A stretch of DNA of 64,000 nucleotides from assembly GCF_009827055.1 (NCBI RefSeq), contig NZ_WUMK01000008.1, forward strand, positions 186,001 through 250,000, given 5' to 3'. Below, in pieces: positions 1 to 64,000 of this stretch. The number at the start of each line of letters is the position of its first letter. Positions within the stretch are counted from its first letter, which is position 1. This DNA is from Shinella kummerowiae. GTDB taxonomy: Bacteria > Pseudomonadota > Alphaproteobacteria > Rhizobiales > Rhizobiaceae. A model generated the notes under the pieces. The model was given only the letters and a program-made list of their open reading frames with translations, was not told the origin of the DNA and searched no databases. The position numbers and the translations under genes were made by a program.

Positions 1-1231
1 GATGAACCGCACCCGCGAAGGCCAGGCGTCGGTGGAAAACCACTACCACACCGTCTTCTCGCATGTGTCGGACTCGATCAGCAACGTGTCGGTCGTGCAC
101 AGCTACAATCGCATCGAATCCGAGACGCGCGAGCTGAAGCGTTTTGCCGAACGCCTGATCAACGCGCAGTTTCCGGTACTCGACTGGTGGGCGCTTGCCA
201 GCGCGCTGAACCGTATCGCCTCGACGATCTCGATGATGACAATCCTCGTCATCGGCACGGTGCTCGTGCAGCGTGGCGAAATCCGCGTCGGTGACGTCAT
301 CGCCTTTATCGGCTTTGCCGGCCTGCTCATCGGTCGCCTCGACCAGATGAAGGCCTTCGCGACCCAGATCTTTGAAGCGCGCGCCAAGCTTGAGGACTTC
401 TTCACCCTGGAAGATTCCGTCAAGGACCGCGAGGAGCCGGTCAATGCCGGCGATCTCGGCGAGGTCAAGGGCCGTGTCGAGTACCGCAATGTCAACTTCG
501 ACTTCGCCAACGCCACGCAGGGCGTCAGCGACGTGTCCTTTACGGTGGAAGCCGGCCAGACCGTTGCCATCGTCGGCCCGACCGGCGCCGGCAAGACGAC
601 GCTCGTCAACCTTCTGCAGCGCGTCTACGAGCCGAAGTCCGGCCAGATCCTGATCGACGGCGTCGATATCGCGACGGTGACGCGCAAGTCGCTGCGCCGC
701 TCGATTGCCACCGTGTTCCAGGATGCGGGTCTGCTCAACCGCTCGATCTCCGACAATATCCGCTTGGGCCGCGAGGGCGCGACGGAAGAGGAAATCATGG
801 CGGCGGCCGAAGCGGCGGCAGCGAACGACTTCATCGTCTCGCGCCAGAGCGGCTACGAGACCCATGTGGGCGAGCGCGGCAACCGTCTGTCGGGCGGCGA
901 GCGCCAGCGCATCGCCATTGCCCGCGCCATCCTCAAGAACGCGCCGATCCTCGTGCTCGACGAGGCGACCAGTGCGCTCGACGTGGAGACGGAAGCGCGT
1001 GTGAAGGCGGCGATCGACCAGCTGCGTCGCAACCGCACGACCTTCATCATCGCTCACCGCCTGTCCACCGTGCGCGAAGCCGACCTCGTCGTCTTCATGG
1101 ATCACGGCAAGGTGGCCGAGATGGGCACGTTCAACGATCTCAGCCAGAGCAACGGCCGCTTCGCCGCCCTGCTGCGGGCAAGCGGCATCCTGACGGACGA
1201 CGACGTGCGCAAGAGCCACACCGCCGCCTGA
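1..1231 (+). CDS. ndvA: Cyclic beta-1,2-glucan exporter, ATP-binding/permease protein NdvA (5' partial)
   Basis: This is the last ~410 residues of a fused permease-ATPase ABC exporter that moves cyclic beta-1,2-glucan from cytoplasm to periplasm across the inner membrane. The visible part begins inside the transmembrane domain (one hydrophobic helix near window residues 70-110) and then carries a full nucleotide-binding domain: Walker A GPTGAGKTT around residue 193, signature LSGGERQ around 297, Walker B ILVLDEATSALD and the switch histidine in IIAHRLS. NdvA/ChvA proteins are about 590 residues, so roughly 180 N-terminal residues lie before the window; the Met codon at position 2 is internal. 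It ends 10 bp from the convergent opgC-like gene, and ndvB, which makes its substrate, follows. The pairing with ndvB makes NdvA much more likely than a generic MsbA-type exporter. Confidence 0.93.
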   Translation, partial: MNRTREGQASVENHYHTVFSHVSDSISNVSVVHSYNRIESETRELKRFAERLINAQFPVLDWWALASALNRIASTISMMTILVIGTVLVQRGEIRVGDVIAFIGFAGLLIGRLDQMKAFATQIFEARAKLEDFFTLEDSVKDREEPVNAGDLGEVKGRVEYRNVNFDFANATQGVSDVSFTVEAGQTVAIVGPTGAGKTTLVNLLQRVYEPKSGQILIDGVDIATVTRKSLRRSIATVFQDAGLLNRSISDNIRLGREGATEEEIMAAAEAAAANDFIVSRQSGYETHVGERGNRLSGGERQRIAIARAILKNAPILVLDEATSALDVETEARVKAAIDQLRRNRTTFIIAHRLSTVREADLVVFMDHGKVAEMGTFNDLSQSNGRFAALLRASGILTDDDVRKSHTAA

Positions 1232-1241
1232 CGGGCATCCA

Positions 1242-2429
1242 TCATCGCTTCGGGCCGTCGCGCCCCTTGACCGGCAGGGCCTGCAAGCCCTGCCGTTTCG
1301 CGTTCTGGCTGATGACGGCCGCCTGCCAGTCGAGATAACGGGCATAGGCGATGTGCAGCGCAATGCCGAGGACCGCATAGAGCGTGCCGAGGACCGGGTT
1401 CTTGCCGGTCACGAACATCATCACCTGCCCGGCCATCGCAAGGATCGTGCCGAAGATGAACACGGCAAGCGAATGCCGTCCCACGGCCACCAGCGGATGG
1501 GAGAGCGGCAAGGCGGCCCAGCTGGAGAGCACCGGAATGGTCGCCACCAGATAGGCGCCCGCCAGCACATGGAGGAGCCGCGGGGTCGAGAGGAATGTCT
1601 TGTCGAAGCCGGTCAGCACCGCCGGCAGGCCGTAGGAAAAGTCGATGTTCCACCAGGACAGCACGACCCACAGCATCGAGACGAAGAGATAGGCCGCCGA
1701 CAGCGCCATCAGCACCGGATTGCGCGGAAAACCGCCCCTGCGCGCCCGCAACACGCCGACAAAGCCGATGACGAAGAGGAATTGCCAGGACAGCGGGTTG
1801 AGAAACCAGTAGCCGTCGTCGAGAAAATTCGACGGCGCGATCTGCCAGATGCCGGCGCAGAGCCAGAGCGTGCCGGAGACGGCGATAAGCAGCCAGGCGC
1901 TGCGCCGGTAGAGCCAGAGAAAGCCCGGCAGCATCAGGAACAGCCCGGCATACATGGAAAGAATGTTGTTGTAGCCGAACTGGTGGCCGAGCAGCACCAT
2001 GCTGACCACGCCCTGCTCCGTGCGGTCGACCACGGCGCGCAGGTTGATTTCGGACAGGAGATCCGGCCGGCCGAACCACAGCGCACCGCCGGCAAAGATC
2101 GCGAAGGTGATGACGCTCGTCATGATATGCGCGACGTAGAGCGTCAGCGCCCGTCGCAGGATGCGCAACGTCACCGCCAACCGCTCGCCGACCGCAAAAC
2201 GCGATCCATAGGCAAGCCCGACCGACATGCCCGAAATGAGGACGAAGGCTTCCGCCGAATCGGAAAAGCCGAAGTTCTTATGCGTCAGGTGTTCCAGATA
2301 TTGACCCGGAACGTGATTGACGAAGATCGTCAGCAGGGCAAGCGCCCGGAAGACGTCGAGGCGTGTGTCGCGTTCGCGCGGCACAGCGCCCACCGGTCCA
2401 AGTCTGTCTGTCATAATGCTCTGATCCAC
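1242..2429 (-). CDS. opgC: OpgC-like membrane acyltransferase, probable glucan succinyltransferase
   Basis: Polytopic inner-membrane protein of about 390 residues with some ten hydrophobic helices. The N-terminal block RDTRLDVFRALALLTIFVNH is typical of the OpgC family (acyltransferase-3 fold). Family members succinylate osmoregulated periplasmic glucans, as described for OpgC of Rhodobacter and rhizobia. It lies directly downstream of ndvB on the same strand with about ten bases between the genes, so glucan synthesis and anionic decoration are probably co-transcribed. The start is uncertain: GTG at 2429 or ATG at 2414 (390 aa) both fit, and neither has a good Shine-Dalgarno sequence. Both lie in or beside a strong hairpin at 2418-2445. 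Confidence 0.85.
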   Translation of the reverse strand: MDQSIMTDRLGPVGAVPRERDTRLDVFRALALLTIFVNHVPGQYLEHLTHKNFGFSDSAEAFVLISGMSVGLAYGSRFAVGERLAVTLRILRRALTLYVAHIMTSVITFAIFAGGALWFGRPDLLSEINLRAVVDRTEQGVVSMVLLGHQFGYNNILSMYAGLFLMLPGFLWLYRRSAWLLIAVSGTLWLCAGIWQIAPSNFLDDGYWFLNPLSWQFLFVIGFVGVLRARRGGFPRNPVLMALSAAYLFVSMLWVVLSWWNIDFSYGLPAVLTGFDKTFLSTPRLLHVLAGAYLVATIPVLSSWAALPLSHPLVAVGRHSLAVFIFGTILAMAGQVMMFVTGKNPVLGTLYAVLGIALHIAYARYLDWQAAVISQNAKRQGLQALPVKGRDGPKR

Positions 2430-2445
2430 ATGCGTGGATCAGAGC
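2418..2445. promoter_or_regulatory. 12-bp perfect hairpin between ndvB stop and opgC start
   Basis: Arms GCTCTGATCCAC and GTGGATCAGAGC are exactly complementary around a 4-base loop. The structure covers the ndvB stop codon and the possible GTG start of opgC on the minus strand. There is no T-run after it, so it is not a standard intrinsic terminator. It may lower opgC translation, protect the ndvB mRNA 3' end, or act as partial attenuation. The function is inferred only from position and symmetry. Confidence 0.6.
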
Positions 2446-5400
2446 AAATAACCCTCGCTTGAAGATTTGATGACAGTTCCGTTCACACTTGCTTGCCATC
2501 CACCGTCATCGCCGCGCTCGACACGGATCGCGAGTGTGCGACCGTCCAGCTTGAGCGTCGCCTCGAAGCCGTTCCACGCCGCCGGCAGCACCGGATCGAC
2601 GAACAGGCGACCCGCCTCCCTGCGGATGCCGAGGATGCCCTCGACGGCCGCGCGATAGAGCAGGCCGGCCGAGCCGGTATACCAGGTCCAGCCGCCCTGC
2701 CCGGTCCGTTCGCCTTCGCCATAGACATCCGCCGCAACGACATAGGGTTCGACACGGTAAAGTGCCGCTGCCTCCCGCGTCTGCGCATGGTTGATCGGGT
2801 TCAGCAGGTTGAAGCAGGCCCAGGCATCGTCACCCCGGCCCTGCCGCGCCAGCGCCAGCACGACCCAGGTCGCGGCATGGGTATACTGGCCGCCGTTTTC
2901 GCGCACACCCGGCGGGTAGGCCTTGATGTAGCCGGGATCCTGCGGGGTCTCGACGAGCGGCGGGGTGAACAGGCGGATGATGCCGTGCTCCCGGTCGACG
3001 AGATTTTCCATCACCGCATCCATCGCCTGGCGCGACCGTTCGCCGCTGCCCATGCCGGACAGCACGCTCCAGCTCTGCGCGATCGAATCGATCCGGCATT
3101 CCGCACTCTCGGAAGATCCGAGCGGCGTGCCGTCATCGAAATAGCCGCGGCGGTAGTAGCTGCCGTCCCAGCCCGCCGTTTCCAGCGCGACCTTGAGACG
3201 GCCGAGATGCTCTTCCCAATGGAGGGCGCGGGCCTGGTCGCCCCGTTCGCGCGCAAGCGGGATGAAGCCGCCCAGCGTGCCGGCAAGGAACCAGCCGAGC
3301 CAGACGCTCGTGCCCCGGCCGGCTTCGCCGACACGGTTCATGCCGTCGTTCCAGTCACCGCCGAGGATGAGCGGCAGGCCGTTCTCCCCCGTGCGGCGCA
3401 GCGCCAGATCGAGCGCGCGAGCGCAATGCTCATAGAGCGGCGCCTCTTCGGACGACCGGTCCGGCGTGAAGAACGCGTCGTGCTGGCCCTCCGTGAGCGG
3501 CTGCCCCTCGATGAAGGTCAACGTTTCATCGAGGATCGCCCGGTCGCCGCTGGTGCGGCAATAATATTCGACCGCATGGGCGAGCCAGACGACGTCGTCG
3601 GAGATCATGGTGCGCACGCCGGCGCCGTTGTCGGGCAACCACCAATGCTGCACGTCGCCTTCGACGAACTGCCGCGAGGCGGCGTTGAGGATTTGCCCGC
3701 GGGCAAGCTCCGGCCGGTGCAGGATGAAGGCCAGCGTATCCTGCAACTGGTCGCGGAAGCCGTAGGCACCGCTTGCCTGGTAGAAGGCCGAGCGGGCCTG
3801 GATGCGGCAACCCAGTGCCTGATAGGGCAGCCAGTCGTTGACCATGCGGTCGAGCGCCGCATCGGGCGTCTTGACCTGAAGCGTGCCGGTAAAGTCGCTC
3901 CAATAGCCACGCACGGCGGTCATGACCTTGTCGAAATCCGCTGCACGGCTCTTGTCGGCCAGCGCCCGGGCGCTGTCCGCATCGGCCGTGTCGCCGAGCA
4001 CGAAATGCAGCTCGCGCGTCTCGCCGGGCTTCAGCGTGATATCGACAGCAAGCGCCGCGCAGGGATCGCCGATGCCTTCGGCCGAACCGGACAGCGCTTG
4101 CCCCGTAACAACAGCCGCCGGCGACACGATATCGCCGCCGCGGCCGATGAATTCGCGACGCTTGGCGGTGAAGCCTGAAAGCGGCGCGTCGACGGCGAAG
4201 AAGCTGGTCCGGCCGGCGAAATCGAAGCTGTACGGGTTCGTGGCAAACAGCGCGCCGCTGTCCTCGTCATGGCTGGTCAGCACGAAGGGCGCGGTCCGGG
4301 CAGGGTTGTTGCCCAGCACCCATTCGACATAGCCATAGACCGTCAGGCTGCGCTCGGTTTCGCCGGTGTTCTTCACGACGAGGCGCGAATATTTGACCGG
4401 GTCCTCAGGATCGACCGTCTGCACGAGATCGAGCTCGATACCATCCTCCCAGCTGCGGAAGGCGGAGTAGCCGAGGCCGTGCCAGGTCTCGAACTTCACC
4501 GTGGGCTTGCGCGACAGCGTGGCGAAGGGCGTCATCACCGTGCCGCGCTCACGGTCTCGCACATAGAAGGCCTCGCCCGGGCGGTTGATGACCGGGTCGT
4601 TCGTCCAGTGCGTCAGCTGGAAGTCGCGCGAATTGCGGCTCCAGGTGTAGCCGGCGCCTTCCGCCGAGACGTGGAAGCCGAAATGCTGGTTGGCGATCAC
4701 GTTGATCCACGGCTGCGGTGTCGCTTCGCCGCCGCGCAGCCGCACGGCATATTCCCGGCGCTCGGCATTGAAGCCTCCGAAGCCGTTCCAGAAGGACAGA
4801 CCGTCACCGTTTATCTCCACCGGCTCGCCGGCGGGAACCGGCAGCTTGGGTGCCGGCGTCTCGGTCTTCGCCTCCTCCTCGCCGCGTGGCGTGGAGAACA
4901 GGGCGACCGTGCGGGCGATCTGGTCGGACAGCGTGCCGTTGCGCGCGTGGAAGACGGCGCGGGCCGTGGCGAGCAGCGCCTGCCAGGTGGTGCCGTCCAT
5001 CAGGTCGCGACGCACCGTGAAGACATGCTGGCGCGCACCGTCGGACTGGCTGCGGATGCGCAGGTTCTCGCACATGTGGTCAAGCGTGTGCTGCATGTCC
5101 TGCGCATAGGAGGCGGCGCGTTCGTTGAGGATCACGAGGTCGGCCGTGACGCCACGGTGGCGCAGGTAATCCTGTGCACGCAGCGCCTGGCGGGCGACCT
5201 CGACATCGATCTCGTCGTTGATGCGCAGCACGAAGATCGGGAAGTCGCCGGAAATCGCCAGCGGCCACAGCGCCGACTGGGCGGCGAGCCCGCTCTGGAT
5301 CGTGCCGGTATCGGCGCGAAGGTGCATGTCCGGATAGGTGAGGTAGCGGCCGAGCATCTGGAAGCTCGCCGCCTCCTGCGAGGTCACGCCGACATGGCGC

Positions 5401-8400
5401 ATATGCACCTGCGAGCGTGTCCAGGCATGGATCATTTCGTGGTTGAACACGTCCGGATGGCGATAGCGGTCGATGGCCGCGTCCACTTCGGCACGGCTGG
5501 GGGCGGCAATGGTCCAGAAGATGACCTTGACCTTCTTGCCGGCCGGTACGCGCACCACGCGGCGCAGCGCGATGATCGGATCGAGCGTGAAGCCGTCCGT
5601 GCCGGAAAGCTGCGCCCCCGGATCGAAGGCGGCGGCCGTCGTCAGCGAGCGTCCGCGGCCGATGAAGCGGCGACGATCTGTCTCGATCTCGGTGCGGCGC
5701 GAGGGGCCGGCATTGTCGACGATCAGGTGGGCGATCGCCATGTCCGGCTCGTTCGGGTTGCGCTTCTGCCGCTCGGCGCGCACGACGTCGCCGCGCTTGC
5801 CGATTTCGGTACGGATGAACATCTTGGAGAACAGCGGATGGGCGCTGTCGGCATCGTCCGTCGAAATGACCGGCTCCATATAGGAGGTCACCTCGATGAA
5901 GCGGTCTTCCGGCCCGGTGTTGAGCAGCGTCAGGCGGCGGCCTTCGGCGTCATGCTCGGTGGCAACGATGACCTCCACCTCGCTCGTCAGCGTGCCGACG
6001 GTCTTGATGAACTCCGCCTTGTCGTCGCCGAACTGGGTCTTGGTCTCCTCGCCCTCGGCGCGCTTCGGCTCGGCGGTGGCGGACCACCACTCGTTCGTCG
6101 CCGTATCGCGCAGGAACAGGAAGGAGCCCCAGCGGTCCTCGGTCGGATCGGGTTTCCAGCGGGTGACCGACTGGCCGTTCCAGCGCGAATAGCCGGCACC
6201 GTTCGCCGTCAGCATGACGGAATAGTGACCGTTCGACAGGAAGACGGTCTCGCGTTCCCGCGAGAACGGATCCTTGATGATGCGGATTTCCGGGCGCAGC
6301 AGGTCGGCCTGCGTGCTGCCGACGGTTTCCGGTTCGCGCTTGGCGTTGATGACCGGAATGTCGCGCGGCGCCTTTTCCTGCAAGAGCAGTTCGGCCGCCT
6401 CGATGACCGGGTCGGAGTGGAAACGTTCGCGCAGCGCGCCGTTGAAGACGACGTTGGCGACGGCGGCGATCGACATGCCGTGATGGTGCGCCATGTAGTT
6501 GCGCACCACCGCGCAAGTCTTGCCTTCCGGCACGCGCGTCGGCGTGAAGTCGACGGCATCATGGAAGCCGTAAACGCCGAGGGCGCCGAGCTTGCGCAGC
6601 CGCTCGAGGTTTTCCAGCGAGGCCGTCGGGGCATATTGCGTGGCGAGCAGCGAGGCATAGGGCGCGATCACCGCATTCTGGCCGAGGCCGCGCTTCAGGC
6701 CGAGCGTCGGCACGCCGAAATTGGTGTACTGATAGGTCAGCTCGTGGTCGCGGGCGTTGAAGGCCGCTTCCGAAATGCCCCAGGGCGTGCCGAGACGGCG
6801 GCCGTGGTTCATCTGCTCCTTCACCACCAGATTGTTCGTCTGGTTGAGGATGCCGCCCTGGCGCTCCTGCATGACGAGCGGCGGCATGAGATATTCGAAC
6901 ATCGAGCCCGACCAGGAGACCAGCGCACCGCGCGAGCCGACCGGCACCACCGGACGGCCGAGCTTGTACCAGTGCTCGGTCGGAAGATCGCCCTTGGCGA
7001 TGGCAAACAGGCTCGTGAGGCGCGCTTCCGACGCGAGCAGGTCGTAGCAGGCCTCGTCGAGTTCATTGGTCTCGACGCGGTAGCCGATCGACAGCAGGCG
7101 GCGCTCCTGGCGAAACAGGAAGCCGAAATCCATCGAGAAGGCGATATCGCGCGCCCGGTCGCGCAGGACGACGAGGCGCTCGCGCAGGGCTTCGATGCTG
7201 CCGAGGTCGAAGACGCTGTCGGCGATATGCGCCTCGCAGGCGGCAACCAGCGCGCCCGCCCAATGCACGACCTCGCCGCTCTGCGGCGACTTGATCTCGT
7301 TGTCCAGGTTGACGATCAGCTTGTTGACGTCGCGCGCCAGTACTGAGAGGTTGATGACACGGATCGAGGCGAATTCGTGCTCGCGCTTGACTGCGGCGAG
7401 CGCGTTGTGGAAGCCGGCAATGCGCTCCTCGATGAGGCGGCGCAGCGGCCGAACCGTCTTGCGGTCGTCGGGGAGCTCCGTCAGCGTCTCCGACAGGATC
7501 GACGCCACGTCGCCGATGCCGTCGAGGCTGCCCTGCAGGAATGCCGACGGCGCTTCGGCCCATTCACGGCACATGGAGGAGACGGCGATGAGGTGGCCGG
7601 CGAGGTTGCCGCTGTCGACCGCCGAAACGTAGCGGGGCCCGAGCGTTTCCAGCGTGTTCGTGCGGTACCAGTTGTAGAGGTGGCCGCGATATTTCGGCAT
7701 GCCGTCGATGGTCGAAACCGTCTGTTCCAGGCGGCGAACCGTCTCTTCAAAGCCGATCCAGCCGAAATCGCGCGCGGAGATGACCGAGAGCAGATAGACG
7801 CCGATATTGGTGGGCGAGGTGCGCTCGGCCAGCACCGGCTGCGGCATTTCCTGGAAATTGTCCGGCGGCAGGAAGTGCTGCTCGGCCGTCACGAAGGTCT
7901 CGAAATAGCGCCAGGTGCGCCGCGCGATCTTGCGTAGCTCCGTGGCGACATAGTCGGACACGACCAGCTGGTCTTCGGTCTCCGCCGTCTGGCTGACATA
8001 CCAGGCGATCATCGGCGAGAGCAGCCAGACAAGGGCGAAGGGAACGCCGATGAAGGGCAGGCCCGTATCGGAGACCATCGCGAGGGCCACGGAGACGACG
8101 GCGAGCGCCGGCGCCTGCCACATGGATTTGTAATGGGCGAGAATGCCGCCGCGCGCCGCACTGTCGGCCTGGGCGGCCGTGCGCCATTCCAGCATCAGCT
8201 TGCCGCTGACGAAGGTGCGGTAGAGCGAGCGGATGATCGCATCCGCCATCAATCCCGCCGAATGGGCGATGAAGACGATGCGCAGCGCAACCTGCGCATT
8301 GGCCGCGCGAATGTCCGAGATGACCCGATGCACATGGGCACGTGCGACGATGTCGTTGCGGCGCGGCATGAGGCCGGAGATCAGCGACAGCGTCGGGGCG

Positions 8401-10928
8401 ACGAACAGCAGGAAGATCAGCACGAGCTGCCAGATCAGCGCCTGGCGCGGCTCCATGTAGTACCAGCCCATGACGGAGGCGACGAGCCAGCCGATCGGGA
8501 TGAGGCTGCGGCGCAGGTTGTCGTACATCTTCCAGCGGCCGATCATCGAAATGCCGCTCGACGGGCTGAAGATGTAGGGCAGAAGCTGCCAGTCGCCGCG
8601 CGCCCAGCGATGCTGGCGCGAGGTCTCGACACCATAGCGCGTCGGGAAATCCTCGACAAGTTCGACATCCGTCACCAGCGCGCAGCGCGACAGCGAGCCT
8701 TCGAGAAGGTCATGGCTCAACACCGCGTTTTCGCCGATACGGCCCTTCACGGCCGCCTCAAAGGCGTCGACGTGATAGAGGCCCTTGCCGGTGAACGTGC
8801 CTTCGCCGACGAGGTCCTGGTAGATGTCGGACACGGTGAAGACGTAAGGGTCGATGCCGCGGTCGGCGGAATAGATGCGCTGGAAGGTCGAGGCTTCCTT
8901 GCCCGTCGTCAGCGAGGGCGTGACGCGCGGCTGGAGGATGCTGTAGCCGGCGGTGATCTCGCCCGTCGCCTCGTCGATGACCGGGCGGTTGATCGGGTGG
9001 TGCATCTTGCCGACGAGCTTGGTCACGGCATCGCGCATCAGGCGCGTGTCGGAATCGAGCGTCATGACATATTTGACGTCCGCCGGCACGATGTTGGCGC
9101 CCGGCAGGAAGGTCGTGTCGCCGTCACCGCGCAAAAGCAGGTTCAGCTCGTGCAGCTTGCCGCGCTTGCGCTCCCAGCCCATCCAGGCGCCTTCCGACGG
9201 ATTGTAGAGGCGGCGGCGGTGCAGGAAGTAGAAGCGCGTGCGGCCATCATAGGCGTAACGGGCGGACAGCGCCGCGACCTCGCGCTTGGCATATTCGAGC
9301 ACGTCGAGATCAGCCGGCGTCTCTTCCGACTGGCTGTCGGCCCAGTCGCTGATGAGCGCGAAATAGATCTCGCCGCGTGGATTGGCGAGGTAGTGCACCT
9401 CGAGATTGCGCACCAGTTCATCGACATGGTCGCGCTTGGAAATCAGACAGGGCACGGCAAGCAGCGTGCGCGCATCGTCCGGGATCCCGTCCTTGAACTC
9501 ATAACCGACCAGGCGGGACGGCGTGACGAAGAAGGTGACGAGCGTGTTGAAAAGACCCGTCGCGCCCTCGGACGCCGGCAGCGCGAAAAGCACGAGCATG
9601 ATGAGCCAGGCGCCGTTCGGAATGTCGAGCTGATCGAGGAAGAAATAGACCGCGATCATCGCCAGCAGCGTCAGGATGATATTGGGCGCGGCAATCGCGA
9701 ACCAATCGAGCTTGCGGGTCAGGCGCACCACGCGCTGGACAATGGAGGGACGATAGCCGATGCGCTTTTCGAGCTGCTTGCGCTTCTTGCCGACGAGGAA
9801 GGCCGCCACATTGGCCTTGTAGTCCAGGTCCTCGACATGCGCCGCCGCATCTTCCTCGGTCATGGTGAGCGCGGTTTCGGTCACTTCCAGCTCGGTCTTG
9901 CCGGAGCGGCGTGCGAAACGCTCGATCGTGTTTCGGTACTTGTTGCGCGAGCCGAAATCGAGGTCGCTGTAGTCGGAACGCTGGCGCAGCGCCTCGTCGA
10001 GGCGGCTGACGCTCTCGAACCAGACGGGCCATTCCGTATCGTCGACCGAGCGCAGGCTCTTGATGAGCGAACTCATCGTCACGTTGCCGGAGGACAGCCG
10101 GTTGTTTTCCGCGACGATCAGCTCCTCGAGATCGCTGCCGCGGCTCTCGATCTTACGCTCCAGCCACTGGATCACCGCGCCGGAGGCCTGCAGGCCGTCG
10201 CGAAGCCGGTAGAGCAGCTGGATCACGAAGGTGTTGTCGTCGATGAAGGTCTCCATCGACTGGAGATGGGCAATGCATTTTTCCGGATCGTTGAGCCGGA
10301 TCAGTTCGTCGGCCACCTCGTTCGCCTTGAACCGCATCTTGCGCGAGCGCTCGACGCGGCTGGAAATGCGGCGGAGGTTCTCGAGAAGCACGAAACGAAT
10401 GAACGAGGGCAGCGCCCAGAGTTCGCCGATCTTCAGCGCATCGACCTTTTGGAAGCCCTGGACGAAGGCCGTCAAGCCGTCATGCGAAACACCGCTATGC
10501 GTATGGGCGACGTAGAGCCAGGCGAGCGCGAGCGTGCGCGGCATCACCTGTCCCTCGACGTCCATGGTCGGCAACTGGCGGAGGAAGCGGCGGGGGAAAT
10601 CGCGGCGGACTTCCTGGATCGCCTCTTCGACGACGTAATAATTGTCGAGCAGCCATTCGGCCGCGGGGGTGATCTGCGCGCCCGCCTCGACGTCCTTCGC
10701 GGTCACCTGATAGACGCGGAAGATTTCCTTCTCGTTTTCCTTGTGCCGGGCACGGAACTCGAAGGGTTGGAAGCCGGGCAGGGCCGCGCGCTTGTCGCGC
10801 GCCAGCGCTTCACCGCAATCGGCGAGCTCCTCCAGCGTCAGATAGGTGGCGCGGATCGAATCGTTATAATCGATCTGCTTGACGTCGGCGTCGCGCGAGG
10901 AGGCTTGCGGCGTATTATGAAGGGGCAT
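2439..10928 (-). CDS. ndvB: Cyclic beta-1,2-glucan synthase NdvB
   Basis: Giant inner-membrane enzyme (2829 aa from the chosen start; family size about 2830) that initiates, elongates and cyclises beta-1,2-glucan from UDP-glucose. The glycosyltransferase part has an aspartate motif in TLDSDTRL near residue 620 and the processive-type RxxRW motif in RQHRWARGDW near residue 770, with hydrophobic helices on either side (around 410-460, 810-880 and 940-980). The C-terminal third is a GH94-type phosphorylase-like module (GGDWNDGMN near residue 2520) thought to control ring size. An open frame extends upstream to 11126; I chose ATG at 10928 because the length then matches known NdvB/ChvB proteins, although no start in this stretch has a clear ribosome site. 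The product is needed for hypo-osmotic adaptation and host interaction in rhizobia and agrobacteria. The downstream partner is opgC; the exporter gene ndvA is convergent. Confidence 0.96.
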   Translation of the reverse strand: MPLHNTPQASSRDADVKQIDYNDSIRATYLTLEELADCGEALARDKRAALPGFQPFEFRARHKENEKEIFRVYQVTAKDVEAGAQITPAAEWLLDNYYVVEEAIQEVRRDFPRRFLRQLPTMDVEGQVMPRTLALAWLYVAHTHSGVSHDGLTAFVQGFQKVDALKIGELWALPSFIRFVLLENLRRISSRVERSRKMRFKANEVADELIRLNDPEKCIAHLQSMETFIDDNTFVIQLLYRLRDGLQASGAVIQWLERKIESRGSDLEELIVAENNRLSSGNVTMSSLIKSLRSVDDTEWPVWFESVSRLDEALRQRSDYSDLDFGSRNKYRNTIERFARRSGKTELEVTETALTMTEEDAAAHVEDLDYKANVAAFLVGKKRKQLEKRIGYRPSIVQRVVRLTRKLDWFAIAAPNIILTLLAMIAVYFFLDQLDIPNGAWLIMLVLFALPASEGATGLFNTLVTFFVTPSRLVGYEFKDGIPDDARTLLAVPCLISKRDHVDELVRNLEVHYLANPRGEIYFALISDWADSQSEETPADLDVLEYAKREVAALSARYAYDGRTRFYFLHRRRLYNPSEGAWMGWERKRGKLHELNLLLRGDGDTTFLPGANIVPADVKYVMTLDSDTRLMRDAVTKLVGKMHHPINRPVIDEATGEITAGYSILQPRVTPSLTTGKEASTFQRIYSADRGIDPYVFTVSDIYQDLVGEGTFTGKGLYHVDAFEAAVKGRIGENAVLSHDLLEGSLSRCALVTDVELVEDFPTRYGVETSRQHRWARGDWQLLPYIFSPSSGISMIGRWKMYDNLRRSLIPIGWLVASVMGWYYMEPRQALIWQLVLIFLLFVAPTLSLISGLMPRRNDIVARAHVHRVISDIRAANAQVALRIVFIAHSAGLMADAIIRSLYRTFVSGKLMLEWRTAAQADSAARGGILAHYKSMWQAPALAVVSVALAMVSDTGLPFIGVPFALVWLLSPMIAWYVSQTAETEDQLVVSDYVATELRKIARRTWRYFETFVTAEQHFLPPDNFQEMPQPVLAERTSPTNIGVYLLSVISARDFGWIGFEETVRRLEQTVSTIDGMPKYRGHLYNWYRTNTLETLGPRYVSAVDSGNLAGHLIAVSSMCREWAEAPSAFLQGSLDGIGDVASILSETLTELPDDRKTVRPLRRLIEERIAGFHNALAAVKREHEFASIRVINLSVLARDVNKLIVNLDNEIKSPQSGEVVHWAGALVAACEAHIADSVFDLGSIEALRERLVVLRDRARDIAFSMDFGFLFRQERRLLSIGYRVETNELDEACYDLLASEARLTSLFAIAKGDLPTEHWYKLGRPVVPVGSRGALVSWSGSMFEYLMPPLVMQERQGGILNQTNNLVVKEQMNHGRRLGTPWGISEAAFNARDHELTYQYTNFGVPTLGLKRGLGQNAVIAPYASLLATQYAPTASLENLERLRKLGALGVYGFHDAVDFTPTRVPEGKTCAVVRNYMAHHHGMSIAAVANVVFNGALRERFHSDPVIEAAELLLQEKAPRDIPVINAKREPETVGSTQADLLRPEIRIIKDPFSRERETVFLSNGHYSVMLTANGAGYSRWNGQSVTRWKPDPTEDRWGSFLFLRDTATNEWWSATAEPKRAEGEETKTQFGDDKAEFIKTVGTLTSEVEVIVATEHDAEGRRLTLLNTGPEDRFIEVTSYMEPVISTDDADSAHPLFSKMFIRTEIGKRGDVVRAERQKRNPNEPDMAIAHLIVDNAGPSRRTEIETDRRRFIGRGRSLTTAAAFDPGAQLSGTDGFTLDPIIALRRVVRVPAGKKVKVIFWTIAAPSRAEVDAAIDRYRHPDVFNHEMIHAWTRSQVHMRHVGVTSQEAASFQMLGRYLTYPDMHLRADTGTIQSGLAAQSALWPLAISGDFPIFVLRINDEIDVEVARQALRAQDYLRHRGVTADLVILNERAASYAQDMQHTLDHMCENLRIRSQSDGARQHVFTVRRDLMDGTTWQALLATARAVFHARNGTLSDQIARTVALFSTPRGEEEAKTETPAPKLPVPAGEPVEINGDGLSFWNGFGGFNAERREYAVRLRGGEATPQPWINVIANQHFGFHVSAEGAGYTWSRNSRDFQLTHWTNDPVINRPGEAFYVRDRERGTVMTPFATLSRKPTVKFETWHGLGYSAFRSWEDGIELDLVQTVDPEDPVKYSRLVVKNTGETERSLTVYGYVEWVLGNNPARTAPFVLTSHDEDSGALFATNPYSFDFAGRTSFFAVDAPLSGFTAKRREFIGRGGDIVSPAAVVTGQALSGSAEGIGDPCAALAVDITLKPGETRELHFVLGDTADADSARALADKSRAADFDKVMTAVRGYWSDFTGTLQVKTPDAALDRMVNDWLPYQALGCRIQARSAFYQASGAYGFRDQLQDTLAFILHRPELARGQILNAASRQFVEGDVQHWWLPDNGAGVRTMISDDVVWLAHAVEYYCRTSGDRAILDETLTFIEGQPLTEGQHDAFFTPDRSSEEAPLYEHCARALDLALRRTGENGLPLILGGDWNDGMNRVGEAGRGTSVWLGWFLAGTLGGFIPLARERGDQARALHWEEHLGRLKVALETAGWDGSYYRRGYFDDGTPLGSSESAECRIDSIAQSWSVLSGMGSGERSRQAMDAVMENLVDREHGIIRLFTPPLVETPQDPGYIKAYPPGVRENGGQYTHAATWVVLALARQGRGDDAWACFNLLNPINHAQTREAAALYRVEPYVVAADVYGEGERTGQGGWTWYTGSAGLLYRAAVEGILGIRREAGRLFVDPVLPAAWNGFEATLKLDGRTLAIRVERGDDGGWQASVNGTVIKSSSEGYLL

Positions 10929-11349
10929 GTTTCTGATTCTGGATCCGGCCATGTGGAACCATCCGGCGGCGGCCTTTGCGCTGGACAGTTTTTTGCGGGC
11001 AGGGTTCATATGTGTGCCGCGATCAGCCATGGCACCGAACCGCACCCCGGGGGCACTTGACGGTTGGACAGGGCTCAGGCGACACGCTTGTTGGCATCCT
11101 GGCCGCGTGGTGCATGAAAACGGCATTTTTTAGCCGTAAGGACAGAGACTTGCAACATGTCAACAGGACTGGATGGCGCAGCATGGACCCTCATCTGCGG
11201 ATTTGGTGAATCGCCCATCCCTCCCCAGGGGCGAACCTGCGCATGGTGCAGGCGGAAAGCCAAATGCCTGATGAGGCAAAAAGTTCCCGTCCTGTGCATG
11301 ACGGTCAAAATCATTGACTTGCCGACGCGCTGACGCCAATTTGCCGGGG
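10929..11349. other. Intergenic region between ndvB and the cobalamin riboswitch
   Basis: About 420 bp without a supportable gene. The ndvB reading frame stays open to 11126 on the minus strand, so alternative ndvB starts (11009, 11030, 10952) fall here. The ndvB promoter and the promoter that drives the riboswitch leader on the plus strand must both lie in this stretch, but I see no convincing -35/-10 pair. The short ORFs present are out-of-frame noise. Confidence 0.5.
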
Positions 11350-11545
11350 TCAGGGTCTTCCGAGTCGCATGCGGCTTGGAGGCTAAGAGGGAAGCCGGTG
11401 CGATGCTCCAGATGGAGCGCCAAGACCGGCGCTGCCCCCGCAACTGTGAACGGCGAGCGACTGTCGATAAAGCCACTGGTCTTTGGACCGGGAAGGCGAG
11501 ACAGAAGCGGCGACCCGTGAGCCAGGAGACCTGCCCTGATAGTTG
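11350..11545 (+). ncRNA. Cobalamin (adenosylcobalamin-type) riboswitch
   Basis: Contains the canonical ordered elements of the B12 riboswitch: AGGGAAGCCGGTGCGA (about 11388-11403), GCTGCCCCCGCAACTGTGAA (11431-11450), GCCACTG (11472-11478), GGGAAGGC (11490-11497) and the terminal B12 box GAGCCAGGAGACCTGCC (about 11520-11536). These elements bind coenzyme B12 and the fold usually switches off the downstream gene when B12 is plentiful. The next coding sequences are a 71-aa unknown protein at 11654 and then metH. No terminator with a U-run follows, but a ribosome-site hairpin precedes the small ORF, so control is probably at translation. The ends are approximate. Confidence 0.95.
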
Positions 11546-11627
11546 AAACGTCCATGGGCGGGGTGTCCCAGTGGTGCGCTTGCTCGCCGCCCTGTTGGCG
11601 GTTTCCAGCAATGTGCGTCCGGCCATC

Positions 11628-11647
11628 CCCCAATTCACCGATTGGGG
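11628..11647 (+). promoter_or_regulatory. Hairpin sequestering the ribosome-binding site of the 71-aa ORF
   Basis: CCCCAAT (11628-11634) pairs perfectly with ATTGGGG (11641-11647) across a 6-base loop. The 3' arm is the only G-rich Shine-Dalgarno candidate and lies 6 bases before the ATG at 11654. A G-rich stretch GGGGTG near 11559 just after the riboswitch could compete for the C-rich arm, which would let the aptamer control access to the ribosome. The pairing is seen in the sequence; the switching is inferred. Confidence 0.65.
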
Positions 11648-11653
11648 ATCTAT

Positions 11654-11869
11654 ATGCTTGCTACCATCAACAACGGCCTCTCCGGCACCGGAAAGCCGGA
11701 ATCCGTCTTCATTTCCTGGCTGCTGTGGCAGCCACGCGGCGCCGACCTCGCGGTCGAGGCACTTAAGGAAGTGCAGAAACTCTCGCGTTATGAGGGTTCC
11801 GATCCGGATATCGCCCGCCTCCGGTCGCTGTTCGCCTCGCTTGCCGGCGCAGACGGGCGGCTGCACTGA
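11654..11869 (+). CDS. 71-aa uncharacterised protein under a B12 riboswitch
   Basis: Small soluble protein starting MLATINNGLSGTGKPESVF and ending GADGRLH. I do not recognise the family. There is no signal peptide, membrane helix or cysteine. The middle (WLLWQPRGADLAVEALKEVQKL) could form an amphipathic helix followed by an acidic and arginine-rich tail. Codon use matches the neighbouring genes and the ATG has a plausible ribosome site, so I consider it translated. It lies 109 nt after the cobalamin riboswitch and 87 bp before metH, which has its own ribosome site and probably its own operator. A B12-related role (cobalamin handling, or a sparing function when B12 is low) is suggested by context only. 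It could also be a leader peptide. Confidence 0.7.
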   Translation: MLATINNGLSGTGKPESVFISWLLWQPRGADLAVEALKEVQKLSRYEGSDPDIARLRSLFASLAGADGRLH

Positions 11870-11882
11870 AGCGTCGGCCTCG

Positions 11883-11917
11883 CATAAAGACATATTGACA
11901 TAAAGATATCTTTATGT
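11883..11917 (+). promoter_or_regulatory. Probable metH operator: 20-bp perfect palindrome plus a half-site repeat
   Basis: ACATAAAGATATCTTTATGT at 11898-11917 is a perfect 20-bp palindrome. A partial direct copy, CATAAAGACATA, begins at 11883, 16 bp upstream of the matching half. TTGACA at 11895-11900, a consensus -35 hexamer, overlaps the left edge, but no good -10 is visible. A bound repressor would block this promoter. Palindromes of this kind are typical of ArsR-family regulators such as the SahR-type methionine-cycle repressors; that assignment is inference. Confidence 0.65.
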
Positions 11918-11956
11918 GACTTCCGATGCAGTATGATTGCATCGGAGGGCTTTGCC

Positions 11957-15748
<3,792 letters not shown>

Positions 15749-15754
15749 GGTCAC

Positions 15755-16789
15755 TCAGGCCGTTGCAAGGTTGAGGACAAGCACCATGGCGTAGCTGGCG
15801 ACGACCAGCACGCCGAGCGAGAGCACGACGGCGGCTGTCACCCGCGGCCCGGCGCGCATCACCCGCTTCAGGTCGATGCCGAGGCCGAGTGCGGCCATGG
15901 AGAGAATGGTCAGCACCGTCGCGGCCTCGCCCATCCCCTCCGCCGTCGTGGCATCGATCAGGCCGAAACTGCGCGCGGCCAGCATGGCGAGAAAACCGAG
16001 GATGAACCACGGCACCAGGCGGTGCAGCGCGGGCCGGCGCCCCGTCCTGCCCGCCGAGGCGAAGGATAACAGGAAGATCACCGGTCCCAGCATCAGCACG
16101 CGCACGAGCTTGACGAAGGTGCCGATCTGGATGCTGAGCACGGAGACGGGCGCGGTGGCGGCCAGCACCTGCGGCACGGCATAGACCGTCATGCCCGCCA
16201 TCACGCCATATCCCGTCGCGGAAAGGCCGAGCAACGGCACCAGAACGGGCAGGAGCAGCACCGTGATCATGCCGAGCACGGCGGTGAAGGCGATGGACGA
16301 GGCGACATCCTCGGCATCGGCGCGGATGACCGGCGCCGTCGCGGCGATCGCCGAGTTGCCGCAGATCGAATTGCCGCAAGCCACCAGCAGCGCGACGGAA
16401 TGGGACAGGCCAAGCCCGCGCCCTATCCCGTAACTCGCCATGAGAACCGCCCCCACCACCACCGCAATGGCGCCGATGAGCGAGATGCCCATGCCCCCGA
16501 TCGCCACGGCGCTGACGCTTGCACCGAGCAGCACGATGGCCACTTCGAGAAAATACTTTGCCGAGAAGGCGATGCCGGGATCGAACCGCACGGGTCGGCG
16601 CAAAAACAGCCGACACACGGCACCGATCAGGATGGCCAGCACCAGGGCCTCGATCCAGGCCCCGCCCGTCAGGCGCAGTTCCAGATACTCGGCAAGCACC
16701 GCGAGACCGGAGACCAGGCCAGCAAGCACGACGCCCGGCAACAATGCGCGAGTTCCAAGAAAGGCCCTGTTGTTAGATAAATTTTCCAT
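15755..16789 (-). CDS. YeiH family putative sulfate exporter
   Basis: Integral membrane protein of 344 residues with about ten helices and the family's conserved stretch LLVACGNSICGNSAIAAT in the middle. YeiH/UPF0324 proteins are annotated as sulfate exporters on limited evidence; export of sulfate or related sulfur anions has been proposed. Start: ATG 16789 gives a protein beginning MENLSNN; an in-frame ATG at 16816 would add nine residues and overlap the intergenic control region. It is transcribed divergently from a LysR regulator 75 bp away, the usual YeiH/YeiE-like arrangement, so that regulator probably controls it. The gene converges on metH, with only 6 bp between the stops. Confidence 0.85.
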   Translation of the reverse strand: MENLSNNRAFLGTRALLPGVVLAGLVSGLAVLAEYLELRLTGGAWIEALVLAILIGAVCRLFLRRPVRFDPGIAFSAKYFLEVAIVLLGASVSAVAIGGMGISLIGAIAVVVGAVLMASYGIGRGLGLSHSVALLVACGNSICGNSAIAATAPVIRADAEDVASSIAFTAVLGMITVLLLPVLVPLLGLSATGYGVMAGMTVYAVPQVLAATAPVSVLSIQIGTFVKLVRVLMLGPVIFLLSFASAGRTGRRPALHRLVPWFILGFLAMLAARSFGLIDATTAEGMGEAATVLTILSMAALGLGIDLKRVMRAGPRVTAAVVLSLGVLVVASYAMVLVLNLATA

Positions 16790-16846
16790 GCGCCAACGAT
16801 GCGCTTGAAAGTTCATTCAATCCATCAGTAAATATCATACATTTCA

Positions 16847-16861
16847 TTCGATTGGATCGAA
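16847..16861 (+). promoter_or_regulatory. Candidate LysR-type operator between yeiH-like gene and lysR
   Basis: TTCGATTGGATCGAA is a perfect interrupted dyad (TTCGAT, 3-bp spacer, ATCGAA), the style of site bound by LysR proteins. It ends 3 bp before the regulator's start codon and takes the place of a Shine-Dalgarno sequence, which points to autoregulation. The rest of the short divergent region is AT-rich. Confidence 0.5.
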
Positions 16862-16864
16862 CAC

Positions 16865-17743
16865 ATGATGACGCTCGACCAGCTCCGTATCTTCGTCGCC
16901 GTGGCAGAGCGCGAGCATCTCACGCAGGCGGCGGATGCGCTGAACCTCACGCCCTCCGCCGTCAGTTCGGCGATCCGCGTTCTCGAGGAGCGTTACGGTA
17001 TCGCGCTTTTTCACCGCACCGGCCGGCGGATCGAACTGACGGAGACGGGCCACGCCTTCCTGCCGGAAGCCAAAGCGACGCTGGCACGGGCCGAGAGCAC
17101 GGATCTCTTCCTCACCGAAATCGGCGGCCTCAAACGCGGCACGCTGTCGCTTGCCGCCAGCCAGACGGTCGGTGCCTACTGGCTGCCCCCGCTGCTCATA
17201 CGCTTCCACGCGGCCTATCCGGCCATCGACATGCGCGTGGCCAGCGGCAACACCGAGCAGGTTGCCGAGGCCGTGCTTGAAGGACAGGTGGAACTCGGAT
17301 TCGTCGAAGGCGCAGTCGACCACCCTGCCCTTTCGCAACGGATCGTCGCACGCGACCGCGTCGTCGTGGTTGCCCCGGCCGGCCATCCGCTGCTGGGCAG
17401 ACCGGTCGAAGCGGAAGACCTTCTGGTGGCACGCTGGGTGCTGCGCGAGGCAGGCTCCGGGACGCGCAGTGCGCTGACCACCGCTCTTGCGACACACGGC
17501 GTGGAGGAGGCGGCGCTCGACATCGCGCTTTCCCTTCCATCGAACGAAGCCGTGCGCAGCGCTGTCCTTGCCGGCGGCGCACTAACCGCGATTTCCGAGC
17601 TGGCCGTCGCGGATGATCTCGCGTCAGGCCGGTTGGCCCGCATCGCCTTCGACCTGCCGGAGCGTGCCTTTTGCCTGCTCAGGCACAAGGAGCGCTATCG
17701 CTCCAAGGCATCCCTTGCCCTGGAGGCGCTGGTGCGGATTTAA
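16865..17743 (+). CDS. LysR family transcriptional regulator (divergent from YeiH-like exporter)
   Basis: 292-residue regulator. An N-terminal winged helix-turn-helix (residues 1-62, [20 protein letters not shown]) is followed by a type-2 periplasmic-binding-like effector domain of the CysB/CbbR/YeiE class (about 88-290). Its divergent partner is the YeiH-type exporter, so sensing of a sulfur compound or another anion is plausible. Two ATG codons open the frame (16865, 16868). The stop codon overlaps the cobM stop on the other strand (17740-17743), so the two genes converge with no space for separate terminators. Confidence 0.9.
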
Positions 17744-18501
17744 TCGCCGCGGCCGCGGAACCGCCGCTGGTAGGCGGGGTCGTAGAGCGAGCTTTCGCGA
17801 AAATCCTCCGCCGCCAGCGTGTGGCCAACGAAGATCAGCGCCGTGCGCTCGATCGGCTCTTCGGCAACCTTCGCCACGATATCGGAGAGCCTGCCGCGCA
17901 CCACCCGCTCATCGGGCCAGGAGGCCTTCACGACGATTGCGACCGGGCAATCGGCGCCATAGAGCGGGGTGAGGTCCTCGACCACCTTGTCCAGCGCATG
18001 GATGGCCAGATGGATGGCCAGCGTCGCGCCCGTCGCGCCAAAATTTTCCAGCGTCTCGCGGTTCGGCATGGGCGATGCACGACCGGAAACGCGGGTGAGC
18101 ACGAGGCTCTGCGCGACGGCCGGGATGGTGAGCTCGCGGCCAAGGGCTGCGGCGGCCGCGGCGAAGGACGGCACACCCGGGGTCATCGAATAGGTGAGCC
18201 CATGGTTTTCGAGCCGGCGGATCTGCTCGGCAACGGCGCTCCAGACGGAAAGATCGCCCGAATGCAGCCGCGCCACGTCCTCGCCCGCCTGCGCCGCGCG
18301 CAGGAATTCTGCCTCGATCTCGTCGAGCGACAGTGGCGCCGTGTCGACGATGCGGGCACCCGGCGGGCAATATTGCAGAAGCTCCGGCGATACGATGGAA
18401 CCGGCATAGAGGCAGACCGGGCATTTTCCGATGAGATCACGCCCGCGAACGGTGATGAGATCGGCTGCACCGGGACCGGCGCCGATGAAATGAACGGTCA
18501 T
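17740..18501 (-). CDS. cobM: Precorrin-4 C11-methyltransferase
   Basis: 253-residue SAM-dependent methylase of the tetrapyrrole methylase fold. The N-terminal [18 protein letters not shown] is the SAM-binding glycine-rich loop typical of CobM/CbiF, and GDLSVW and TPGVPSF follow in the expected order. It methylates C11 of precorrin-4 to give precorrin-5 in the aerobic cobalamin pathway. It is the last gene of the cobL-cobM pair, 1 bp after the cobL stop. All other ring-contraction and methylation genes of the aerobic route are in the same cluster, which supports this assignment over other family members. Confidence 0.96.
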
Positions 18502-18502
18502 A

Positions 18503-19768
18503 TTATCCCTCGATTTGTTTAGCCGGCTTCACCCAGCTCCATTGTGTCACCGGCATGGCGGGCCGCCAGCCTGTCATCCGCCCAACCGGCGATGCCCGCG
18601 CGATGTCGATGCGGATCAACGCGCCGCCAAGCCGGGCGTGATGGGCCAGAAGCACGGCTTCCATTTCCGTCGTCACGCCGTTGGCGACAAGGCGGCCGCC
18701 GGATTTCAGGCCGGCGATCGCCGCCTCCATCACCCCCGCCTCGCTGCCACCGCCACCGATGAAGATGGCATCCGGCGCGGAAAGCCCGGCAAGCGCATCC
18801 GGCGCCGTCCCTTCGACCACGGAAAGTCCGGGCACACCAAAGTTTGCAGCATTGCGGCGGATACGGGCGGCGCGTCCAAGGTTGCCCTCGATCGCAATCG
18901 CTCTCAGGGAGGGATCGGCCAGCATCCATTCGATGCCGATCGAGCCCGAACCGGCGCCGATGTCCCACAACAGTTGCCCGCGCTTCGGCGCGAGTGCCGA
19001 CAGCGTCAGGGCACGCACCTCGCGTTTGGTGATCTGGCCGTCATGCTCGAAAAGACCGTCATCGAGACCGGGCGTATAGGCCAGCAGCCGTGCATCCTCG
19101 GCAGCCAAAACCTCAATGGCGCAGACATTCAGCATGTCCGCCTCCGCGAGTGCAAAATGCTCCGCCCGATGGCTGCTCACCCGTTCGCGCGGGCCGCCAA
19201 GCGCTTCCAGGACGGTGAGCGTCGACGCGCCGAATCCACTGTCGGCCAGGAGAGCGGCGAGCGCCGCCGGCCCGTCGCTGTCGGAGGTGAGCGCCAGGAT
19301 GCGGCAGCCGGAATGCAGATGCGGGCGGATGAGATCGATCGGCCGGCCATGCAATGACAGTGAGACCGTGTCCTGCAGCGCCCAGCCCAGACGCGACGCC
19401 GCGAGGCTGAAGGCAGATGGTGCCGGAAAGACCCGCATCTCCGCCCGCGCGATGCGGCGCGACAGCGTGACGCCGACGCCATAGAAGAAGGGGTCGCCTG
19501 AGGCGAGCACGACGACCGGCCGGCCGCGGGCGGCAAGCACCGCCTCGACGGAACGCTCGAAGGGGCTCAACCAGCCATGCCGCTCGCCGCGGATCGCGCC
19601 GTCTGCAAGCTCAAGATGCCGCGCGCCGCCGAACACAAGCTCGGCCGCGCCGATCGCCGTCTTGGCCTCGTCACCGAGACCGGCTAGACCATCCTCGCCG
19701 ATCCCGACGATGGAAAGCCATGGGGCGGCGGCCGAAAGGGACAGATCAGGCGTGGACAAACAACGCAT
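18503..19768 (-). CDS. cobL: Precorrin-6Y C5,15-methyltransferase (decarboxylating)
   Basis: 421-residue fusion of two methyltransferase modules. The N-terminal CbiE-like tetrapyrrole methylase begins at [16 protein letters not shown]; the C-terminal CbiT-like Rossmann methylase has [15 protein letters not shown]. It methylates C5 and C15 and decarboxylates the C12 acetate of precorrin-6B to give precorrin-8X. The frame stays open to 19864, but ATG 19768 gives the usual N-terminus. That start lies inside the 5' end of cobK on the other strand (17-bp divergent overlap), so the cobL promoter must lie within cobK coding DNA. Confidence 0.95.
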
Positions 19769-20522
19769 CCTCATTCTGGGCGGAACGGCTGAGGCCCGCG
19801 ATCTCGCGGGCAGGCTTGCCGATCGATCCGACCTTGCCGTGACGCTCTCGCTTGCCGGGCGCACGCTCGACCCTGCGCCCCAGCCCGTGCCGGTGCGCGC
19901 AGGCGGGTTCGGCGGCGTCGAGGGGCTTGCGGCCTATCTTGGCGAGCACACGATCGATCTCCTGATCGACGCCACGCACCCTTTCGCCAGGCAGATTTCC
20001 GCCAACGCCCGCGCGGCGAGCGAAGCGACCGGCACGGCGCTGCTGCGGCTGGAACGGCTCGGCTGGGACGAGGCGGACGGCGACCGCTGGACGCGCGTCG
20101 ACAGCGTCGCCGAGGCGGTTGCCACACTTGGCGACGACCCGCGCCGCGTCTTCCTCGCCATCGGCCGGCAGGAGGCAAAGGCCTTCGACGCCGCGCCGCA
20201 GCACCACTATCTCGTGCGCAGCGTCGATCCGGTCGATCCGCCGCTTGCCGCACCCGATGTCGACTATCTGCTCGCCCGCGGTCCCTTTTCGGTCGAGGCG
20301 GAGGTCGAGCTTCTGCGTGCGCATCGCATCGACGTCATCGTCAGCAAGAATTCCGGTGGGGAGGCGACGGAAGGCAAGATCGTTGCCGCGCGCATTCTCG
20401 GCCTGCCCATCGTGCTCATCGAACGCGCCGCCACGGTGGACGGCCATCGCACGGATACCGTCGAGGATGCGGTGCGGCTTGCCGATCATCTGCTCGCGTC
20501 CTTCAGGAAACGCGGCGTATAG
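19752..20522 (+). CDS. cobK: Precorrin-6A reductase
   Basis: 256-residue NADPH-dependent reductase that converts precorrin-6A to dihydroprecorrin-6 (6B). The N-terminal [15 protein letters not shown] is the CobK signature, and ATHPFARQISANA and ARGPFSVEAE are other family motifs. The start is GTG at 19752; longer in-frame starts from 19662 would run deep into cobL and are less likely. It is the only gene of the cluster on the plus strand. It overlaps cobL at its 5' end (17 bp) and cobJ at its 3' end (37 bp, convergent), so it is locked between its pathway partners. Confidence 0.95.
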   Translation: MDKQRILILGGTAEARDLAGRLADRSDLAVTLSLAGRTLDPAPQPVPVRAGGFGGVEGLAAYLGEHTIDLLIDATHPFARQISANARAASEATGTALLRLERLGWDEADGDRWTRVDSVAEAVATLGDDPRRVFLAIGRQEAKAFDAAPQHHYLVRSVDPVDPPLAAPDVDYLLARGPFSVEAEVELLRAHRIDVIVSKNSGGEATEGKIVAARILGLPIVLIERAATVDGHRTDTVEDAVRLADHLLASFRKRGV

Positions 20523-21250
20523 ACCAGCTCCGGCAGGCCGGGACGTTCGATGATGCGCGTTTCCGGCGAGCCGATGACGACGCAGGTCGCCATGTCGGCG
20601 CGCTCCGCCGCGGCCTCTCCGAGCGCCATGACCAGCATGCGCTCGTCCGGCCGGCCCGCGGCACGGCCGAAGATCACCGGCGTGGTGGCCGGTAGCGTCT
20701 CGCGAAGAATCTCAAACGCCTTGCCGAGCTGCCACGGCCGCGCCTTGCTGATCGGATTGTAGAGCGCGATGACAAGGCCGGCTTCGGACACCAACCGCAG
20801 CCGCTTCTCGATGATCTCCCAGGGTTTCAGATTGTCGGACAGCGAAATCGCACAGAAGTCGTGGCCGAGCGGCGCGCCGATACGGGCGGCGACCGCCAGC
20901 ATGGCGGTGACCCCCGGCACGATGACGAGGTCCACGGACTTCCAGTCGTCCGGCCCCGCATCGATCGCCTCGCAGACCGCCGCCGCCATGGCGAAGACGC
21001 CGGGATCGCCGCCGGAGACGACACAGACATTGACGCCGGCCGCGGCACGGATCAGCGCCGTCTGCGCGCGGTTCAGTTCCTCGCGGTTGTCCGAGGCGAC
21101 CTTGATCTGGTCCGGCCGGAGATTGAGCCGGTCGATATAGGGAAAGTAGCCGAAAAATTCGGTCGAGGCCGCAACAGCGCCGAGCGCTTCCGGCGTCATC
21201 TGGTCCGGATTGCCCGGCCCGGTGCCGATCACGAAGAGCTTGCCTGTCAT
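20486..21250 (-). CDS. cobJ: Precorrin-3B C17-methyltransferase
   Basis: 254-residue SAM-dependent tetrapyrrole methylase that methylates C17 and drives ring contraction to precorrin-4. Family motifs include LFVIGTGPGNPDQMTPEA at the N-terminus, VVSGGDPGVFAMA and ALYNPISKARP in the middle. Its ATG overlaps the cobI stop by 4 bp (ATGA), indicating translational coupling in cobFGHIJ. Its last 36 bp overlap the 3' end of cobK on the opposite strand. Confidence 0.96.
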   Translation of the reverse strand: MTGKLFVIGTGPGNPDQMTPEALGAVAASTEFFGYFPYIDRLNLRPDQIKVASDNREELNRAQTALIRAAAGVNVCVVSGGDPGVFAMAAAVCEAIDAGPDDWKSVDLVIVPGVTAMLAVAARIGAPLGHDFCAISLSDNLKPWEIIEKRLRLVSEAGLVIALYNPISKARPWQLGKAFEILRETLPATTPVIFGRAAGRPDERMLVMALGEAAAERADMATCVVIGSPETRIIERPGLPELVYTPRFLKDASR

Positions 21251-21990
21251 CCGCGGGTGCTCCAGCCCGGCACGAGAACGAGCGAGAAGTAGGGCGCGGT
21301 ATCGTCGAGCTTTTCGGAAAGCCGTATGGACTTGCTCGTCGGCATGGTGCCGCGCTCAACATAGATCGCCTCGCCCAGTCGGCCGGCATTCGACAGCGCC
21401 CTGCGGATCTTCGGCAGGTTGCGGCCGACCTTCATGATGACGGCAGCCTGCGTGTCGACGAGGCGACGCGACAGCTCGTCCTCGCCCATCGTACCCGGCA
21501 AGACCGAAAGCACGTCGTCGCCCTGCACGATCGGCAGGCCGGAGAGCGACCAGCAGCCGGACATGGCGGTGATGCCGGGAATGACCTCCGTCGGAAACCG
21601 GTCGGCGAGCCGCACATGCAGGTGCATGTAGGAGCCGTAGAACATCGGATCGCCTTCCGAGAGGATGGCGACCGTGCGGCCGGCGGCGAGATGCTCGGCC
21701 ACGGCGGCGGCGGAGGCATCGTAGAAGGCCGTGATCTGGCTCTTGTAGTCGTCGTGGTCCTTGTCGATTTCCGTGGTCACCGGATAGTAGAGCGGCAGCT
21801 CCACCATATCCGGCTTCAGCAAACCTTCGACGATTGCCCGGCCATTACCGGAGCGCCCGGCCTTGGCGAAATAGGCGAGCACATCGGCTTCGCCGATCGT
21901 CCGCACCGCCTTCAATGTCAGGAGTTCGGGATCGCCCGGCCCCGTGCCCACGCCAAAAAGTCGTCCTGTCACCGTCGCCACCATGTTCAT
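21247..21990 (-). CDS. cobI: Precorrin-2 C20-methyltransferase
   Basis: 247-residue SAM-dependent methylase that commits precorrin-2 to the corrin branch by methylating C20. The glycine-rich N-terminus GRLFGVGTGPGDPELLTLKA, the central LSEGDPMFYGSYM and VIPGITAMSG are the standard motifs of CobI/CbiL. ATGA overlaps join it to cobH upstream and cobJ downstream. Confidence 0.96.
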   Translation of the reverse strand: MNMVATVTGRLFGVGTGPGDPELLTLKAVRTIGEADVLAYFAKAGRSGNGRAIVEGLLKPDMVELPLYYPVTTEIDKDHDDYKSQITAFYDASAAAVAEHLAAGRTVAILSEGDPMFYGSYMHLHVRLADRFPTEVIPGITAMSGCWSLSGLPIVQGDDVLSVLPGTMGEDELSRRLVDTQAAVIMKVGRNLPKIRRALSNAGRLGEAIYVERGTMPTSKSIRLSEKLDDTAPYFSLVLVPGWSTRG

Positions 21991-22619
21991 AGTCCCGGCC
22001 TCGCCAGCGAATTGAGCGCCGCCGCCGTCATGGCGCTGCCGCCGAGACGGCCGCGCACGATGGCATAGGGCACGCCATAGGAGTTTTCCGCCAGCGCATC
22101 CTTGGATTCCGCCGCCCCGACGAAACCGACCGGCATGCCGAGGATCGCCGCCGGTTTCGGCGCACCGTCACGCAAAAGTTCGAGCAGGTAGAAAAGCGCC
22201 GTCGGCGCGTTGCCGATGGCGACGACCGAACCGGCCAGGCGATCAAGCCAGAGCCGGATGGCGGCCGCCGAGCGGGTGTTGCCGCTTTCTGCCGCAAGGG
22301 CCGGCGTGCGCGGATCGCGCAAGGTGCAGAGCACCTCGTTATCGGCCGGCAGGCGGGCGGCGGTAACACCGCGGGCGACCATCTCGGCATCGCAGAAAAT
22401 CGGCGCACCGCTTTGAAGGGCCGCGCGGGCAGACGTCACGAAATCCGGCGAAAAGACGAAATGCGGCGCGGCCTCCACCAGGCCGGCAGCGTGGATCATC
22501 CGCACGGCAACATCGGCCTCCGCCTCGGAAAAGCGTGAAAGATCGGCCTCGCTGCGGATGATCGCAAAGGATTTTTCATAGATGGCGGTGCCATCCTTGA
22601 TGTAGTCGTACTGGGTCAT
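21987..22619 (-). CDS. cobH: Precorrin-8X methylmutase
   Basis: 210-residue enzyme that moves the C11 methyl group to C12, giving hydrogenobyrinate. Counting from the start, the catalytic histidine falls at residue 43 (RMIHAAGLVE), the same number as in characterised CobH. Further family motifs are FCDAEMV and GMPVGFVGAAESK. It overlaps cobG upstream and cobI downstream by 4 bp each. Confidence 0.96.
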   Translation of the reverse strand: MTQYDYIKDGTAIYEKSFAIIRSEADLSRFSEAEADVAVRMIHAAGLVEAAPHFVFSPDFVTSARAALQSGAPIFCDAEMVARGVTAARLPADNEVLCTLRDPRTPALAAESGNTRSAAAIRLWLDRLAGSVVAIGNAPTALFYLLELLRDGAPKPAAILGMPVGFVGAAESKDALAENSYGVPYAIVRGRLGGSAMTAAALNSLARPGL

Positions 22620-23965
22620 GATTGGCCTTGATATGCGGAAAGAAGAGCCGCTGGCGGAGTGCGGTCGAGGAGGTTTCTCGCGGTCTCGCCCTCCGCGCGG
22701 CGCGCGCGTAAAATACTGCCGAGGCGATGGATAGCCGGCTTCAGATCATCAGCCGCGATAATAGCCGAGGGTGCGTCACTTGCCCGCCCGTCCAGGATGA
22801 GGCCGACACCTGCCGCCGTGCCGCACAGCGTGACGGCGGCAGGTATCGGATGGGCACAGCCTTTCGGGCAGCCGGAAACGTGCATGTCTATGGAGCCATC
22901 CAGCAAGACGCCGGCTTCGGCGACCAGCGCATCGGCGGCGATGCGCGTGTCGAAGCTGGCCGAGGCGCAGCCGGCGGCGCCGGCGCAGATGGAGATGGTG
23001 CGGCCCGGCGCGTTTTCCGTGTTCCAGAAACCGTTGCGATCGGCGCAGGCCCGGGCGGCGGCGAGCGTTTCGTCGGAAAGGCCGCGCACCAGGAGGGTGC
23101 GATGCGGTGCAAGGCGAAATTCCGCGGCGCCGCAGGCGGAAAGGCCCGCGACAAGCGCCGCAAGCCGGTCGGCCTGCATCTGGCCATAGGCCGGCGCAAG
23201 GCCAAGCACGGTTTCACTGCCGATGCGGTGTACACCAAGCGGATGGGTGGACGGGTGCGACGACGCAACCTGCATCGGCGCCGCACCCAGCACCTTCGCC
23301 AGCAGGGCAACATCCAGATCACGGCCACGGGCGGCAGGACCGATGGCGGCAAGCGCGGCGATGACGGTCATTGCACCATCCAACACGCCGTCCTTCGGCA
23401 GCAGGGCGACAGGCCTTGCGCTTTGGCGATCGCCACCGACCGACAGACGCCATGCCACGCCTCTCTCGGCGGGAACGGCATCAAGCCGGAGATCCGCAAT
23501 CATGTCGGCAAGGCAAAACATGCCGCCGCCGTCGACGACGACGGCGAGTTTCGGCGCCAGGGTGAACGCTGTTTTGGAAATCGCCTGGCGCAGGGCCTTG
23601 GCAAGCGGCGCGGCATCGGTGATTTCGGACGGATCGACACCGGCAAACGGCGGGACCTCGATGGCGACGCCCGTCTGCAGGACGATCCCTGCGGCCGCAA
23701 GACCGGCCGCCAGATGCGGCACCGAAGCCTCCGTCAGGCCGCGAAGCTGGAGATTGCCGCGCGCGGTGATTTCGATCAGACCGTTGCCATGGGTGCGGGC
23801 GAGACCGGCAAGGGCAAGCAGGTCATCCGCCGTCAGCGCGGGCGCGGCGGGGCGCAGGCGCACCAGCAGGCCGTCGCCCGTCTGCATCGGCGTGGCGATC
23901 GAGGGGCAGGCGCCACGGCGCAGCCCGCCGGTATCACGCTGGTCGAGGGCGAGCGTCACGGTCAT
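22616..23965 (-). CDS. cobG: Precorrin-3B synthase (oxygen-dependent)
   Basis: 449-residue iron-sulfur monooxygenase related to sulfite/nitrite reductases. It oxidises precorrin-3A with O2 to the hydroxylactone precorrin-3B and so defines the aerobic cobalamin route. The four cluster ligands are visible as CAGAAGC (CX5C) and SGCPKGC (CX3C) in the C-terminal third. ATG 23965 overlaps the cobF stop as ATGA. The frame runs open to 24133, but that extension lies within cobF and is not needed. Confidence 0.94.
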   Translation of the reverse strand: MTVTLALDQRDTGGLRRGACPSIATPMQTGDGLLVRLRPAAPALTADDLLALAGLARTHGNGLIEITARGNLQLRGLTEASVPHLAAGLAAAGIVLQTGVAIEVPPFAGVDPSEITDAAPLAKALRQAISKTAFTLAPKLAVVVDGGGMFCLADMIADLRLDAVPAERGVAWRLSVGGDRQSARPVALLPKDGVLDGAMTVIAALAAIGPAARGRDLDVALLAKVLGAAPMQVASSHPSTHPLGVHRIGSETVLGLAPAYGQMQADRLAALVAGLSACGAAEFRLAPHRTLLVRGLSDETLAAARACADRNGFWNTENAPGRTISICAGAAGCASASFDTRIAADALVAEAGVLLDGSIDMHVSGCPKGCAHPIPAAVTLCGTAAGVGLILDGRASDAPSAIIAADDLKPAIHRLGSILRARRAEGETARNLLDRTPPAALLSAYQGQS

Positions 23966-24741
23966 GCCGGCCCCTCCTCCGCCTCGGTGGCGGGACGACG
24001 GATCAGGTAGGTATCCATGATCCAGCCATGTTTTTCGCGCGCGGTGCGGCGGGTCTCGCTGATGGTCTCGGCCATCTCGGCCAGCCGGCCGGAAAGCAGG
24101 ATTTCGTGCGGCGTGCCGAGATAGGCGCCCCACCAGATCTCGGCCTCCGGATCCGTCACCGTTCGAAACGCCTGCACGCCATCCAGCATGACCAGCGCGT
24201 CACGCGAGGAGTCCGGCCAGCCCTCGGCAAGCCGGCGGCCGGTGGTGATCTCGACCGGCAGGCCGATGCGGTTCAGCGCAATGCCATGGCTGGCGCAAAG
24301 CGCCTGGACACTGGTGATGCCGGGAATGACCTCCATGTCGAAAGCGACGCGGCCGGCGGTGCGGACATGGTCGATGATGCGCAGGGTGCTGTCGTAGAGC
24401 ATCGGATCGCCCCAGACGAGCAGGCCGAGCGTCTCGTCCTCGCCGACCGCGTTCAGCAGCGTGCGCTCGTAGATGGCAGCGATGGCGCGGTGCCAGTCGT
24501 TGACGCCGTCCTCGTAGGACCCGTCGGCGCGGCGCACCGGCACGGCATAATCGAGGATGCGGCAGGCGGGGTTGGTGAGGAACCGGTCGCAGATGTCACG
24601 GCGCGCGTCGGCGAGAAAGGCCTTTTCATCGCCCTTCGTCGGTATAAGCAGCACATCCGATCGGTTCAGCGCATTGATCGCCTGAACGGTCATGTGCTCG
24701 GGATTGCCCGCGCCGATCCCGATGACCCGTATCGTTCTCAA
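23962..24741 (-). CDS. cobF: Precorrin-6A synthase (deacetylating)
   Basis: 259-residue SAM-dependent methylase that methylates C1 and releases acetate to give precorrin-6A. The N-terminus RTIRVIGIGAGNPEHMTVQA matches CobF. The start codon is TTG at 24741, preceded by GGGAGA about 8 bases upstream; the rare start fits the family N-terminus exactly. It is the first gene of the coupled cobFGHIJ operon. The GC-rich leader in front is described separately as a possible divergent cobalamin-sensing element. Confidence 0.94.
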   Translation of the reverse strand: MRTIRVIGIGAGNPEHMTVQAINALNRSDVLLIPTKGDEKAFLADARRDICDRFLTNPACRILDYAVPVRRADGSYEDGVNDWHRAIAAIYERTLLNAVGEDETLGLLVWGDPMLYDSTLRIIDHVRTAGRVAFDMEVIPGITSVQALCASHGIALNRIGLPVEITTGRRLAEGWPDSSRDALVMLDGVQAFRTVTDPEAEIWWGAYLGTPHEILLSGRLAEMAETISETRRTAREKHGWIMDTYLIRRPATEAEEGPA

Positions 24742-24815
24742 ACTTCTGTCTCCCGTGCGGCTCGCGCTCCCGGTCTGCGGCCCGATTTGGGTCCCGCACC
24801 CCTTCCTAATCCCAA
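24742..24815 (-). promoter_or_regulatory. cobF leader, possible divergent cobalamin riboswitch
   Basis: The minus-strand leader of cobF contains TTAGGAAGGGGTGCGGGACC followed by GAGCCGCACGGGAGAC, ending in the ribosome site. These echo the B12-riboswitch elements (A)GGGAA..GGTGC and the terminal GAGCC..GGAGAC in the right order and close to the start codon. The typical GCCACTG and CCCCGCAACTGT blocks are missing, so the classical fold is not present. It could be a shortened AdoCbl-type aptamer, a degenerate one, or chance in GC-rich DNA. No alignment was possible. Confidence 0.35.
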
Positions 24816-24870
24816 AAGCCGGCGGAAAACAGTCCCCGGATCGCGTCCTTTGCCGGTCTTTTTGAGACCT

Positions 24871-25692
24871 TTACGCCGCCTCGCGATTGCTGAGATAGGC
24901 GCGCGGGGAGGAGCCGAGCATGCGTTTGAACATGGTGGTGAAGGCAGGCACGCTTTCATAGCCGGCTTCGAGCGCCACGCGCGTCACCGGCTCGCCGGCG
25001 GCAAGCCGTGGCAGGCAGGCGAAAAGGCACGCCTGCTGGCGCCAGGTCACGAAACTGACCCCCATCTCCTCGCGAAAGAACCGCGTGAAGGTGCGTCGGC
25101 TCATGTTGAGACGCCGCGCCCAATCGTCGATCTTCGCCGCCGGCGACGGCTGCTCGACGAAATCGCGGCAGAGGCCGGCAAGCCGGCCGCTCGCCGGAAA
25201 GGGCAGGCCGAGGCGGCGTTCGGGCAGCCGGCCGATCTCGTCGAGCAGCAGCGCCATCACCAGTTCCGCCCGGTTGCGCTCCTCGGAAAGCACGCCCTTG
25301 CGCACGGCTTCCGTGATGAGTTGCCGGGCAAGGTCCGTCACCTCCAGCACGGTCGGCTCCTGCGAGGCGGCGCGGCCTTCGGGCGAATAGATATAGACCG
25401 AACGCATGCTGACATCGCTGTACATCTCGACGGAATGTTCCAGCCCGCGCGGGATGAGCAACGTATGGCCGGGCGGGATCATCCAACGGCCGCGATCCGT
25501 CGAAACCAGCACGACGCCGGCAAAGACGCAGAGGAATTGCGTGCGGCGATGCCGGTGCGGCGGCACGGTATAGCCGCCCGGAATGTCCGAACTGTGGACC
25601 AGAACGTCCTCGTTCGACTGTTCCATGCGGGAAAGATTGCGAATGTGATCGTCATCGAGCGCCTTGAGGCGCGCTGCCGTCAATTTTTCCAT
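24871..25692 (-). CDS. AraC family transcriptional regulator with cupin sensor domain
   Basis: 273-residue regulator. The N-terminal half is an AraC-type cupin (PPHRHRRTQFLCVFAG ... PPGHTLLIPRGLEHSV) and the C-terminal ~100 residues hold two helix-turn-helices (WARRLNMSRRTFTRFF and ALEAGYESVPAFTTMFKR). ATG 25692 is preferred; an in-frame GTG at 25728 adds 12 residues. It is divergent from the Fsr-type MFS pump, 111 bp away, and by the usual logic of such pairs probably controls it. It ends about 130 bp upstream of cobF on the same strand, with only a weak 5-bp hairpin between, so some read-through into the cob operon is possible. Confidence 0.88.
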   Translation of the reverse strand: MEKLTAARLKALDDDHIRNLSRMEQSNEDVLVHSSDIPGGYTVPPHRHRRTQFLCVFAGVVLVSTDRGRWMIPPGHTLLIPRGLEHSVEMYSDVSMRSVYIYSPEGRAASQEPTVLEVTDLARQLITEAVRKGVLSEERNRAELVMALLLDEIGRLPERRLGLPFPASGRLAGLCRDFVEQPSPAAKIDDWARRLNMSRRTFTRFFREEMGVSFVTWRQQACLFACLPRLAAGEPVTRVALEAGYESVPAFTTMFKRMLGSSPRAYLSNREAA

Positions 25693-25803
25693 CTTTGGCC
25701 CACTCGCGTAAGAAATGGACCTCACCACAAAAGCAGGCCGTTGGCAATCCTTGTATGGGAGCGGCTAAGACGCCAACCCCGGGCGGATCATTCGAGGCTA
25801 CCC

Positions 25804-27003
25804 ATGTCGACTGTCGTTCCCGCAGCACCCCGCAGCGCTGCCACCACCACCTATTCCATCATCGTCGCCGTCAGCGCCTGCCATATGCTGAACGACATCA
25901 TGCAGTCGCTGCTAACGTCGCTCTATCCGCTGCTGAAGGAAAACTACGCGCTCGACTTCGTGCAGATCGGCCTGCTCACCATGGCCTTCCAGGTCACCGC
26001 CTCGCTGCTGCAGCCGGCCGTGGGCATCGTGACGGATCGCTGGCCGATGCCCTTCTCGCTGCCGGTCGGCATGGGCAGCACCTTTGTCGGGCTCATCATG
26101 CTCGCCTATGCGCACTCGTTCCCCGTGCTGATCTTCGGCGCCTGCCTGATCGGCCTCGGCTCGGCGATCTTCCATCCGGAATCCTCGCGCGTCGCGCGTC
26201 TTGCCTCCGGCGGACGCCACGGCCTTGCCCAGTCGATGTTCCAGGTCGGCGGCAATGCCGGCACGGCCATCGGTCCGCTGCTCGCCGCCTTCATCGTACT
26301 GCCCTTGGGCCAGACCAGCGTCGCCTGGTTCTCAGCGATCGCGCTTCTCGGCATGGTCATCCTGACCTGGGTCGGCAACTGGTATGCCGGCGAACGCCGC
26401 TTGTCCGCTGGCCGCCCCGCCGTCAGTCGCCAATTGCCGTTGCCGCGCGGGCGCGTCGCGTGGGCGCTCGCCGTGCTCGTTCTGCTGACGACAACGAAGA
26501 ATGCCTATCTCGCGAGCATTTCCAGCTACTTCACCTTCTACACGATCGAGCGCTTCGGCCTCGACGTGCAGCAGGCGCAGCTCATGCTGTTCCTGTTCCT
26601 CGGTGCGTCTGCCGTCGGCGTGTTCCTGGGCGGCCCGATCGGCGACCGGTTCGGCACGCGCTTCGTGATCTGGTTCTCGATCCTCGGCGTCATCCCCTTC
26701 GCGTTGATGCTGCCCTATGCCAACCTGTTCTGGACGGGTGCCTTGACGGTGCTGATCGGCTTGATCTTCTCGTCAGCCTTCTCCGCCATCGTCGTCTTCG
26801 CACAGGAGCTGATCCCGGGCCGCGTCGGCATGATCGCCGGCATCTTCTTCGGCTTCGCGTTCGGCGCGGGCGGCCTGGGTGCCGCCCTGCTCGGCGGCGT
26901 CGCCGACAGCCGTGGTATCGAATACGTCTTCCAGATTTGCTCGTATATGCCGCTGCTCGGCATCCTCACGATCTTCCTGCCGCGCCTGCCCGGCAAACAC
27001 TGA
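25804..27003 (+). CDS. MFS transporter, fosmidomycin-resistance (Fsr) type
   Basis: 399-residue inner-membrane carrier with 12 predicted helices. The pattern HMLNDIMQSLLTSLYPLLKENYALDF near the N-terminus (residues ~26-52), GIVTDRWP, and the histidine-proline FHPESSRVA are characteristic of Fsr/major facilitator efflux proteins. A drug or metabolite antiport role is expected from the family; the substrate is unknown. GAGG lies about 8 bp before ATG 25804. The frame extends far upstream, but that part is antisense to the AraC gene. A 9-bp GC-rich terminator hairpin follows at 27019. Confidence 0.9.
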   Translation: MSTVVPAAPRSAATTTYSIIVAVSACHMLNDIMQSLLTSLYPLLKENYALDFVQIGLLTMAFQVTASLLQPAVGIVTDRWPMPFSLPVGMGSTFVGLIMLAYAHSFPVLIFGACLIGLGSAIFHPESSRVARLASGGRHGLAQSMFQVGGNAGTAIGPLLAAFIVLPLGQTSVAWFSAIALLGMVILTWVGNWYAGERRLSAGRPAVSRQLPLPRGRVAWALAVLVLLTTTKNAYLASISSYFTFYTIERFGLDVQQAQLMLFLFLGASAVGVFLGGPIGDRFGTRFVIWFSILGVIPFALMLPYANLFWTGALTVLIGLIFSSAFSAIVVFAQELIPGRVGMIAGIFFGFAFGAGGLGAALLGGVADSRGIEYVFQICSYMPLLGILTIFLPRLPGKH

Positions 27004-27018
27004 GGCCATCAAGAACGA

Positions 27019-27040
27019 ACGCCCGGCTTCCGCCGGGCGT
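27019..27040 (+). terminator. Intrinsic terminator after the Fsr-type transporter
   Basis: ACGCCCGGC and GCCGGGCGT form a perfect 9-bp stem with a TTCC loop, 15 bp after the stop codon. The following T content is modest (CAGGTTTCTT), so efficiency may be partial. Confidence 0.75.
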
Positions 27041-27047
27041 CAGGTTT

Positions 27048-27110
27048 CTTGTTGGGCAGAAGCGGTTCTACTACTCGCCATCCGAAGTCGATCAGATAGT
27101 ATTGCCTCAT
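27048..27110 (-). pseudogene. IS5-family transposase N-terminal remnant
   Basis: Reading the minus strand from 27110 gives MRQYYLIDFGWRVVEPLLPN, a close match to the conserved N-terminus of IS5-type transposases (the L-x-D-F-x-W-x-V-x-x-P-L-L-P-N pattern). The frame then runs into the MFS terminator sequence and stops at 27009, so only about 21 residues survive. No inverted repeats or downstream transposase domains were found. The surrounding 27.04-27.44 kb is visibly richer in A+T than its neighbours, consistent with foreign debris. Confidence 0.7.
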
Positions 27111-27193
27111 TCCGTCGCCGAATTCCAAATTGGAACGCCACCAAACCCATTTTGTGTTATCTCCAATGTGAGCAAGCCAAAGGTAGTGTTGAA

Positions 27194-27436
27194 ATGAACG
27201 AGTGGCGGGAAGTTCACGTCGGTTTTGAAGGTGATGACTTGAGAATCGGCAAAATTGAAGTTTGGCGGCAAGACTGGCGCCGTACAGCAGAAGACGCGGT
27301 CCAGTTGCCTCATCCAAGCTATCAGAATCAGCGCCATCGGTTCGACATCTACGAAGCTGGCCCGGACCTTAGCCCGGTTCGCTTCGCAGCCGGTGAACTC
27401 TCGAACGGCGTATGGGGCTTCTACATCCCAGCCTAG
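27194..27436 (+). CDS. 80-aa hypothetical protein of atypical composition
   Basis: Begins MNEWREVHVGFEGDD and ends GELSNGVWGFYIPA. The family is not recognised. It is soluble, rich in tryptophan and charged residues, and has no signal peptide. Base composition is lower in G+C than in the flanking genes and it sits next to an IS5 remnant, so it is probably an acquired or decaying gene. Only a poor ribosome site (TGTTGAA) precedes ATG 27194. It might be a genuine small orphan gene or a fragment of a larger foreign gene. Confidence 0.45.
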   Translation: MNEWREVHVGFEGDDLRIGKIEVWRQDWRRTAEDAVQLPHPSYQNQRHRFDIYEAGPDLSPVRFAAGELSNGVWGFYIPA

Positions 27437-27450
27437 GCAGCCTTTATCTC

Positions 27451-28734
27451 TTAAAACCGCGCGCCCGCGAAATGGGCGATCTGGGCGCCGAGTTCGTAAT
27501 AGCCTTCGCGTGCGGCGCGGAAGGACTGCGCCTGGGGATCGCTGACCGGCAGCGGCAGGTCCATCTCGGCGATTTCGCCGGAGATCAACTGCGCCAGCGT
27601 GCGGCCGAACACCGTGCCCGGCGCGATGCCGCGGCCGTTGTAGCCGGAGAAGCCGATGACGTTTTCGGCCAACCGATGAAAGCGCGGCAGGTTGTCGGCG
27701 GTCATGCCGATCTTGCCGTACCACTCCGCTTCGAAGGCGACGTCACCGATGTCCGGAAACAGCTTCTTCAAGGCGCGGCGGGCCCAGGACTTGTGGATGC
27801 CGGTTCCCGTGCCGCGCAGCGCGCCGACGCTGCCGAACACCAGTCGGCCGCGTTTGTCGAAGCGGAAGGAGGAAAGCACCTCCTTCGTGTCCCACGCGCC
27901 CTGCTTTTCCGGCAGGATTTTTGCCTGCATCTCGGCGGAGAGCGGCACCGTGGCAAAATTGAAATAGGGCAGGTGGAGAAGCTCGGCACGCACCTCGTTC
28001 CAGGGCGCGACGGTATAGGCATTGGTCGCGACCACCACCCAGTCCGCCGTCACGGATCCGCGCGGCGTGTTGACCGTCCAGCGTTTGTCGATCCGCTCCG
28101 CACCCGTCACCGGGCTTCCCGTAAAGACCTGTGCGCCCGCGGCAATTGCCGCGCGGGACAGACCGCGCGCATAGGCGAGCGGCTGGATCGTGCCGGCGCG
28201 CATGTCGAGCAACGCGCCCGCATAGGCATCGGTCCCCACCTTCACCGCCGTCTCGGCCGCATCGAGCAGGCGCACCGGCGCACCGCGCCGCGACCATTGT
28301 TCCGCGCGTTGCTTCAATTCATCGAGGCCGGACTGGCCGACGGCACAGTGCAGCGTGCCGGCCGGGTTGATTTCACAGTCGATCGCGTGCTTCTCGACAA
28401 GGTCGAAAACAAGTCGCGGCGCATTGCCGAGCAGATCGAGCAACCGGCTGCCATAGAGATCGCCCAGCACACCCGGCAGCTCATCGGGCATGACCCACAT
28501 GCCGGCATTGACGAGGCCGACATTGCGACCCGAACCGCCATAGCCGATTTCAGCCCCTTCCAGCAGGATCACCCGCACACCGCGCTCGGCAAGGTGCAGC
28601 GCCGTCGAAAACCCGGTGTACCCGCCGCCGACGATGACGACATCCGCATCCGCCTTGCCGGAAAAGGCGACCGTTTCGGGCGCGGGTGGGGCGGTCATCT
28701 CCCAAAGGCCATGGGAGCGCGGGTCGTTGAGCAT
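27451..28734 (-). CDS. FAD-dependent amine oxidoreductase, candidate L-pipecolate oxidase (AmaA-like)
   Basis: 427-residue DAO-family flavoprotein. The FAD Rossmann motif VVIVGGGYTGFSTALHL starts near residue 32 and the second nucleotide contact SGRNVGLVNAG follows near 67; GFSGYNGRGIAPG near the C-terminus is typical of the glycine/gamma-glutamylputrescine oxidase branch. Context suggests L-pipecolate oxidase. In Pseudomonas putida amaA (about 428 aa) sits beside a LysR gene and hglS, and here the same order appears: this gene, a LysR regulator, then hglS. The product would be piperideine-6-carboxylate, the substrate of AmaB at 32718. Other secondary-amine or D-amino-acid substrates remain possible. 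Confidence 0.8.
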   Translation of the reverse strand: MLNDPRSHGLWEMTAPPAPETVAFSGKADADVVIVGGGYTGFSTALHLAERGVRVILLEGAEIGYGGSGRNVGLVNAGMWVMPDELPGVLGDLYGSRLLDLLGNAPRLVFDLVEKHAIDCEINPAGTLHCAVGQSGLDELKQRAEQWSRRGAPVRLLDAAETAVKVGTDAYAGALLDMRAGTIQPLAYARGLSRAAIAAGAQVFTGSPVTGAERIDKRWTVNTPRGSVTADWVVVATNAYTVAPWNEVRAELLHLPYFNFATVPLSAEMQAKILPEKQGAWDTKEVLSSFRFDKRGRLVFGSVGALRGTGTGIHKSWARRALKKLFPDIGDVAFEAEWYGKIGMTADNLPRFHRLAENVIGFSGYNGRGIAPGTVFGRTLAQLISGEIAEMDLPLPVSDPQAQSFRAAREGYYELGAQIAHFAGARF

Positions 28735-28847
28735 GGTGGTCTGCTTTTCGGAAGGAGAAGGATCGATCTCCGCACAATCGACGATGCGGCACCATGACTA
28801 AAGCAAAAAATCAGAACGGGGTCATGCCCCGTCCGCATGACAGGCGG

Positions 28848-29750
28848 TCAATGCCGGTCGGGAACCTGATTGGCGATCCAGGCACGGAACGCTTGGCTCA
28901 GCGGATTTTCGAGCTTCCCCTCGGGCACGACGAGATAATAGCTGTTTTCCGTCTCCATCGGCCGGTCGAAGACGACGGCGAGCCGACCGCTCGCCAGCTC
29001 CTGCTCGATCAGGTAATGCGGCAGCAGCGCAAAGCCGAGACCGGCGACGGCCGATTCGATGACCATGGCGAACTGGTCGAAGCGGTGGCCGCGATAGGCG
29101 GTATCCGCCGAACCGCCGTTCAGCTCGAACCATTGCGCCCAGAGTTTTGGGCGCGTCGCGAGATGCAGAAGCGGTGCGGTCTCCAGGTCCTTCGGCTCGG
29201 AAAAATTCCAGCTTTTCAGAAGCTCCGGGCTCGCCGCCGGCAGGATGACCTCGCTGCACAGATAGGAGCAGGCGGCACGCGCCCACACCGGCTGGCCATA
29301 GTGGATGGCAAGGTCAAAATTCTCTTCGTCGAAATCGAACGGTTTCGAGCGCGAGGCGATGTTGACGATCGTGCCCGGATGCTCCGCCAGGAAGGCCGGA
29401 ATGCGCGGCGTCAGCCAGCGGCTGCCGAAGGTCGGCAGCGTGGCGATGGAGAGGCTGTGTTCGGAGGAGGCGGACGCCATGGCGCGCAGCATAGTCTCTT
29501 CCGTCTGGTGCAGCAGTTTTCGAACTTCCGGCAGGAAGCGGCGGCCGTCGTCGGACAGCACCACGCGCTGGCGCACGCGCTCGAACAACAGCACGCCGAG
29601 CTGTTCCTCGAGGTCCTTGATCTGGCGGCTGACGGCGCTCTGCGTGAGGTTTAGCTCGTGCGCGGCCTGCGTGAAGGAGCCGTGGCGCGCGGCGCATTCG
29701 AACGCTTGCAGCGTGGTGACGTCAGGGATCAGCCTTCGACTGAGCTTCAT
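28848..29750 (-). CDS. LysR family regulator, GcvA-like, probable regulator of hglS operon
   Basis: 300-residue LysR protein. The helix-turn-helix lies in residues 1-65 (FTQAAHELNLTQSAVSRQIK) and the effector domain opens with LSIATLPTFGSRWLTPRIP, a feature of the GcvA/AmpR-like subgroup. It is transcribed away from hglS with about 117 bp between the start codons, and towards the AmaA-like oxidase 113 bp downstream. It probably activates the lysine-degradation operon; a 2-aminoadipate- or oxoadipate-type effector is a guess from context. Confidence 0.88.
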   Translation of the reverse strand: MKLSRRLIPDVTTLQAFECAARHGSFTQAAHELNLTQSAVSRQIKDLEEQLGVLLFERVRQRVVLSDDGRRFLPEVRKLLHQTEETMLRAMASASSEHSLSIATLPTFGSRWLTPRIPAFLAEHPGTIVNIASRSKPFDFDEENFDLAIHYGQPVWARAACSYLCSEVILPAASPELLKSWNFSEPKDLETAPLLHLATRPKLWAQWFELNGGSADTAYRGHRFDQFAMVIESAVAGLGFALLPHYLIEQELASGRLAVVFDRPMETENSYYLVVPEGKLENPLSQAFRAWIANQVPDRH

Positions 29751-29867
29751 TCTTTCCTCGCATCAACATAGTCAGAACGGTCGCAATCGCTTGGGGAAAC
29801 GATCCAGTATGATCCGTTTTGAGAATGAACAGGGCCCTCCCACCCTTGTAAGATGAGACCGCTTCCC

Positions 29868-31265
29868 ATGAAAGCAAATTCGTACGTTTGCGCCGACAAG
29901 ATCCGCTCGGATTTCTCCGCCGCCATGTCCGCCATGTACCGCGACGAGGTTCCGGCCTATGGCACGCTGATGGCGCTGGTGGCCAAGGTCAACGGCGCGA
30001 CGCTCGCCGCCGACCCGCATCTCAAGACCCGCCTCGAAGCGACCGATTCGCTCGACCGCATCTCCGAAGAGCGCCACGGCGCCATCCGCCTGGGCACCCC
30101 GGAAGAGCTGTCCCTGATGCGCCGCGTCTTCGCCGTCATGGGCATGCTCCCGGTCGGCTACTATGACCTTTCCACCGCGGGCGTTCCGGTGCATTCCACC
30201 GCCTTCCGCCCGGTCGGGGCGACAAGCCTCAGCCGCAATCCCTTCCGCGTCTTCACCTCGCTGCTTCGCCTCGATCTGATCGCCGACGAGAAGCTGCGGG
30301 AGGAGGCTGCCGCCGTTCTCGCCGCGCGCAAGATTTTCACCGACGAGGCCGTGAAACTCGTCGAAAAGGCCGAGCGTGACGGTGGCCTCGATGCCGCCGA
30401 CGCCGCCCGTTTCGTCACGGAAGTGCTCGAAACCTTCCGCTGGCACGACCACGCCATCGTCAGCACCGACATGTACAAGCGCCTGCACGATGCGCACCGG
30501 CTGATCGCCGACGTCGTCTCCTTCAAGGGCCCGCACATCAACCACCTGACGCCGCGCACGCTGGACATCGACAAGGTACAGGCCCGCATGCCGGACGAAG
30601 GCATCGCCCCCAAGGCGATCGTCGAAGGCCCGCCGACGCGCAATTGCCCGATCCTGTTGCGCCAGACCTCGTTCAAGGCGCTGGAAGAGGCCGTCGCGTT
30701 CATCGGCAGCGATGGCAGCTGGCAGAAAGGCTCGCACACCGCCCGCTTCGGCGAGATCGAGCAGCGCGGCGTGGCGCTGACGCCGAAGGGCCGCGCGCTC
30801 TACGACCAACTGCTCAACGACACCCGCGCCCGCGTGCGCCCGGCCGCCGATGGCTCCAATGCCGCGGAATACGAAGCGGCGCTTGCCGACGTCTTCACGG
30901 CGTTTCCGGACGATTGGGACGGCATCCGCAAGGCGGGCCTCGGCTATTTCCGCTATTCGCTGACCGAAAAGGGCATGTCGGTCTCCGGCCGCAAGGCCGA
31001 TCTCGAAACCGCCATCGAAGCCGGTCTCATCCAGTTCGACCCGATCGTCTACGAAGATTTTCTGCCCGTCAGCGCCGCCGGCATCTTCCAGTCGAATCTC
31101 GGCGACGACGCGGCCCAGGATTTCGTCGCAAGCCCCAACCAGGTGATGTTCGAGCGCGATCTCGGCGCGACGGTACTGGACGAATTCGCCCATTATGCCG
31201 GTATCCAGCGTGCATCGCTTGAAATGTGCCTTTCCATCGTCAACATGTCCGCCGCTGCAGAGTGA
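29868..31265 (+). CDS. hglS: 2-oxoadipate dioxygenase/decarboxylase HglS
   Basis: 465-residue DUF1338 protein. Characterised HglS is an Fe(II)-dependent enzyme that converts 2-oxoadipate to D-2-hydroxyglutarate with loss of CO2, the key step of bacterial 2-aminoadipate catabolism. Counting from the Met at 29868, metal ligand His70 and substrate-binding Arg74 (ERHGAIRLG) and His226 (HINHLTPR) fall on exactly the numbers I recall for the P. putida enzyme. The third ligand is Glu296 here (GEIEQRG), two residues later than the number I recall. This numbering favours ATG 29868 over the in-frame ATG at 29853. It is the first gene of a tight operon with the D-2-hydroxyglutarate dehydrogenase, amaB and an aminotransferase. 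Confidence 0.95.
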   Translation: MKANSYVCADKIRSDFSAAMSAMYRDEVPAYGTLMALVAKVNGATLAADPHLKTRLEATDSLDRISEERHGAIRLGTPEELSLMRRVFAVMGMLPVGYYDLSTAGVPVHSTAFRPVGATSLSRNPFRVFTSLLRLDLIADEKLREEAAAVLAARKIFTDEAVKLVEKAERDGGLDAADAARFVTEVLETFRWHDHAIVSTDMYKRLHDAHRLIADVVSFKGPHINHLTPRTLDIDKVQARMPDEGIAPKAIVEGPPTRNCPILLRQTSFKALEEAVAFIGSDGSWQKGSHTARFGEIEQRGVALTPKGRALYDQLLNDTRARVRPAADGSNAAEYEAALADVFTAFPDDWDGIRKAGLGYFRYSLTEKGMSVSGRKADLETAIEAGLIQFDPIVYEDFLPVSAAGIFQSNLGDDAAQDFVASPNQVMFERDLGATVLDEFAHYAGIQRASLEMCLSIVNMSAAAE

Positions 31266-31276
31266 CGGAGGACAGG

Positions 31277-32695
31277 ATGACAGAGGCAAGCCATATCGAG
31301 GCCCTTAAGGGCCTGCTCGGCGAGAAGGGCCTTCTCACCGGAGCCTCGGACATGGCCGCCTACGAGACCGGCGCGCGCTACGACAAGGGCCGCGCCGCCT
31401 TCGTTGCCCGCCCGGCAACGACGGAAGAGACCTCGGCCACCGTCTCCTACTGCGTCAGGAACGGCATTGCCCTCGTCCCGCAATCCGGCAATACCGGCCT
31501 CGTCTCCGGCTCGACGCCGGATAGCAGCGGCCGCCAGGGCATTGTGAGCCTCGATCGCCTCACGGCGCCGTTCGACCTCGACCGCGTCAACCGCACGATC
31601 AAGGCGGGTGCCGGTGTTCGCCTTTCCGACCTGAATAGCAAGCTGGAGGACACCGGCCTGTTCTTCCCGATCGACCTCGGCGCCGACCCGCGCCTCGGCG
31701 GCATGATCGCGACGAACACCGGCGGTTCGCGCTTCCTCCGCTACGGCGACGTGCGCCGCAACACGCTGGGCCTCACCGTCGTTCTCGCCGACGAGGCCGG
31801 CACCGTGCTCGACCTCTCTTCGGATCTGCGCAAGAACAACACCGGGGTCGATTGGAAACAGCTCTTCATCGGCACGTCCGGCGCCTTCGGCATCATCACC
31901 GAATGTGTGCTGAACCTCGAGCCCGCGCCGAAACAGTCGGCAACCGCACTCCTCGTTCCGTCTTCGAACGAACAGGTTTCCGCCCTGCTCGTCGCCATGG
32001 AAGATGCGCTCGGCAGCTACTTGTCCGCCTTCGAAGGCATGTCCGGCAATGCGGTGCGTGCCGCGCTCGACCATGTGCCGTCGCTGCGCAATCCCTTCCA
32101 GGGCGGCATCGTGCCGGATTTCGTCATCCTCGCCGAAATCTCCCGCTCCACGCCGCCGCGCGAGGGCGAACAGCCGCTCGATGCGGTGCTGGAAGAGGTG
32201 CTCGCCGCGATTTGGGAGCGTGAGGATGCGCCGCTCGCCGATGCCTTCGTCGGCCCGCCGCACGAAATCTGGGCGCTGCGCCATGCCTTGTCGGAAGGCG
32301 TGAAACATAGCGGGCGATTGATCGCCTTCGATCTGTCGTTCCGCCGGGGTGACATCATGCCGTTCCTTGCCCATATGAAGGCGGACATGCCGGATCACTT
32401 CGAAGACGTGACGATCTGCGATTTCGGCCATATCGGCGATGGCGGCGTGCACTTCAATCTCGTCGTCGCCAAGGACGATCCGCGGCTTGCCGATCCCGAT
32501 TTCGAGGCCGATCTGCGCGACTGGGTTTTCACTGTGGCGGTCGAGCAGTTCGACGGCAGTTTCAGCGCGGAACACGCCATCGGCCGCAAGAACCAGGCCT
32601 TCTACGACAGATACACCCCGGAAAAGATCCGCGAACTGGCGGCCGGGCTGAAAATCATCACATCGCCGGGTCCGCTCGGCGCCATGACCTTTTAA
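31277..32695 (+). CDS. FAD-binding D-2-hydroxyglutarate dehydrogenase
   Basis: 472-residue flavoprotein of the FAD-binding_4/GlcD family. The PCMH-type FAD domain has PQSGNTGLVSGSTP near residue 72, LGGMIATNTGGSRFLRYGDV near 140 and GTSGAFGIITECVLNL near 200. The C-terminal domain has the metal/substrate motif CDFGHIGDGGVHFNLV and the terminal SAEHAIGRKNQAF typical of D-2-hydroxyglutarate and D-lactate dehydrogenases. It oxidises the HglS product D-2-hydroxyglutarate to 2-oxoglutarate, passing electrons onward. ATG 31277 has GGAGGACAGG just upstream; it starts 11 bp after hglS. The pairing with hglS fixes the substrate better than sequence alone. Confidence 0.92.
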   Translation: MTEASHIEALKGLLGEKGLLTGASDMAAYETGARYDKGRAAFVARPATTEETSATVSYCVRNGIALVPQSGNTGLVSGSTPDSSGRQGIVSLDRLTAPFDLDRVNRTIKAGAGVRLSDLNSKLEDTGLFFPIDLGADPRLGGMIATNTGGSRFLRYGDVRRNTLGLTVVLADEAGTVLDLSSDLRKNNTGVDWKQLFIGTSGAFGIITECVLNLEPAPKQSATALLVPSSNEQVSALLVAMEDALGSYLSAFEGMSGNAVRAALDHVPSLRNPFQGGIVPDFVILAEISRSTPPREGEQPLDAVLEEVLAAIWEREDAPLADAFVGPPHEIWALRHALSEGVKHSGRLIAFDLSFRRGDIMPFLAHMKADMPDHFEDVTICDFGHIGDGGVHFNLVVAKDDPRLADPDFEADLRDWVFTVAVEQFDGSFSAEHAIGRKNQAFYDRYTPEKIRELAAGLKIITSPGPLGAMTF

Positions 32696-32717
32696 CAAGA
32701 CATCAGGGAGAATACCC

Positions 32718-34241
32718 ATGACGAAAGTCGACGTGAAAGCCGAAACCGCCGCCCTTCTCGACAAGCTCGGCGTTGCCGCTGACACCTGGCAGGGGGGCGA
32801 CATGGCCTCCTTCAGCCCGGTCAGCGGCGAGGAGATCGCCAGGCTGAAGACCGTTTCGGGCGCAGACACCGACAAGGCCATCGACGCCGCCCATGAAGCC
32901 TTCAAGGCCTGGCGCCTCGTGCCGGCGCCGAAGCGCGGCGAACTGGTCCGCCTGCTCGGCGAGGAACTGCGCGCATCCAAGGCCGATCTCGGCCGCCTCG
33001 TTTCCATCGAAGCCGGCAAGATCACCTCCGAAGGCCTCGGCGAAGTGCAGGAAATGATCGACATCTGCGATTTCGCAGTCGGCCTCTCCCGCCAGCTCTA
33101 CGGCTTGACGATCGCCACCGAGCGCCCCGGCCACCGCATGATGGAAACCTGGCACCCGCTCGGCGTCGTCGGCATCATCTCGGCCTTCAACTTCCCGGTC
33201 GCCGTCTGGTCGTGGAACGCGGCACTCGCACTCGTCGCCGGCAATTCCATCGTCTGGAAGCCCTCTGAAAAGACCCCGCTGACGGCGCTCGCCTGCCAGG
33301 CGATCTTCGAGCGCGCGCTCGCCCGCTTCGGCGATGCCCCGGCGAACCTGTCGCAGGTTCTCATCGGCGACCGCGCCATCGGCGAAGCCCTCGTCGACAA
33401 CCACAAGGTCGCGCTCGTCTCGGCCACCGGCTCCACCCGCATGGGCAAGGAAGTCGGCCCGCGTCTCGCCAAGCGTTTCGCCCGCTCGATCCTCGAGCTC
33501 GGCGGCAACAATGCCGGCATCGTCTGCCCGTCGGCCGATCTCGACATGGCGCTGCGCGCCATCGCCTTCGGCGCCATGGGCACCGCCGGCCAGCGCTGCA
33601 CCACGCTGCGCCGCCTCTTCGTGCATGACAGCGTCTACGACCAGCTCGTGCCGCGCCTGAAGAAGGCCTATACCAGCGTTTCCGTCGGCAACCCGCTGGA
33701 AACCTCGGCCCTCGTCGGCCCGCTCGTCGACAAGCAGGCCTTCGACGGCATGCAGAAGGCGATTGCAGCGGCCAAGGCCGAAGGCGGTTCCGTCACCGGC
33801 GGCGAGCGCGTTGCCGATGCCGGCAAGGACACGGCCTACTATGTGAAGCCGGCGATCGTCGAAATGCCGAAGCAGGCCGGCCCGGTTCTCGAAGAGACGT
33901 TCGCGCCGATCCTCTACGTCATGAAGTATTCCGACTTCGACGCCGTGCTGGACGACCACAACGCCGTCTCGGCCGGTCTCTCCTCGTCGATCTTCACGCT
34001 GAACGTCCAGGAAGCCGAGCGTTTCCTTTCGGTCGACGGCTCGGATTGCGGCATCGCCAATGTCAACATCGGCACCTCGGGCGCTGAAATCGGCGGCGCG
34101 TTCGGCGGCGAAAAGGAAACCGGCGGCGGTCGCGAATCCGGCTCCGACGCCTGGAAGGCCTACATGCGCCGCGCCACCAACACGGTGAACTATTCGAAGG
34201 CCCTGCCGCTCGCCCAGGGCGTCTCCTTCGACATCGAGTAA
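32718..34241 (+). CDS. amaB: Piperideine-6-carboxylate / 2-aminoadipate semialdehyde dehydrogenase (ALDH7 type)
   Basis: 507-residue NAD-dependent aldehyde dehydrogenase of the ALDH7/AmaB subgroup. The catalytic base is Glu260 in LELGGNNAGIV and the nucleophile is Cys294 in GTAGQRCTTLRR; the subgroup motif ISAFNFPVAVWSWN is present. It oxidises delta1-piperideine-6-carboxylate (in equilibrium with 2-aminoadipate 6-semialdehyde) to L-2-aminoadipate. It follows the D-2-hydroxyglutarate dehydrogenase by 22 bp with a GGGAGAA ribosome site, and is followed after 6 bp by the aminotransferase that should use its product. Confidence 0.94.
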   Translation: MTKVDVKAETAALLDKLGVAADTWQGGDMASFSPVSGEEIARLKTVSGADTDKAIDAAHEAFKAWRLVPAPKRGELVRLLGEELRASKADLGRLVSIEAGKITSEGLGEVQEMIDICDFAVGLSRQLYGLTIATERPGHRMMETWHPLGVVGIISAFNFPVAVWSWNAALALVAGNSIVWKPSEKTPLTALACQAIFERALARFGDAPANLSQVLIGDRAIGEALVDNHKVALVSATGSTRMGKEVGPRLAKRFARSILELGGNNAGIVCPSADLDMALRAIAFGAMGTAGQRCTTLRRLFVHDSVYDQLVPRLKKAYTSVSVGNPLETSALVGPLVDKQAFDGMQKAIAAAKAEGGSVTGGERVADAGKDTAYYVKPAIVEMPKQAGPVLEETFAPILYVMKYSDFDAVLDDHNAVSAGLSSSIFTLNVQEAERFLSVDGSDCGIANVNIGTSGAEIGGAFGGEKETGGGRESGSDAWKAYMRRATNTVNYSKALPLAQGVSFDIE

Positions 34242-35480
<1,239 letters not shown>

Positions 35481-35500
35481 GGCAAGCCAAACCATCCGGC

Positions 35501-35534
35501 AAAAAAAAGGGGCCTCGTTAGAGGCCCCATTTTT
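35501..35534. terminator. Bidirectional intrinsic terminator after the hglS operon
   Basis: GGGGCCTC and GAGGCCCC form a perfect 8-bp stem with loop GTTA, preceded by eight A and followed by ATTTTT. It ends the plus-strand operon and, read in reverse, can also stop transcripts from the lysine dehydrogenase gene on the other strand. Confidence 0.92.
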
Positions 35535-35637
35535 ATGTGTCCGCGCCTTCTGGCGTTCTCTGCTTCCCCGCAGCCTTGGCCACAGATGCGAAAACACCCC
35601 GGTTTCTTAGCCGGGGCGTTAAAGGGTTTGGAAAAGA

Positions 35638-36738
35638 TCAGGCAGCGCGGGCGCCGTGGTTTTCCTGGGCGTAATAGTGGCCGAAACGGTTGGCGAGGAA
35701 GGCGTCGAGCGCGATTTCTTCCTGGCGGACAAAACCTTCGGCACGCAGCGAGCCATCGGCCAGCATGTCGAGCACGGCGCAGATCGAGCCGGCCGTCGTG
35801 ATCTGGATGGCCGAATGCAGGACGCCGGCGATCGGCGCGCTGTAGACCTTGTTGGCGTAGGTTTCCTGGATCAGGCGGCCGCCCTTGCGACCGGAAACGG
35901 TCACGAAGATGATGACGACGTCCTGCGTGGTGGTCGGCAGGGCATTTTCAAAGATGTCCTTGAGGACTTCGCGGCGATGACGCAGGCCGAGATCGTTCAG
36001 CAGCGCCTTCATGATCGCGGCGTGGCCGGGATAACGGATCGTCTTGTAGTTCAGTGTGCGGACCTTGCCCTTCAGCGTCTCGCAGAGCGTGCCGAGGCCG
36101 CCCGACGTGTTGAAGGCTTCATAGGTCACGCCGTCGAGCGAGAATTCTTCGCGCTCTTCCAGAGCCGGAACCTCGATCAGCGCGCTTTCGACGATCGCTT
36201 CGCAGGGCTCGATGTATTCGTTGATGACGCCGTCGGTGCTCCAGGTGAGGTTGTAGTTCAGCGCATTGGAGGGGTACTGCGGCAGGGCGCCGACGCGCAT
36301 GCGCACGCTTTCGAGCGAATCGAAGCGGCTCGCGAGGTCATTGGCGACAATCGAGATGAAGCCAGGTGCGAGGCCGCACTGCGGAATGAAGGCGGTCTTG
36401 GCCGTTTCGGCGATGCGCTTGACGTGGCGGGTGGATTCGACGTCTTCCGTGAGATCGAGATAGTGCACGCCGGCAGCCGCAGCGGCTTCGGCAATCGCGA
36501 CCGTCAGATGGTAGGGGGCGGCCGAAAGAACGGCGAACTTGCCGGTCAGCAGGGCCTTCATGGCGGCTGCGTCCGCGATGTCGACGGCAACCGTCGAAAC
36601 GGCAGCGTGGCTTTCGATCGCAGCAAGCTGCTCGTCCGAACGGTCCGCGACGGTGACGCGGTAATCCCCGCTGTGAGCCAGCATGCGGGCGATGGTCGAG
36701 CCGATCTTGCCTGCGCCGATGACGACGATGTCCTTCAT
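35638..36738 (-). CDS. L-lysine 6-dehydrogenase (saccharopine dehydrogenase-like family)
   Basis: 366-residue NAD(P)-dependent enzyme with an N-terminal Rossmann motif VVIGAGKIGSTIARML and a saccharopine-dehydrogenase-like C-terminal domain (GLAPGFISIVANDLA; FNTSGGLGTL). Known lysine 6-dehydrogenases of Agrobacterium and Geobacillus belong to this family and have this length; they deaminate the epsilon carbon of L-lysine to allysine, which cyclises to piperideine-6-carboxylate for AmaB. ATG 36738 has a strong GGAGGGAAA ribosome site; an upstream in-frame codon at 36756 does not. It is divergent from an Lrp regulator and next to the hglS operon, which supports lysine over saccharopine or carboxynorspermidine as substrate. 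Confidence 0.85.
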   Translation of the reverse strand: MKDIVVIGAGKIGSTIARMLAHSGDYRVTVADRSDEQLAAIESHAAVSTVAVDIADAAAMKALLTGKFAVLSAAPYHLTVAIAEAAAAAGVHYLDLTEDVESTRHVKRIAETAKTAFIPQCGLAPGFISIVANDLASRFDSLESVRMRVGALPQYPSNALNYNLTWSTDGVINEYIEPCEAIVESALIEVPALEEREEFSLDGVTYEAFNTSGGLGTLCETLKGKVRTLNYKTIRYPGHAAIMKALLNDLGLRHRREVLKDIFENALPTTTQDVVIIFVTVSGRKGGRLIQETYANKVYSAPIAGVLHSAIQITTAGSICAVLDMLADGSLRAEGFVRQEEIALDAFLANRFGHYYAQENHGARAA

Positions 36739-36813
36739 GTGATTTCCCTCCGGCATGAATTGATGCGCTTATTTTGGAGGCAGGGACTGTCGATTTAAAG
36801 CGCCACATCTGGC

Positions 36814-36825
36814 ATAATACATTAT
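36814..36825. promoter_or_regulatory. Candidate Lrp-type operator between lysine dehydrogenase and lrp genes
   Basis: ATAATACATTAT is an AT-rich dyad (ATAAT, 2-bp spacer, ATTAT) in the 100-bp divergent region, 13 bp before the regulator's start. Lrp/AsnC proteins bind such AT-rich dyads. It could serve both autoregulation and lysine-responsive control of the dehydrogenase. Confidence 0.45.
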
Positions 36826-36838
36826 CGGTATCGGCAGA

Positions 36839-37291
36839 ATGACGGTAAAAATGAGCATTTCGACGCTAGGGCCCAAGGATCGCGAGCTTCTCGCCATCCT
36901 TAGCGAGAACGCCCGCGAACAGACCGCGACCATCGCCCGCAAGCTCGGGCTGTCGCGCACGACCGTGCAGGCGAAGATCGACCGGCTGGAGCGCGACGGT
37001 GTGATCGCCGGCTACGGCGTCAAGCTGTCCGACGCCTATGAGAGCGGCATGGTGAAGGCGCATGTGCTGATCACCATCGCGCCGAAGACGCTTTCGCGCA
37101 TCACGACCGAACTGCACGCCATTTCCGCCGTGCGCACGCTGCATTCGGTAAGTGGCAGTTTCGACCTGATCGCCGTGGTCGAGGCGGCATCCATTGCCGA
37201 ACTCGACCACCTCATCGACCGCATCGGCGCCATCGACGGCGTGGAACGCACTCTGTCGTCGATCATCCTGTCGACGCGAATCCGGCGTTAG
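36839..37291 (+). CDS. Lrp/AsnC family transcriptional regulator
   Basis: 150-residue protein with an N-terminal winged helix-turn-helix (LAILSENAREQTATIARKLG then SRTTVQAKIDRLERDG, residues ~18-58) and a C-terminal RAM/ACT ligand domain (about 70-145, HSVSGSFDLIAVVEA). Lrp proteins sense amino acids. The divergent lysine 6-dehydrogenase gene 100 bp away suggests lysine or a product as effector and that gene as the main target. The start could be ATG 36839 or the second Met four codons on (36851); neither has a clear ribosome site. Confidence 0.9.
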   Translation: MTVKMSISTLGPKDRELLAILSENAREQTATIARKLGLSRTTVQAKIDRLERDGVIAGYGVKLSDAYESGMVKAHVLITIAPKTLSRITTELHAISAVRTLHSVSGSFDLIAVVEAASIAELDHLIDRIGAIDGVERTLSSIILSTRIRR

Positions 37292-37372
37292 GCGATGCCT
37301 GCGGCCCAAACGACCTCCAATAGCAGTCAACCACCTCGCCTTCGCGGCCCCTTCACCTTCACACCACCACTG

Positions 37373-38626
37373 TCAGGCGATGAACCGCTCCGGTCGGTAT
37401 GGACCGATATTGATCACCGTGCGCTCGCCCAGCATCTTTTCCGCCAGAACGCGCCCGGTGATCGGGCCGAGCGTCATGCCGTGGTGGGCGTGGCCGAAGG
37501 CGAACCAGAGGCCGGCATGGCGCGGGGCCTTGCCGATGATCGGCATCATGTCCGGCGTGCAGGGACGGCAGCCCATCCAGGGTTCCTCGTCGCGCCGTTC
37601 GGCGAGCGGGAAGAATTCGCGGGCAACCTTTTCGGCGCGGCGGAGCTGCACCGGGGTCTTGCGCGTGTCGCGCCGCGCGAATTCGGCACCGGTGGTGAGA
37701 CGGATGCCGCGCTGCATGGGTGCCAGGAAATAACCGCGCTCGGCATCCAGCACCCAGTTGTTAAGATGGGCGCCCTCTTCAGCACCATAGTGCATGTGGT
37801 AGCCGCGCTTGACGGCGAGCGGGAAGCGATAGCCGAGCTTGCGCGTCACTGTATCGGCCCAGGGGCCGAGCGCCACGACGACCTCCTTGCCTTCGAGCGG
37901 CCCTTCCGGCGTCGCAATGCGCCAGCCCTCGCCCTCCAGCACATGCTCGATGGTTGCCGCGTCACCGGACTGAAGCGTGCCGCCAAGCGACTGGAAATAG
38001 GCGAGGTAGCGCTTCATCAGGCTTTGCGGGTCGAGGATCGACCAGGGATCGGTCCAGCGCAGGCCGCCGGTCAGTTCGGCACGGATGGACGGCTCGGCCG
38101 CCGCCACTTCGGCCGTCGTCAGCTTCTGGTGGTTCACGCCAAAATTCGCCGAGAGTTTTTCGGCATCCGCATAGGCCTTGTCGCGTTCCTTTTCCGAACG
38201 GAATACCTTCATCCAGCCGTCCTTGCGTATGAGATCCTCGGCGCCGGAGGCGGCGATCAGGTCGGCGTGCTCGGTGATCGAATTCTCGATCAGCGGCGCA
38301 TAGAGATGCGCAATGCTCTGGTGCTGACGGAAACCGGAATGCCACCAGTAGCGCGCCAGGAACGGAATGATGCTGGGGATGGCCGACGGATGATAATGCG
38401 CGTCGATCGTGTTGTTCAGCGCATAACGGAACAGCGCGCCGAAATCGTGCGGGAAGCCATAGGGGAAGACGCCCTCGCGCTGGATGAGGCCGGCATTGCC
38501 ATAAGAGGTCTCTTCCGCGGCACCACGACGATCGACGAGCACCACCGACTTGCCGCGCCGTGCAAGATGGATCGCGGTCGAAATGCCGATCACGCCCGCG
38601 CCGAGAACAATGACGTCCGTCTTCAT
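37373..38626 (-). CDS. DadA-like D-amino acid dehydrogenase (FAD)
   Basis: 417-residue flavoprotein of the DAO family with N-terminal FAD motif VIVLGAGVIGISTAIHLARRG and the DadA-type block EETSYGNAGLIQREGVFPYGFP. The C-terminus has the FAD-contact GHAHHGMTLGPITGR. It oxidatively deaminates D-amino acids to 2-oxo acids in the membrane-associated respiratory chain. It is convergent with the lrp gene and close to the lysine cluster, but no direct link is visible; D-lysine or other D-amino acids are possible substrates. ATG 38626 gives the canonical N-terminus; the frame is open for 7 more codons. Confidence 0.87.
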   Translation of the reverse strand: MKTDVIVLGAGVIGISTAIHLARRGKSVVLVDRRGAAEETSYGNAGLIQREGVFPYGFPHDFGALFRYALNNTIDAHYHPSAIPSIIPFLARYWWHSGFRQHQSIAHLYAPLIENSITEHADLIAASGAEDLIRKDGWMKVFRSEKERDKAYADAEKLSANFGVNHQKLTTAEVAAAEPSIRAELTGGLRWTDPWSILDPQSLMKRYLAYFQSLGGTLQSGDAATIEHVLEGEGWRIATPEGPLEGKEVVVALGPWADTVTRKLGYRFPLAVKRGYHMHYGAEEGAHLNNWVLDAERGYFLAPMQRGIRLTTGAEFARRDTRKTPVQLRRAEKVAREFFPLAERRDEEPWMGCRPCTPDMMPIIGKAPRHAGLWFAFGHAHHGMTLGPITGRVLAEKMLGERTVINIGPYRPERFIA

Positions 38627-38791
38627 GTGCCTGCCCCATAGTCCCATTCAGGTTTTTTGATCCATTGCATGGGCCGAACGGGGGATGCAAGCCGCTTGCT
38701 TGCGGCAAAGCGCCTTCAGGCGCCAGAGATGGACACCGGCCGGATGCGGCGATAGCGTCACGGCACGACGGGACCTTCGAAAGGAAGCGGC

Positions 38792-39499
38792 ATGCAGTTT
38801 GGTACCACGCGCGAACTCTGGCGTTATCCCGTCAGCTCGCTGACCGGCGAACAGCTCGAAACCGTCGAACTCGATGACGCTGGTGTAGCGGGTGACCGCA
38901 AATGGGGCCTGTTCGACGCAGAGAGCAACGTCGTCGCAGCGCCGGAAACCGAACGACGCTGGCGCCCCGTTCCGGGGTTGCGGGCGCGGGCGGCTGCCGA
39001 TGGGCCGGAAATCAGTGGCGATGGCGACACCTGGCATTCTCTCCCGTCGCCAACGGCCGACACGATCGCTTCGGGCCACCTTGAATTCCCCGTCCGGTTT
39101 CAGCCCTTTGGCGAAACAGGCGCCAGCCCGCGCTATGTCCGAGACCCCCTTCACATCCTGACCACGTCTTCGCTTGCGCGCCTGCGGGCCCTGTTGCCGG
39201 CAGCGCTGATCGACGTCAGGCGCTTTCGCCCGAACATTCTCGTCGACACGGACACGGATGACGTCGATTTCGTCGAGCAGCGCCTGATCGGGCGCAGGCT
39301 CCGGATCGGCGAAACGCTGGTCGAAATCACGGAACCCTGCTCACGCTGCGCCTTCACCGCCCTCCAGCAGCCGGGCATCCCCTTCGACAAGGATGTGCTG
39401 CACACGATCGCCAGACACGGCGGAGGCGGGTTCGGTGTGTTGGCAAAGGTCGTCACCCCCGGCAGGATAACCTGCGGCGATACGGTGATAGTGGATTAG
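38792..39499 (+). CDS. MOSC domain-containing protein
   Basis: 235-residue protein with an N-terminal beta-barrel (YPVSSLTGEQLETVELDDAG) and a C-terminal MOSC domain containing RFRPNILVDT and the conserved cysteine in EPCSRCAFTALQQPG. MOSC proteins bind molybdenum cofactor and act as sulfur carriers or as N-hydroxyl-reducing components such as YcbX/mARC. The substrate is unknown. It stands alone, converging on the GntR gene with 2 bp between. Confidence 0.87.
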   Translation: MQFGTTRELWRYPVSSLTGEQLETVELDDAGVAGDRKWGLFDAESNVVAAPETERRWRPVPGLRARAAADGPEISGDGDTWHSLPSPTADTIASGHLEFPVRFQPFGETGASPRYVRDPLHILTTSSLARLRALLPAALIDVRRFRPNILVDTDTDDVDFVEQRLIGRRLRIGETLVEITEPCSRCAFTALQQPGIPFDKDVLHTIARHGGGGFGVLAKVVTPGRITCGDTVIVD

Positions 39500-39501
39500 G
39501 C

Positions 39502-40197
39502 CTATTGCCCGGCAAGCCTGAGCAGGTTTTCGATCGCCGCCCGCTCGAAGCCGCCGATGCCCTCGGAAATATCGGCCTTGATCGCTGCGGCCACGGCATC
39601 CTCGTCGCGTTTGCGCAGCGCCTCGATCGCCTCCTGGTGGCGATCGACGAAATAGAGCTGGGCGACATGCTCCATGGCGATGCCGAGGAACGGGCCGAGC
39701 TGGAGCCAGATGCTCTCCACCATCGGCATGATCACCTGCTCGGGATTGGCAGTATATAGCGTGCGATGGAACTCTTGGTTCAGCAACAGGGCCGTCGCAT
39801 TGTCCTTGCGGGAAATCGCCTCGTCCTGCGCCTTGTCGATCTCGGCGAGCCGGTCGATGCGTCGTTCCGTGATATGCGGCACGGCGCGGCGGGCGGCATG
39901 CTGCTCCAGCACGGAGCGCAGCGAGACCAGCTCGCTGAAACGATCCGCCGTCATGCGCGGCACCATGATTCGCCGGTTGTCGAGCACACGCAGCGCCCCT
40001 TCCGACGAAAGCCGCCGAAGGGCTTCGCGCACGGGGGTGGGACTGCTCTCCATCGCTTCGGCAATGCCACGGATGGTCAGCGATTCGCCCGGCCGGATGG
40101 AGCCCACCATGATCGCCTGGCGCAGACGCCGATGCGCATATTCATGCGTCGTCATGCCGTCCGGCCGGTCCAGCGGCTCAAGCGCCAAATTACCCAA
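39502..40197 (-). CDS. GntR family regulator (FCD subfamily), probable regulator of puuA-puuB
   Basis: 231-residue regulator: winged helix-turn-helix of the GntR type (residues 18-85, YAHRRLRQAIMVGSIRPGES and SSPTPVREALRRLSSEGAL) and an all-helical FCD ligand domain with the metal-binding-type histidine EFHRTLYTAN. It lies divergent to the glutamylputrescine genes with 141 bp between the starts, so it is the likely repressor of that operon; the ligand may be putrescine or a derivative. Confidence 0.9.
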   Translation of the reverse strand: MGNLALEPLDRPDGMTTHEYAHRRLRQAIMVGSIRPGESLTIRGIAEAMESSPTPVREALRRLSSEGALRVLDNRRIMVPRMTADRFSELVSLRSVLEQHAARRAVPHITERRIDRLAEIDKAQDEAISRKDNATALLLNQEFHRTLYTANPEQVIMPMVESIWLQLGPFLGIAMEHVAQLYFVDRHQEAIEALRKRDEDAVAAAIKADISEGIGGFERAAIENLLRLAGQ

Positions 40198-40295
40198 TCC
40201 ATCCCTCCTGTGACCGGCTCCGGGGTGTTATCCTACCCCTTGCGACAGGTTCTAGCAGCTTGACCGACGACAAGAAAGTGTGCATATTTTCGAAA

Positions 40296-40305
40296 TGTGA
40301 TCACA
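40296..40305. promoter_or_regulatory. Candidate GntR operator upstream of puuA
   Basis: TGTGATCACA is a perfect 10-bp palindrome in an AT-rich part of the divergent region, 34 bp before the puuA start. FCD-type GntR proteins usually bind short palindromes of the TNGTNNNACNA type, which this fits. Assignment to the neighbouring regulator is inference. Confidence 0.5.
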
Positions 40306-40338
40306 AAAATGCTTATTTGATACAGAAAGACGAGGGCG

Positions 40339-41682
40339 ATGAACGAAGATTCCAATTGGCTGATCGGTGCTGACGGCGTGGAAAGCATCCAGGCCGTTGT
40401 CTGCGATCTGAACGGCATCCTGCGCGGCAAGCGCGTGCCCGTGGGACAAGCGGAAAAAGTGCTGAAGGGCGGCATCCGCATGCCGCTGTCCATCGTCGGC
40501 GTGGACGTCTGGGGCGAGGATATCGTCGGCTCCAGCCACGTCTTCGCCTCGGGCGACATGGACGGCATCTGCGCGGCGACCGGCCGCGGCGCGCTGCCCG
40601 TCAGCTGGACGCTGAAACCGTCCGCCGTCGTGCCGCTCTGGCTGTTCAAGGAGAGCGGCGAGCCCTTCCTTGCCGATCCGCGCCAGGCGCTTGCCAACAT
40701 CGTGCGCCAGTACCACGAACTTGGCCTGCGCCCCGTCGTCGCCTCGGAGATGGAATTCTACCTGATCGACGCCGAGCCGGACCATGCGCAGCCGCCAATC
40801 TCGCCCTATACCGGCAAACGGCTGGATTCCGACGCCATCCTGTCGATCGACGAACTCGACGACTTCGGCCAGTTCTTCTCCGACGTCTATGCGGAATGCG
40901 AGCGGCAGAACGTGCCGGCGGATTCGGCCGTTGCCGAAAACGGCATCGGCCAGTTCGAAATCAACCTGATGCATTCCGACGACCCGCTGAAGGCGGCCGA
41001 CGACGCGCTGTTCTTCAAGCGCATCGTCAAGGGCATCGCCCGCAAACACGGCTTTGCCGCCACCTTCATGGCAAAACCCTACGGCATGCGCTCGGGTTCC
41101 GGCATGCACATGCATTTCAGCCTGATCGACGAAGACGGCAACAATGTCTTCGACGACGGCACGCCTGAGGGCTCCGACATCATGAAACATGCCGTCGCGG
41201 GCCTGACGCGCGGCATGGCGGAATCGACGCTTCTCTTCGCGCCGCATTTCAACTCCTACCGTCGCCTGCGGCCGGATACGCACGCACCGACCTCCGTCTC
41301 CTGGGGTTATGAAAACCGCACTGCGGCGATCCGCATTCCCGGCGGCAGCAACAAGGCGCGCCGCATCGAGCACCGCGTCGCCGGTGCGGACGCCAACCCC
41401 TATCTCGTCATGGCCGGCATCCTGGGTGCCGCCCTCGTCGGCATCCGCAACAAGTGGGAGCCGCCGGCACCGGTCTCCGGTCGCGCCTATCTCTCGCAGC
41501 TGCCGCGCATTCCCTCGGAATGGGGCTCCGCGGTCACCGCCTTCGAGAACGGCGCGATCGTATCGGAAATCTTCGATACGGACCTCCGCTCCATGCTGAT
41601 CGCCTGCAAGCGGCAGGAAATCGCCGGCTTCTCCGAACAGGTGACCGACTTCGAATTCAGCGCCTACCTGGAAATCGTCTGA
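40339..41682 (+). CDS. puuA: Gamma-glutamylputrescine synthetase (glutamine synthetase family)
   Basis: 447-residue ATP-dependent ligase of the GS-I-like fold. Family motifs: EMEFYLID near residue 138 (first metal ligands), GIGQFEINLMHSDDP, GSGMHMHFSL near 255 and ENRTAAIRIPGGSNKARRIE near 328-347. PuuA-type enzymes join glutamate to putrescine as the first step of putrescine catabolism. The start ATG has GAGGG three to seven bases upstream. The stop TGA overlaps the puuB ATG, so the two are translationally coupled; this pairing with an FAD oxidase argues for PuuA rather than a true glutamine synthetase. Confidence 0.9.
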   Translation: MNEDSNWLIGADGVESIQAVVCDLNGILRGKRVPVGQAEKVLKGGIRMPLSIVGVDVWGEDIVGSSHVFASGDMDGICAATGRGALPVSWTLKPSAVVPLWLFKESGEPFLADPRQALANIVRQYHELGLRPVVASEMEFYLIDAEPDHAQPPISPYTGKRLDSDAILSIDELDDFGQFFSDVYAECERQNVPADSAVAENGIGQFEINLMHSDDPLKAADDALFFKRIVKGIARKHGFAATFMAKPYGMRSGSGMHMHFSLIDEDGNNVFDDGTPEGSDIMKHAVAGLTRGMAESTLLFAPHFNSYRRLRPDTHAPTSVSWGYENRTAAIRIPGGSNKARRIEHRVAGADANPYLVMAGILGAALVGIRNKWEPPAPVSGRAYLSQLPRIPSEWGSAVTAFENGAIVSEIFDTDLRSMLIACKRQEIAGFSEQVTDFEFSAYLEIV

Positions 41683-42986
41683 TGGCTACCAATGAATCCT
41701 ACGCCGGCAACGGCGCCTATCCCGACAGCTACTACGCCGCTTCCCGTAACATCGTCCGCACGCCAAAGGTGCTCGAAGGCGCGGTGACCGCTGACGTCGC
41801 CGTGCTCGGCGCCGGCTACTCCGGCCTGTCCACCGCCATCCACCTTGCCGAAAAGGGCTACAAGGTCGTGATGGTTGAAGGTGCCGGCATCGGCTGGGGC
41901 GCGTCCGGCCGCAATGGCGGCCAGATCGTCAACGGCCTGAACGCCAGCCTCGACACGATCAAGCGCCGCTATGGCGACCAGGCCGGCGCCTTTGTCGGCA
42001 GCCTCGTGCAGGAAGGTGGCAAGATCATCCGCCGCATCGTCTCGCAATACGACATCGATTGCGACATGAAGACCGGCAACATCTATGCCGCCTATACGCC
42101 CGCCCACATGAAGGACCTGGAGCACAAGAAGGCCCTGTGGAAGAGCTACGGCATGGACGACCACCAGATGCTCGACAAGGCGGCGATCCAGAAGCTCGTC
42201 AAGACCGATGCCTATATCGGCGGCATGCTGGACACGACCGGCGGCCACATGCACCCGCTGAACCTCACGCTCGGCGAGGCCAAGGCACTCGAATCGCTCG
42301 GCGGCGTGATCTACGAACAATCGCCGGTCATCCGCGTCGAGCATGAGGCCGAAAAGCCGGTCATCCACACCGCGCGCGGCAGCGTGACGGCGAACACCGC
42401 CGTGATCTGCGGCAACGCCTATCTCGGCCATGTCGTGCCGAAGCTGGTCTCGCGCGTCATGCCCGTCTCGACCCAGATGGTCGCCACCGAACCGCTCGGC
42501 GACCGCGCCGACGCGCTGATTCCGAGCGACATGTGCGTGGAAGACGTGCGCTACATCCTCGATTATTTCCGCCTGTCAGCCGATAAGCGCATGATCTTCG
42601 GCGGCGGCACCGTCTATGGCGGCACCGACCCGGCGGATGTACGGGCAAAAATCCGCCCCAACCTCGAAAAGGTCTTCCCCTCGCTGAAGGGCGTGAAGAT
42701 CGACTATGCTTGGAGCGGCAATTTCGCGCTGTCCTTCTCGCGCGTGCCGCAGATGGGCACGATCGGCAAGAACACTTATTTCGCGCACGGCTATAGCGGC
42801 CACGGCGTCACCGGCTCGCACCTCTTCGGCAAGATCCTGAGCGAGGCGATCCACGGGGATCTCGCACGCTTCAGCCAGTTCGAGAAACTGCCGTGGATCC
42901 CCTTCCCCGGCGGGCGCATGTTCCGCGCGCAATATTCCACCATCGGGTCCTGGTGGTACCAGTTCAAGGACGCCTTCGGCCTCTGA
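41682..42986 (+). CDS. puuB: Gamma-glutamylputrescine oxidase
   Basis: 434-residue DAO-family flavoprotein with FAD motif VAVLGAGYSGLSTAIHLAEKG near residue 39, SGRNGGQIVNG near 77 and the C-terminal AHGYSGHGVTGSHLFG. It oxidises gamma-glutamylputrescine to gamma-glutamyl-aminobutyraldehyde, using O2. The ATG overlaps the puuA stop (TGATG). The remaining Puu enzymes (aldehyde dehydrogenase PuuC, hydrolase PuuD) are not in this window. A long bidirectional terminator follows. Confidence 0.9.
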   Translation: MATNESYAGNGAYPDSYYAASRNIVRTPKVLEGAVTADVAVLGAGYSGLSTAIHLAEKGYKVVMVEGAGIGWGASGRNGGQIVNGLNASLDTIKRRYGDQAGAFVGSLVQEGGKIIRRIVSQYDIDCDMKTGNIYAAYTPAHMKDLEHKKALWKSYGMDDHQMLDKAAIQKLVKTDAYIGGMLDTTGGHMHPLNLTLGEAKALESLGGVIYEQSPVIRVEHEAEKPVIHTARGSVTANTAVICGNAYLGHVVPKLVSRVMPVSTQMVATEPLGDRADALIPSDMCVEDVRYILDYFRLSADKRMIFGGGTVYGGTDPADVRAKIRPNLEKVFPSLKGVKIDYAWSGNFALSFSRVPQMGTIGKNTYFAHGYSGHGVTGSHLFGKILSEAIHGDLARFSQFEKLPWIPFPGGRMFRAQYSTIGSWWYQFKDAFGL

Positions 42987-43004
42987 GGCCGCAACCTCCC
43001 AAGC

Positions 43005-43040
43005 AAAAGGCCCGCTGTTGTTTCCAACAGCGGGCCTTTT
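43005..43040. terminator. Bidirectional intrinsic terminator between puuB and argG
   Basis: A perfect 16-bp stem (AAAAGGCCCGCTGTTG and its complement) with loop TTTC. A-run before and T-run after the GC core make it work on both strands for the convergent puuB and argG transcripts. Confidence 0.95.
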
Positions 43041-43057
43041 CATGGACAGGTGGTCAA

Positions 43058-44281
43058 TCAGCCGCGACGGTTGCGGGCGGCAAGCGTGCGCAGGCGCAGC
43101 GCGTTCAGCTTGATGAAGCCGGCGGCATCCTTCTGGTCATAGGCGCCCTGGTCATCTTCGAAGGTGACGAGCTTGTCGGAATAGAGCGACTTGTCCGATT
43201 CACGGCCGGTGACCATGACATTGCCCTTGTAGAGCTTCAGCGTCACTTCGCCTTCGACATGCGTCTGGCTCTTGTCGATAAGGGCCTGCAGCATCTCGCG
43301 CTCCGGCGAGAACCAGAAGCCGTAATAGATCAGCTCCGCATAACGCGGCATCAGTTCGTCCTTGAGGTGCGCCGCACCGCGGTCGAGCGTGATGGATTCA
43401 ATAGCGCGGTGTGCCGCAAGCAGGATCGTGCCACCGGGCGTTTCGTAGACGCCGCGCGATTTCATGCCGACGAAGCGGTTTTCCACGAGGTCGAGACGAC
43501 CGATGCCGTTGTCGCGGCCATAGGTGTTGAGGGTCGCGAGCAGGGTCGCCGGCGACATGCGCACGCCGTTGATCGAGACGGCATCACCGCGCTCGAAGCC
43601 AACCTTGATGGTGGTCGCCTTGTCGGGAGCGGCTTCCGGCGAAATCGTGCGCATATGCACATATTCCGGCGCCTCGACAGCCGGGTCTTCCAGCACCTTG
43701 CCTTCGGAGGAGGAGTGCAGGAGGTTCGCGTCGACGGAGAACGGCGCTTCGCCCTTCTTGTCCTTGGCGACCGGGATCTGGTGCTGCTCGGCGAATTCCA
43801 GCAGGTGCGTACGGCTCTTGAACGACCAGTCGCGCCACGGGGCGATGATCTTGATGTCCGGGTTCAGCGCATAGGCCGACAGCTCGAAACGGACCTGGTC
43901 GTTGCCCTTACCGGTGGCGCCATGCGCGATGGCATCGGCGCCGGTCTTGGCAGCGATCTCGATCAGGTGCTTGGAGATCAGCGGGCGGGCGATCGACGTG
44001 CCGAGCAGGTAGACGCCTTCATAGACCGCATTGGCACGGAACATCGGGAAGACGAAATCGCGCACGAATTCCTCGCGCACGTCCTCGATGAAGATCTCCT
44101 TGATGCCGAGCATCTCGGCCTTCTTGCGCGCCGGCTCCAACTCTTCACCCTGGCCGAGGTCGGCCGTGAAGGTCACGACTTCCGCATTGAGCTCGGTCTG
44201 CAGCCATTTCAGGATGATCGAGGTGTCGAGGCCGCCGGAATAGGCCAGCACGACTTTTTTCACGTCTTTGTAAGATGCCAT
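43058..44281 (-). CDS. argG: Argininosuccinate synthase
   Basis: 407-residue cytoplasmic enzyme joining citrulline and aspartate with ATP in arginine synthesis. The PP-loop [17 protein letters not shown] is at residues 12-28, and [15 protein letters not shown] and the citrulline/aspartate-binding [18 protein letters not shown] follow. Length and motifs match the bacterial type-1 enzyme. It is monocistronic, bounded by a terminator at its 3' side and 184 bp of non-coding DNA upstream with no obvious ARG-type operator visible. Confidence 0.97.
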
Positions 44282-44465
44282 GGTGATGAGGTCCGTTGCA
44301 TGGAGAGGATCTGCGGCAAGCCCGCAAGGCCCGGTGTCGCGGCACTTTTAGCGAAGTTGGCGCGTGACGCAAGGGTGACGCGGGCGGCTTCCTGATGCAA
44401 GCCAGGTTTGACAGCGCGCCGCAGCAACCCATATTCGCCTCAGTGAACCATGGAAGGGATGCCCC

Positions 44466-45317
44466 ATGACGAACATCAAGGACATCATCAAGCAATCCAA
44501 TGTCGCCGTCGTCACCGGCGGCGCCTCCGGCATCGGACTGGCCGCAGCACGGCGTTTTGCCGAAGCCGGCATGTGCGTCGTGATCGCCGATCTCGGCGGC
44601 GACCGGCTGGGTGAAGCGCGCCTGGAACTCGAGGCCATCGCCGGCGAGGCCAACATCATGGCCGTGGAGACGGACGTCGCCCACCGCCACGAACTGGAGG
44701 CGCTGGAACGCGCCGTGCTGCAACGCTACGGCCGGGTGCATGTGCTGATGAACAATGCCGGCATCCAGCCCGCCACCTCGATCTTCAGCGCCGGGGCCAA
44801 CTGGGACCATATCCTCGCCGTCAACCTGATGGGCGTCATTCACGGCAGCCAGGTTTTCGGCCCCAACATGCTGGCCCATGGCGAACCGGGCCTTATCATC
44901 AACACCGGCTCCAAACAGGGCATCACCACGCCGCCCGGCAATCCGGCCTACAACGTCTCCAAGGCCGGCGTGAAAGTGTTCACCGAAGCTCTCCAGCACG
45001 AATTGCGCAACACCGAGGGCGCAAACATTTCTGCCCATCTGCTCATCCCCGGCTTCGTCTTCACCGCATTGACCAAAGGCGACCGCACGGAAAAGCCCGA
45101 TGCCGCCTGGACCTCGGCCCAGACCGTCGACTTCATGCTGGATAGCCTGGGACGCGGCGACTTCTACATCCTCTGCCCGGACAACGACGTTCCCCGCGCG
45201 CTCGACGAACGCCGCATGGCCTGGGCGATCGGCGACGTCATCGAGAACCGCCCGCCCCTGTCGCGCTGGCACAAGGACTTTTCCGCAAAATTCACGGCCT
45301 TCGTCGAAGGGGAATAG
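44466..45317 (+). CDS. SDR family NAD(P)-dependent oxidoreductase
   Basis: 283-residue classical short-chain dehydrogenase. The cofactor motif TGGASGIGLAAAR (TGxxxGxG) is near residue 19, NNAG at about 96, catalytic Ser in NTGSKQG and the YxxxK motif in YNVSKAGVK. The length is slightly above the 250-residue norm because of an acidic C-terminal extension (DERRMAWAIGDVIENRPPL). The substrate is unknown; no pathway partners are adjacent. Confidence 0.88.
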   Translation: MTNIKDIIKQSNVAVVTGGASGIGLAAARRFAEAGMCVVIADLGGDRLGEARLELEAIAGEANIMAVETDVAHRHELEALERAVLQRYGRVHVLMNNAGIQPATSIFSAGANWDHILAVNLMGVIHGSQVFGPNMLAHGEPGLIINTGSKQGITTPPGNPAYNVSKAGVKVFTEALQHELRNTEGANISAHLLIPGFVFTALTKGDRTEKPDAAWTSAQTVDFMLDSLGRGDFYILCPDNDVPRALDERRMAWAIGDVIENRPPLSRWHKDFSAKFTAFVEGE

Positions 45318-45344
45318 CGCCTAAAACCCCGCAATCTTCGTCGT

Positions 45345-45410
45345 GGTCGGGCTGGACCCGACCAGTGATGTCGCGCCTGCTACGTGGATCCTCGGCTCAA
45401 GGCCGAGGAT
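45345..45410. repeat. Tandem palindromic (REP-like) intergenic element
   Basis: Two perfect hairpins in a row: GGTCGGG/CCCGACC (45345-45363, loop CTGGA) and ATCCTCGGC/GCCGAGGAT (45388-45410, loop TCAAG), the second inside GTGGATCCTCGGCTCAAGGC. Such GGATCCTCGG..CCGAGGATGACG palindromes are scattered between genes in many Rhizobiales genomes. A second copy was not seen in this window. It lies between convergently unrelated plus-strand genes and may act as a terminator for the SDR gene. Confidence 0.65.
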
Positions 45411-45554
45411 GACGACGCGGGCGGGGCGGGCAAGTTTGTTGGCAAAACCATCGCGTTCATCGAGCGCCATGACGGTCTATCACAAGCTTTGATTGGTAAT
45501 TTTCGGAAAGCCGGCTTAGGAGTTTCGCATTCTCTCCGGCCTTCAGGTACCGCC

Positions 45555-46196
45555 ATGGATGTCCTGCCCACGCTCCCGACGCTTCTCGCCTTCACGGCCG
45601 CAAGCCTGCTGCTCGCCGCCACGCCCGGACCGGACATGACGCTGTCGATCAGCCGGGCGCTGTCGCAGGGCCGCGGTCCAGCACTCTTCGTGGTGGTCGG
45701 CACCGGCCTTGGCATCGTCGTGCACACCCTGCTCGTCGCCTTCGGCATTTCGGCGCTGATCACCGCCTCGCCGACGGCCTTCATGATCCTGAAGACCGGC
45801 GGTGCCGCCTATCTGCTGTGGCTCGCCATCCAGGCGATCCGCTACGGCTCGAATTTCACCGTCAACGCCGCAGCCGGCCCGCGCGGCACGGCGCTCGCCA
45901 ACATTTCGTCCGGCTTCTGGGTGAACCTGCTCAACCCGAAGGTCATCATCTTCTTCATGACCTTCCTGCCGCAGTTCATCTCGGCCGGCGACCCTGATGT
46001 CACCGGCAAGCTGATCTTGCTCGGCCTGTTCTTCATCGTCGTCGGCATGCCGATAAACATCATCGTCATCCTCGCCGCCGACAAGCTCGCCGCCTGGCTG
46101 CAGCAGAACCCGAAGGTGCTGCGCGGCATCGACTACACCTTTGCCGGCGTCTTCTCGGTCTTCGCGATGAAGATCTTCTTCACGCAGGCAAAGTAG
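45555..46196 (+). CDS. LysE family amino acid/metabolite exporter
   Basis: 213-residue inner-membrane protein with about six helices. The N-terminal ATPGPDMTLSISRALSQG is the RhtB/LysE family signature. Family members export amino acids or homoserine lactone-like metabolites; the substrate is not predictable here. ATG 45555 gives the canonical N-terminus; the frame stays open upstream across the REP-like element, which is not coding. The next gene on the other strand ends 6 bp away. Confidence 0.9.
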   Translation: MDVLPTLPTLLAFTAASLLLAATPGPDMTLSISRALSQGRGPALFVVVGTGLGIVVHTLLVAFGISALITASPTAFMILKTGGAAYLLWLAIQAIRYGSNFTVNAAAGPRGTALANISSGFWVNLLNPKVIIFFMTFLPQFISAGDPDVTGKLILLGLFFIVVGMPINIIVILAADKLAAWLQQNPKVLRGIDYTFAGVFSVFAMKIFFTQAK

Positions 46197-46202
46197 CGGC
46201 GG

Positions 46203-46814
46203 TCACACGCCGTAGCGGTAGTGCCCGGTGATCGGGTAGGCAAACAGCACGTCCTCCAGACGCGCGCCTGCACCGATATTGTGAACGACGAGCGGCCGGG
46301 CGCCATCGGATGAATGGGCATCCGCCACGATGCCGATATGCGGTAGATTGCCCGGCAGCATCTGCGAGATGATATCGCCCGGCCGGTAATCCGTGCCATT
46401 CTCGCTCAACGCCAGGGCCGCACCCGCGCGCTTGAAGAACGCCTGGAGGTTGGGTACCCGGCGGTGGTCGATGTTGCGGTCCGTCTTCTTCAGGCCCCAG
46501 AGCGCCGGATAGTCGGAGAAGGCGCGCCGCATGTCCTCATGCACCAGCACCTGAAGGTCGATGCCAAGCCCATCCCGGTAGGCCCGGACGAGCACATCGG
46601 TGCACACGCCCCGTTCGCGCGGCACGTCGCCGCCGGGATAATCGAGCCTGGAATAGGCTGCGTCATAGGTCAGTGTTACGCCGATCTGCTCTCGAGCCGC
46701 GGCAACGAGCCGATCCGCCGCAGGCGCCTCTGCCCGCAAGACCGTCGGCAAGGCGAGCACGACCCCTGAAGACAGGCCACCAGCCAGCAGCGTACGGCGA
46801 AACAGCATGCGCAT
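46203..46814 (-). CDS. DUF1287 family secreted protein (NlpC/P60-like fold)
   Basis: 203 residues. An N-terminal export signal (MRMLFRRTLLAGGLSSGVV, twin arginine followed by a hydrophobic core, probable cleavage near LRAEA) directs it to the periplasm. The conserved cysteine in RERGVCTDVLVRAYRDG, DIISQMLPGNLPHIGIV and HNIGAGARLEDVLF match the DUF1287 family, which resembles cysteine amidases acting on cell wall, though no activity is established. The gene stands alone between the LysE exporter and the ABC transporter. Confidence 0.82.
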   Translation of the reverse strand: MRMLFRRTLLAGGLSSGVVLALPTVLRAEAPAADRLVAAAREQIGVTLTYDAAYSRLDYPGGDVPRERGVCTDVLVRAYRDGLGIDLQVLVHEDMRRAFSDYPALWGLKKTDRNIDHRRVPNLQAFFKRAGAALALSENGTDYRPGDIISQMLPGNLPHIGIVADAHSSDGARPLVVHNIGAGARLEDVLFAYPITGHYRYGV

Positions 46815-46868
46815 CCCCCAAAATCCGACGGAAGAAAGCTGCTGGCGGATTCGGGCGCTTTGTGGGCG

Positions 46869-47663
46869 TCAGCCGATCAACAAGGCGTCGTCGTCGAGCG
46901 TCTGGCCGCGCATCTTGCGGAACATGGCGATCAGATCCTCGACCTGGAGGTCCTTGCGGCTGTCGCCGGCCACGTCCAGCACGATTTCGCCGCCATGCAG
47001 CATGACAGTGCGGTGCCCGTAGTCGAGCGCCTGGCGCATCGAATGCGTCACCATGAGGGTGGTCAGCTTGCGCTCGGACACGATCTTCTGCGTGAGGGTC
47101 ATGATGAACTCCGCCATGCCCGGATCGAGCGCGGCCGTGTGTTCATCGAGCAGCAGCACATCGGAACCGGCAAGCGTCGCCATGACGAGCGAGACCGCCT
47201 GACGCTGGCCGCCCGAAAGCAGGTCCATGCGGTCGCGCATGCGGTTTTCGAGGCCGAGGTTCAGTTCGGCGATGCGCTCGCGAAAATGCGTGCGGCGCTG
47301 GGGGCCGAGCGCCGACGAAAGCCCGCGCCGTTCGCCGCGACGGGCGGCAAGGGCGAGGTTTTCCTCGATCGACAGCGCGCCGCAGCTTCCGGTCAGCGGA
47401 TCCTGGAAGACGCGCGCGACCCGGCCGGCGCGCGCCGCCGTGCCCTGGCGGGTGACGTCCGTCGTGCCGATCTTCACCTGGCCTTCCGTCGCGATCACAT
47501 CGCCGGCGAGAACGCCGAGCAGCGTCGACTTGCCCGCACCGTTGGAGCCGATGACGGTAACGAACTGGCCTTCCTCGATGGTCAGGCTGACGCCATTGAG
47601 CGCCTGTTTCTGCAGCGGCGTGCCCTTGCCGAAGGTGACCTTGATATCGGAAACGGAAATCAT
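46869..47663 (-). CDS. ABC transporter ATP-binding protein (TrpXYZ type)
   Basis: 264-residue ATPase with Walker A GSNGAGKSTLLGVL near residue 39, signature LSGGQRQAVSL and Walker B DVLLLDEHTAALDP; note His in place of the usual Pro/Ala after DE (LLLDEHTAALDP), as in other ATPases of this importer class. It powers import together with the permease that overlaps it by 1 bp and the binding protein at 48670. These three-gene importers (PF04392-type binding protein) are predicted aromatic amino-acid transporters in some bacteria; the substrate here is unproven. Confidence 0.87.
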   Translation of the reverse strand: MISVSDIKVTFGKGTPLQKQALNGVSLTIEEGQFVTVIGSNGAGKSTLLGVLAGDVIATEGQVKIGTTDVTRQGTAARAGRVARVFQDPLTGSCGALSIEENLALAARRGERRGLSSALGPQRRTHFRERIAELNLGLENRMRDRMDLLSGGQRQAVSLVMATLAGSDVLLLDEHTAALDPGMAEFIMTLTQKIVSERKLTTLMVTHSMRQALDYGHRTVMLHGGEIVLDVAGDSRKDLQVEDLIAMFRKMRGQTLDDDALLIG

Positions 47664-48541
47664 CAGGCGGCTCCCCCGCGACGAAGGCGCGGCAGAACGA
47701 GCGCCACGGTGACAAGCAGCGCCGTCACGAAATTGAGGTCGGAGGCCTGAAGGCCGAGCACGTCGGAGGACAGCGCCAGCTGGATTGCAATGCGGTAGAG
47801 GATCGAGCCGAGCACGCAGCCGATCAAGGCCATGAGAATACCGCGTGCGCCAAACAGCGTCTCACCGATAATGACGGCGGCAAGGCCGACGACGATGGTG
47901 CCGACGCCGGAAGTCACGTCGGCAAAGCCGTTCGTCTGGGCAAACAGCGCGCCGCCAAGCGCCACAAGCGCATTGGAGAGGGCGATGCCGAGATAGATCT
48001 GCCGGTTGGTATCGACGCCCTGCGCGCGGGCCATGCGGGCATTCGCACCCGTCGCACGCATCGACAGGCCGGCGTCGCTTTCCAGGAAGCGCCAGACGAC
48101 GATGACCGCGACGACGACGAGAAGGCCGACGAACAGCGGCCGGACATAGAAGTCACGCAGGCCGAGGCCGAAGAACGGGCTGATCATCGTCTCGGCATTG
48201 ATCAGCGCAACATTCGGCTTGCCCATCACGCGCAGGTTCACCGAAAAGAGCGCGATCATCGTCAGGATCGAGGCCAGCAGATTGAGGATGCGGAAGCGCA
48301 CATTCAGCATCGCCGTCACGAGGCCCGCGCCGCCACCGGCCACCATGGCGACCGCCGCCGACAGCCAGGGGTTCACGCCCGCAATGATCAGCACCGCCGT
48401 AACGGCAGCGCCGAGCGGAAACGAACCGTCCACCGTCAGGTCCGGAAAATCCAGCACGCGGAAGGCAAGATAAACGCCGATGGCGACAAAGGCATAGACC
48501 AGCCCCAGTTCGACGGCACCCCAAAAGGCAATCAGGCTCAC
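47663..48541 (-). CDS. ABC transporter permease (TrpXYZ type)
   Basis: 292-residue inner-membrane permease of the BPD_transp_2 (LivH/RbsC-like) fold with about eight helices; FRVLDFPDLTVDGSFPLGAA near the N-terminus is typical of the permease that partners PF04392-type binding proteins. The start is GTG at 48541. It overlaps the ATPase gene by one base and is separated from the upstream binding-protein gene by 128 bp containing a 12-bp hairpin. Confidence 0.88.
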   Translation of the reverse strand: MSLIAFWGAVELGLVYAFVAIGVYLAFRVLDFPDLTVDGSFPLGAAVTAVLIIAGVNPWLSAAVAMVAGGGAGLVTAMLNVRFRILNLLASILTMIALFSVNLRVMGKPNVALINAETMISPFFGLGLRDFYVRPLFVGLLVVVAVIVVWRFLESDAGLSMRATGANARMARAQGVDTNRQIYLGIALSNALVALGGALFAQTNGFADVTSGVGTIVVGLAAVIIGETLFGARGILMALIGCVLGSILYRIAIQLALSSDVLGLQASDLNFVTALLVTVALVLPRLRRGGAA

Positions 48542-48606
48542 GGCTCTTGGCTTTCTCTTTTTTTGCCCTTTCCGCGGTCTCGCGGGAAGGCCCCTTTTAA
48601 CAGATC

Positions 48607-48635
48607 AACCGCTGCCGGGCGATCCGGCAGCGGTT
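48607..48635 (-). terminator. Attenuator-like hairpin between binding-protein and permease genes
   Basis: AACCGCTGCCGG pairs perfectly with CCGGCAGCGGTT over a 5-base loop, between the substrate-binding gene and the permease. Only a weak T content follows on the minus strand. Such intercistronic hairpins commonly let the binding protein be made in excess over membrane components, by partial termination or by mRNA 3'-end protection. Confidence 0.7.
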
Positions 48636-48669
48636 GGCTGCGATTGGAAATGTCCGGCGAACCGGCGGC

Positions 48670-49623
48670 TTATTCGATGATGCGGGTCGCGCGGCCGACG
48701 ACGGCTTCCGGAAGGGTGACGCCCATCTTGGTGGCGGCGGACTTGTTGACCACGAGGTCGGTGCCCGCGGCAACCTTCACGGCGATGTCGCCCGGCTTTT
48801 CACCCTTAAGGATGCGCACAACGATCTCGCCCGTCTGCTTGCCGACGTCCTTGTAGTTGAAGCCGAGCGCGGCGATGGCACCGCGCGAAACGGAATCCGT
48901 GTCGGCGGTGAAGAGCGGCAGCTTGGCCTCTTCGGCAACGGCGACCGCGCCTTCCAGCGCCGAAATGATCGTGTTGTCCGTCGGGATGTAGATGGCATCG
49001 GCGCGGCCGACAAGCGCACGGGCGGCACCCTGCACTTCCGCGGACTTCGTGGCAGCGGATTCGACCACCGTCAGGCCGGCCTTCTCGGCTTCGGCCTTCA
49101 GCACGGCGAGCAGCGACACGGAGTTCGCCTCACCCGAATTGTAGAGGAAGCCGATCGTCTTGGCGTTCGGCAGGATTTCCTTGATCAGCGCCAGATGTTC
49201 GGCAACCGGCGACAGGTCGGACAGGCCGGTGACGTTGCCGCCGGGCTTGTCCATGTCGGTGACGAGCTGTGCGCCGAGCGGATCGGACACGGCCGTGAAG
49301 ACAATCGGGATATCCTTCGTCGCGGAAACGACGGCCTGCGCCGACGGCGTGGAGATCGGCACGATCACGGTCGGATCCTCGCCGGCAAACTGGCGGGCGA
49401 TCTGGGCGGCCGTCGCGGGATTGCCCTGTGCCGACTCGTAGAGGAACTTCAGGTTCTCGCCTTCCTTGTAGCCCGCCGCTTCCAGCGCTTCCTTGACGCC
49501 GTCACGGGCGGCATCCAGCGCCGGATGTTCGACGATGGCCGTTACGGCCACGGTGACGTCTTCGGCCTGGGCCGGCAGCGAAATCGCGAGCGTTGCCGCG
49601 AAAGCGAGCAGAAGTTGACGCAT
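48670..49623 (-). CDS. ABC transporter substrate-binding protein (PF04392/TrpX type)
   Basis: 317-residue periplasmic protein with a clear signal peptide (MRQLLLAFAATLAISLPAQA, cleavage after AQA). The mature part shows the two-lobe type-1 binding fold of the PF04392 family: TAIVEHPALDAARDGVKEAL, PTVIVPISTPSAQAVVSATK, NPATAAQIARQFAG. Homologues are predicted to bind tryptophan/tyrosine or related small molecules. It is the first gene of the three-gene importer; its own promoter should lie in the 139 bp before it. Confidence 0.9.
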   Translation of the reverse strand: MRQLLLAFAATLAISLPAQAEDVTVAVTAIVEHPALDAARDGVKEALEAAGYKEGENLKFLYESAQGNPATAAQIARQFAGEDPTVIVPISTPSAQAVVSATKDIPIVFTAVSDPLGAQLVTDMDKPGGNVTGLSDLSPVAEHLALIKEILPNAKTIGFLYNSGEANSVSLLAVLKAEAEKAGLTVVESAATKSAEVQGAARALVGRADAIYIPTDNTIISALEGAVAVAEEAKLPLFTADTDSVSRGAIAALGFNYKDVGKQTGEIVVRILKGEKPGDIAVKVAAGTDLVVNKSAATKMGVTLPEAVVGRATRIIE

Positions 49624-49762
49624 GGAGGGTCTCCCTAGAATGATTTTGACCCGTTTCTAGGCAAAACGGCCGTTCAAATCAATTCTCGGAATCCGCTTGT
49701 CCGATCACAATTTCTGATAGGAGCGCGGCAAAACAGCCGGATAAGGGAGTGCCCGAGAGCCC

Positions 49763-51001
49763 TCAGTCGTCCTCGCCATGGCCGACGATCATCATCGCCT
49801 CGAAGGCCATGCGGTCGACCTTGCGCATGCGCTCGGATTCCGACTTCAGCTGGCCGCAGGCGGCGAGAATGTCGCGGCCGCGCGGGGTGCGGATCGGCGA
49901 GGCATAGCCGGCCTGGTTGATGAAATCGGCGAAACGCTCGATCTGCTCCCAGTCCGAACACTGGTAGTTGGTGCCCGGCCAGGGATTGAACGGGATGAGG
50001 TTGATCTTCGCCGGAATGCCCTTCAGCAGCTGGGTGAGCAGCTTGGCGTCCTCCAGCGAGTCGTTGACGTCCTTCAGCATCACATATTCGAAGGTGATGC
50101 GGCGTGCATTCGACAGGCTCGGATAGGCCCGGCAGGCCTCGAGCAGGTCCTTCAGCGGATACTTCTTGTTGATCGGCACCAGCATGTCGCGCAGGTCGTC
50201 GCGCACCGCATGCAGCGAGATCGCCAGCATGACGCCGATCTCGGAGCCGGTGCGGTAGATTTCCGGCACGATGCCGGAGGTCGACAGCGTCACGCGGCGC
50301 CTGGAGAGCGACAGGCCGTCGCCGTCGGTGGCGATCAGCAGCGCCGTCTTCACGTTCTCGAAATTGTAGAGCGGCTCGCCCATGCCCATCATGACGATGT
50401 TGGAGACCTTGCGGCCTTCGGCCGGCGCAATCATGCCGACCGGCGTGTCGCGGTCGGGGAAATCGCCAAGGCGATCGCGGGCAAGCAGCAACTGGGCGAG
50501 GATTTCCTCGGCCGTCAGGTTGCGCACCAGCTTCTGCGTGCCGGTGTGACAGAAGGAGCAGGTGAGCGTGCAGCCGACCTGGCTGGAAATGCACAGCGTA
50601 CCGCGACCTTCTTCCGGGATATAGACGGTCTCGATCTCGACCGGCCGGCCCGCGCCGCGCGGCGGGAAACGCAGCAGCCACTTGCGCGTGCCATCGGCGG
50701 AAACCTGCTCCTCGACGATCTCCGGACGGGCGATGGTGAAATGCGTCTTCAGCATTTCGCGCATGTCCTTGGAGATATTCGCCATGTCGTCGAAATCGGA
50801 AACACCGCGCACATAGAGCCAGTGCCAGAGCTGGCTGACGCGCATCTTCACCTGCCGCTCGGGAATGCCCTTTTCGGCGAGCGCCCGGCCCATGTCCTCA
50901 CGCGAAAGGCCGATCAGCGACGGCTTTTCCGCGGCGGGAAGGGTGCGGACGACCGGTGCCTTGACGGGATCGGCCGTGTTGAGAAAATCCATGCTTGCCA
51001 T
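49763..51001 (-). CDS. rlmN: Dual-specificity 23S rRNA/tRNA A2503/A37 methyltransferase RlmN
   Basis: 412-residue radical-SAM enzyme that methylates C2 of A2503 in 23S rRNA and A37 of some tRNAs. The iron-sulfur cluster motif CTLTCSFC (CX3CX2C) is near residue 140; [14 protein letters not shown], the SAM-binding LSTSGIVP, and the C-terminal methyl-carrying cysteine in [10 protein letters not shown] are present. ATG 51001 is preceded by GAGGAT; the frame is open to 51136 but the added segment is low-complexity and lacks homology-like features. The 112 bp upstream of it and the LysR gene share the strand but are probably independent. Confidence 0.95.
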
Positions 51002-51129
51002 CGGGTCATCCTCAAGAACAGGCCAGGCTGGCGCAGGCTGTTGCGCCGCAAGCGGTCCATGCTCGACAGAAGTTCGTTGCGGGCCCACCGGCGCCGCTCG
51101 ATGCGGCTCAGGGCCCAGTTGCCGGCCCT

Positions 51130-52050
51130 TTAGCATTGTTCTGGCAGAAAGTCACCTGCCTTGCCGGCGCAGACCTCGCGGAAGCACTGGCGCAGCCAGC
51201 GATGCGCCGGATCGGCATCCATCCGCGGATGCCAGAGCATGGAAATGGTGAACTCCGGCAGATCGATCGGCAGCGGAAAACTCGCCATGTCGTCGCGCAG
51301 CGACAGGGTCGAACGGTCCGACACCTGGGCAATCAGGTCGGAATGCCGCGCAAGCGTCACGGCCTCCGCAAAGCTCGCGACGGTCACGGCGACGGTGCGC
51401 GTCAGCCCCATCAGAGCCAGTGCCTCGTCGGCCGGGCCGCGCTCCCGCCTGCCGCGGGACACGAGGATATGGCTGCCCTCAACGTAGCGCTCCGGCGTGA
51501 TCGGGCCGGCGAGCAGCGGGTGCCCCTTGCGCACGACGCCGATGAAACGATCGCGAAACAGCGCCTGCGCGCGCACTTCCGGTCCCGTCGTATCGCCGAT
51601 CACGCCGGTTTCGAGATCGACCGTTCCGTCGCGCAGCGGCGTGCTTTCCTTGTCCGGCTTTGGAACGAAGCGGATTTTCACATGGGGCGCCTCCCGCGTG
51701 AGGCGCGCCAGCAAGGCGGGCCCGAACGTATCGACGAAACCCTCACGGTTGCGGAGCGTAAACGTCCGCGCGAGGGTTGCGAGATCAAGATGCTTTGCCG
51801 GGCGCAACAGCGCTTCGGCTGCCGCAACGACCTGGCCGACCTCGTCACGCAACTCCAGCGCCCGCGGCGTCGGCACCAGCCCCCGTCCGGCGCGCACGAG
51901 CAGCGGATCGCCGGTCACCTCCCGCAACCGCGCGAGCGCACGGCTCATCGCCGAGGGGCTGAGCCGCAGCCTTTGCGCCGCCCGCGCCACATTGCCCTCG
52001 GCGAGCAGCACATCGAGCGTGACGAGAAGATTGAGATCGGGTCGTGACAT
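51130..52050 (-). CDS. LysR family regulator divergent from an MFS pump
   Basis: 306-residue LysR protein starting [20 protein letters not shown] with the helix-turn-helix [20 protein letters not shown] (residues ~22-42). The effector domain is of the PBP2-type ([19 protein letters not shown] linker). It is divergent to the DHA2-type MFS transporter 127 bp away and is the probable regulator of that pump. The intergenic region is AT-richer (around 52100-52120) but no clear T-N11-A box stands out. Confidence 0.9.
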
Positions 52051-52177
52051 GGTCCGATCCTAGCATGCCCGCGAAAAGATGACATGGCGTCAAACGCACG
52101 AATAAAATGCAAATGATGCGTCTTCCGCCTTATCACGCGGAGGACTACCTGCTCTGAGGACCCCAAGGAGCAAAACC

Positions 52178-53572
52178 ATGCACGATACAGAGACCATAAC
52201 GGCGAACCGTCACCGGGCCGGAGCCCTTGCCGGCCTCTCGCTCGCCATCCTCTTGTCCTCCCTCGGCACCAGCATCGCCAATGTTGCCCTGCCGACACTA
52301 GCGGATGTCTTTGCAGCACCCTTCCAGCATGTGCAGTGGGTCGTGCTCGCCTATCTCCTGACCAGCACCGTGCTGATCGCCAGCATCGGCCGCCTCGGTG
52401 ACCTATTCGGCCGACGCCGCCTGTTGCTGGCGGGCCTTGCGGTGTTTTCTGCCGCCTCTTTGCTGGCGGGCCTGTCGCCGTCGCTGCCCCTCCTCATTGC
52501 CGCCCGCGCCGTTCAGGGGGCGGGTGCGGCTGCGATGATGGCGCTTGCCATGGCCTTCGTCAGCGAAACCGTGCCGAAGGAAAGGATCGGCAGCGTCATG
52601 GGCCTGCTCGGCACCATGTCCGCCGTTGGCACAGCGCTCGGCCCGTCGCTCGGCGGTCTGCTGATTTCGGGCTTCGGCTGGCACGCGATCTTTCTCGTCG
52701 CCGTACCTTTCGGCCTGTCCGCCTTCGCCCTCGTCCACCATTTCCTGCCCGACGACCGCAAAGCCGCCACGACCGGCCGTTTCGACCTCGTCGGCGCCGG
52801 CCTGCTGGCAGCAACGCTGGCGGCCTATGCACTGGCGATGACGGTGGGCGAGGGCCGGGTCGGTCCGCTGAATGTCGCGCTCGTCGCCGCCTCGGCCGTG
52901 GGTGCCGGACTCTTCGTGCTTCGGCAACGCCGGATCGCCTTTCCGCTGATCCGGCCTGCCGCCTTCCGCCGTCCCGGTTTTCCCGCAAGCCTTGCGGCGA
53001 ATATCCTCGTTGCGACGGTGATCATGGTGACGCTGGTCGTCGGACCGTTCTACCTGTCGCGCACGCTCGGCCTCGGTCCGGCCCATGTCGGCTTCGTGCT
53101 GGCGATCGGCCCCGTGGTGTCCGTGCTGACCGGTGTTGTTGCCGGACGGTTCGTCGATCGGTTCGGCGCAACACCCATGGTCGCCGCCGGGCTCGCCACG
53201 ATGGTGGCGGGCACTGCTAGCCTGCCCGTGCTGTCCGCCCTGTTCGGCCTTTCCGGCTATATCACGGCGATCGTCGTACTCACGCCCGGCTACCAGCTCT
53301 TCCAGGCCGCCAACAATGCAGCCGTCATGACGGGCGTTCCCGCAGAGGAGCGCGGCATCACATCAGGCCTGCTCAACCTGTCGCGCAATCTCGGCCTGAT
53401 CACCGGCGCCTCGCTGATGGGCGCGATCTTTACGCTCGCCGTCGGCACGAAGGACATGATGGGCGCCAGCGCGCCGGCCGTCGCAACCGGCATGCATGTC
53501 ACCTTCGCCGTGGCCGCCGTCTTGCTGCTGGCCGCGCTCACTCTTGTGCGCGGCGTCAAGCGCAAGGCCTGA
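52178..53572 (+). CDS. MFS drug efflux transporter (DHA2-like)
   Basis: 464-residue inner-membrane protein with 12-14 helices. The motif WVVLAYLLTSTVLIASIGRLGDLFGRRRLLL (residues ~49-79) contains the family A-motif GRLGDLFGRRR, and motif C-like GLLGTMSAVGTALGPSLGG lies near 147, both typical of proton-driven multidrug exporters. The divergent LysR gene is probably its regulator. ATG 52178 has AAGGAG just upstream. An 11-bp terminator hairpin follows. Confidence 0.9.
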   Translation: MHDTETITANRHRAGALAGLSLAILLSSLGTSIANVALPTLADVFAAPFQHVQWVVLAYLLTSTVLIASIGRLGDLFGRRRLLLAGLAVFSAASLLAGLSPSLPLLIAARAVQGAGAAAMMALAMAFVSETVPKERIGSVMGLLGTMSAVGTALGPSLGGLLISGFGWHAIFLVAVPFGLSAFALVHHFLPDDRKAATTGRFDLVGAGLLAATLAAYALAMTVGEGRVGPLNVALVAASAVGAGLFVLRQRRIAFPLIRPAAFRRPGFPASLAANILVATVIMVTLVVGPFYLSRTLGLGPAHVGFVLAIGPVVSVLTGVVAGRFVDRFGATPMVAAGLATMVAGTASLPVLSALFGLSGYITAIVVLTPGYQLFQAANNAAVMTGVPAEERGITSGLLNLSRNLGLITGASLMGAIFTLAVGTKDMMGASAPAVATGMHVTFAVAAVLLLAALTLVRGVKRKA

Positions 53573-53579
53573 AACGACA

Positions 53580-53605
53580 AGACCTCCGCCGAACGGCGGA
53601 GGTCT
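53580..53605. terminator. Intrinsic terminator between MFS pump and purU
   Basis: AGACCTCCGCC and GGCGGAGGTCT form a perfect 11-bp stem with loop GAAC, 7 bp after the MFS stop codon and 41 bp after the purU stop on the other strand. There is little T-run, so it may work as a bidirectional barrier of moderate strength. Confidence 0.8.
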
Positions 53606-53646
53606 CTCCAGAACACAGCAAACCGGCCTCGACAGCCTTCGTTCGA

Positions 53647-54531
53647 TCAGCCCATGCGCTCGGAAGCGTAGGAACCGGGGCTCGGCGGGAAGACGATGGT
53701 CTTGTTGCCGTTCATGAAGGTGCGGTGGTGGATATGCGCATGCACCGCACGGGCAAGCACCTGGCTCTCCACATCCCGGCCGATCGACACATAGTCCTCC
53801 GCCGACTGCGCATGCGTGATGCGCGCCACATCCTGCTCGATGATCGGACCCTCGTCGAGATCCTCCGTCACATAATGCGCCGTAGCACCAATCAGCTTCA
53901 CGCCGCGCTCGAACGCCTGCTTATACGGATTTGCCCCCTTGAACGACGGCAGGAACGAGTGGTGGATGTTGATGATCCGGCCCGACATCTTCTTGCACAC
54001 CGCATCCGACAGAACCTGCATGTAACGGGCGAGCACGATCAGTTCGGCACCGGACTGCTCCACCACCTCCATCAGGCGGGCTTCGGCCTGCGGCTTGTTC
54101 TCCTTCGTCACCTTGATGTGGTGGAAGGGGATGTCGTGGTTGACGATGACCTTCTGGTAATCGAAGTGGTTCGACACGACGCCGACGATGTCGATCGGCA
54201 GCGCGCCGATCGTCCAGCGATAGAGCAGGTCGTTCAGGCAATGGCCGAAGCGCGACACCATCAGCAGCACCTTCATGCGCTCGTCGCTGTCGTTGAAGCG
54301 ATAGGTCATGCCGAAGGGCTTGGCGACCGGAGTGAAGCCCTGCTTGATGTCCTCCTCCGAAACACCTTCTTGGCTGAGGAAGGTCAGGCGCATGAAGAAC
54401 AGGCCCGTTTCCAGGTCGTCGAACTGCGAACTGTCGGAGATGTAACACCCCTTCTCGGCGAGGTAGCCGGTGATCGCGGCGACGATGCCGCGGGTCGATT
54501 GGCACGATACTGTCAGGACGTGGCTTTTCAT
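53647..54531 (-). CDS. purU: Formyltetrahydrofolate deformylase
   Basis: 294-residue cytoplasmic enzyme hydrolysing 10-formyl-THF to THF and formate, balancing one-carbon pools and feeding PurT. It has an N-terminal ACT domain (VLTVSCQSTRGIVAAITGYLAEKG) and a C-terminal formyltransferase-type domain with the catalytic Asn-His-Asp set in INIHHSFLPSFKG and GATAHYVTEDLDEGPIIEQD. ATG 54531 gives the family N-terminus (MKSHVLTVSC); the frame opens 12 codons earlier without a ribosome site. Confidence 0.96.
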   Translation of the reverse strand: MKSHVLTVSCQSTRGIVAAITGYLAEKGCYISDSSQFDDLETGLFFMRLTFLSQEGVSEEDIKQGFTPVAKPFGMTYRFNDSDERMKVLLMVSRFGHCLNDLLYRWTIGALPIDIVGVVSNHFDYQKVIVNHDIPFHHIKVTKENKPQAEARLMEVVEQSGAELIVLARYMQVLSDAVCKKMSGRIINIHHSFLPSFKGANPYKQAFERGVKLIGATAHYVTEDLDEGPIIEQDVARITHAQSAEDYVSIGRDVESQVLARAVHAHIHHRTFMNGNKTIVFPPSPGSYASERMG

Positions 54532-54844
54532 CGGTTCGTTTCTCGCGTTCGGCCGATGCTGGGGCAAGCACCGGCGATCCCCTTGTCATGCGGGCCGCAC
54601 GTGCGGCACGGCGCATATTTCAGTCCGCTTGCGCCAGCGCAAGCCCCTGCAATGGCGAGAAGCTACGCCGCCTCTTGCAAGGAATCCCTCCGGTTCGCGA
54701 CATCCAGTGCGTCGAAAATGCCAACGGTGCCGTTCCAAGGCGTCGTTCGCCTCGCGCCGCCGTTCCGCATGAGCCCGCGTGAAAGGCCGCCGCATCGAAT
54801 CTTTCACGGATGCAAGCCCGCCTGCCGTGCCGCCAAAATCCATC
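54532..54844. other. Intergenic region between purU and the TIM-barrel gene
   Basis: About 310 bp with no supportable gene. ORFs on both strands here are short, with no family-like sequence. The purU promoter (minus strand) must lie here. No riboswitch fold was recognised in front of purU. Confidence 0.5.
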
Positions 54845-54882
54845 TGGACACTATTGTGGACACATGTTCTAAGAATTGGACA
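54845..54882 (+). promoter_or_regulatory. Triple TGGACA repeat in front of the TIM-barrel gene
   Basis: TGGACA occurs at 54845, 54857 and 54877, the last two flanking an imperfect dyad (ATGTTC ... TGGACAT, 54863-54883). The block is AT-rich within GC-rich DNA and ends 19 bp before the ATG at 54902, as expected for an operator-promoter region. The regulator is unknown; none is encoded nearby in the window. Confidence 0.4.
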
Positions 54883-54901
54883 TAACCAACTGGAGCACGC
54901 C

Positions 54902-56086
54902 ATGCACCTTTCCATGTGGACCTACCCCTGGGACATCCAGGACCAGGGGCTCGAGACGCTTGCCGCCGATCTTGCCGGCCGGGCCGGCCTCAACACGGTG
55001 AGTGTGGCGACCTCCTACCATGCAGGCCGCTTCCTCCAGCCGCGCAGCCCGAGCCAGAAGGCCTATTTCCCGGAAGACGGCACCGTCTATTTCCGCCCGG
55101 ACGACACGCTCTGGCAGGACAAGGTGATCCGCCCACTGGTGGCGCAGAACGTTCTCGATCGCGGCGACATGGTGGACGCGCTGACGACGGCGCGTGAAAC
55201 GACCGGCCTGAAGGTTTCCTGCTGGACCGTCTGCCTGCACAACAGCCGCCTCGGCCTGCTGCACCCCGACCACGTGACCCGCAACGCCTTCGGCAACGCC
55301 AACTACTACAATCTCTGCCCGTCGAGCCCGGCGGCGCGCGACTATGTCGTGACCCTCGTGCGTGACATCACGACGAACTACCGGCCGGATATGCTGGAAC
55401 TCGAAAGCCCCAATTTCATGGGCTTCGCGCATGAATACCACCATGAGAAGGACGGCGTCGGCCTCACCGCCGAGGACGATTTCCTGCTCTCGCTATGCTT
55501 CTGCGACCATTGCACCGCACGCGCTGAGAAAGCCGGCGTGCCGGTGGAAGGCGCCCGAAAGACGGTCGCCCGTTTCATTGCCGAACTGTGCGAGCGGGCC
55601 GTGCCCGAAAAACAGTTTCCCGATTTTCCCGCGGCCGGCATCGATGCCTTCCGCGCACATCCCGATCTTCACGCCTTCCTGGTCTGGCGCTTCGAACCGG
55701 TAACCAGCCTGATCGGCGAGATCAAGGCGGCCGCCGACCCGGCGACGCGCATCGTGCTGATCGACCTCAAGGACGGCTGGCTCGGCGGGGTCGACCTTGC
55801 AGCCGTGGCAAAGCTCTGCGACGGCGCGATCCTCTGCTGCTACGACATGACGCCCGAGGCCGTCGCCGATGTCATGCGCACCGGCCGCGCCCTGCTTGGC
55901 TCGGAAAAGTTCTTGGGCCTGGGCCTGCGCGTCTTCTATCCCGAAGTCGACGGGCCGGCGATCCTGGCCGCCCGCGCCAAGGCCGCCGTCGAGGCCGGTG
56001 CCGACGGCGTGAACTTCTACAACTACGGCCTCATTCCGGCAAAACGCCTCGACTGGGTCCGCGCGGCGGTCGACGCGATCACCTGA
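54902..56086 (+). CDS. Uncharacterised TIM-barrel protein, glycoside-hydrolase-like
   Basis: 394 residues, no signal peptide. It starts MHLSMWTYPWDIQDQG. The stretch YRPDMLELESPNFMGFAHEY and then LLSLCFCDHCTARAEKAG look like the FCxHC cysteine cluster and acidic barrel strands of several uncharacterised glycosidase-like TIM barrels; RIVLIDLKDGW and GADGVNFYNYGL fit late barrel strands. I cannot name a substrate. GGAG lies 8 bp before the ATG, and the operator-like repeats are upstream. It converges on the end of the ABC/deacylase operon (18 bp apart), and may act on the same compound. It could instead be an isomerase or epimerase-like barrel. Confidence 0.7.
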   Translation: MHLSMWTYPWDIQDQGLETLAADLAGRAGLNTVSVATSYHAGRFLQPRSPSQKAYFPEDGTVYFRPDDTLWQDKVIRPLVAQNVLDRGDMVDALTTARETTGLKVSCWTVCLHNSRLGLLHPDHVTRNAFGNANYYNLCPSSPAARDYVVTLVRDITTNYRPDMLELESPNFMGFAHEYHHEKDGVGLTAEDDFLLSLCFCDHCTARAEKAGVPVEGARKTVARFIAELCERAVPEKQFPDFPAAGIDAFRAHPDLHAFLVWRFEPVTSLIGEIKAAADPATRIVLIDLKDGWLGGVDLAAVAKLCDGAILCCYDMTPEAVADVMRTGRALLGSEKFLGLGLRVFYPEVDGPAILAARAKAAVEAGADGVNFYNYGLIPAKRLDWVRAAVDAIT

Positions 56087-56104
56087 TCGCGACGACAGCT
56101 GTCC

Positions 56105-57118
56105 TCACCCGTCGATCGGCTCGGCGACCTGGATCAGGCAGTCGCCGGCCTGGCTGTCGCAATGCAGACGATGGGAGATGACGATGCCGCCTTCGGCAAA
56201 ACGCAGCTCCTCCTCCGGCTGCTCCAGCCGTTCGAGATCGTGATACCAGCCGGCACGGTCGCCGACCGCGACCCGTGTTCCGAGTGCGACAGCCGGCTCG
56301 AACCAGCCGCGGCGATTGGCATAGATGCCCTGACTGTGCCGTGACAGCGAGAGAAGCTGTAACGCCGGCGGCGCCGGCAGGGATGCGCGCGACAGCACGG
56401 GAGCCTGGACGATGCCGAGCGCCACGAGCAGGCGGTCGATCGCCCCGGCCGTGAACGCCATGGTCTCCGGTGTCACCGTGCCCCCGCCACCGAACTCGCC
56501 CGAAAGGCCGATCGCCCCGGCCCGGCCCGCTGCCCCCATCGAAGTCGGTGCTGCCGGCCCGTTGTCGGCGATGAAGGCATGCGCGGCACCCATGGCCCGC
56601 ATCAGCGAGACGGCGCGGGCAAAACGCGCGGCATCCGCCTGCCGCTCGATCAGTGTGCAGGGCAGATGCGCCATGGAGGTGCCACCCGAATGCAGATCGA
56701 GCACCACGTCGTGCGCCGGGAAAAGCACGTGTTCGAGGAAATGTGCCATCCGCGCCGTCGGCGTGCCGGCCGGATCGCCGGGAAAGGCGCGGTTGAGATT
56801 GCCGCCGTCGAAGGGCGAGCAGCGCTTCGCCGCCATCACTGCCGGCAGGTTCGCCATCGGCAGGATGGTGACGGCGCCGCGGATCTTGCCGATGTCGAGC
56901 AGACGCATCAGCCGCCCGAGCTGGAGCTCACCTTCATATTCATCGCCATGATTGCCGGCGATCAGCAGCAGGCTCGGCCCCTCACCGTTCCTGAGGCGCA
57001 AGATCGGTACGCGGATCTGATAATAGGGCGAACGGTCGATCGAATAGGGAATAGCAAGATGGCCGGACTGCCGGCCTTCCTGCGCAAAATCGATCGGGTT
57101 GACGAGGCCGCTGTGCAT
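56105..57118 (-). CDS. Succinylglutamate desuccinylase/aspartoacylase family zinc deacylase
   Basis: 337-residue cytoplasmic carboxypeptidase-fold hydrolase. Zinc ligands His57 and Glu60 are in AGNHGDEYEGE and a third His in DLHSGG; PFDGGNLNRAFPGDP is the usual substrate loop (Asn-Arg). Relatives remove acyl groups from N-acyl amino acids; DoeB of ectoine breakdown is one type. It is the last gene of the operon, 10 bp after ridA. A role in freeing the amino group of the imported compound is inferred from context. Confidence 0.85.
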   Translation of the reverse strand: MHSGLVNPIDFAQEGRQSGHLAIPYSIDRSPYYQIRVPILRLRNGEGPSLLLIAGNHGDEYEGELQLGRLMRLLDIGKIRGAVTILPMANLPAVMAAKRCSPFDGGNLNRAFPGDPAGTPTARMAHFLEHVLFPAHDVVLDLHSGGTSMAHLPCTLIERQADAARFARAVSLMRAMGAAHAFIADNGPAAPTSMGAAGRAGAIGLSGEFGGGGTVTPETMAFTAGAIDRLLVALGIVQAPVLSRASLPAPPALQLLSLSRHSQGIYANRRGWFEPAVALGTRVAVGDRAGWYHDLERLEQPEEELRFAEGGIVISHRLHCDSQAGDCLIQVAEPIDG

Positions 57119-57128
57119 GATGCGCCTC

Positions 57129-57473
57129 TCAAAGCGCCGCGACGGCGGTCATTTCGACGCGCAGGTCGGGATCGGCAAGGCGCGCCTCGACACAGGCGCG
57201 GGCCGGCGGGTTCGCCGGGTCGATCCAGGCATCGTAGACGCCGTTCATGGCATCGAAATCGACGATCGCCGGCAGGAAGACATTGACGGCAAGCAGCTTC
57301 GAACGGTCGGTGCCGGCCTCCGTCAGCAGGGCGTCGATCTTGCCGAGCACGTCGCGCGTCTGGTCCTCGATGGCGGCCTTGCGGTCTTCCGCAACCTGGC
57401 CGGCAATATAGACGAGCCCGCCGAAGCTGACGGCCTGGCTCATGCGCGAGCCCTTCTGATAGCGCTGGATCAT
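57129..57473 (-). CDS. RidA/YjgF family enamine/imine deaminase
   Basis: 114-residue protein of the RidA family, short by about 10-15 residues compared with E. coli RidA. It retains the conserved arginine in NPPARACVEARL and the N-terminal FGGLVYIAGQVAED. RidA proteins hydrolyse reactive enamine/imine products of PLP dehydratases to 2-oxo acids. Its neighbour upstream is a fold-III PLP enzyme of exactly that type, a strong functional hint. It lies 10 bp before the deacylase gene and 36 bp after the PLP enzyme. Confidence 0.9.
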   Translation of the reverse strand: MIQRYQKGSRMSQAVSFGGLVYIAGQVAEDRKAAIEDQTRDVLGKIDALLTEAGTDRSKLLAVNVFLPAIVDFDAMNGVYDAWIDPANPPARACVEARLADPDLRVEMTAVAAL

Positions 57474-57509
57474 AGCGTGTTTTCCTTTTTTTGCCTTGGG
57501 AGGAGGGGG

Positions 57510-58823
57510 TCAGCCGAAGCTGGTGAGATAGGCGGTCACGACCCTGTGGTCCGGGTCGAGGCCGTAGAGGATGGCGTGCCGGTCGAGGCAGGTGCAGGGA
57601 TGCGAAATGCCGAACTCGACCACGTCGCCGATGGCCACATCGCTGCCGGCGGGCAGGGTCACGAAGGCGTGCTGGTCGTTGAGGCGCAGCACGGCGGCAC
57701 CGATGAAATCGGCGCGGCGCGCGCCGTCCCGATAAAGCGCAAGCGGCCGCGGCAGGCCCTGGTCGATCGCCACGTCGCGGAGGCCCATGCCGCAGATTGC
57801 AAGCCCCGGCTCGGGCCGCGACAGCACCTCGGCCCAGACCCGCAGCGCCGGCTTGAAGCCCTCTGATGCCGCGTGCGTCGTTTCTCCGAAGCGGAAACCG
57901 CCGCGCGCGTCGAGACCGGCAAGGCCGCGTTCATAAACGCCGTGATCGTGGAAGAAGATCGCCCCGCTGCGCAGCACCAGGCGGCAATCCGGATCGGCCG
58001 AGACCGCTGCCGAAAGCCCGGCCACGACCCTGTCGAAAAACACCGAGCCGCCTGCCGTCAGAATAAGTGGTCGCTCGCCGCCGATTCGGGCTCGGACAGT
58101 TGGCAGGAAGGCCGCCGTCATGGTGACCAGCCCGTCGATCCGAAGCAGGGTTTCATCGGCATCCGCCGTCGCAGCAGCGCCCTCATAGGCGGCGATGCCG
58201 GTCAGACGGAAGTTCGGCGTCTCGGCCGCAAGGATGGCGTCGACAATCGCGCCCGCCGCCTCAGGATCGCGCGCTCCGGCGCGTCCGGCCCCCAGTTCCA
58301 CCATCAGGCCGAGCGACGGCAGATCGTCGCGCCCGCGCCAGGCGGCGGCCAGTGCGGCGGCGAGCGGGACGGAATCGACGAAGACATGCACCTCCGCATC
58401 GGGATAGCAGGCAAGCAAGGTGGCCAGCCGGCGTGCGGCGGCAAGGCCGCCGATCTCGTTGGCAAGCATCAGCCGGCGCTGGCCGGCCTTCAGCATCACC
58501 GCGGCCTGGCGGATATCCGCAACCGTCGTGCCCCAGGCGCCGGCCGCCAGCAGCGCAGCGGCAATCGCCGTCGACATCGGCGTCTTGGCATGCGGGGCGA
58601 TGTCGACGCCATGATCCTTCACATAGGCCATCATCAGATCGATATTGCCGGCGAAAGCCTGCTGGTCGAGCGAGATCAGCGGCAACGCCATCGCACCGTC
58701 ATAGGGTTTCCAGCCCTGCTCGCCGAGTGCCGCGAGCGGCAGGGGCGCATGTCCCGGCGGAAAACCGCGAATGCGGTCGTCGATCAGCGGATTGTCGGCG
58801 CCATTGGCGTGAAGGTCAGACAT
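57510..58823 (-). CDS. Fold-III PLP enzyme: D-threonine aldolase / D-serine dehydratase-like
   Basis: 437-residue alanine-racemase-fold enzyme. The PLP lysine is Lys80 in IAPHAKTPMS, and the metal-binding pair His-x-Cys near the C-terminus is visible as SHPCTCLD, as in metal-dependent D-serine dehydratase and D-threo-hydroxyaspartate dehydratase (DSD1 group). It should eliminate water from, or retro-aldol cleave, a beta-hydroxy D-amino acid. Automatic annotation would probably be amino acid deaminase. The 5' end overlaps the amidohydrolase gene by 8 bp. The adjacent ridA suggests a dehydratase that releases an enamine. Confidence 0.85.
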   Translation of the reverse strand: MSDLHANGADNPLIDDRIRGFPPGHAPLPLAALGEQGWKPYDGAMALPLISLDQQAFAGNIDLMMAYVKDHGVDIAPHAKTPMSTAIAAALLAAGAWGTTVADIRQAAVMLKAGQRRLMLANEIGGLAAARRLATLLACYPDAEVHVFVDSVPLAAALAAAWRGRDDLPSLGLMVELGAGRAGARDPEAAGAIVDAILAAETPNFRLTGIAAYEGAAATADADETLLRIDGLVTMTAAFLPTVRARIGGERPLILTAGGSVFFDRVVAGLSAAVSADPDCRLVLRSGAIFFHDHGVYERGLAGLDARGGFRFGETTHAASEGFKPALRVWAEVLSRPEPGLAICGMGLRDVAIDQGLPRPLALYRDGARRADFIGAAVLRLNDQHAFVTLPAGSDVAIGDVVEFGISHPCTCLDRHAILYGLDPDHRVVTAYLTSFG

Positions 58824-59772
58824 GGTTTTCTCCTTCGCCCGAGGCAGGATCGTTCATCCCGAGGCGGTAGGTATCGTTGGCGGTGGTGAAGAAGAGGGCC
58901 CGCTGCTCATCGATAGAGAGCGGAGCAGCAACGGCGCGGAAAACGTCGTAGACCTCGTCGAAAGAAGCGTGCAGGCCGGCGACGGGAAAATCGCTGGCAA
59001 ACATCGACCGCTCCGGCCCAAAACAGTCGAGGCAGTGCTCGATCACCGGGCCAAGGCTTCCGGGCGTCCAGGCATTGTCGTAGGCGACGAGGTCGGAGAT
59101 CTTCAGGCGGACATTCGGCTGCCTGCCGAGCGCACGAAGGCCGCTGCGCCAGAGCGCCATGCCGCCCTCCGTACGATCGGCCGGGCTGCCGCCGTGGTTG
59201 AGCACGAAGAGCGTATCGGGAAAGGCACCCACCAGGTCGAGCGCCTCGACCATCTGCCAGGGATAGAGCATGAGATCGAAGACCAGGCCGAGCCTTGAGG
59301 CATGGCCCAACCCGGCCCGCCAGACGGGATCGACCATCCGATAGGCGCGCGCGGCAAAACTCTTTGCCGGCTCAGGATGCCAGCTGACGATGTCGCGGAT
59401 GCCAACCACGTTAGGATTGTCCGCTTCCGCATCGAGCAACCGAAACGCCTCGGGACTATCGAGGGGAACACGCACAACATAGCGCCTCGCCACGCCGGAA
59501 CTGCGATCGAGGCCGTCCAGCCAGCGGCTTTCCTCGAGTGGATGGGCATCCGACCAGCCTGCCTCGACATGCACGGTGGCGACCACGTTCTGGTTTGCGG
59601 CATCGGCACGGTAGTCCGCGATGCCATAGTCGCGCAGGATCGGTACGAGGCTGCCGAAAACCATCTCCTCGCCGGCGATGTGCGCCTTTTCCAGCCAGGG
59701 ATGGCGTTTCAGCGACAGGTCCCAGAGATGATGATGCGGGTCGATCGCCGGCCCGTCGTACCGCCCCGTCAT
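58816..59772 (-). CDS. Amidohydrolase family 2 protein (lactonase-like TIM barrel)
   Basis: 318-residue TIM-barrel hydrolase. The N-terminal metal motif AIDPHHHLWDL (H13-x-H15) and the late DFPVAGLH and FASDFP aspartate are typical of the amidohydrolase_2/L-fuconolactonase group. It probably opens a lactone, lactam or cyclic imide of the imported compound. The ATG at 59772 overlaps the end of the permease gene (59769) as ATGA. The longer open frame to 60756 is antisense noise of the permease. Confidence 0.87.
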   Translation of the reverse strand: MTGRYDGPAIDPHHHLWDLSLKRHPWLEKAHIAGEEMVFGSLVPILRDYGIADYRADAANQNVVATVHVEAGWSDAHPLEESRWLDGLDRSSGVARRYVVRVPLDSPEAFRLLDAEADNPNVVGIRDIVSWHPEPAKSFAARAYRMVDPVWRAGLGHASRLGLVFDLMLYPWQMVEALDLVGAFPDTLFVLNHGGSPADRTEGGMALWRSGLRALGRQPNVRLKISDLVAYDNAWTPGSLGPVIEHCLDCFGPERSMFASDFPVAGLHASFDEVYDVFRAVAAPLSIDEQRALFFTTANDTYRLGMNDPASGEGENHV

Positions 59773-60725
59773 CGTCGCGCCTCGCGGCCGGATACCAGCA
59801 GAAGCGACAGGATCAACGTGCCGAACATGATGGAGCGCCAGCCGGGTGAGGCATTGACGACGGTGATCAGCGCCGTCGTGGTGACAAGCAGGATGGCGCC
59901 GGGAATGGTGCCAGCATAGGTGCCGCGCCCACCGAGGATGGAGGTGCCGCCGAGCACGACGGCAGCGATCGACGTCAGCAGATAGGGATCGCCGATGCCG
60001 ACATAACCCTGCCGGTTCATGCCAAGCACCAGAATGCCGGCAAGGCCCGCGAAGAAGCCGGACAACGCATAGAGGATCAGCGTGTTGCGCGCCACGCTGA
60101 CCCCGGACAGGCGGGCGGCGAGCGGGTTTGCGCCGAGCGCCAGGAACCGTGCGCCGATCGGCATGCGGTGGATGATGAGCAGCACGGCCGCCGAAACCAC
60201 GAGCCAGAGCAGGATGCCGGCCGGAACCCCGAGCGGTCTTGCCTGCCCCAAGAGAAGCACGGCGGGATTGCTGACGGTGACCGCGCTGCCGCCGGCGACG
60301 ACGACAAGCAGGCCTTGCAGGAAGGTCGCCATGGCAAGCGTCATGATGATCGGCGGCACACGCAGATAGGCAGCACCCGCACCATTGAGGAAGCCGATGC
60401 CGGTGGCGATCGTCAACGCGAGGGCGACACCAACAAGGCCGGTCGGATCCCAGGCGGGCGAAATCAGCGGCACGAGGATCGCCGTGACGGTGATGACCGC
60501 GCCGACCGAAAGGTCGATGCCGCCCATCAGGATCACGAGCGTCTGGCCGGCGGCGGCAATGCCGATGACGGCGGCAAGCTCCAGCAGATAGCGCAGGTGC
60601 CCATAGGCGCCGAAGCCGCTCAGCGTGAGGCCGGCAACCAGCCAGACGAGCGCCACAAGAACGAGGGTGAGCAGCGGCGGATTGCGGAACAGGGATTTGA
60701 CGGCCTTCATCGCCTGGCTCTCCAC
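59769..60725 (-). CDS. Sugar-type ABC transporter permease (RbsC-like), second
   Basis: 318-residue inner-membrane permease of the BPD_transp_2 family with about ten helices; IDLSVGAVITVTAILVPLIS near residue 70 and GGTSILGGRGTYAGTIPGA near 255 are the standard RbsC motifs. It overlaps the upstream permease gene by 19 bp, so both are made together as a heterodimer channel. The substrate is not necessarily a sugar: the same permease class imports purines, polyols and autoinducer-2. Confidence 0.92.
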   Translation of the reverse strand: MESQAMKAVKSLFRNPPLLTLVLVALVWLVAGLTLSGFGAYGHLRYLLELAAVIGIAAAGQTLVILMGGIDLSVGAVITVTAILVPLISPAWDPTGLVGVALALTIATGIGFLNGAGAAYLRVPPIIMTLAMATFLQGLLVVVAGGSAVTVSNPAVLLLGQARPLGVPAGILLWLVVSAAVLLIIHRMPIGARFLALGANPLAARLSGVSVARNTLILYALSGFFAGLAGILVLGMNRQGYVGIGDPYLLTSIAAVVLGGTSILGGRGTYAGTIPGAILLVTTTALITVVNASPGWRSIMFGTLILSLLLVSGREARR

Positions 60726-61672
60726 TGCTTGAGAAGTTCCGGCACCGCAACGGCACCGACGATGATGAGGCCCTGCGCGATGTATTGCGCGACCGGCGGG
60801 AAGCCGAGGAAGAACATCACGTTGATCATCACCGACAGCAGCAGGCTGCCGCAGACCGCCCCGCGCATCGTGCCCTTGCCGCCGAGGAAACCGACGCCGC
60901 CGAGCACCGCCGCGGCAATCGAGTTGAGCGTGAAGGGCGCGCCGATGACCGGATCACCCGAACCGGTCTGCGCGGCGACAAAGAGCCCCGCCAGTGCGGT
61001 CAGCAGGCCGGACAGCGCGAAGGCGGCGATCTTCACCCGCTCGACCGGCACGCCGGAGCGGAAGGCGCCGATCGGATTGTCGCCCGCCGCATAGATGCCG
61101 AGGCCGAGCGGCGTCGCCAGAAACACCTTCCACAGAAGCAGGATGAGGACGAGCAACAGGAAGGCGACGGGTGTGTGGCCGGCAAGCCCGGTGGAGAGCC
61201 AGCCGGGAATAAAACCGCCCGGGCGTGGCAGAAGAAGCAGCGCCACGCCGGTGATGATGAAGGAGCCGGCCAGCGTGACGATGATCGCCGGCAGGCGCAG
61301 TTGCGCCACGATGACGCCGATGACGGCGCCGATGCCAAGGCCGGTCAAGGCGACGGCGAGAATGCCGCCCGGCACGCCGAACACGCCGCCCATGGTGGTT
61401 GCCGCGATCACCGCGCCGAGACTGACGAGCGGGCCGATCGCCAGCGTGATGCCGCCGTTTAGCATCAACAGCGCCTGGGCCATGGTGACGAGCGCCAGCG
61501 GGAACCAGTTCTGCGTGAACTTGGAAAAGCCGCCGACCGAAAGGATGCCCGGGAAGAGCACGACATAAAGCACGAGGAAGGCGGCGACGACGAGGTAGAG
61601 ACCGCCAAGGCCGCGATTGCGACGGCTTTGGATGGCACCGTACAGCCAGCCGGAGGACGAAACAGCGCTCAT
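60707..61672 (-). CDS. Sugar-type ABC transporter permease (RbsC-like), first
   Basis: 321-residue permease. The motif LMLNGGITLAIGPLVSLGAV near residue 68 replaces the usual GGIDLS element with GGITLA, while AAVLGGVGFLGGKGTMRGA near 236 is standard. It pairs with the adjacent permease and the ATPase upstream (4-bp ATGA overlap). Confidence 0.92.
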   Translation of the reverse strand: MSAVSSSGWLYGAIQSRRNRGLGGLYLVVAAFLVLYVVLFPGILSVGGFSKFTQNWFPLALVTMAQALLMLNGGITLAIGPLVSLGAVIAATTMGGVFGVPGGILAVALTGLGIGAVIGVIVAQLRLPAIIVTLAGSFIITGVALLLLPRPGGFIPGWLSTGLAGHTPVAFLLLVLILLLWKVFLATPLGLGIYAAGDNPIGAFRSGVPVERVKIAAFALSGLLTALAGLFVAAQTGSGDPVIGAPFTLNSIAAAVLGGVGFLGGKGTMRGAVCGSLLLSVMINVMFFLGFPPVAQYIAQGLIIVGAVAVPELLKQWRARR

Positions 61673-63177
61673 GCGGCCGCTCCCTTTCGATCGACGCCCA
61701 TGGCCGCGCCGACAATGGCCTCTTCGCTGATAGCGTCACCGACAAGGGTCGCGGCGACATGGCCCTCGCGCAGCACGACGACGCGGTCGCACAGATGCAC
61801 GAGTTCCGGCGTATCGGAGCTGGCGAGGATGATGAGCCGCCCTTCGGCGGCGAAGGCGCGCAGCATCAGGTAGATCTCCCGTTTGGTCTCGATATCGACG
61901 CCGCGTGTCGGGTCGTTGAGCAGCAACACGGAGGGATCGAGCGGCAGCCATTTGGCGAGCGCCACCTTCTGCTGGTTGCCGCCGGACAGCGCCTGAACCG
62001 GGCGGGCGACGTCGCCCTTGATGGTGAGCCGGCGCGCCAGATCGGCGATGAGGCCGGTCTCCGCCGGACGGTCGCGAAACCCGTTGCGCGCGAGCCGGCC
62101 GAGCGAAGGCAGGATGAGGTTCGATGCGATGGAATGGGGCAGGACCAGCCCCTCATGTTTGCGGTCGGCCGGCACATAGACGAGGCCGGCGGCATTCGCC
62201 GCGCCGACATCCGCGGGCAAGCCGGATTTTCCGGAAACCTCCGCGCTGGAGGCCTTGGCCGGGATCGCTCCATAAAGGCCCAGCAGCAGATCTTCCTGCC
62301 CCTGCCCGACAAGCCCGCCGATGCCGACGATTTCGCCGGCGCGGGCAGAGAAGGCGATGTCGCGCACGAGGCCTGCGGAAAAACCCGTAACGTCCACGCG
62401 CGGCGCGCCGGGCGTGCAGGCCGGGCGCGGCGGAAAGAGGTCACCCGTCTCGCGGCCGACCATCAGGCGCACCAGCCCTTCACCATCGATACCCGATAGC
62501 GACTGGTCCGCCGTGACACCGCCGTCCTTCAGCACGGTGACATGCGCGCAGAGCGCCTGCACCTCGTTGAGGCGGTGGGAAATGTAGAGAAGTGCTGTGC
62601 CGCGGTCCCGCAGCATCTCGATGACGCCGGCCAGAATGCCCGCCTCATGGGCGGAAAGCGAGGAGGTCGGCTCATCGAGGATGAGCACACGCGGCTTGCG
62701 GAACAGCGCCTTGGCGATCTCCACCATCTGGCGACGGCCAAGGGCGAGATCGGCAACCGGCATGTCGAGCGGCTCGGTCAACCCCACCATGGCGCAGACC
62801 TCTCGCACACCACGGTGCAGGGCTGCATAGTCGATCAGGCCGAAGCGGCGCGGGAAGGCGCCGAGCCCGATGTTTTCAGCAATCGACAGGTCGGCGGTGA
62901 GGCTGAGTTCCTGCTGCACCACGGCGATGCCGGCCGCGCGGGCGGTGGCCGGGCTGAAACGCCCGACCGGCCGACCGTCGACGGCAATCGCGCCGCTATC
63001 CGGCTGGAGAGCGCCGGAAAGAAGATTGATGAGTGTGGACTTTCCAGCGCCGTTCTCCCCCAGCAGGGCGTGCACCCTGCCGGGATGAAGGGCGATATCG
63101 ACGCCCTTCAGAACGGGATTGCCGAAAAATCCCTTGAACACCTGCCGGGCCTCCAGCAGGGGTTTTTTGTCCGTCAT
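61669..63177 (-). CDS. Sugar-type ABC transporter double ATPase (RbsA/MglA-like)
   Basis: 502-residue protein with two fused ATPase domains. The first has a full Walker A GENGAGKSTLINLL (near residue 42) and LILDEPTSSLS; the second has the usual degenerate P-loop (GGLVGQGQEDLLLGL) but an intact LSGGNQQKVALAKWL and LLLNDPTRGVD. This asymmetry is normal for RbsA. ATG 63177 has AAGGA 7 bp upstream; a GTG at 63192 also fits. It follows the binding-protein gene by about 20 bp. Confidence 0.93.
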   Translation of the reverse strand: MTDKKPLLEARQVFKGFFGNPVLKGVDIALHPGRVHALLGENGAGKSTLINLLSGALQPDSGAIAVDGRPVGRFSPATARAAGIAVVQQELSLTADLSIAENIGLGAFPRRFGLIDYAALHRGVREVCAMVGLTEPLDMPVADLALGRRQMVEIAKALFRKPRVLILDEPTSSLSAHEAGILAGVIEMLRDRGTALLYISHRLNEVQALCAHVTVLKDGGVTADQSLSGIDGEGLVRLMVGRETGDLFPPRPACTPGAPRVDVTGFSAGLVRDIAFSARAGEIVGIGGLVGQGQEDLLLGLYGAIPAKASSAEVSGKSGLPADVGAANAAGLVYVPADRKHEGLVLPHSIASNLILPSLGRLARNGFRDRPAETGLIADLARRLTIKGDVARPVQALSGGNQQKVALAKWLPLDPSVLLLNDPTRGVDIETKREIYLMLRAFAAEGRLIILASSDTPELVHLCDRVVVLREGHVAATLVGDAISEEAIVGAAMGVDRKGAAA

Positions 63178-63197
63178 GACGGCATCCTTCACGCGGA

Positions 63198-64000
63198 TTA
63201 CTGGGCGAGCAGCTTGTCGAACAGCGCCTTGTCGTAATCCGAGTAGATGTAACCGTCGGCCGGGAACTTGTCGGCACGGGCGAGGTAGCTATCGATCGTG
63301 CTGTCGTCGATGACCGGCAGCGGCACCCTGATGAAGGCCGGCACGTCCTTGCCTTCCAGCGCCTGCACGGCCGTATAGACCGAGAATGCGCCGAGCCAGT
63401 TCGGCTGCATGGTGGCCCAGCCCTTCAGGCCCTTTTCCTTCCACAGTTCGAGGAACTGGCGGGCGTTCTCGCCGGTGATCGGCACCTGCTCGCGACCCTG
63501 GCGGTCGAAGGCCATGACGGAACCGGCCGAGATTGCGCCGCCGAGCGACAGCACGCCGTCGATTTCCGGATTGGCGAAGAGCAGGCTGGTCATCGCTTCC
63601 TGTGCGGGGGCAGCGTTGTATTCGGTGTTCGTCTCGGTGATGATTTCGAGACCCGGATTGGCGTCGAGCACCGGCTGGGCACCCTTGCGGCGGTCGTCGC
63701 TGACGGAAATGCCGGCCGGGCCGTTCATGACGATGATCTTGCCCTTGCCGCCGAGCTGCTCGGACAGCCACTTGGCGGCGCCCGCACCCCATTCGGCGGA
63801 ATCGGTGTTGATCTTCGCCGTCACCTTGTCGGTGTTGACGAGGCTGTCGAAGTTGACGACGGCGATACCCTTGTCGCAGGCGTCCGAAATCACGCGGTCG
63901 AGCGCATTGGACGAGCCGGCGATGATGACGATGGCGTCGACATTGGCGTCGATCATCGACTGGATGTGCTGGATCTGCGTCTGCGCATTGCCCTGCGCGT
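63198..64000 (-). CDS. Sugar-type ABC transporter substrate-binding protein (5' partial)
   Basis: C-terminal ~266 residues of an RbsB-like type-1 periplasmic binding protein; the N-terminus, signal peptide and promoter lie beyond the window end. Recognisable segments are IQSMIDANVDAIVIIAGSSNAL (split: IQSMIDANVD, AIVIIAGSSN), GAAKWLSEQLGGKGKIIVMNGPAG and the C-terminal IDSYLARADKFPADGYIYSD. It supplies the specificity for the importer encoded downstream. The ligand is not predictable. Confidence 0.92.
   Translation of the reverse strand, partial: AQGNAQTQIQHIQSMIDANVDAIVIIAGSSNALDRVISDACDKGIAVVNFDSLVNTDKVTAKINTDSAEWGAGAAKWLSEQLGGKGKIIVMNGPAGISVSDDRRKGAQPVLDANPGLEIITETNTEYNAAPAQEAMTSLLFANPEIDGVLSLGGAISAGSVMAFDRQGREQVPITGENARQFLELWKEKGLKGWATMQPNWLGAFSVYTAVQALEGKDVPAFIRVPLPVIDDSTIDSYLARADKFPADGYIYSDYDKALFDKLLAQ

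Follow-up and report, generated by a model that had tools for sequence, protein, structure and literature searches.

A conserved, IclR-linked operon of Shinella kummerowiae with a CUT2-type importer, probably serving the uptake and catabolism of an N-acylated amino-aldonic acid or its lactone

We analyzed a 64,000-nucleotide stretch of Shinella kummerowiae DNA (assembly GCF_009827055.1, contig NZ_WUMK01000008.1, positions 186,001 to 250,000), hereafter the window. An earlier note on this DNA had described a minus-strand operon of at least eight genes, and we found all of them, open and at approximately the positions it assigned, with agreeing Pfam families; the eight genes run from position 56105 to beyond 64000 (Table 1). 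The description of the operon as overlapping is nearly right because four of the seven joints overlap, the other three being short gaps (10, 36, -8, -4, -19, -4 and 5 bases, from the AstE/AspA-family gene to the binding-protein gene). The binding-protein gene crosses the window end, with its likely ATG at L002:11769 in the wider contig, equal to extended coordinate 64268. Beyond it lies a divergent gene for an IclR-type regulator, which matches IclR_C and HTH_IclR. The operon contains no kinase or aldolase gene.

Table 1. Genes and operator-like site at the locus, in window coordinates.
Feature	Position	Strand	Basis
Substrate-binding protein, RbsB-like (Peripla_BP_4), 3' part	63198..64000	-	Pfam; gene runs on to extended coordinate 64268
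CUT2-type sugar ABC transporter ATPase (AraG/RbsA-like), GTG start	61669..63192	-	Pfam ABC_tran, NCBIfam
ABC permease 1	60707..61672	-	Pfam BPD_transp_2
ABC permease 2, GTG start	59769..60725	-	Pfam BPD_transp_2
Amidohydro_2 protein, sugar-lactonase-like	58816..59772	-	Pfam; NCBIfam L-fucono-1,5-lactonase below cut-off
Fold-III PLP enzyme, D-serine-dehydratase/OngC-like	57510..58823	-	Pfam D-ser_dehydrat and Ala_racemase_N
RidA family imine/enamine deaminase	57129..57473	-	Pfam Ribonuc_L-PSP
AstE/AspA-family deacylase	56105..57118	-	Pfam AstE_AspA_cat; best NCBIfam match DoeB below cut-off
TIM-barrel protein, glycoside-hydrolase-like fold, convergent with operon	54902..56086	+	Predicted fold
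36-bp operator-like inverted repeat, 20 bases upstream of TIM-barrel ATG	54846..54881	.	Matrix scan

The earlier note proposed a gene-neighbourhood analysis, and we retrieved 80 named loci that carry the PLP enzyme, dropping from the counts any match that covered less than 45% of the query or fell short of a minimum identity, set at 45% for the parts of the importer and at 30-35% for most other genes. The operon recurs, with a CUT2 importer in 72 of the 80. Since all eight genes are found in the same order and on the same strand in 42 of these 72 CUT2-type relatives, the operon is a conserved system rather than a product of chance. Among the other 30, the lactonase gene is inverted or missing and/or the RidA or AstE gene is missing or moved in 29, and the remaining locus (L128) differs by a second RidA match. 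The importer of the window has the composition of a CUT2 system, namely an RbsB-like binding protein, an ATPase that matches full-length AraG/RbsA models and two BPD_transp_2 permeases. It had been called sugar-type, which is right for the window locus but does not extend to all relatives, as amino-acid-type (PAAT) importers replace CUT2 in L029-L033, L175, L186, L199, L200 and L205 beside the same kinds of enzymes. The PDB holds many sugar-binding relatives of the binding protein, none near enough to name the ligand. The R. johnstonii 3841 orthologue, RL_RS29480 (locus RL_RS29475-29520), agrees with pRL100415 in mass and pI, and a protein that fits it in both respects was quantified in pea bacteroids (PMC7105596).

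A 36-bp inverted repeat, first spotted by eye and then tested with a matrix, precedes the binding-protein gene in 66 of the 72 CUT2-type loci and the TIM-barrel gene in 33 of the 39 loci where that gene faces the opposite way. The repeat is present in 63/63 CUT2 loci with an IclR gene and in 3/9 without one, counts in which most sites had trained the matrix. In the window, the site upstream of the TIM-barrel gene scored best by far at 14.9 bits, compared to -11.4 for the next site and -5.2 for the best site in the reversed window; a partner site precedes the binding-protein gene just outside the window, at extended coordinates 64320-64355 (L002:11821-11856). Among shorter palindromes of the regulatory region (6-8 bases), none was common to many loci (best 13/64). 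The IclR regulator is 56% identical to IclR proteins adjoining PLP and RidA genes in L103 and L118, whose genomes share only the phylum with the window. The same operator type was found before the PAAT importer of L103 (17.8 bits), whereas the 11.7-kb stretch of L118 yielded no site (best -18.1). From these patterns we infer that the IclR protein binds the 36-bp operator. The earlier note had held that its reading would suffer if the enzymes were not co-regulated with the transporter; the operator common to the importer operon and the TIM-barrel gene suggests that they are.

The only NCBIfam match of the Amidohydro_2 protein is L-fucono-1,5-lactonase (NF052480), at 88.9 bits far under the cut-off of 400, which sets it apart from that enzyme. 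It belongs to the same family as 4dlf, sharing a DxHxH-type start and an SDxPV stretch, and H13, H15 and D261 are invariant in 7/7 proteins. We take 4dlf to be L-fucono-1,5-lactonase, the entry itself being named Amidohydrolase 2. The AstE protein scores best with DoeB (TIGR02994), reaching 198.6 bits where the equivalog cut-off is 402.7. DoeB/EutE is its closest named family (6twm, E 1.6e-44), the closer 3cdx bearing a family name only; its score and the lack of recognized ectoine genes beside it distinguish it from the N-acetyl-diaminobutyrate deacetylases. It keeps H57, E60, H143 and E208 in 8/8 proteins, which are presumably the metal-site residues of AstE/AspA-type enzymes. The PLP enzyme carries the PHxKT and HPC motifs in all 64 rows examined, and among solved structures 3gwq is nearest to it (E 6e-55), with far weaker matches to D-threonine aldolase and BhcC-type enzymes (about 1e-16). 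Its only NCBIfam match is BhcC, with 82.2 bits against an equivalog cut-off of 690, and the second-best match of the IclR regulator is BhcR, with 65.1 bits against 350. In the open-access full-text literature we came across no experimental test of an enzyme from precisely this set.

Neither Pfam nor NCBIfam matches the TIM-barrel protein at E <= 0.001, and its profile found nothing credible by sequence among solved structures (best E 0.13). Only the fold comparison gave matches: the AlphaFold2 model (pLDDT 89.8) has a glycosidase-type (beta/alpha)8 fold, and the matches listed are mostly glycoside hydrolases, including Cwp19, the C-terminal glycoside hydrolase of PgaB, GH42 and GH156, at 10-16% identity among the 50 listed. 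PgaB is a hydrolase of beta-1,6-linked GlcN/GlcNAc. Thus the protein, previously reported as unrecognized, can now be assigned a predicted glycoside-hydrolase-like fold. Pfam GHL10 gives the window protein 10.7 bits against a gathering score of 27.9; among the 37 aligned members, GHL10 is hit by 29 at E <= 1, the best at 1.2e-6, and GHL6 by 13, the best at 6e-4. Seven residues (D11, H113, E168, E182, C199, C201 and C204) are invariant in 37/37 members, and we saw no signal peptide, judging by eye. The model points to a probable new glycosidase family, with the putative common regulon as evidence of co-function.

Gene replacement among relatives is informative for single steps. The lactonase-like protein is present in 69 of the 72 CUT2 loci, and AstE is missing only from L155 and L184. 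A D-aminoacylase from L026, homologous to PpOngB (9kb1, E 1.9e-70), found a match in 10 of the 72 CUT2-type relatives when used as a query, and both loci without AstE are among these ten (Fisher p 0.018, the rows not being independent); in L155 and L184 the OngB-type D-aminoacylase stands in for AstE. Similarly, among the CUT2 loci a metallo-beta-lactamase-fold hydrolase occurs only in L155 and L178, two of the three that lack the lactonase. Each of these two patterns rests on two loci. L155 and L184 have neither lactonase nor AstE, so the link between lactonase and importer is not strict, and L184 has no obvious lactonase substitute. The PLP enzyme may also serve alone, because five loci (L135, L150, L151, L160 and L194, of which L150 and L194 are short contigs) hold its gene without importer, lactonase, RidA or AstE in the stretch examined. 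In L099, a PLP enzyme of 46% identity is accompanied by an SDR, an SMP-30/gluconolactonase and a Peripla_BP_4 importer. PLP homologues of 30-46% identity occur in 23 loci with other operon types, 16 with an ong-type D-aminoacylase, 16 with RidA, 15 with RpiR, 9 with a KDG-type kinase and 7 with a KDPG-type aldolase.

The earlier note knew of no named pathway with this set of genes, overlooking the ong cluster of Pseudoalteromonas, which has a related PLP dehydratase, a RidA protein and a deacylase. There, GlcNAc1A (N-acetylglucosaminic acid/lactone) is degraded via KDG with the help of OngB, a D-aminoacylase-type deacetylase, OngC, a fold-III PLP D-amino-acid deaminase that also acts on D-serine and D-threonine, and OngD, an essential RidA (PMC9537276). 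Like ong of Pseudoalteromonas prydzensis (PMC9537276, PMC12017989), the window operon combines a deacylase, a fold-III PLP dehydratase and a RidA gene within the cluster, and both would follow an unphosphorylated, N-acyl amino acid-like route with a dedicated importer, a regulator and a glycosidase or glycosidase-like protein. The parts differ: a CUT2 ABC importer in place of the SSS inner-membrane transporter, AstE/AspA in place of OngB, IclR in place of RpiR, a GHL-like TIM barrel without a GH20 match in place of the GH20 protein OngA, and an additional lactonase. KdgK is encoded within the ong cluster, while in S. kummerowiae a KdgK-like gene lies elsewhere in the genome. No OngB-type D-aminoacylase was found in the operon, nor an orthologue in the genome (best E 2.7e-6, partial). 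The window PLP enzyme is 30-37% identical to ong-type rows, and in a midpoint-rooted tree its clade of 39 rows (100/100) is separate from an ong-type clade of 13 rows (100/100), 12 more rows, many from other gene contexts, joining the ong-type side. Redundant rows (about 80% identity or higher to a retained row) were left out of this tree, as were L166 and L203, both shorter than 380 aa, and it was built without Pseudoalteromonas OngC itself. The operon would work like the ong pathway, but it differs in transporter, deacylase, regulator, glycosidase and PLP clade and is not part of it. L103 (D-aminoacylase, PAAT importer, RidA, IclR, PLP) and L118 (KdgK, PLP, IclR, RidA) resemble the window in the IclR protein, in a 35-36% identical PLP enzyme, in RidA and, for L103, in the operator; the CUT2 importer, lactonase, AstE and window-type TIM barrel were not seen in the stretches read.

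We propose that the operon probably lets the cell take up and degrade, under IclR control, an N-acylated 2-amino-2-deoxy-aldonic acid or lactone, that is, a C1-oxidized amino sugar, a substrate and a set of reactions that we derive from the observed gene content, conservation, operator and replacement patterns and from the predicted TIM-barrel fold. The CUT2 ABC importer would take up the acid or lactone, free or as a small glycoside, and in the latter case the TIM-barrel protein would cut the sugar off. The Amidohydro_2 protein would open the lactone, the AstE/AspA-type enzyme would take off the N-acyl group, the fold-III PLP enzyme would remove water from the resulting D-configured 2-amino-3-hydroxy acid, and RidA would hydrolyze the enamine/imine that forms, releasing ammonia and a 2-keto-3-deoxy-aldonate. 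The route would be completed by kinase and aldolase genes located elsewhere in the genome, for which the candidates are a KdgK-like kinase (38% identity, C1:840113) and two PF01081 aldolases. The order suggested at the outset (uptake, lactone opening, deacylation, dehydration, deamination) is thus the best supported, with the D-aminoacylase replacing AstE and the metallo-beta-lactamase-fold hydrolase found where the lactonase is missing backing only the single steps concerned. The leading single candidate, still a tentative one, is GlcNAc1A, which exists as an equilibrium mixture of lactone and acid (PMC12017989). No AA10 LPMO (PF03067) turned up in the S. kummerowiae genome or in 12 others with this or a related locus. 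Within that one family, self-supply of GlcNAc1A from chitin is unlikely, and GlcNAc1A would have to be scavenged because no AA10 LPMO was found in the 13 genomes.

The strongest competitor, which we nevertheless consider improbable, is a 3-hydroxylated N-acyl-D-amino acid, of the N-acyl-D-serine, -threonine or 3-hydroxyaspartate type, that AstE would deacylate, the PLP enzyme dehydrate and RidA finish. The PAAT importers of some relatives and the D-aminoacylase family of the AstE replacement favor it, and it keeps some weight because OngC also accepts D-serine and D-threonine. However, it gives no role to the CUT2 importer or to the lactonase-like protein, both nearly constant in the relatives, and it sits poorly with the gluconolactonase beside the PLP enzyme of L099 and with a co-regulated TIM barrel that resembles a glycosidase. 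Somewhat less probable still is another lactone-forming, acylated amino compound. Relatives swap partners freely (L201 has a hydantoinase/oxoprolinase pair and lacks an annotated AstE, and L027 has PTE and creatininase family genes), but a D-configured 2-amino-3-hydroxy-acid intermediate would be needed anyway, and amino-aldonates supply one.

Very unlikely is the scavenging of the 2-aminogluconate or its lactone from rhizobial lipid A, in which the TIM barrel would cut the beta-1,6 glucosamine linkage and the lactonase, deacylase and dehydratase would do the rest. In Rhizobium lipid A, 2-aminogluconate is described in equilibrium with its lactone within a beta-1,6 disaccharide (PMC5769089), and the bacteroid protein and the position of PgaB among the nearest folds agree with this idea. 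Against it, a candidate for the lipid A oxidase LpxQ occurs in only 14 of 297 genomes of the order; seven genomes of that set combine the CUT2 operon with the PLP gene, and one of them (G281) has the candidate. The lipid A of Mesorhizobium loti is described as containing diaminoglucose, and several Mesorhizobium species have the operon; in addition, no operon part obviously acts on long fatty acyl chains. The candidate was picked by the position of one published primer with three mismatches, the other primer having no match, and Pfam and NCBIfam class it only as an outer-membrane barrel or a weak PorG match. Because it is absent from the S. kummerowiae genome, the operon would be independent of the cell's own aminogluconate, and we rejected self-recycling of lipid A. 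Equally improbable is a known operon under another name (hydroxyectoine, beta-hydroxyaspartate or other), for which the closest named matches DoeB, BhcC and BhcR speak but which their scores, far under the cut-offs, and the lack of an aminotransferase, a second PLP dehydratase or an ectoine hydrolase-type partner among the Pfam classes of the operon count against, so that the BHAP and ectoine routes were set aside.

Returning to the amino-aldonate reading, its widest form is possible, if doubtful: a second, separately assembled oxidative amino-sugar pathway of rhizobia and relatives, made inside root nodules under one IclR operator, with an AstE/AspA-type carbohydrate de-N-acylase, an Amidohydro_2 amino-aldonolactonase and a new cytoplasmic glycoside hydrolase family acting on C1-oxidized amino-sugar glycosides. 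In its boldest version the nodule substrate would be the aminogluconolactone of rhizobial lipid A. We did not find these three activities described for these families in open-access full text. The operon is annotated in generic terms (alanine racemase, amidohydrolase, hypothetical protein) in many Rhizobium, Shinella and Mesorhizobium genomes, and the proposal turns it into a testable pathway with named substrates. If it is true, oxidative amino-sugar breakdown would be a trait of soil and symbiotic bacteria as well as of marine chitin degraders.

The locus consists of an operon of eight minus-strand genes and a convergent TIM-barrel gene, listed in the table with their surroundings. The gaps at successive joints of the operon, in transcription order, are 5, -4, -19, -4, -8, 36 and 10 bases, and the start of the binding-protein gene and a divergent IclR regulator gene lie just outside the window end. 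Searches of Pfam and NCBIfam with the TIM-barrel protein gave zero matches at E <= 0.001. The LysR-type, MFS and PurU-like genes adjoining the locus, named by eye from their translations, are outside the system.

Features of the catabolic locus and its surroundings in the window
Feature	Position	Strand	Remark
LysR-type regulator, MFS transporter and PurU-like genes	51130-54567
Top operator site	54846-54881		20 bases before the TIM-barrel ATG; 14.9 bits
TIM-barrel protein	54902-56086	+	394 aa
Operon: binding protein, ATPase, two permeases, Amidohydro_2 (lactonase-like), PLP enzyme, RidA, AstE/AspA	56105 to past window end	-	transcription order

We ran an alignment of nine PLP enzymes against named genomes and kept the best 80 of the 234 relatives; these loci are kin, with a bias to Rhizobium and Mesorhizobium, and their counts are thus not independent. 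The closest named relatives among the best 80 were from Shinella (81-84% for several). The PLP gene was accompanied in these 80 loci by a sugar-type (CUT2) importer in 72, AstE in 73, RidA in 72, the lactonase in 70, the TIM barrel in 69, IclR in 63, an amino-acid-type (PAAT) binding protein in 15 and an OngB-like D-aminoacylase in 10. Lactonase (69), AstE (70), RidA (70) and TIM-barrel (68) genes recurred in the 72 CUT2 loci, 42 of which have the complete eight-gene order on one strand. Of 297 genomes drawn evenly from the order, 20 carried a PLP homologue at E <= 1e-60, seven of the CUT2 type and five of a variant with PLP enzyme, PAAT importer, RidA and AstE; an eighth genome (G050, locus L088) has the importer, lactonase, AstE and TIM barrel with no PLP gene at E <= 1e-60. 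Plasmid records with a PLP homologue numbered 191, with at least 60% identity in 114. The gene order on plasmid pRL10 of R. johnstonii 3841 is identical to that of the window operon, and Agrobacterium fabrum C58 carries the PAAT variant.

A 36-bp inverted repeat was found between the IclR and binding-protein genes in 59 of 64 regions, the own genome among them, always with an 18-bp spacer in a search permitting 5 to 40; base-shuffled controls gave 1/1280 and the ATPase gene 0/63. We scanned all 80 loci (1,618,202 positions) with a weight matrix of this putative operator trained without the own genome. Sites of at least 10 bits numbered 65 in the IclR/binding-protein region and 33 upstream of the TIM-barrel gene, with one in the reversed-sequence control; the importer-region match is partly circular because most of its sites trained the matrix, and the TIM-upstream sites were outside the training set. 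One more such site precedes a PAAT binding protein (L148), and one in L125, with no called gene nearby, is probably the importer site of that locus. A site precedes the binding protein in 66 of the 72 CUT2 loci: all 63 with IclR and three of nine without (L162, L191, L196). The six lacking one are all without IclR; five carry a LacI gene (L134, L154, L167, L169, L197) and L165 has neither. The IclR-less loci without a site, most of them LacI-bearing, act as a naturally occurring control on the connection of IclR with the operator. We infer that the operator is bound by IclR itself.

Where the TIM-barrel gene lies on the opposite strand, an upstream site was present in 33 of 39 loci (341 bases away in L157) and none of at least 10 bits was seen in L134, L158, L159, L161, L178 and L194. 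The next site in the window scored -11.4 bits, and the best in the reversed window -5.2 bits versus 14.9 for the top site. This placement argues that the TIM barrel very probably belongs to the regulon. A second conserved cluster with the TIM-barrel family (L089-L097 and L194) holds SDR and Gfo/Idh/MocA oxidoreductases and an NMT1-type importer, often with RpiR and D-aminoacylase genes, and a protein of about 111 aa that, checked in L194, had no Pfam or NCBIfam match.

The operator also lies upstream of operon-less PLP genes in Phyllobacterium and Paramesorhizobium (L151:9759, 197 bases; L160:9930, 5 bases), both sites reaching 10 bits; the PLP enzyme may thus also serve a separate function. 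The closest likeness of the window enzyme is 3gwq (E 6e-55). The PHxKT and HPC motifs, expected to contain the PLP-binding lysine and the residues that bind the metal, were present in 64/64 rows examined (SHPC 61, GHPC 3). In Shinella daejeonensis (L135, 8638-12524) the PLP gene stands alone between flavoprotein and PurU-like formyltetrahydrofolate deformylase genes (named by eye), the remaining operon being absent; the same two genes occur in the wider contig of the own genome at L002:1148-2032 and 12789-14003. On a Klebsiella pneumoniae plasmid (L201, 5152-13679) a 45% PLP relative and RidA are joined by a PAAT importer and by paired hydantoinase/oxoprolinase A+B genes, and the part that was read shows no annotated AstE gene; this suggests a cyclic-amide substrate for this variant.

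The published account of the ong pathway of Pseudoalteromonas describes conversion of N-acetylglucosaminic acid (GlcNAc1A) to KDG by OngB, of D-aminoacylase type, and OngC, a fold-III PLP enzyme, and gives the RidA protein OngD as required for growth, its role unknown there (PMC9537276). The window enzyme falls in a 39-row clade of the PLP tree and the ong-type enzymes in a separate clade of 13 rows, with 12 more rows on the ong side, which argues for a relative of the ong-type enzymes and not an orthologue. The window operon also differs from ong in transporter, deacylase, regulator and glycosidase, and on none of these counts belongs to it; the system would work like the ong pathway without being a member.

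The OngB family is present in 10 of the 72 CUT2 relatives. Only two of the 72 lack AstE (L155, L184), and in both an OngB-family gene sits directly after RidA. Because this gene holds the place of AstE, AstE appears to take the N-acyl group off the same intermediate, the replacement being the best evidence. Bearing on the lactone step, a metallo-beta-lactamase-fold hydrolase occurs in 2/3 lactonase-less CUT2 loci versus 0/69 others (p 0.001 if rows are independent); neither lactonase nor evident substitute was seen in L184. Also relevant to lactone opening, a 46% PLP enzyme in L099 lies alongside an SDR and a gluconolactonase. GlcNAc1A is described as occurring in lactone and acid forms (PMC12017989). 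We lean towards an N-acyl-2-amino-aldonate or its lactone as the substrate class; GlcNAc1A itself is a tentative and rather doubtful candidate.

The own genome (6.34 Mb) has candidates for the downstream steps in two aldolases of family PF01081 and one KdgK-like kinase, and a search for a D-aminoacylase orthologue found none there. No AA10 LPMO was found in it or in 12 further genomes that carry the locus or one akin to it. Quantitative data on pea bacteroids at four weeks (PMC7105596) include the periplasmic binding protein pRL100415 of R. leguminosarum 3841 (37.92 kDa, pI 5.17). The orthologue RL_RS29480 has a computed mass of 37,921.7 Da and pI of 5.17, and the other two binding proteins computed from the same 3841 stretch did not match; since mass and pI agree, the tag would correspond to RL_RS29480. 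The substrate compound itself would be scavenged.
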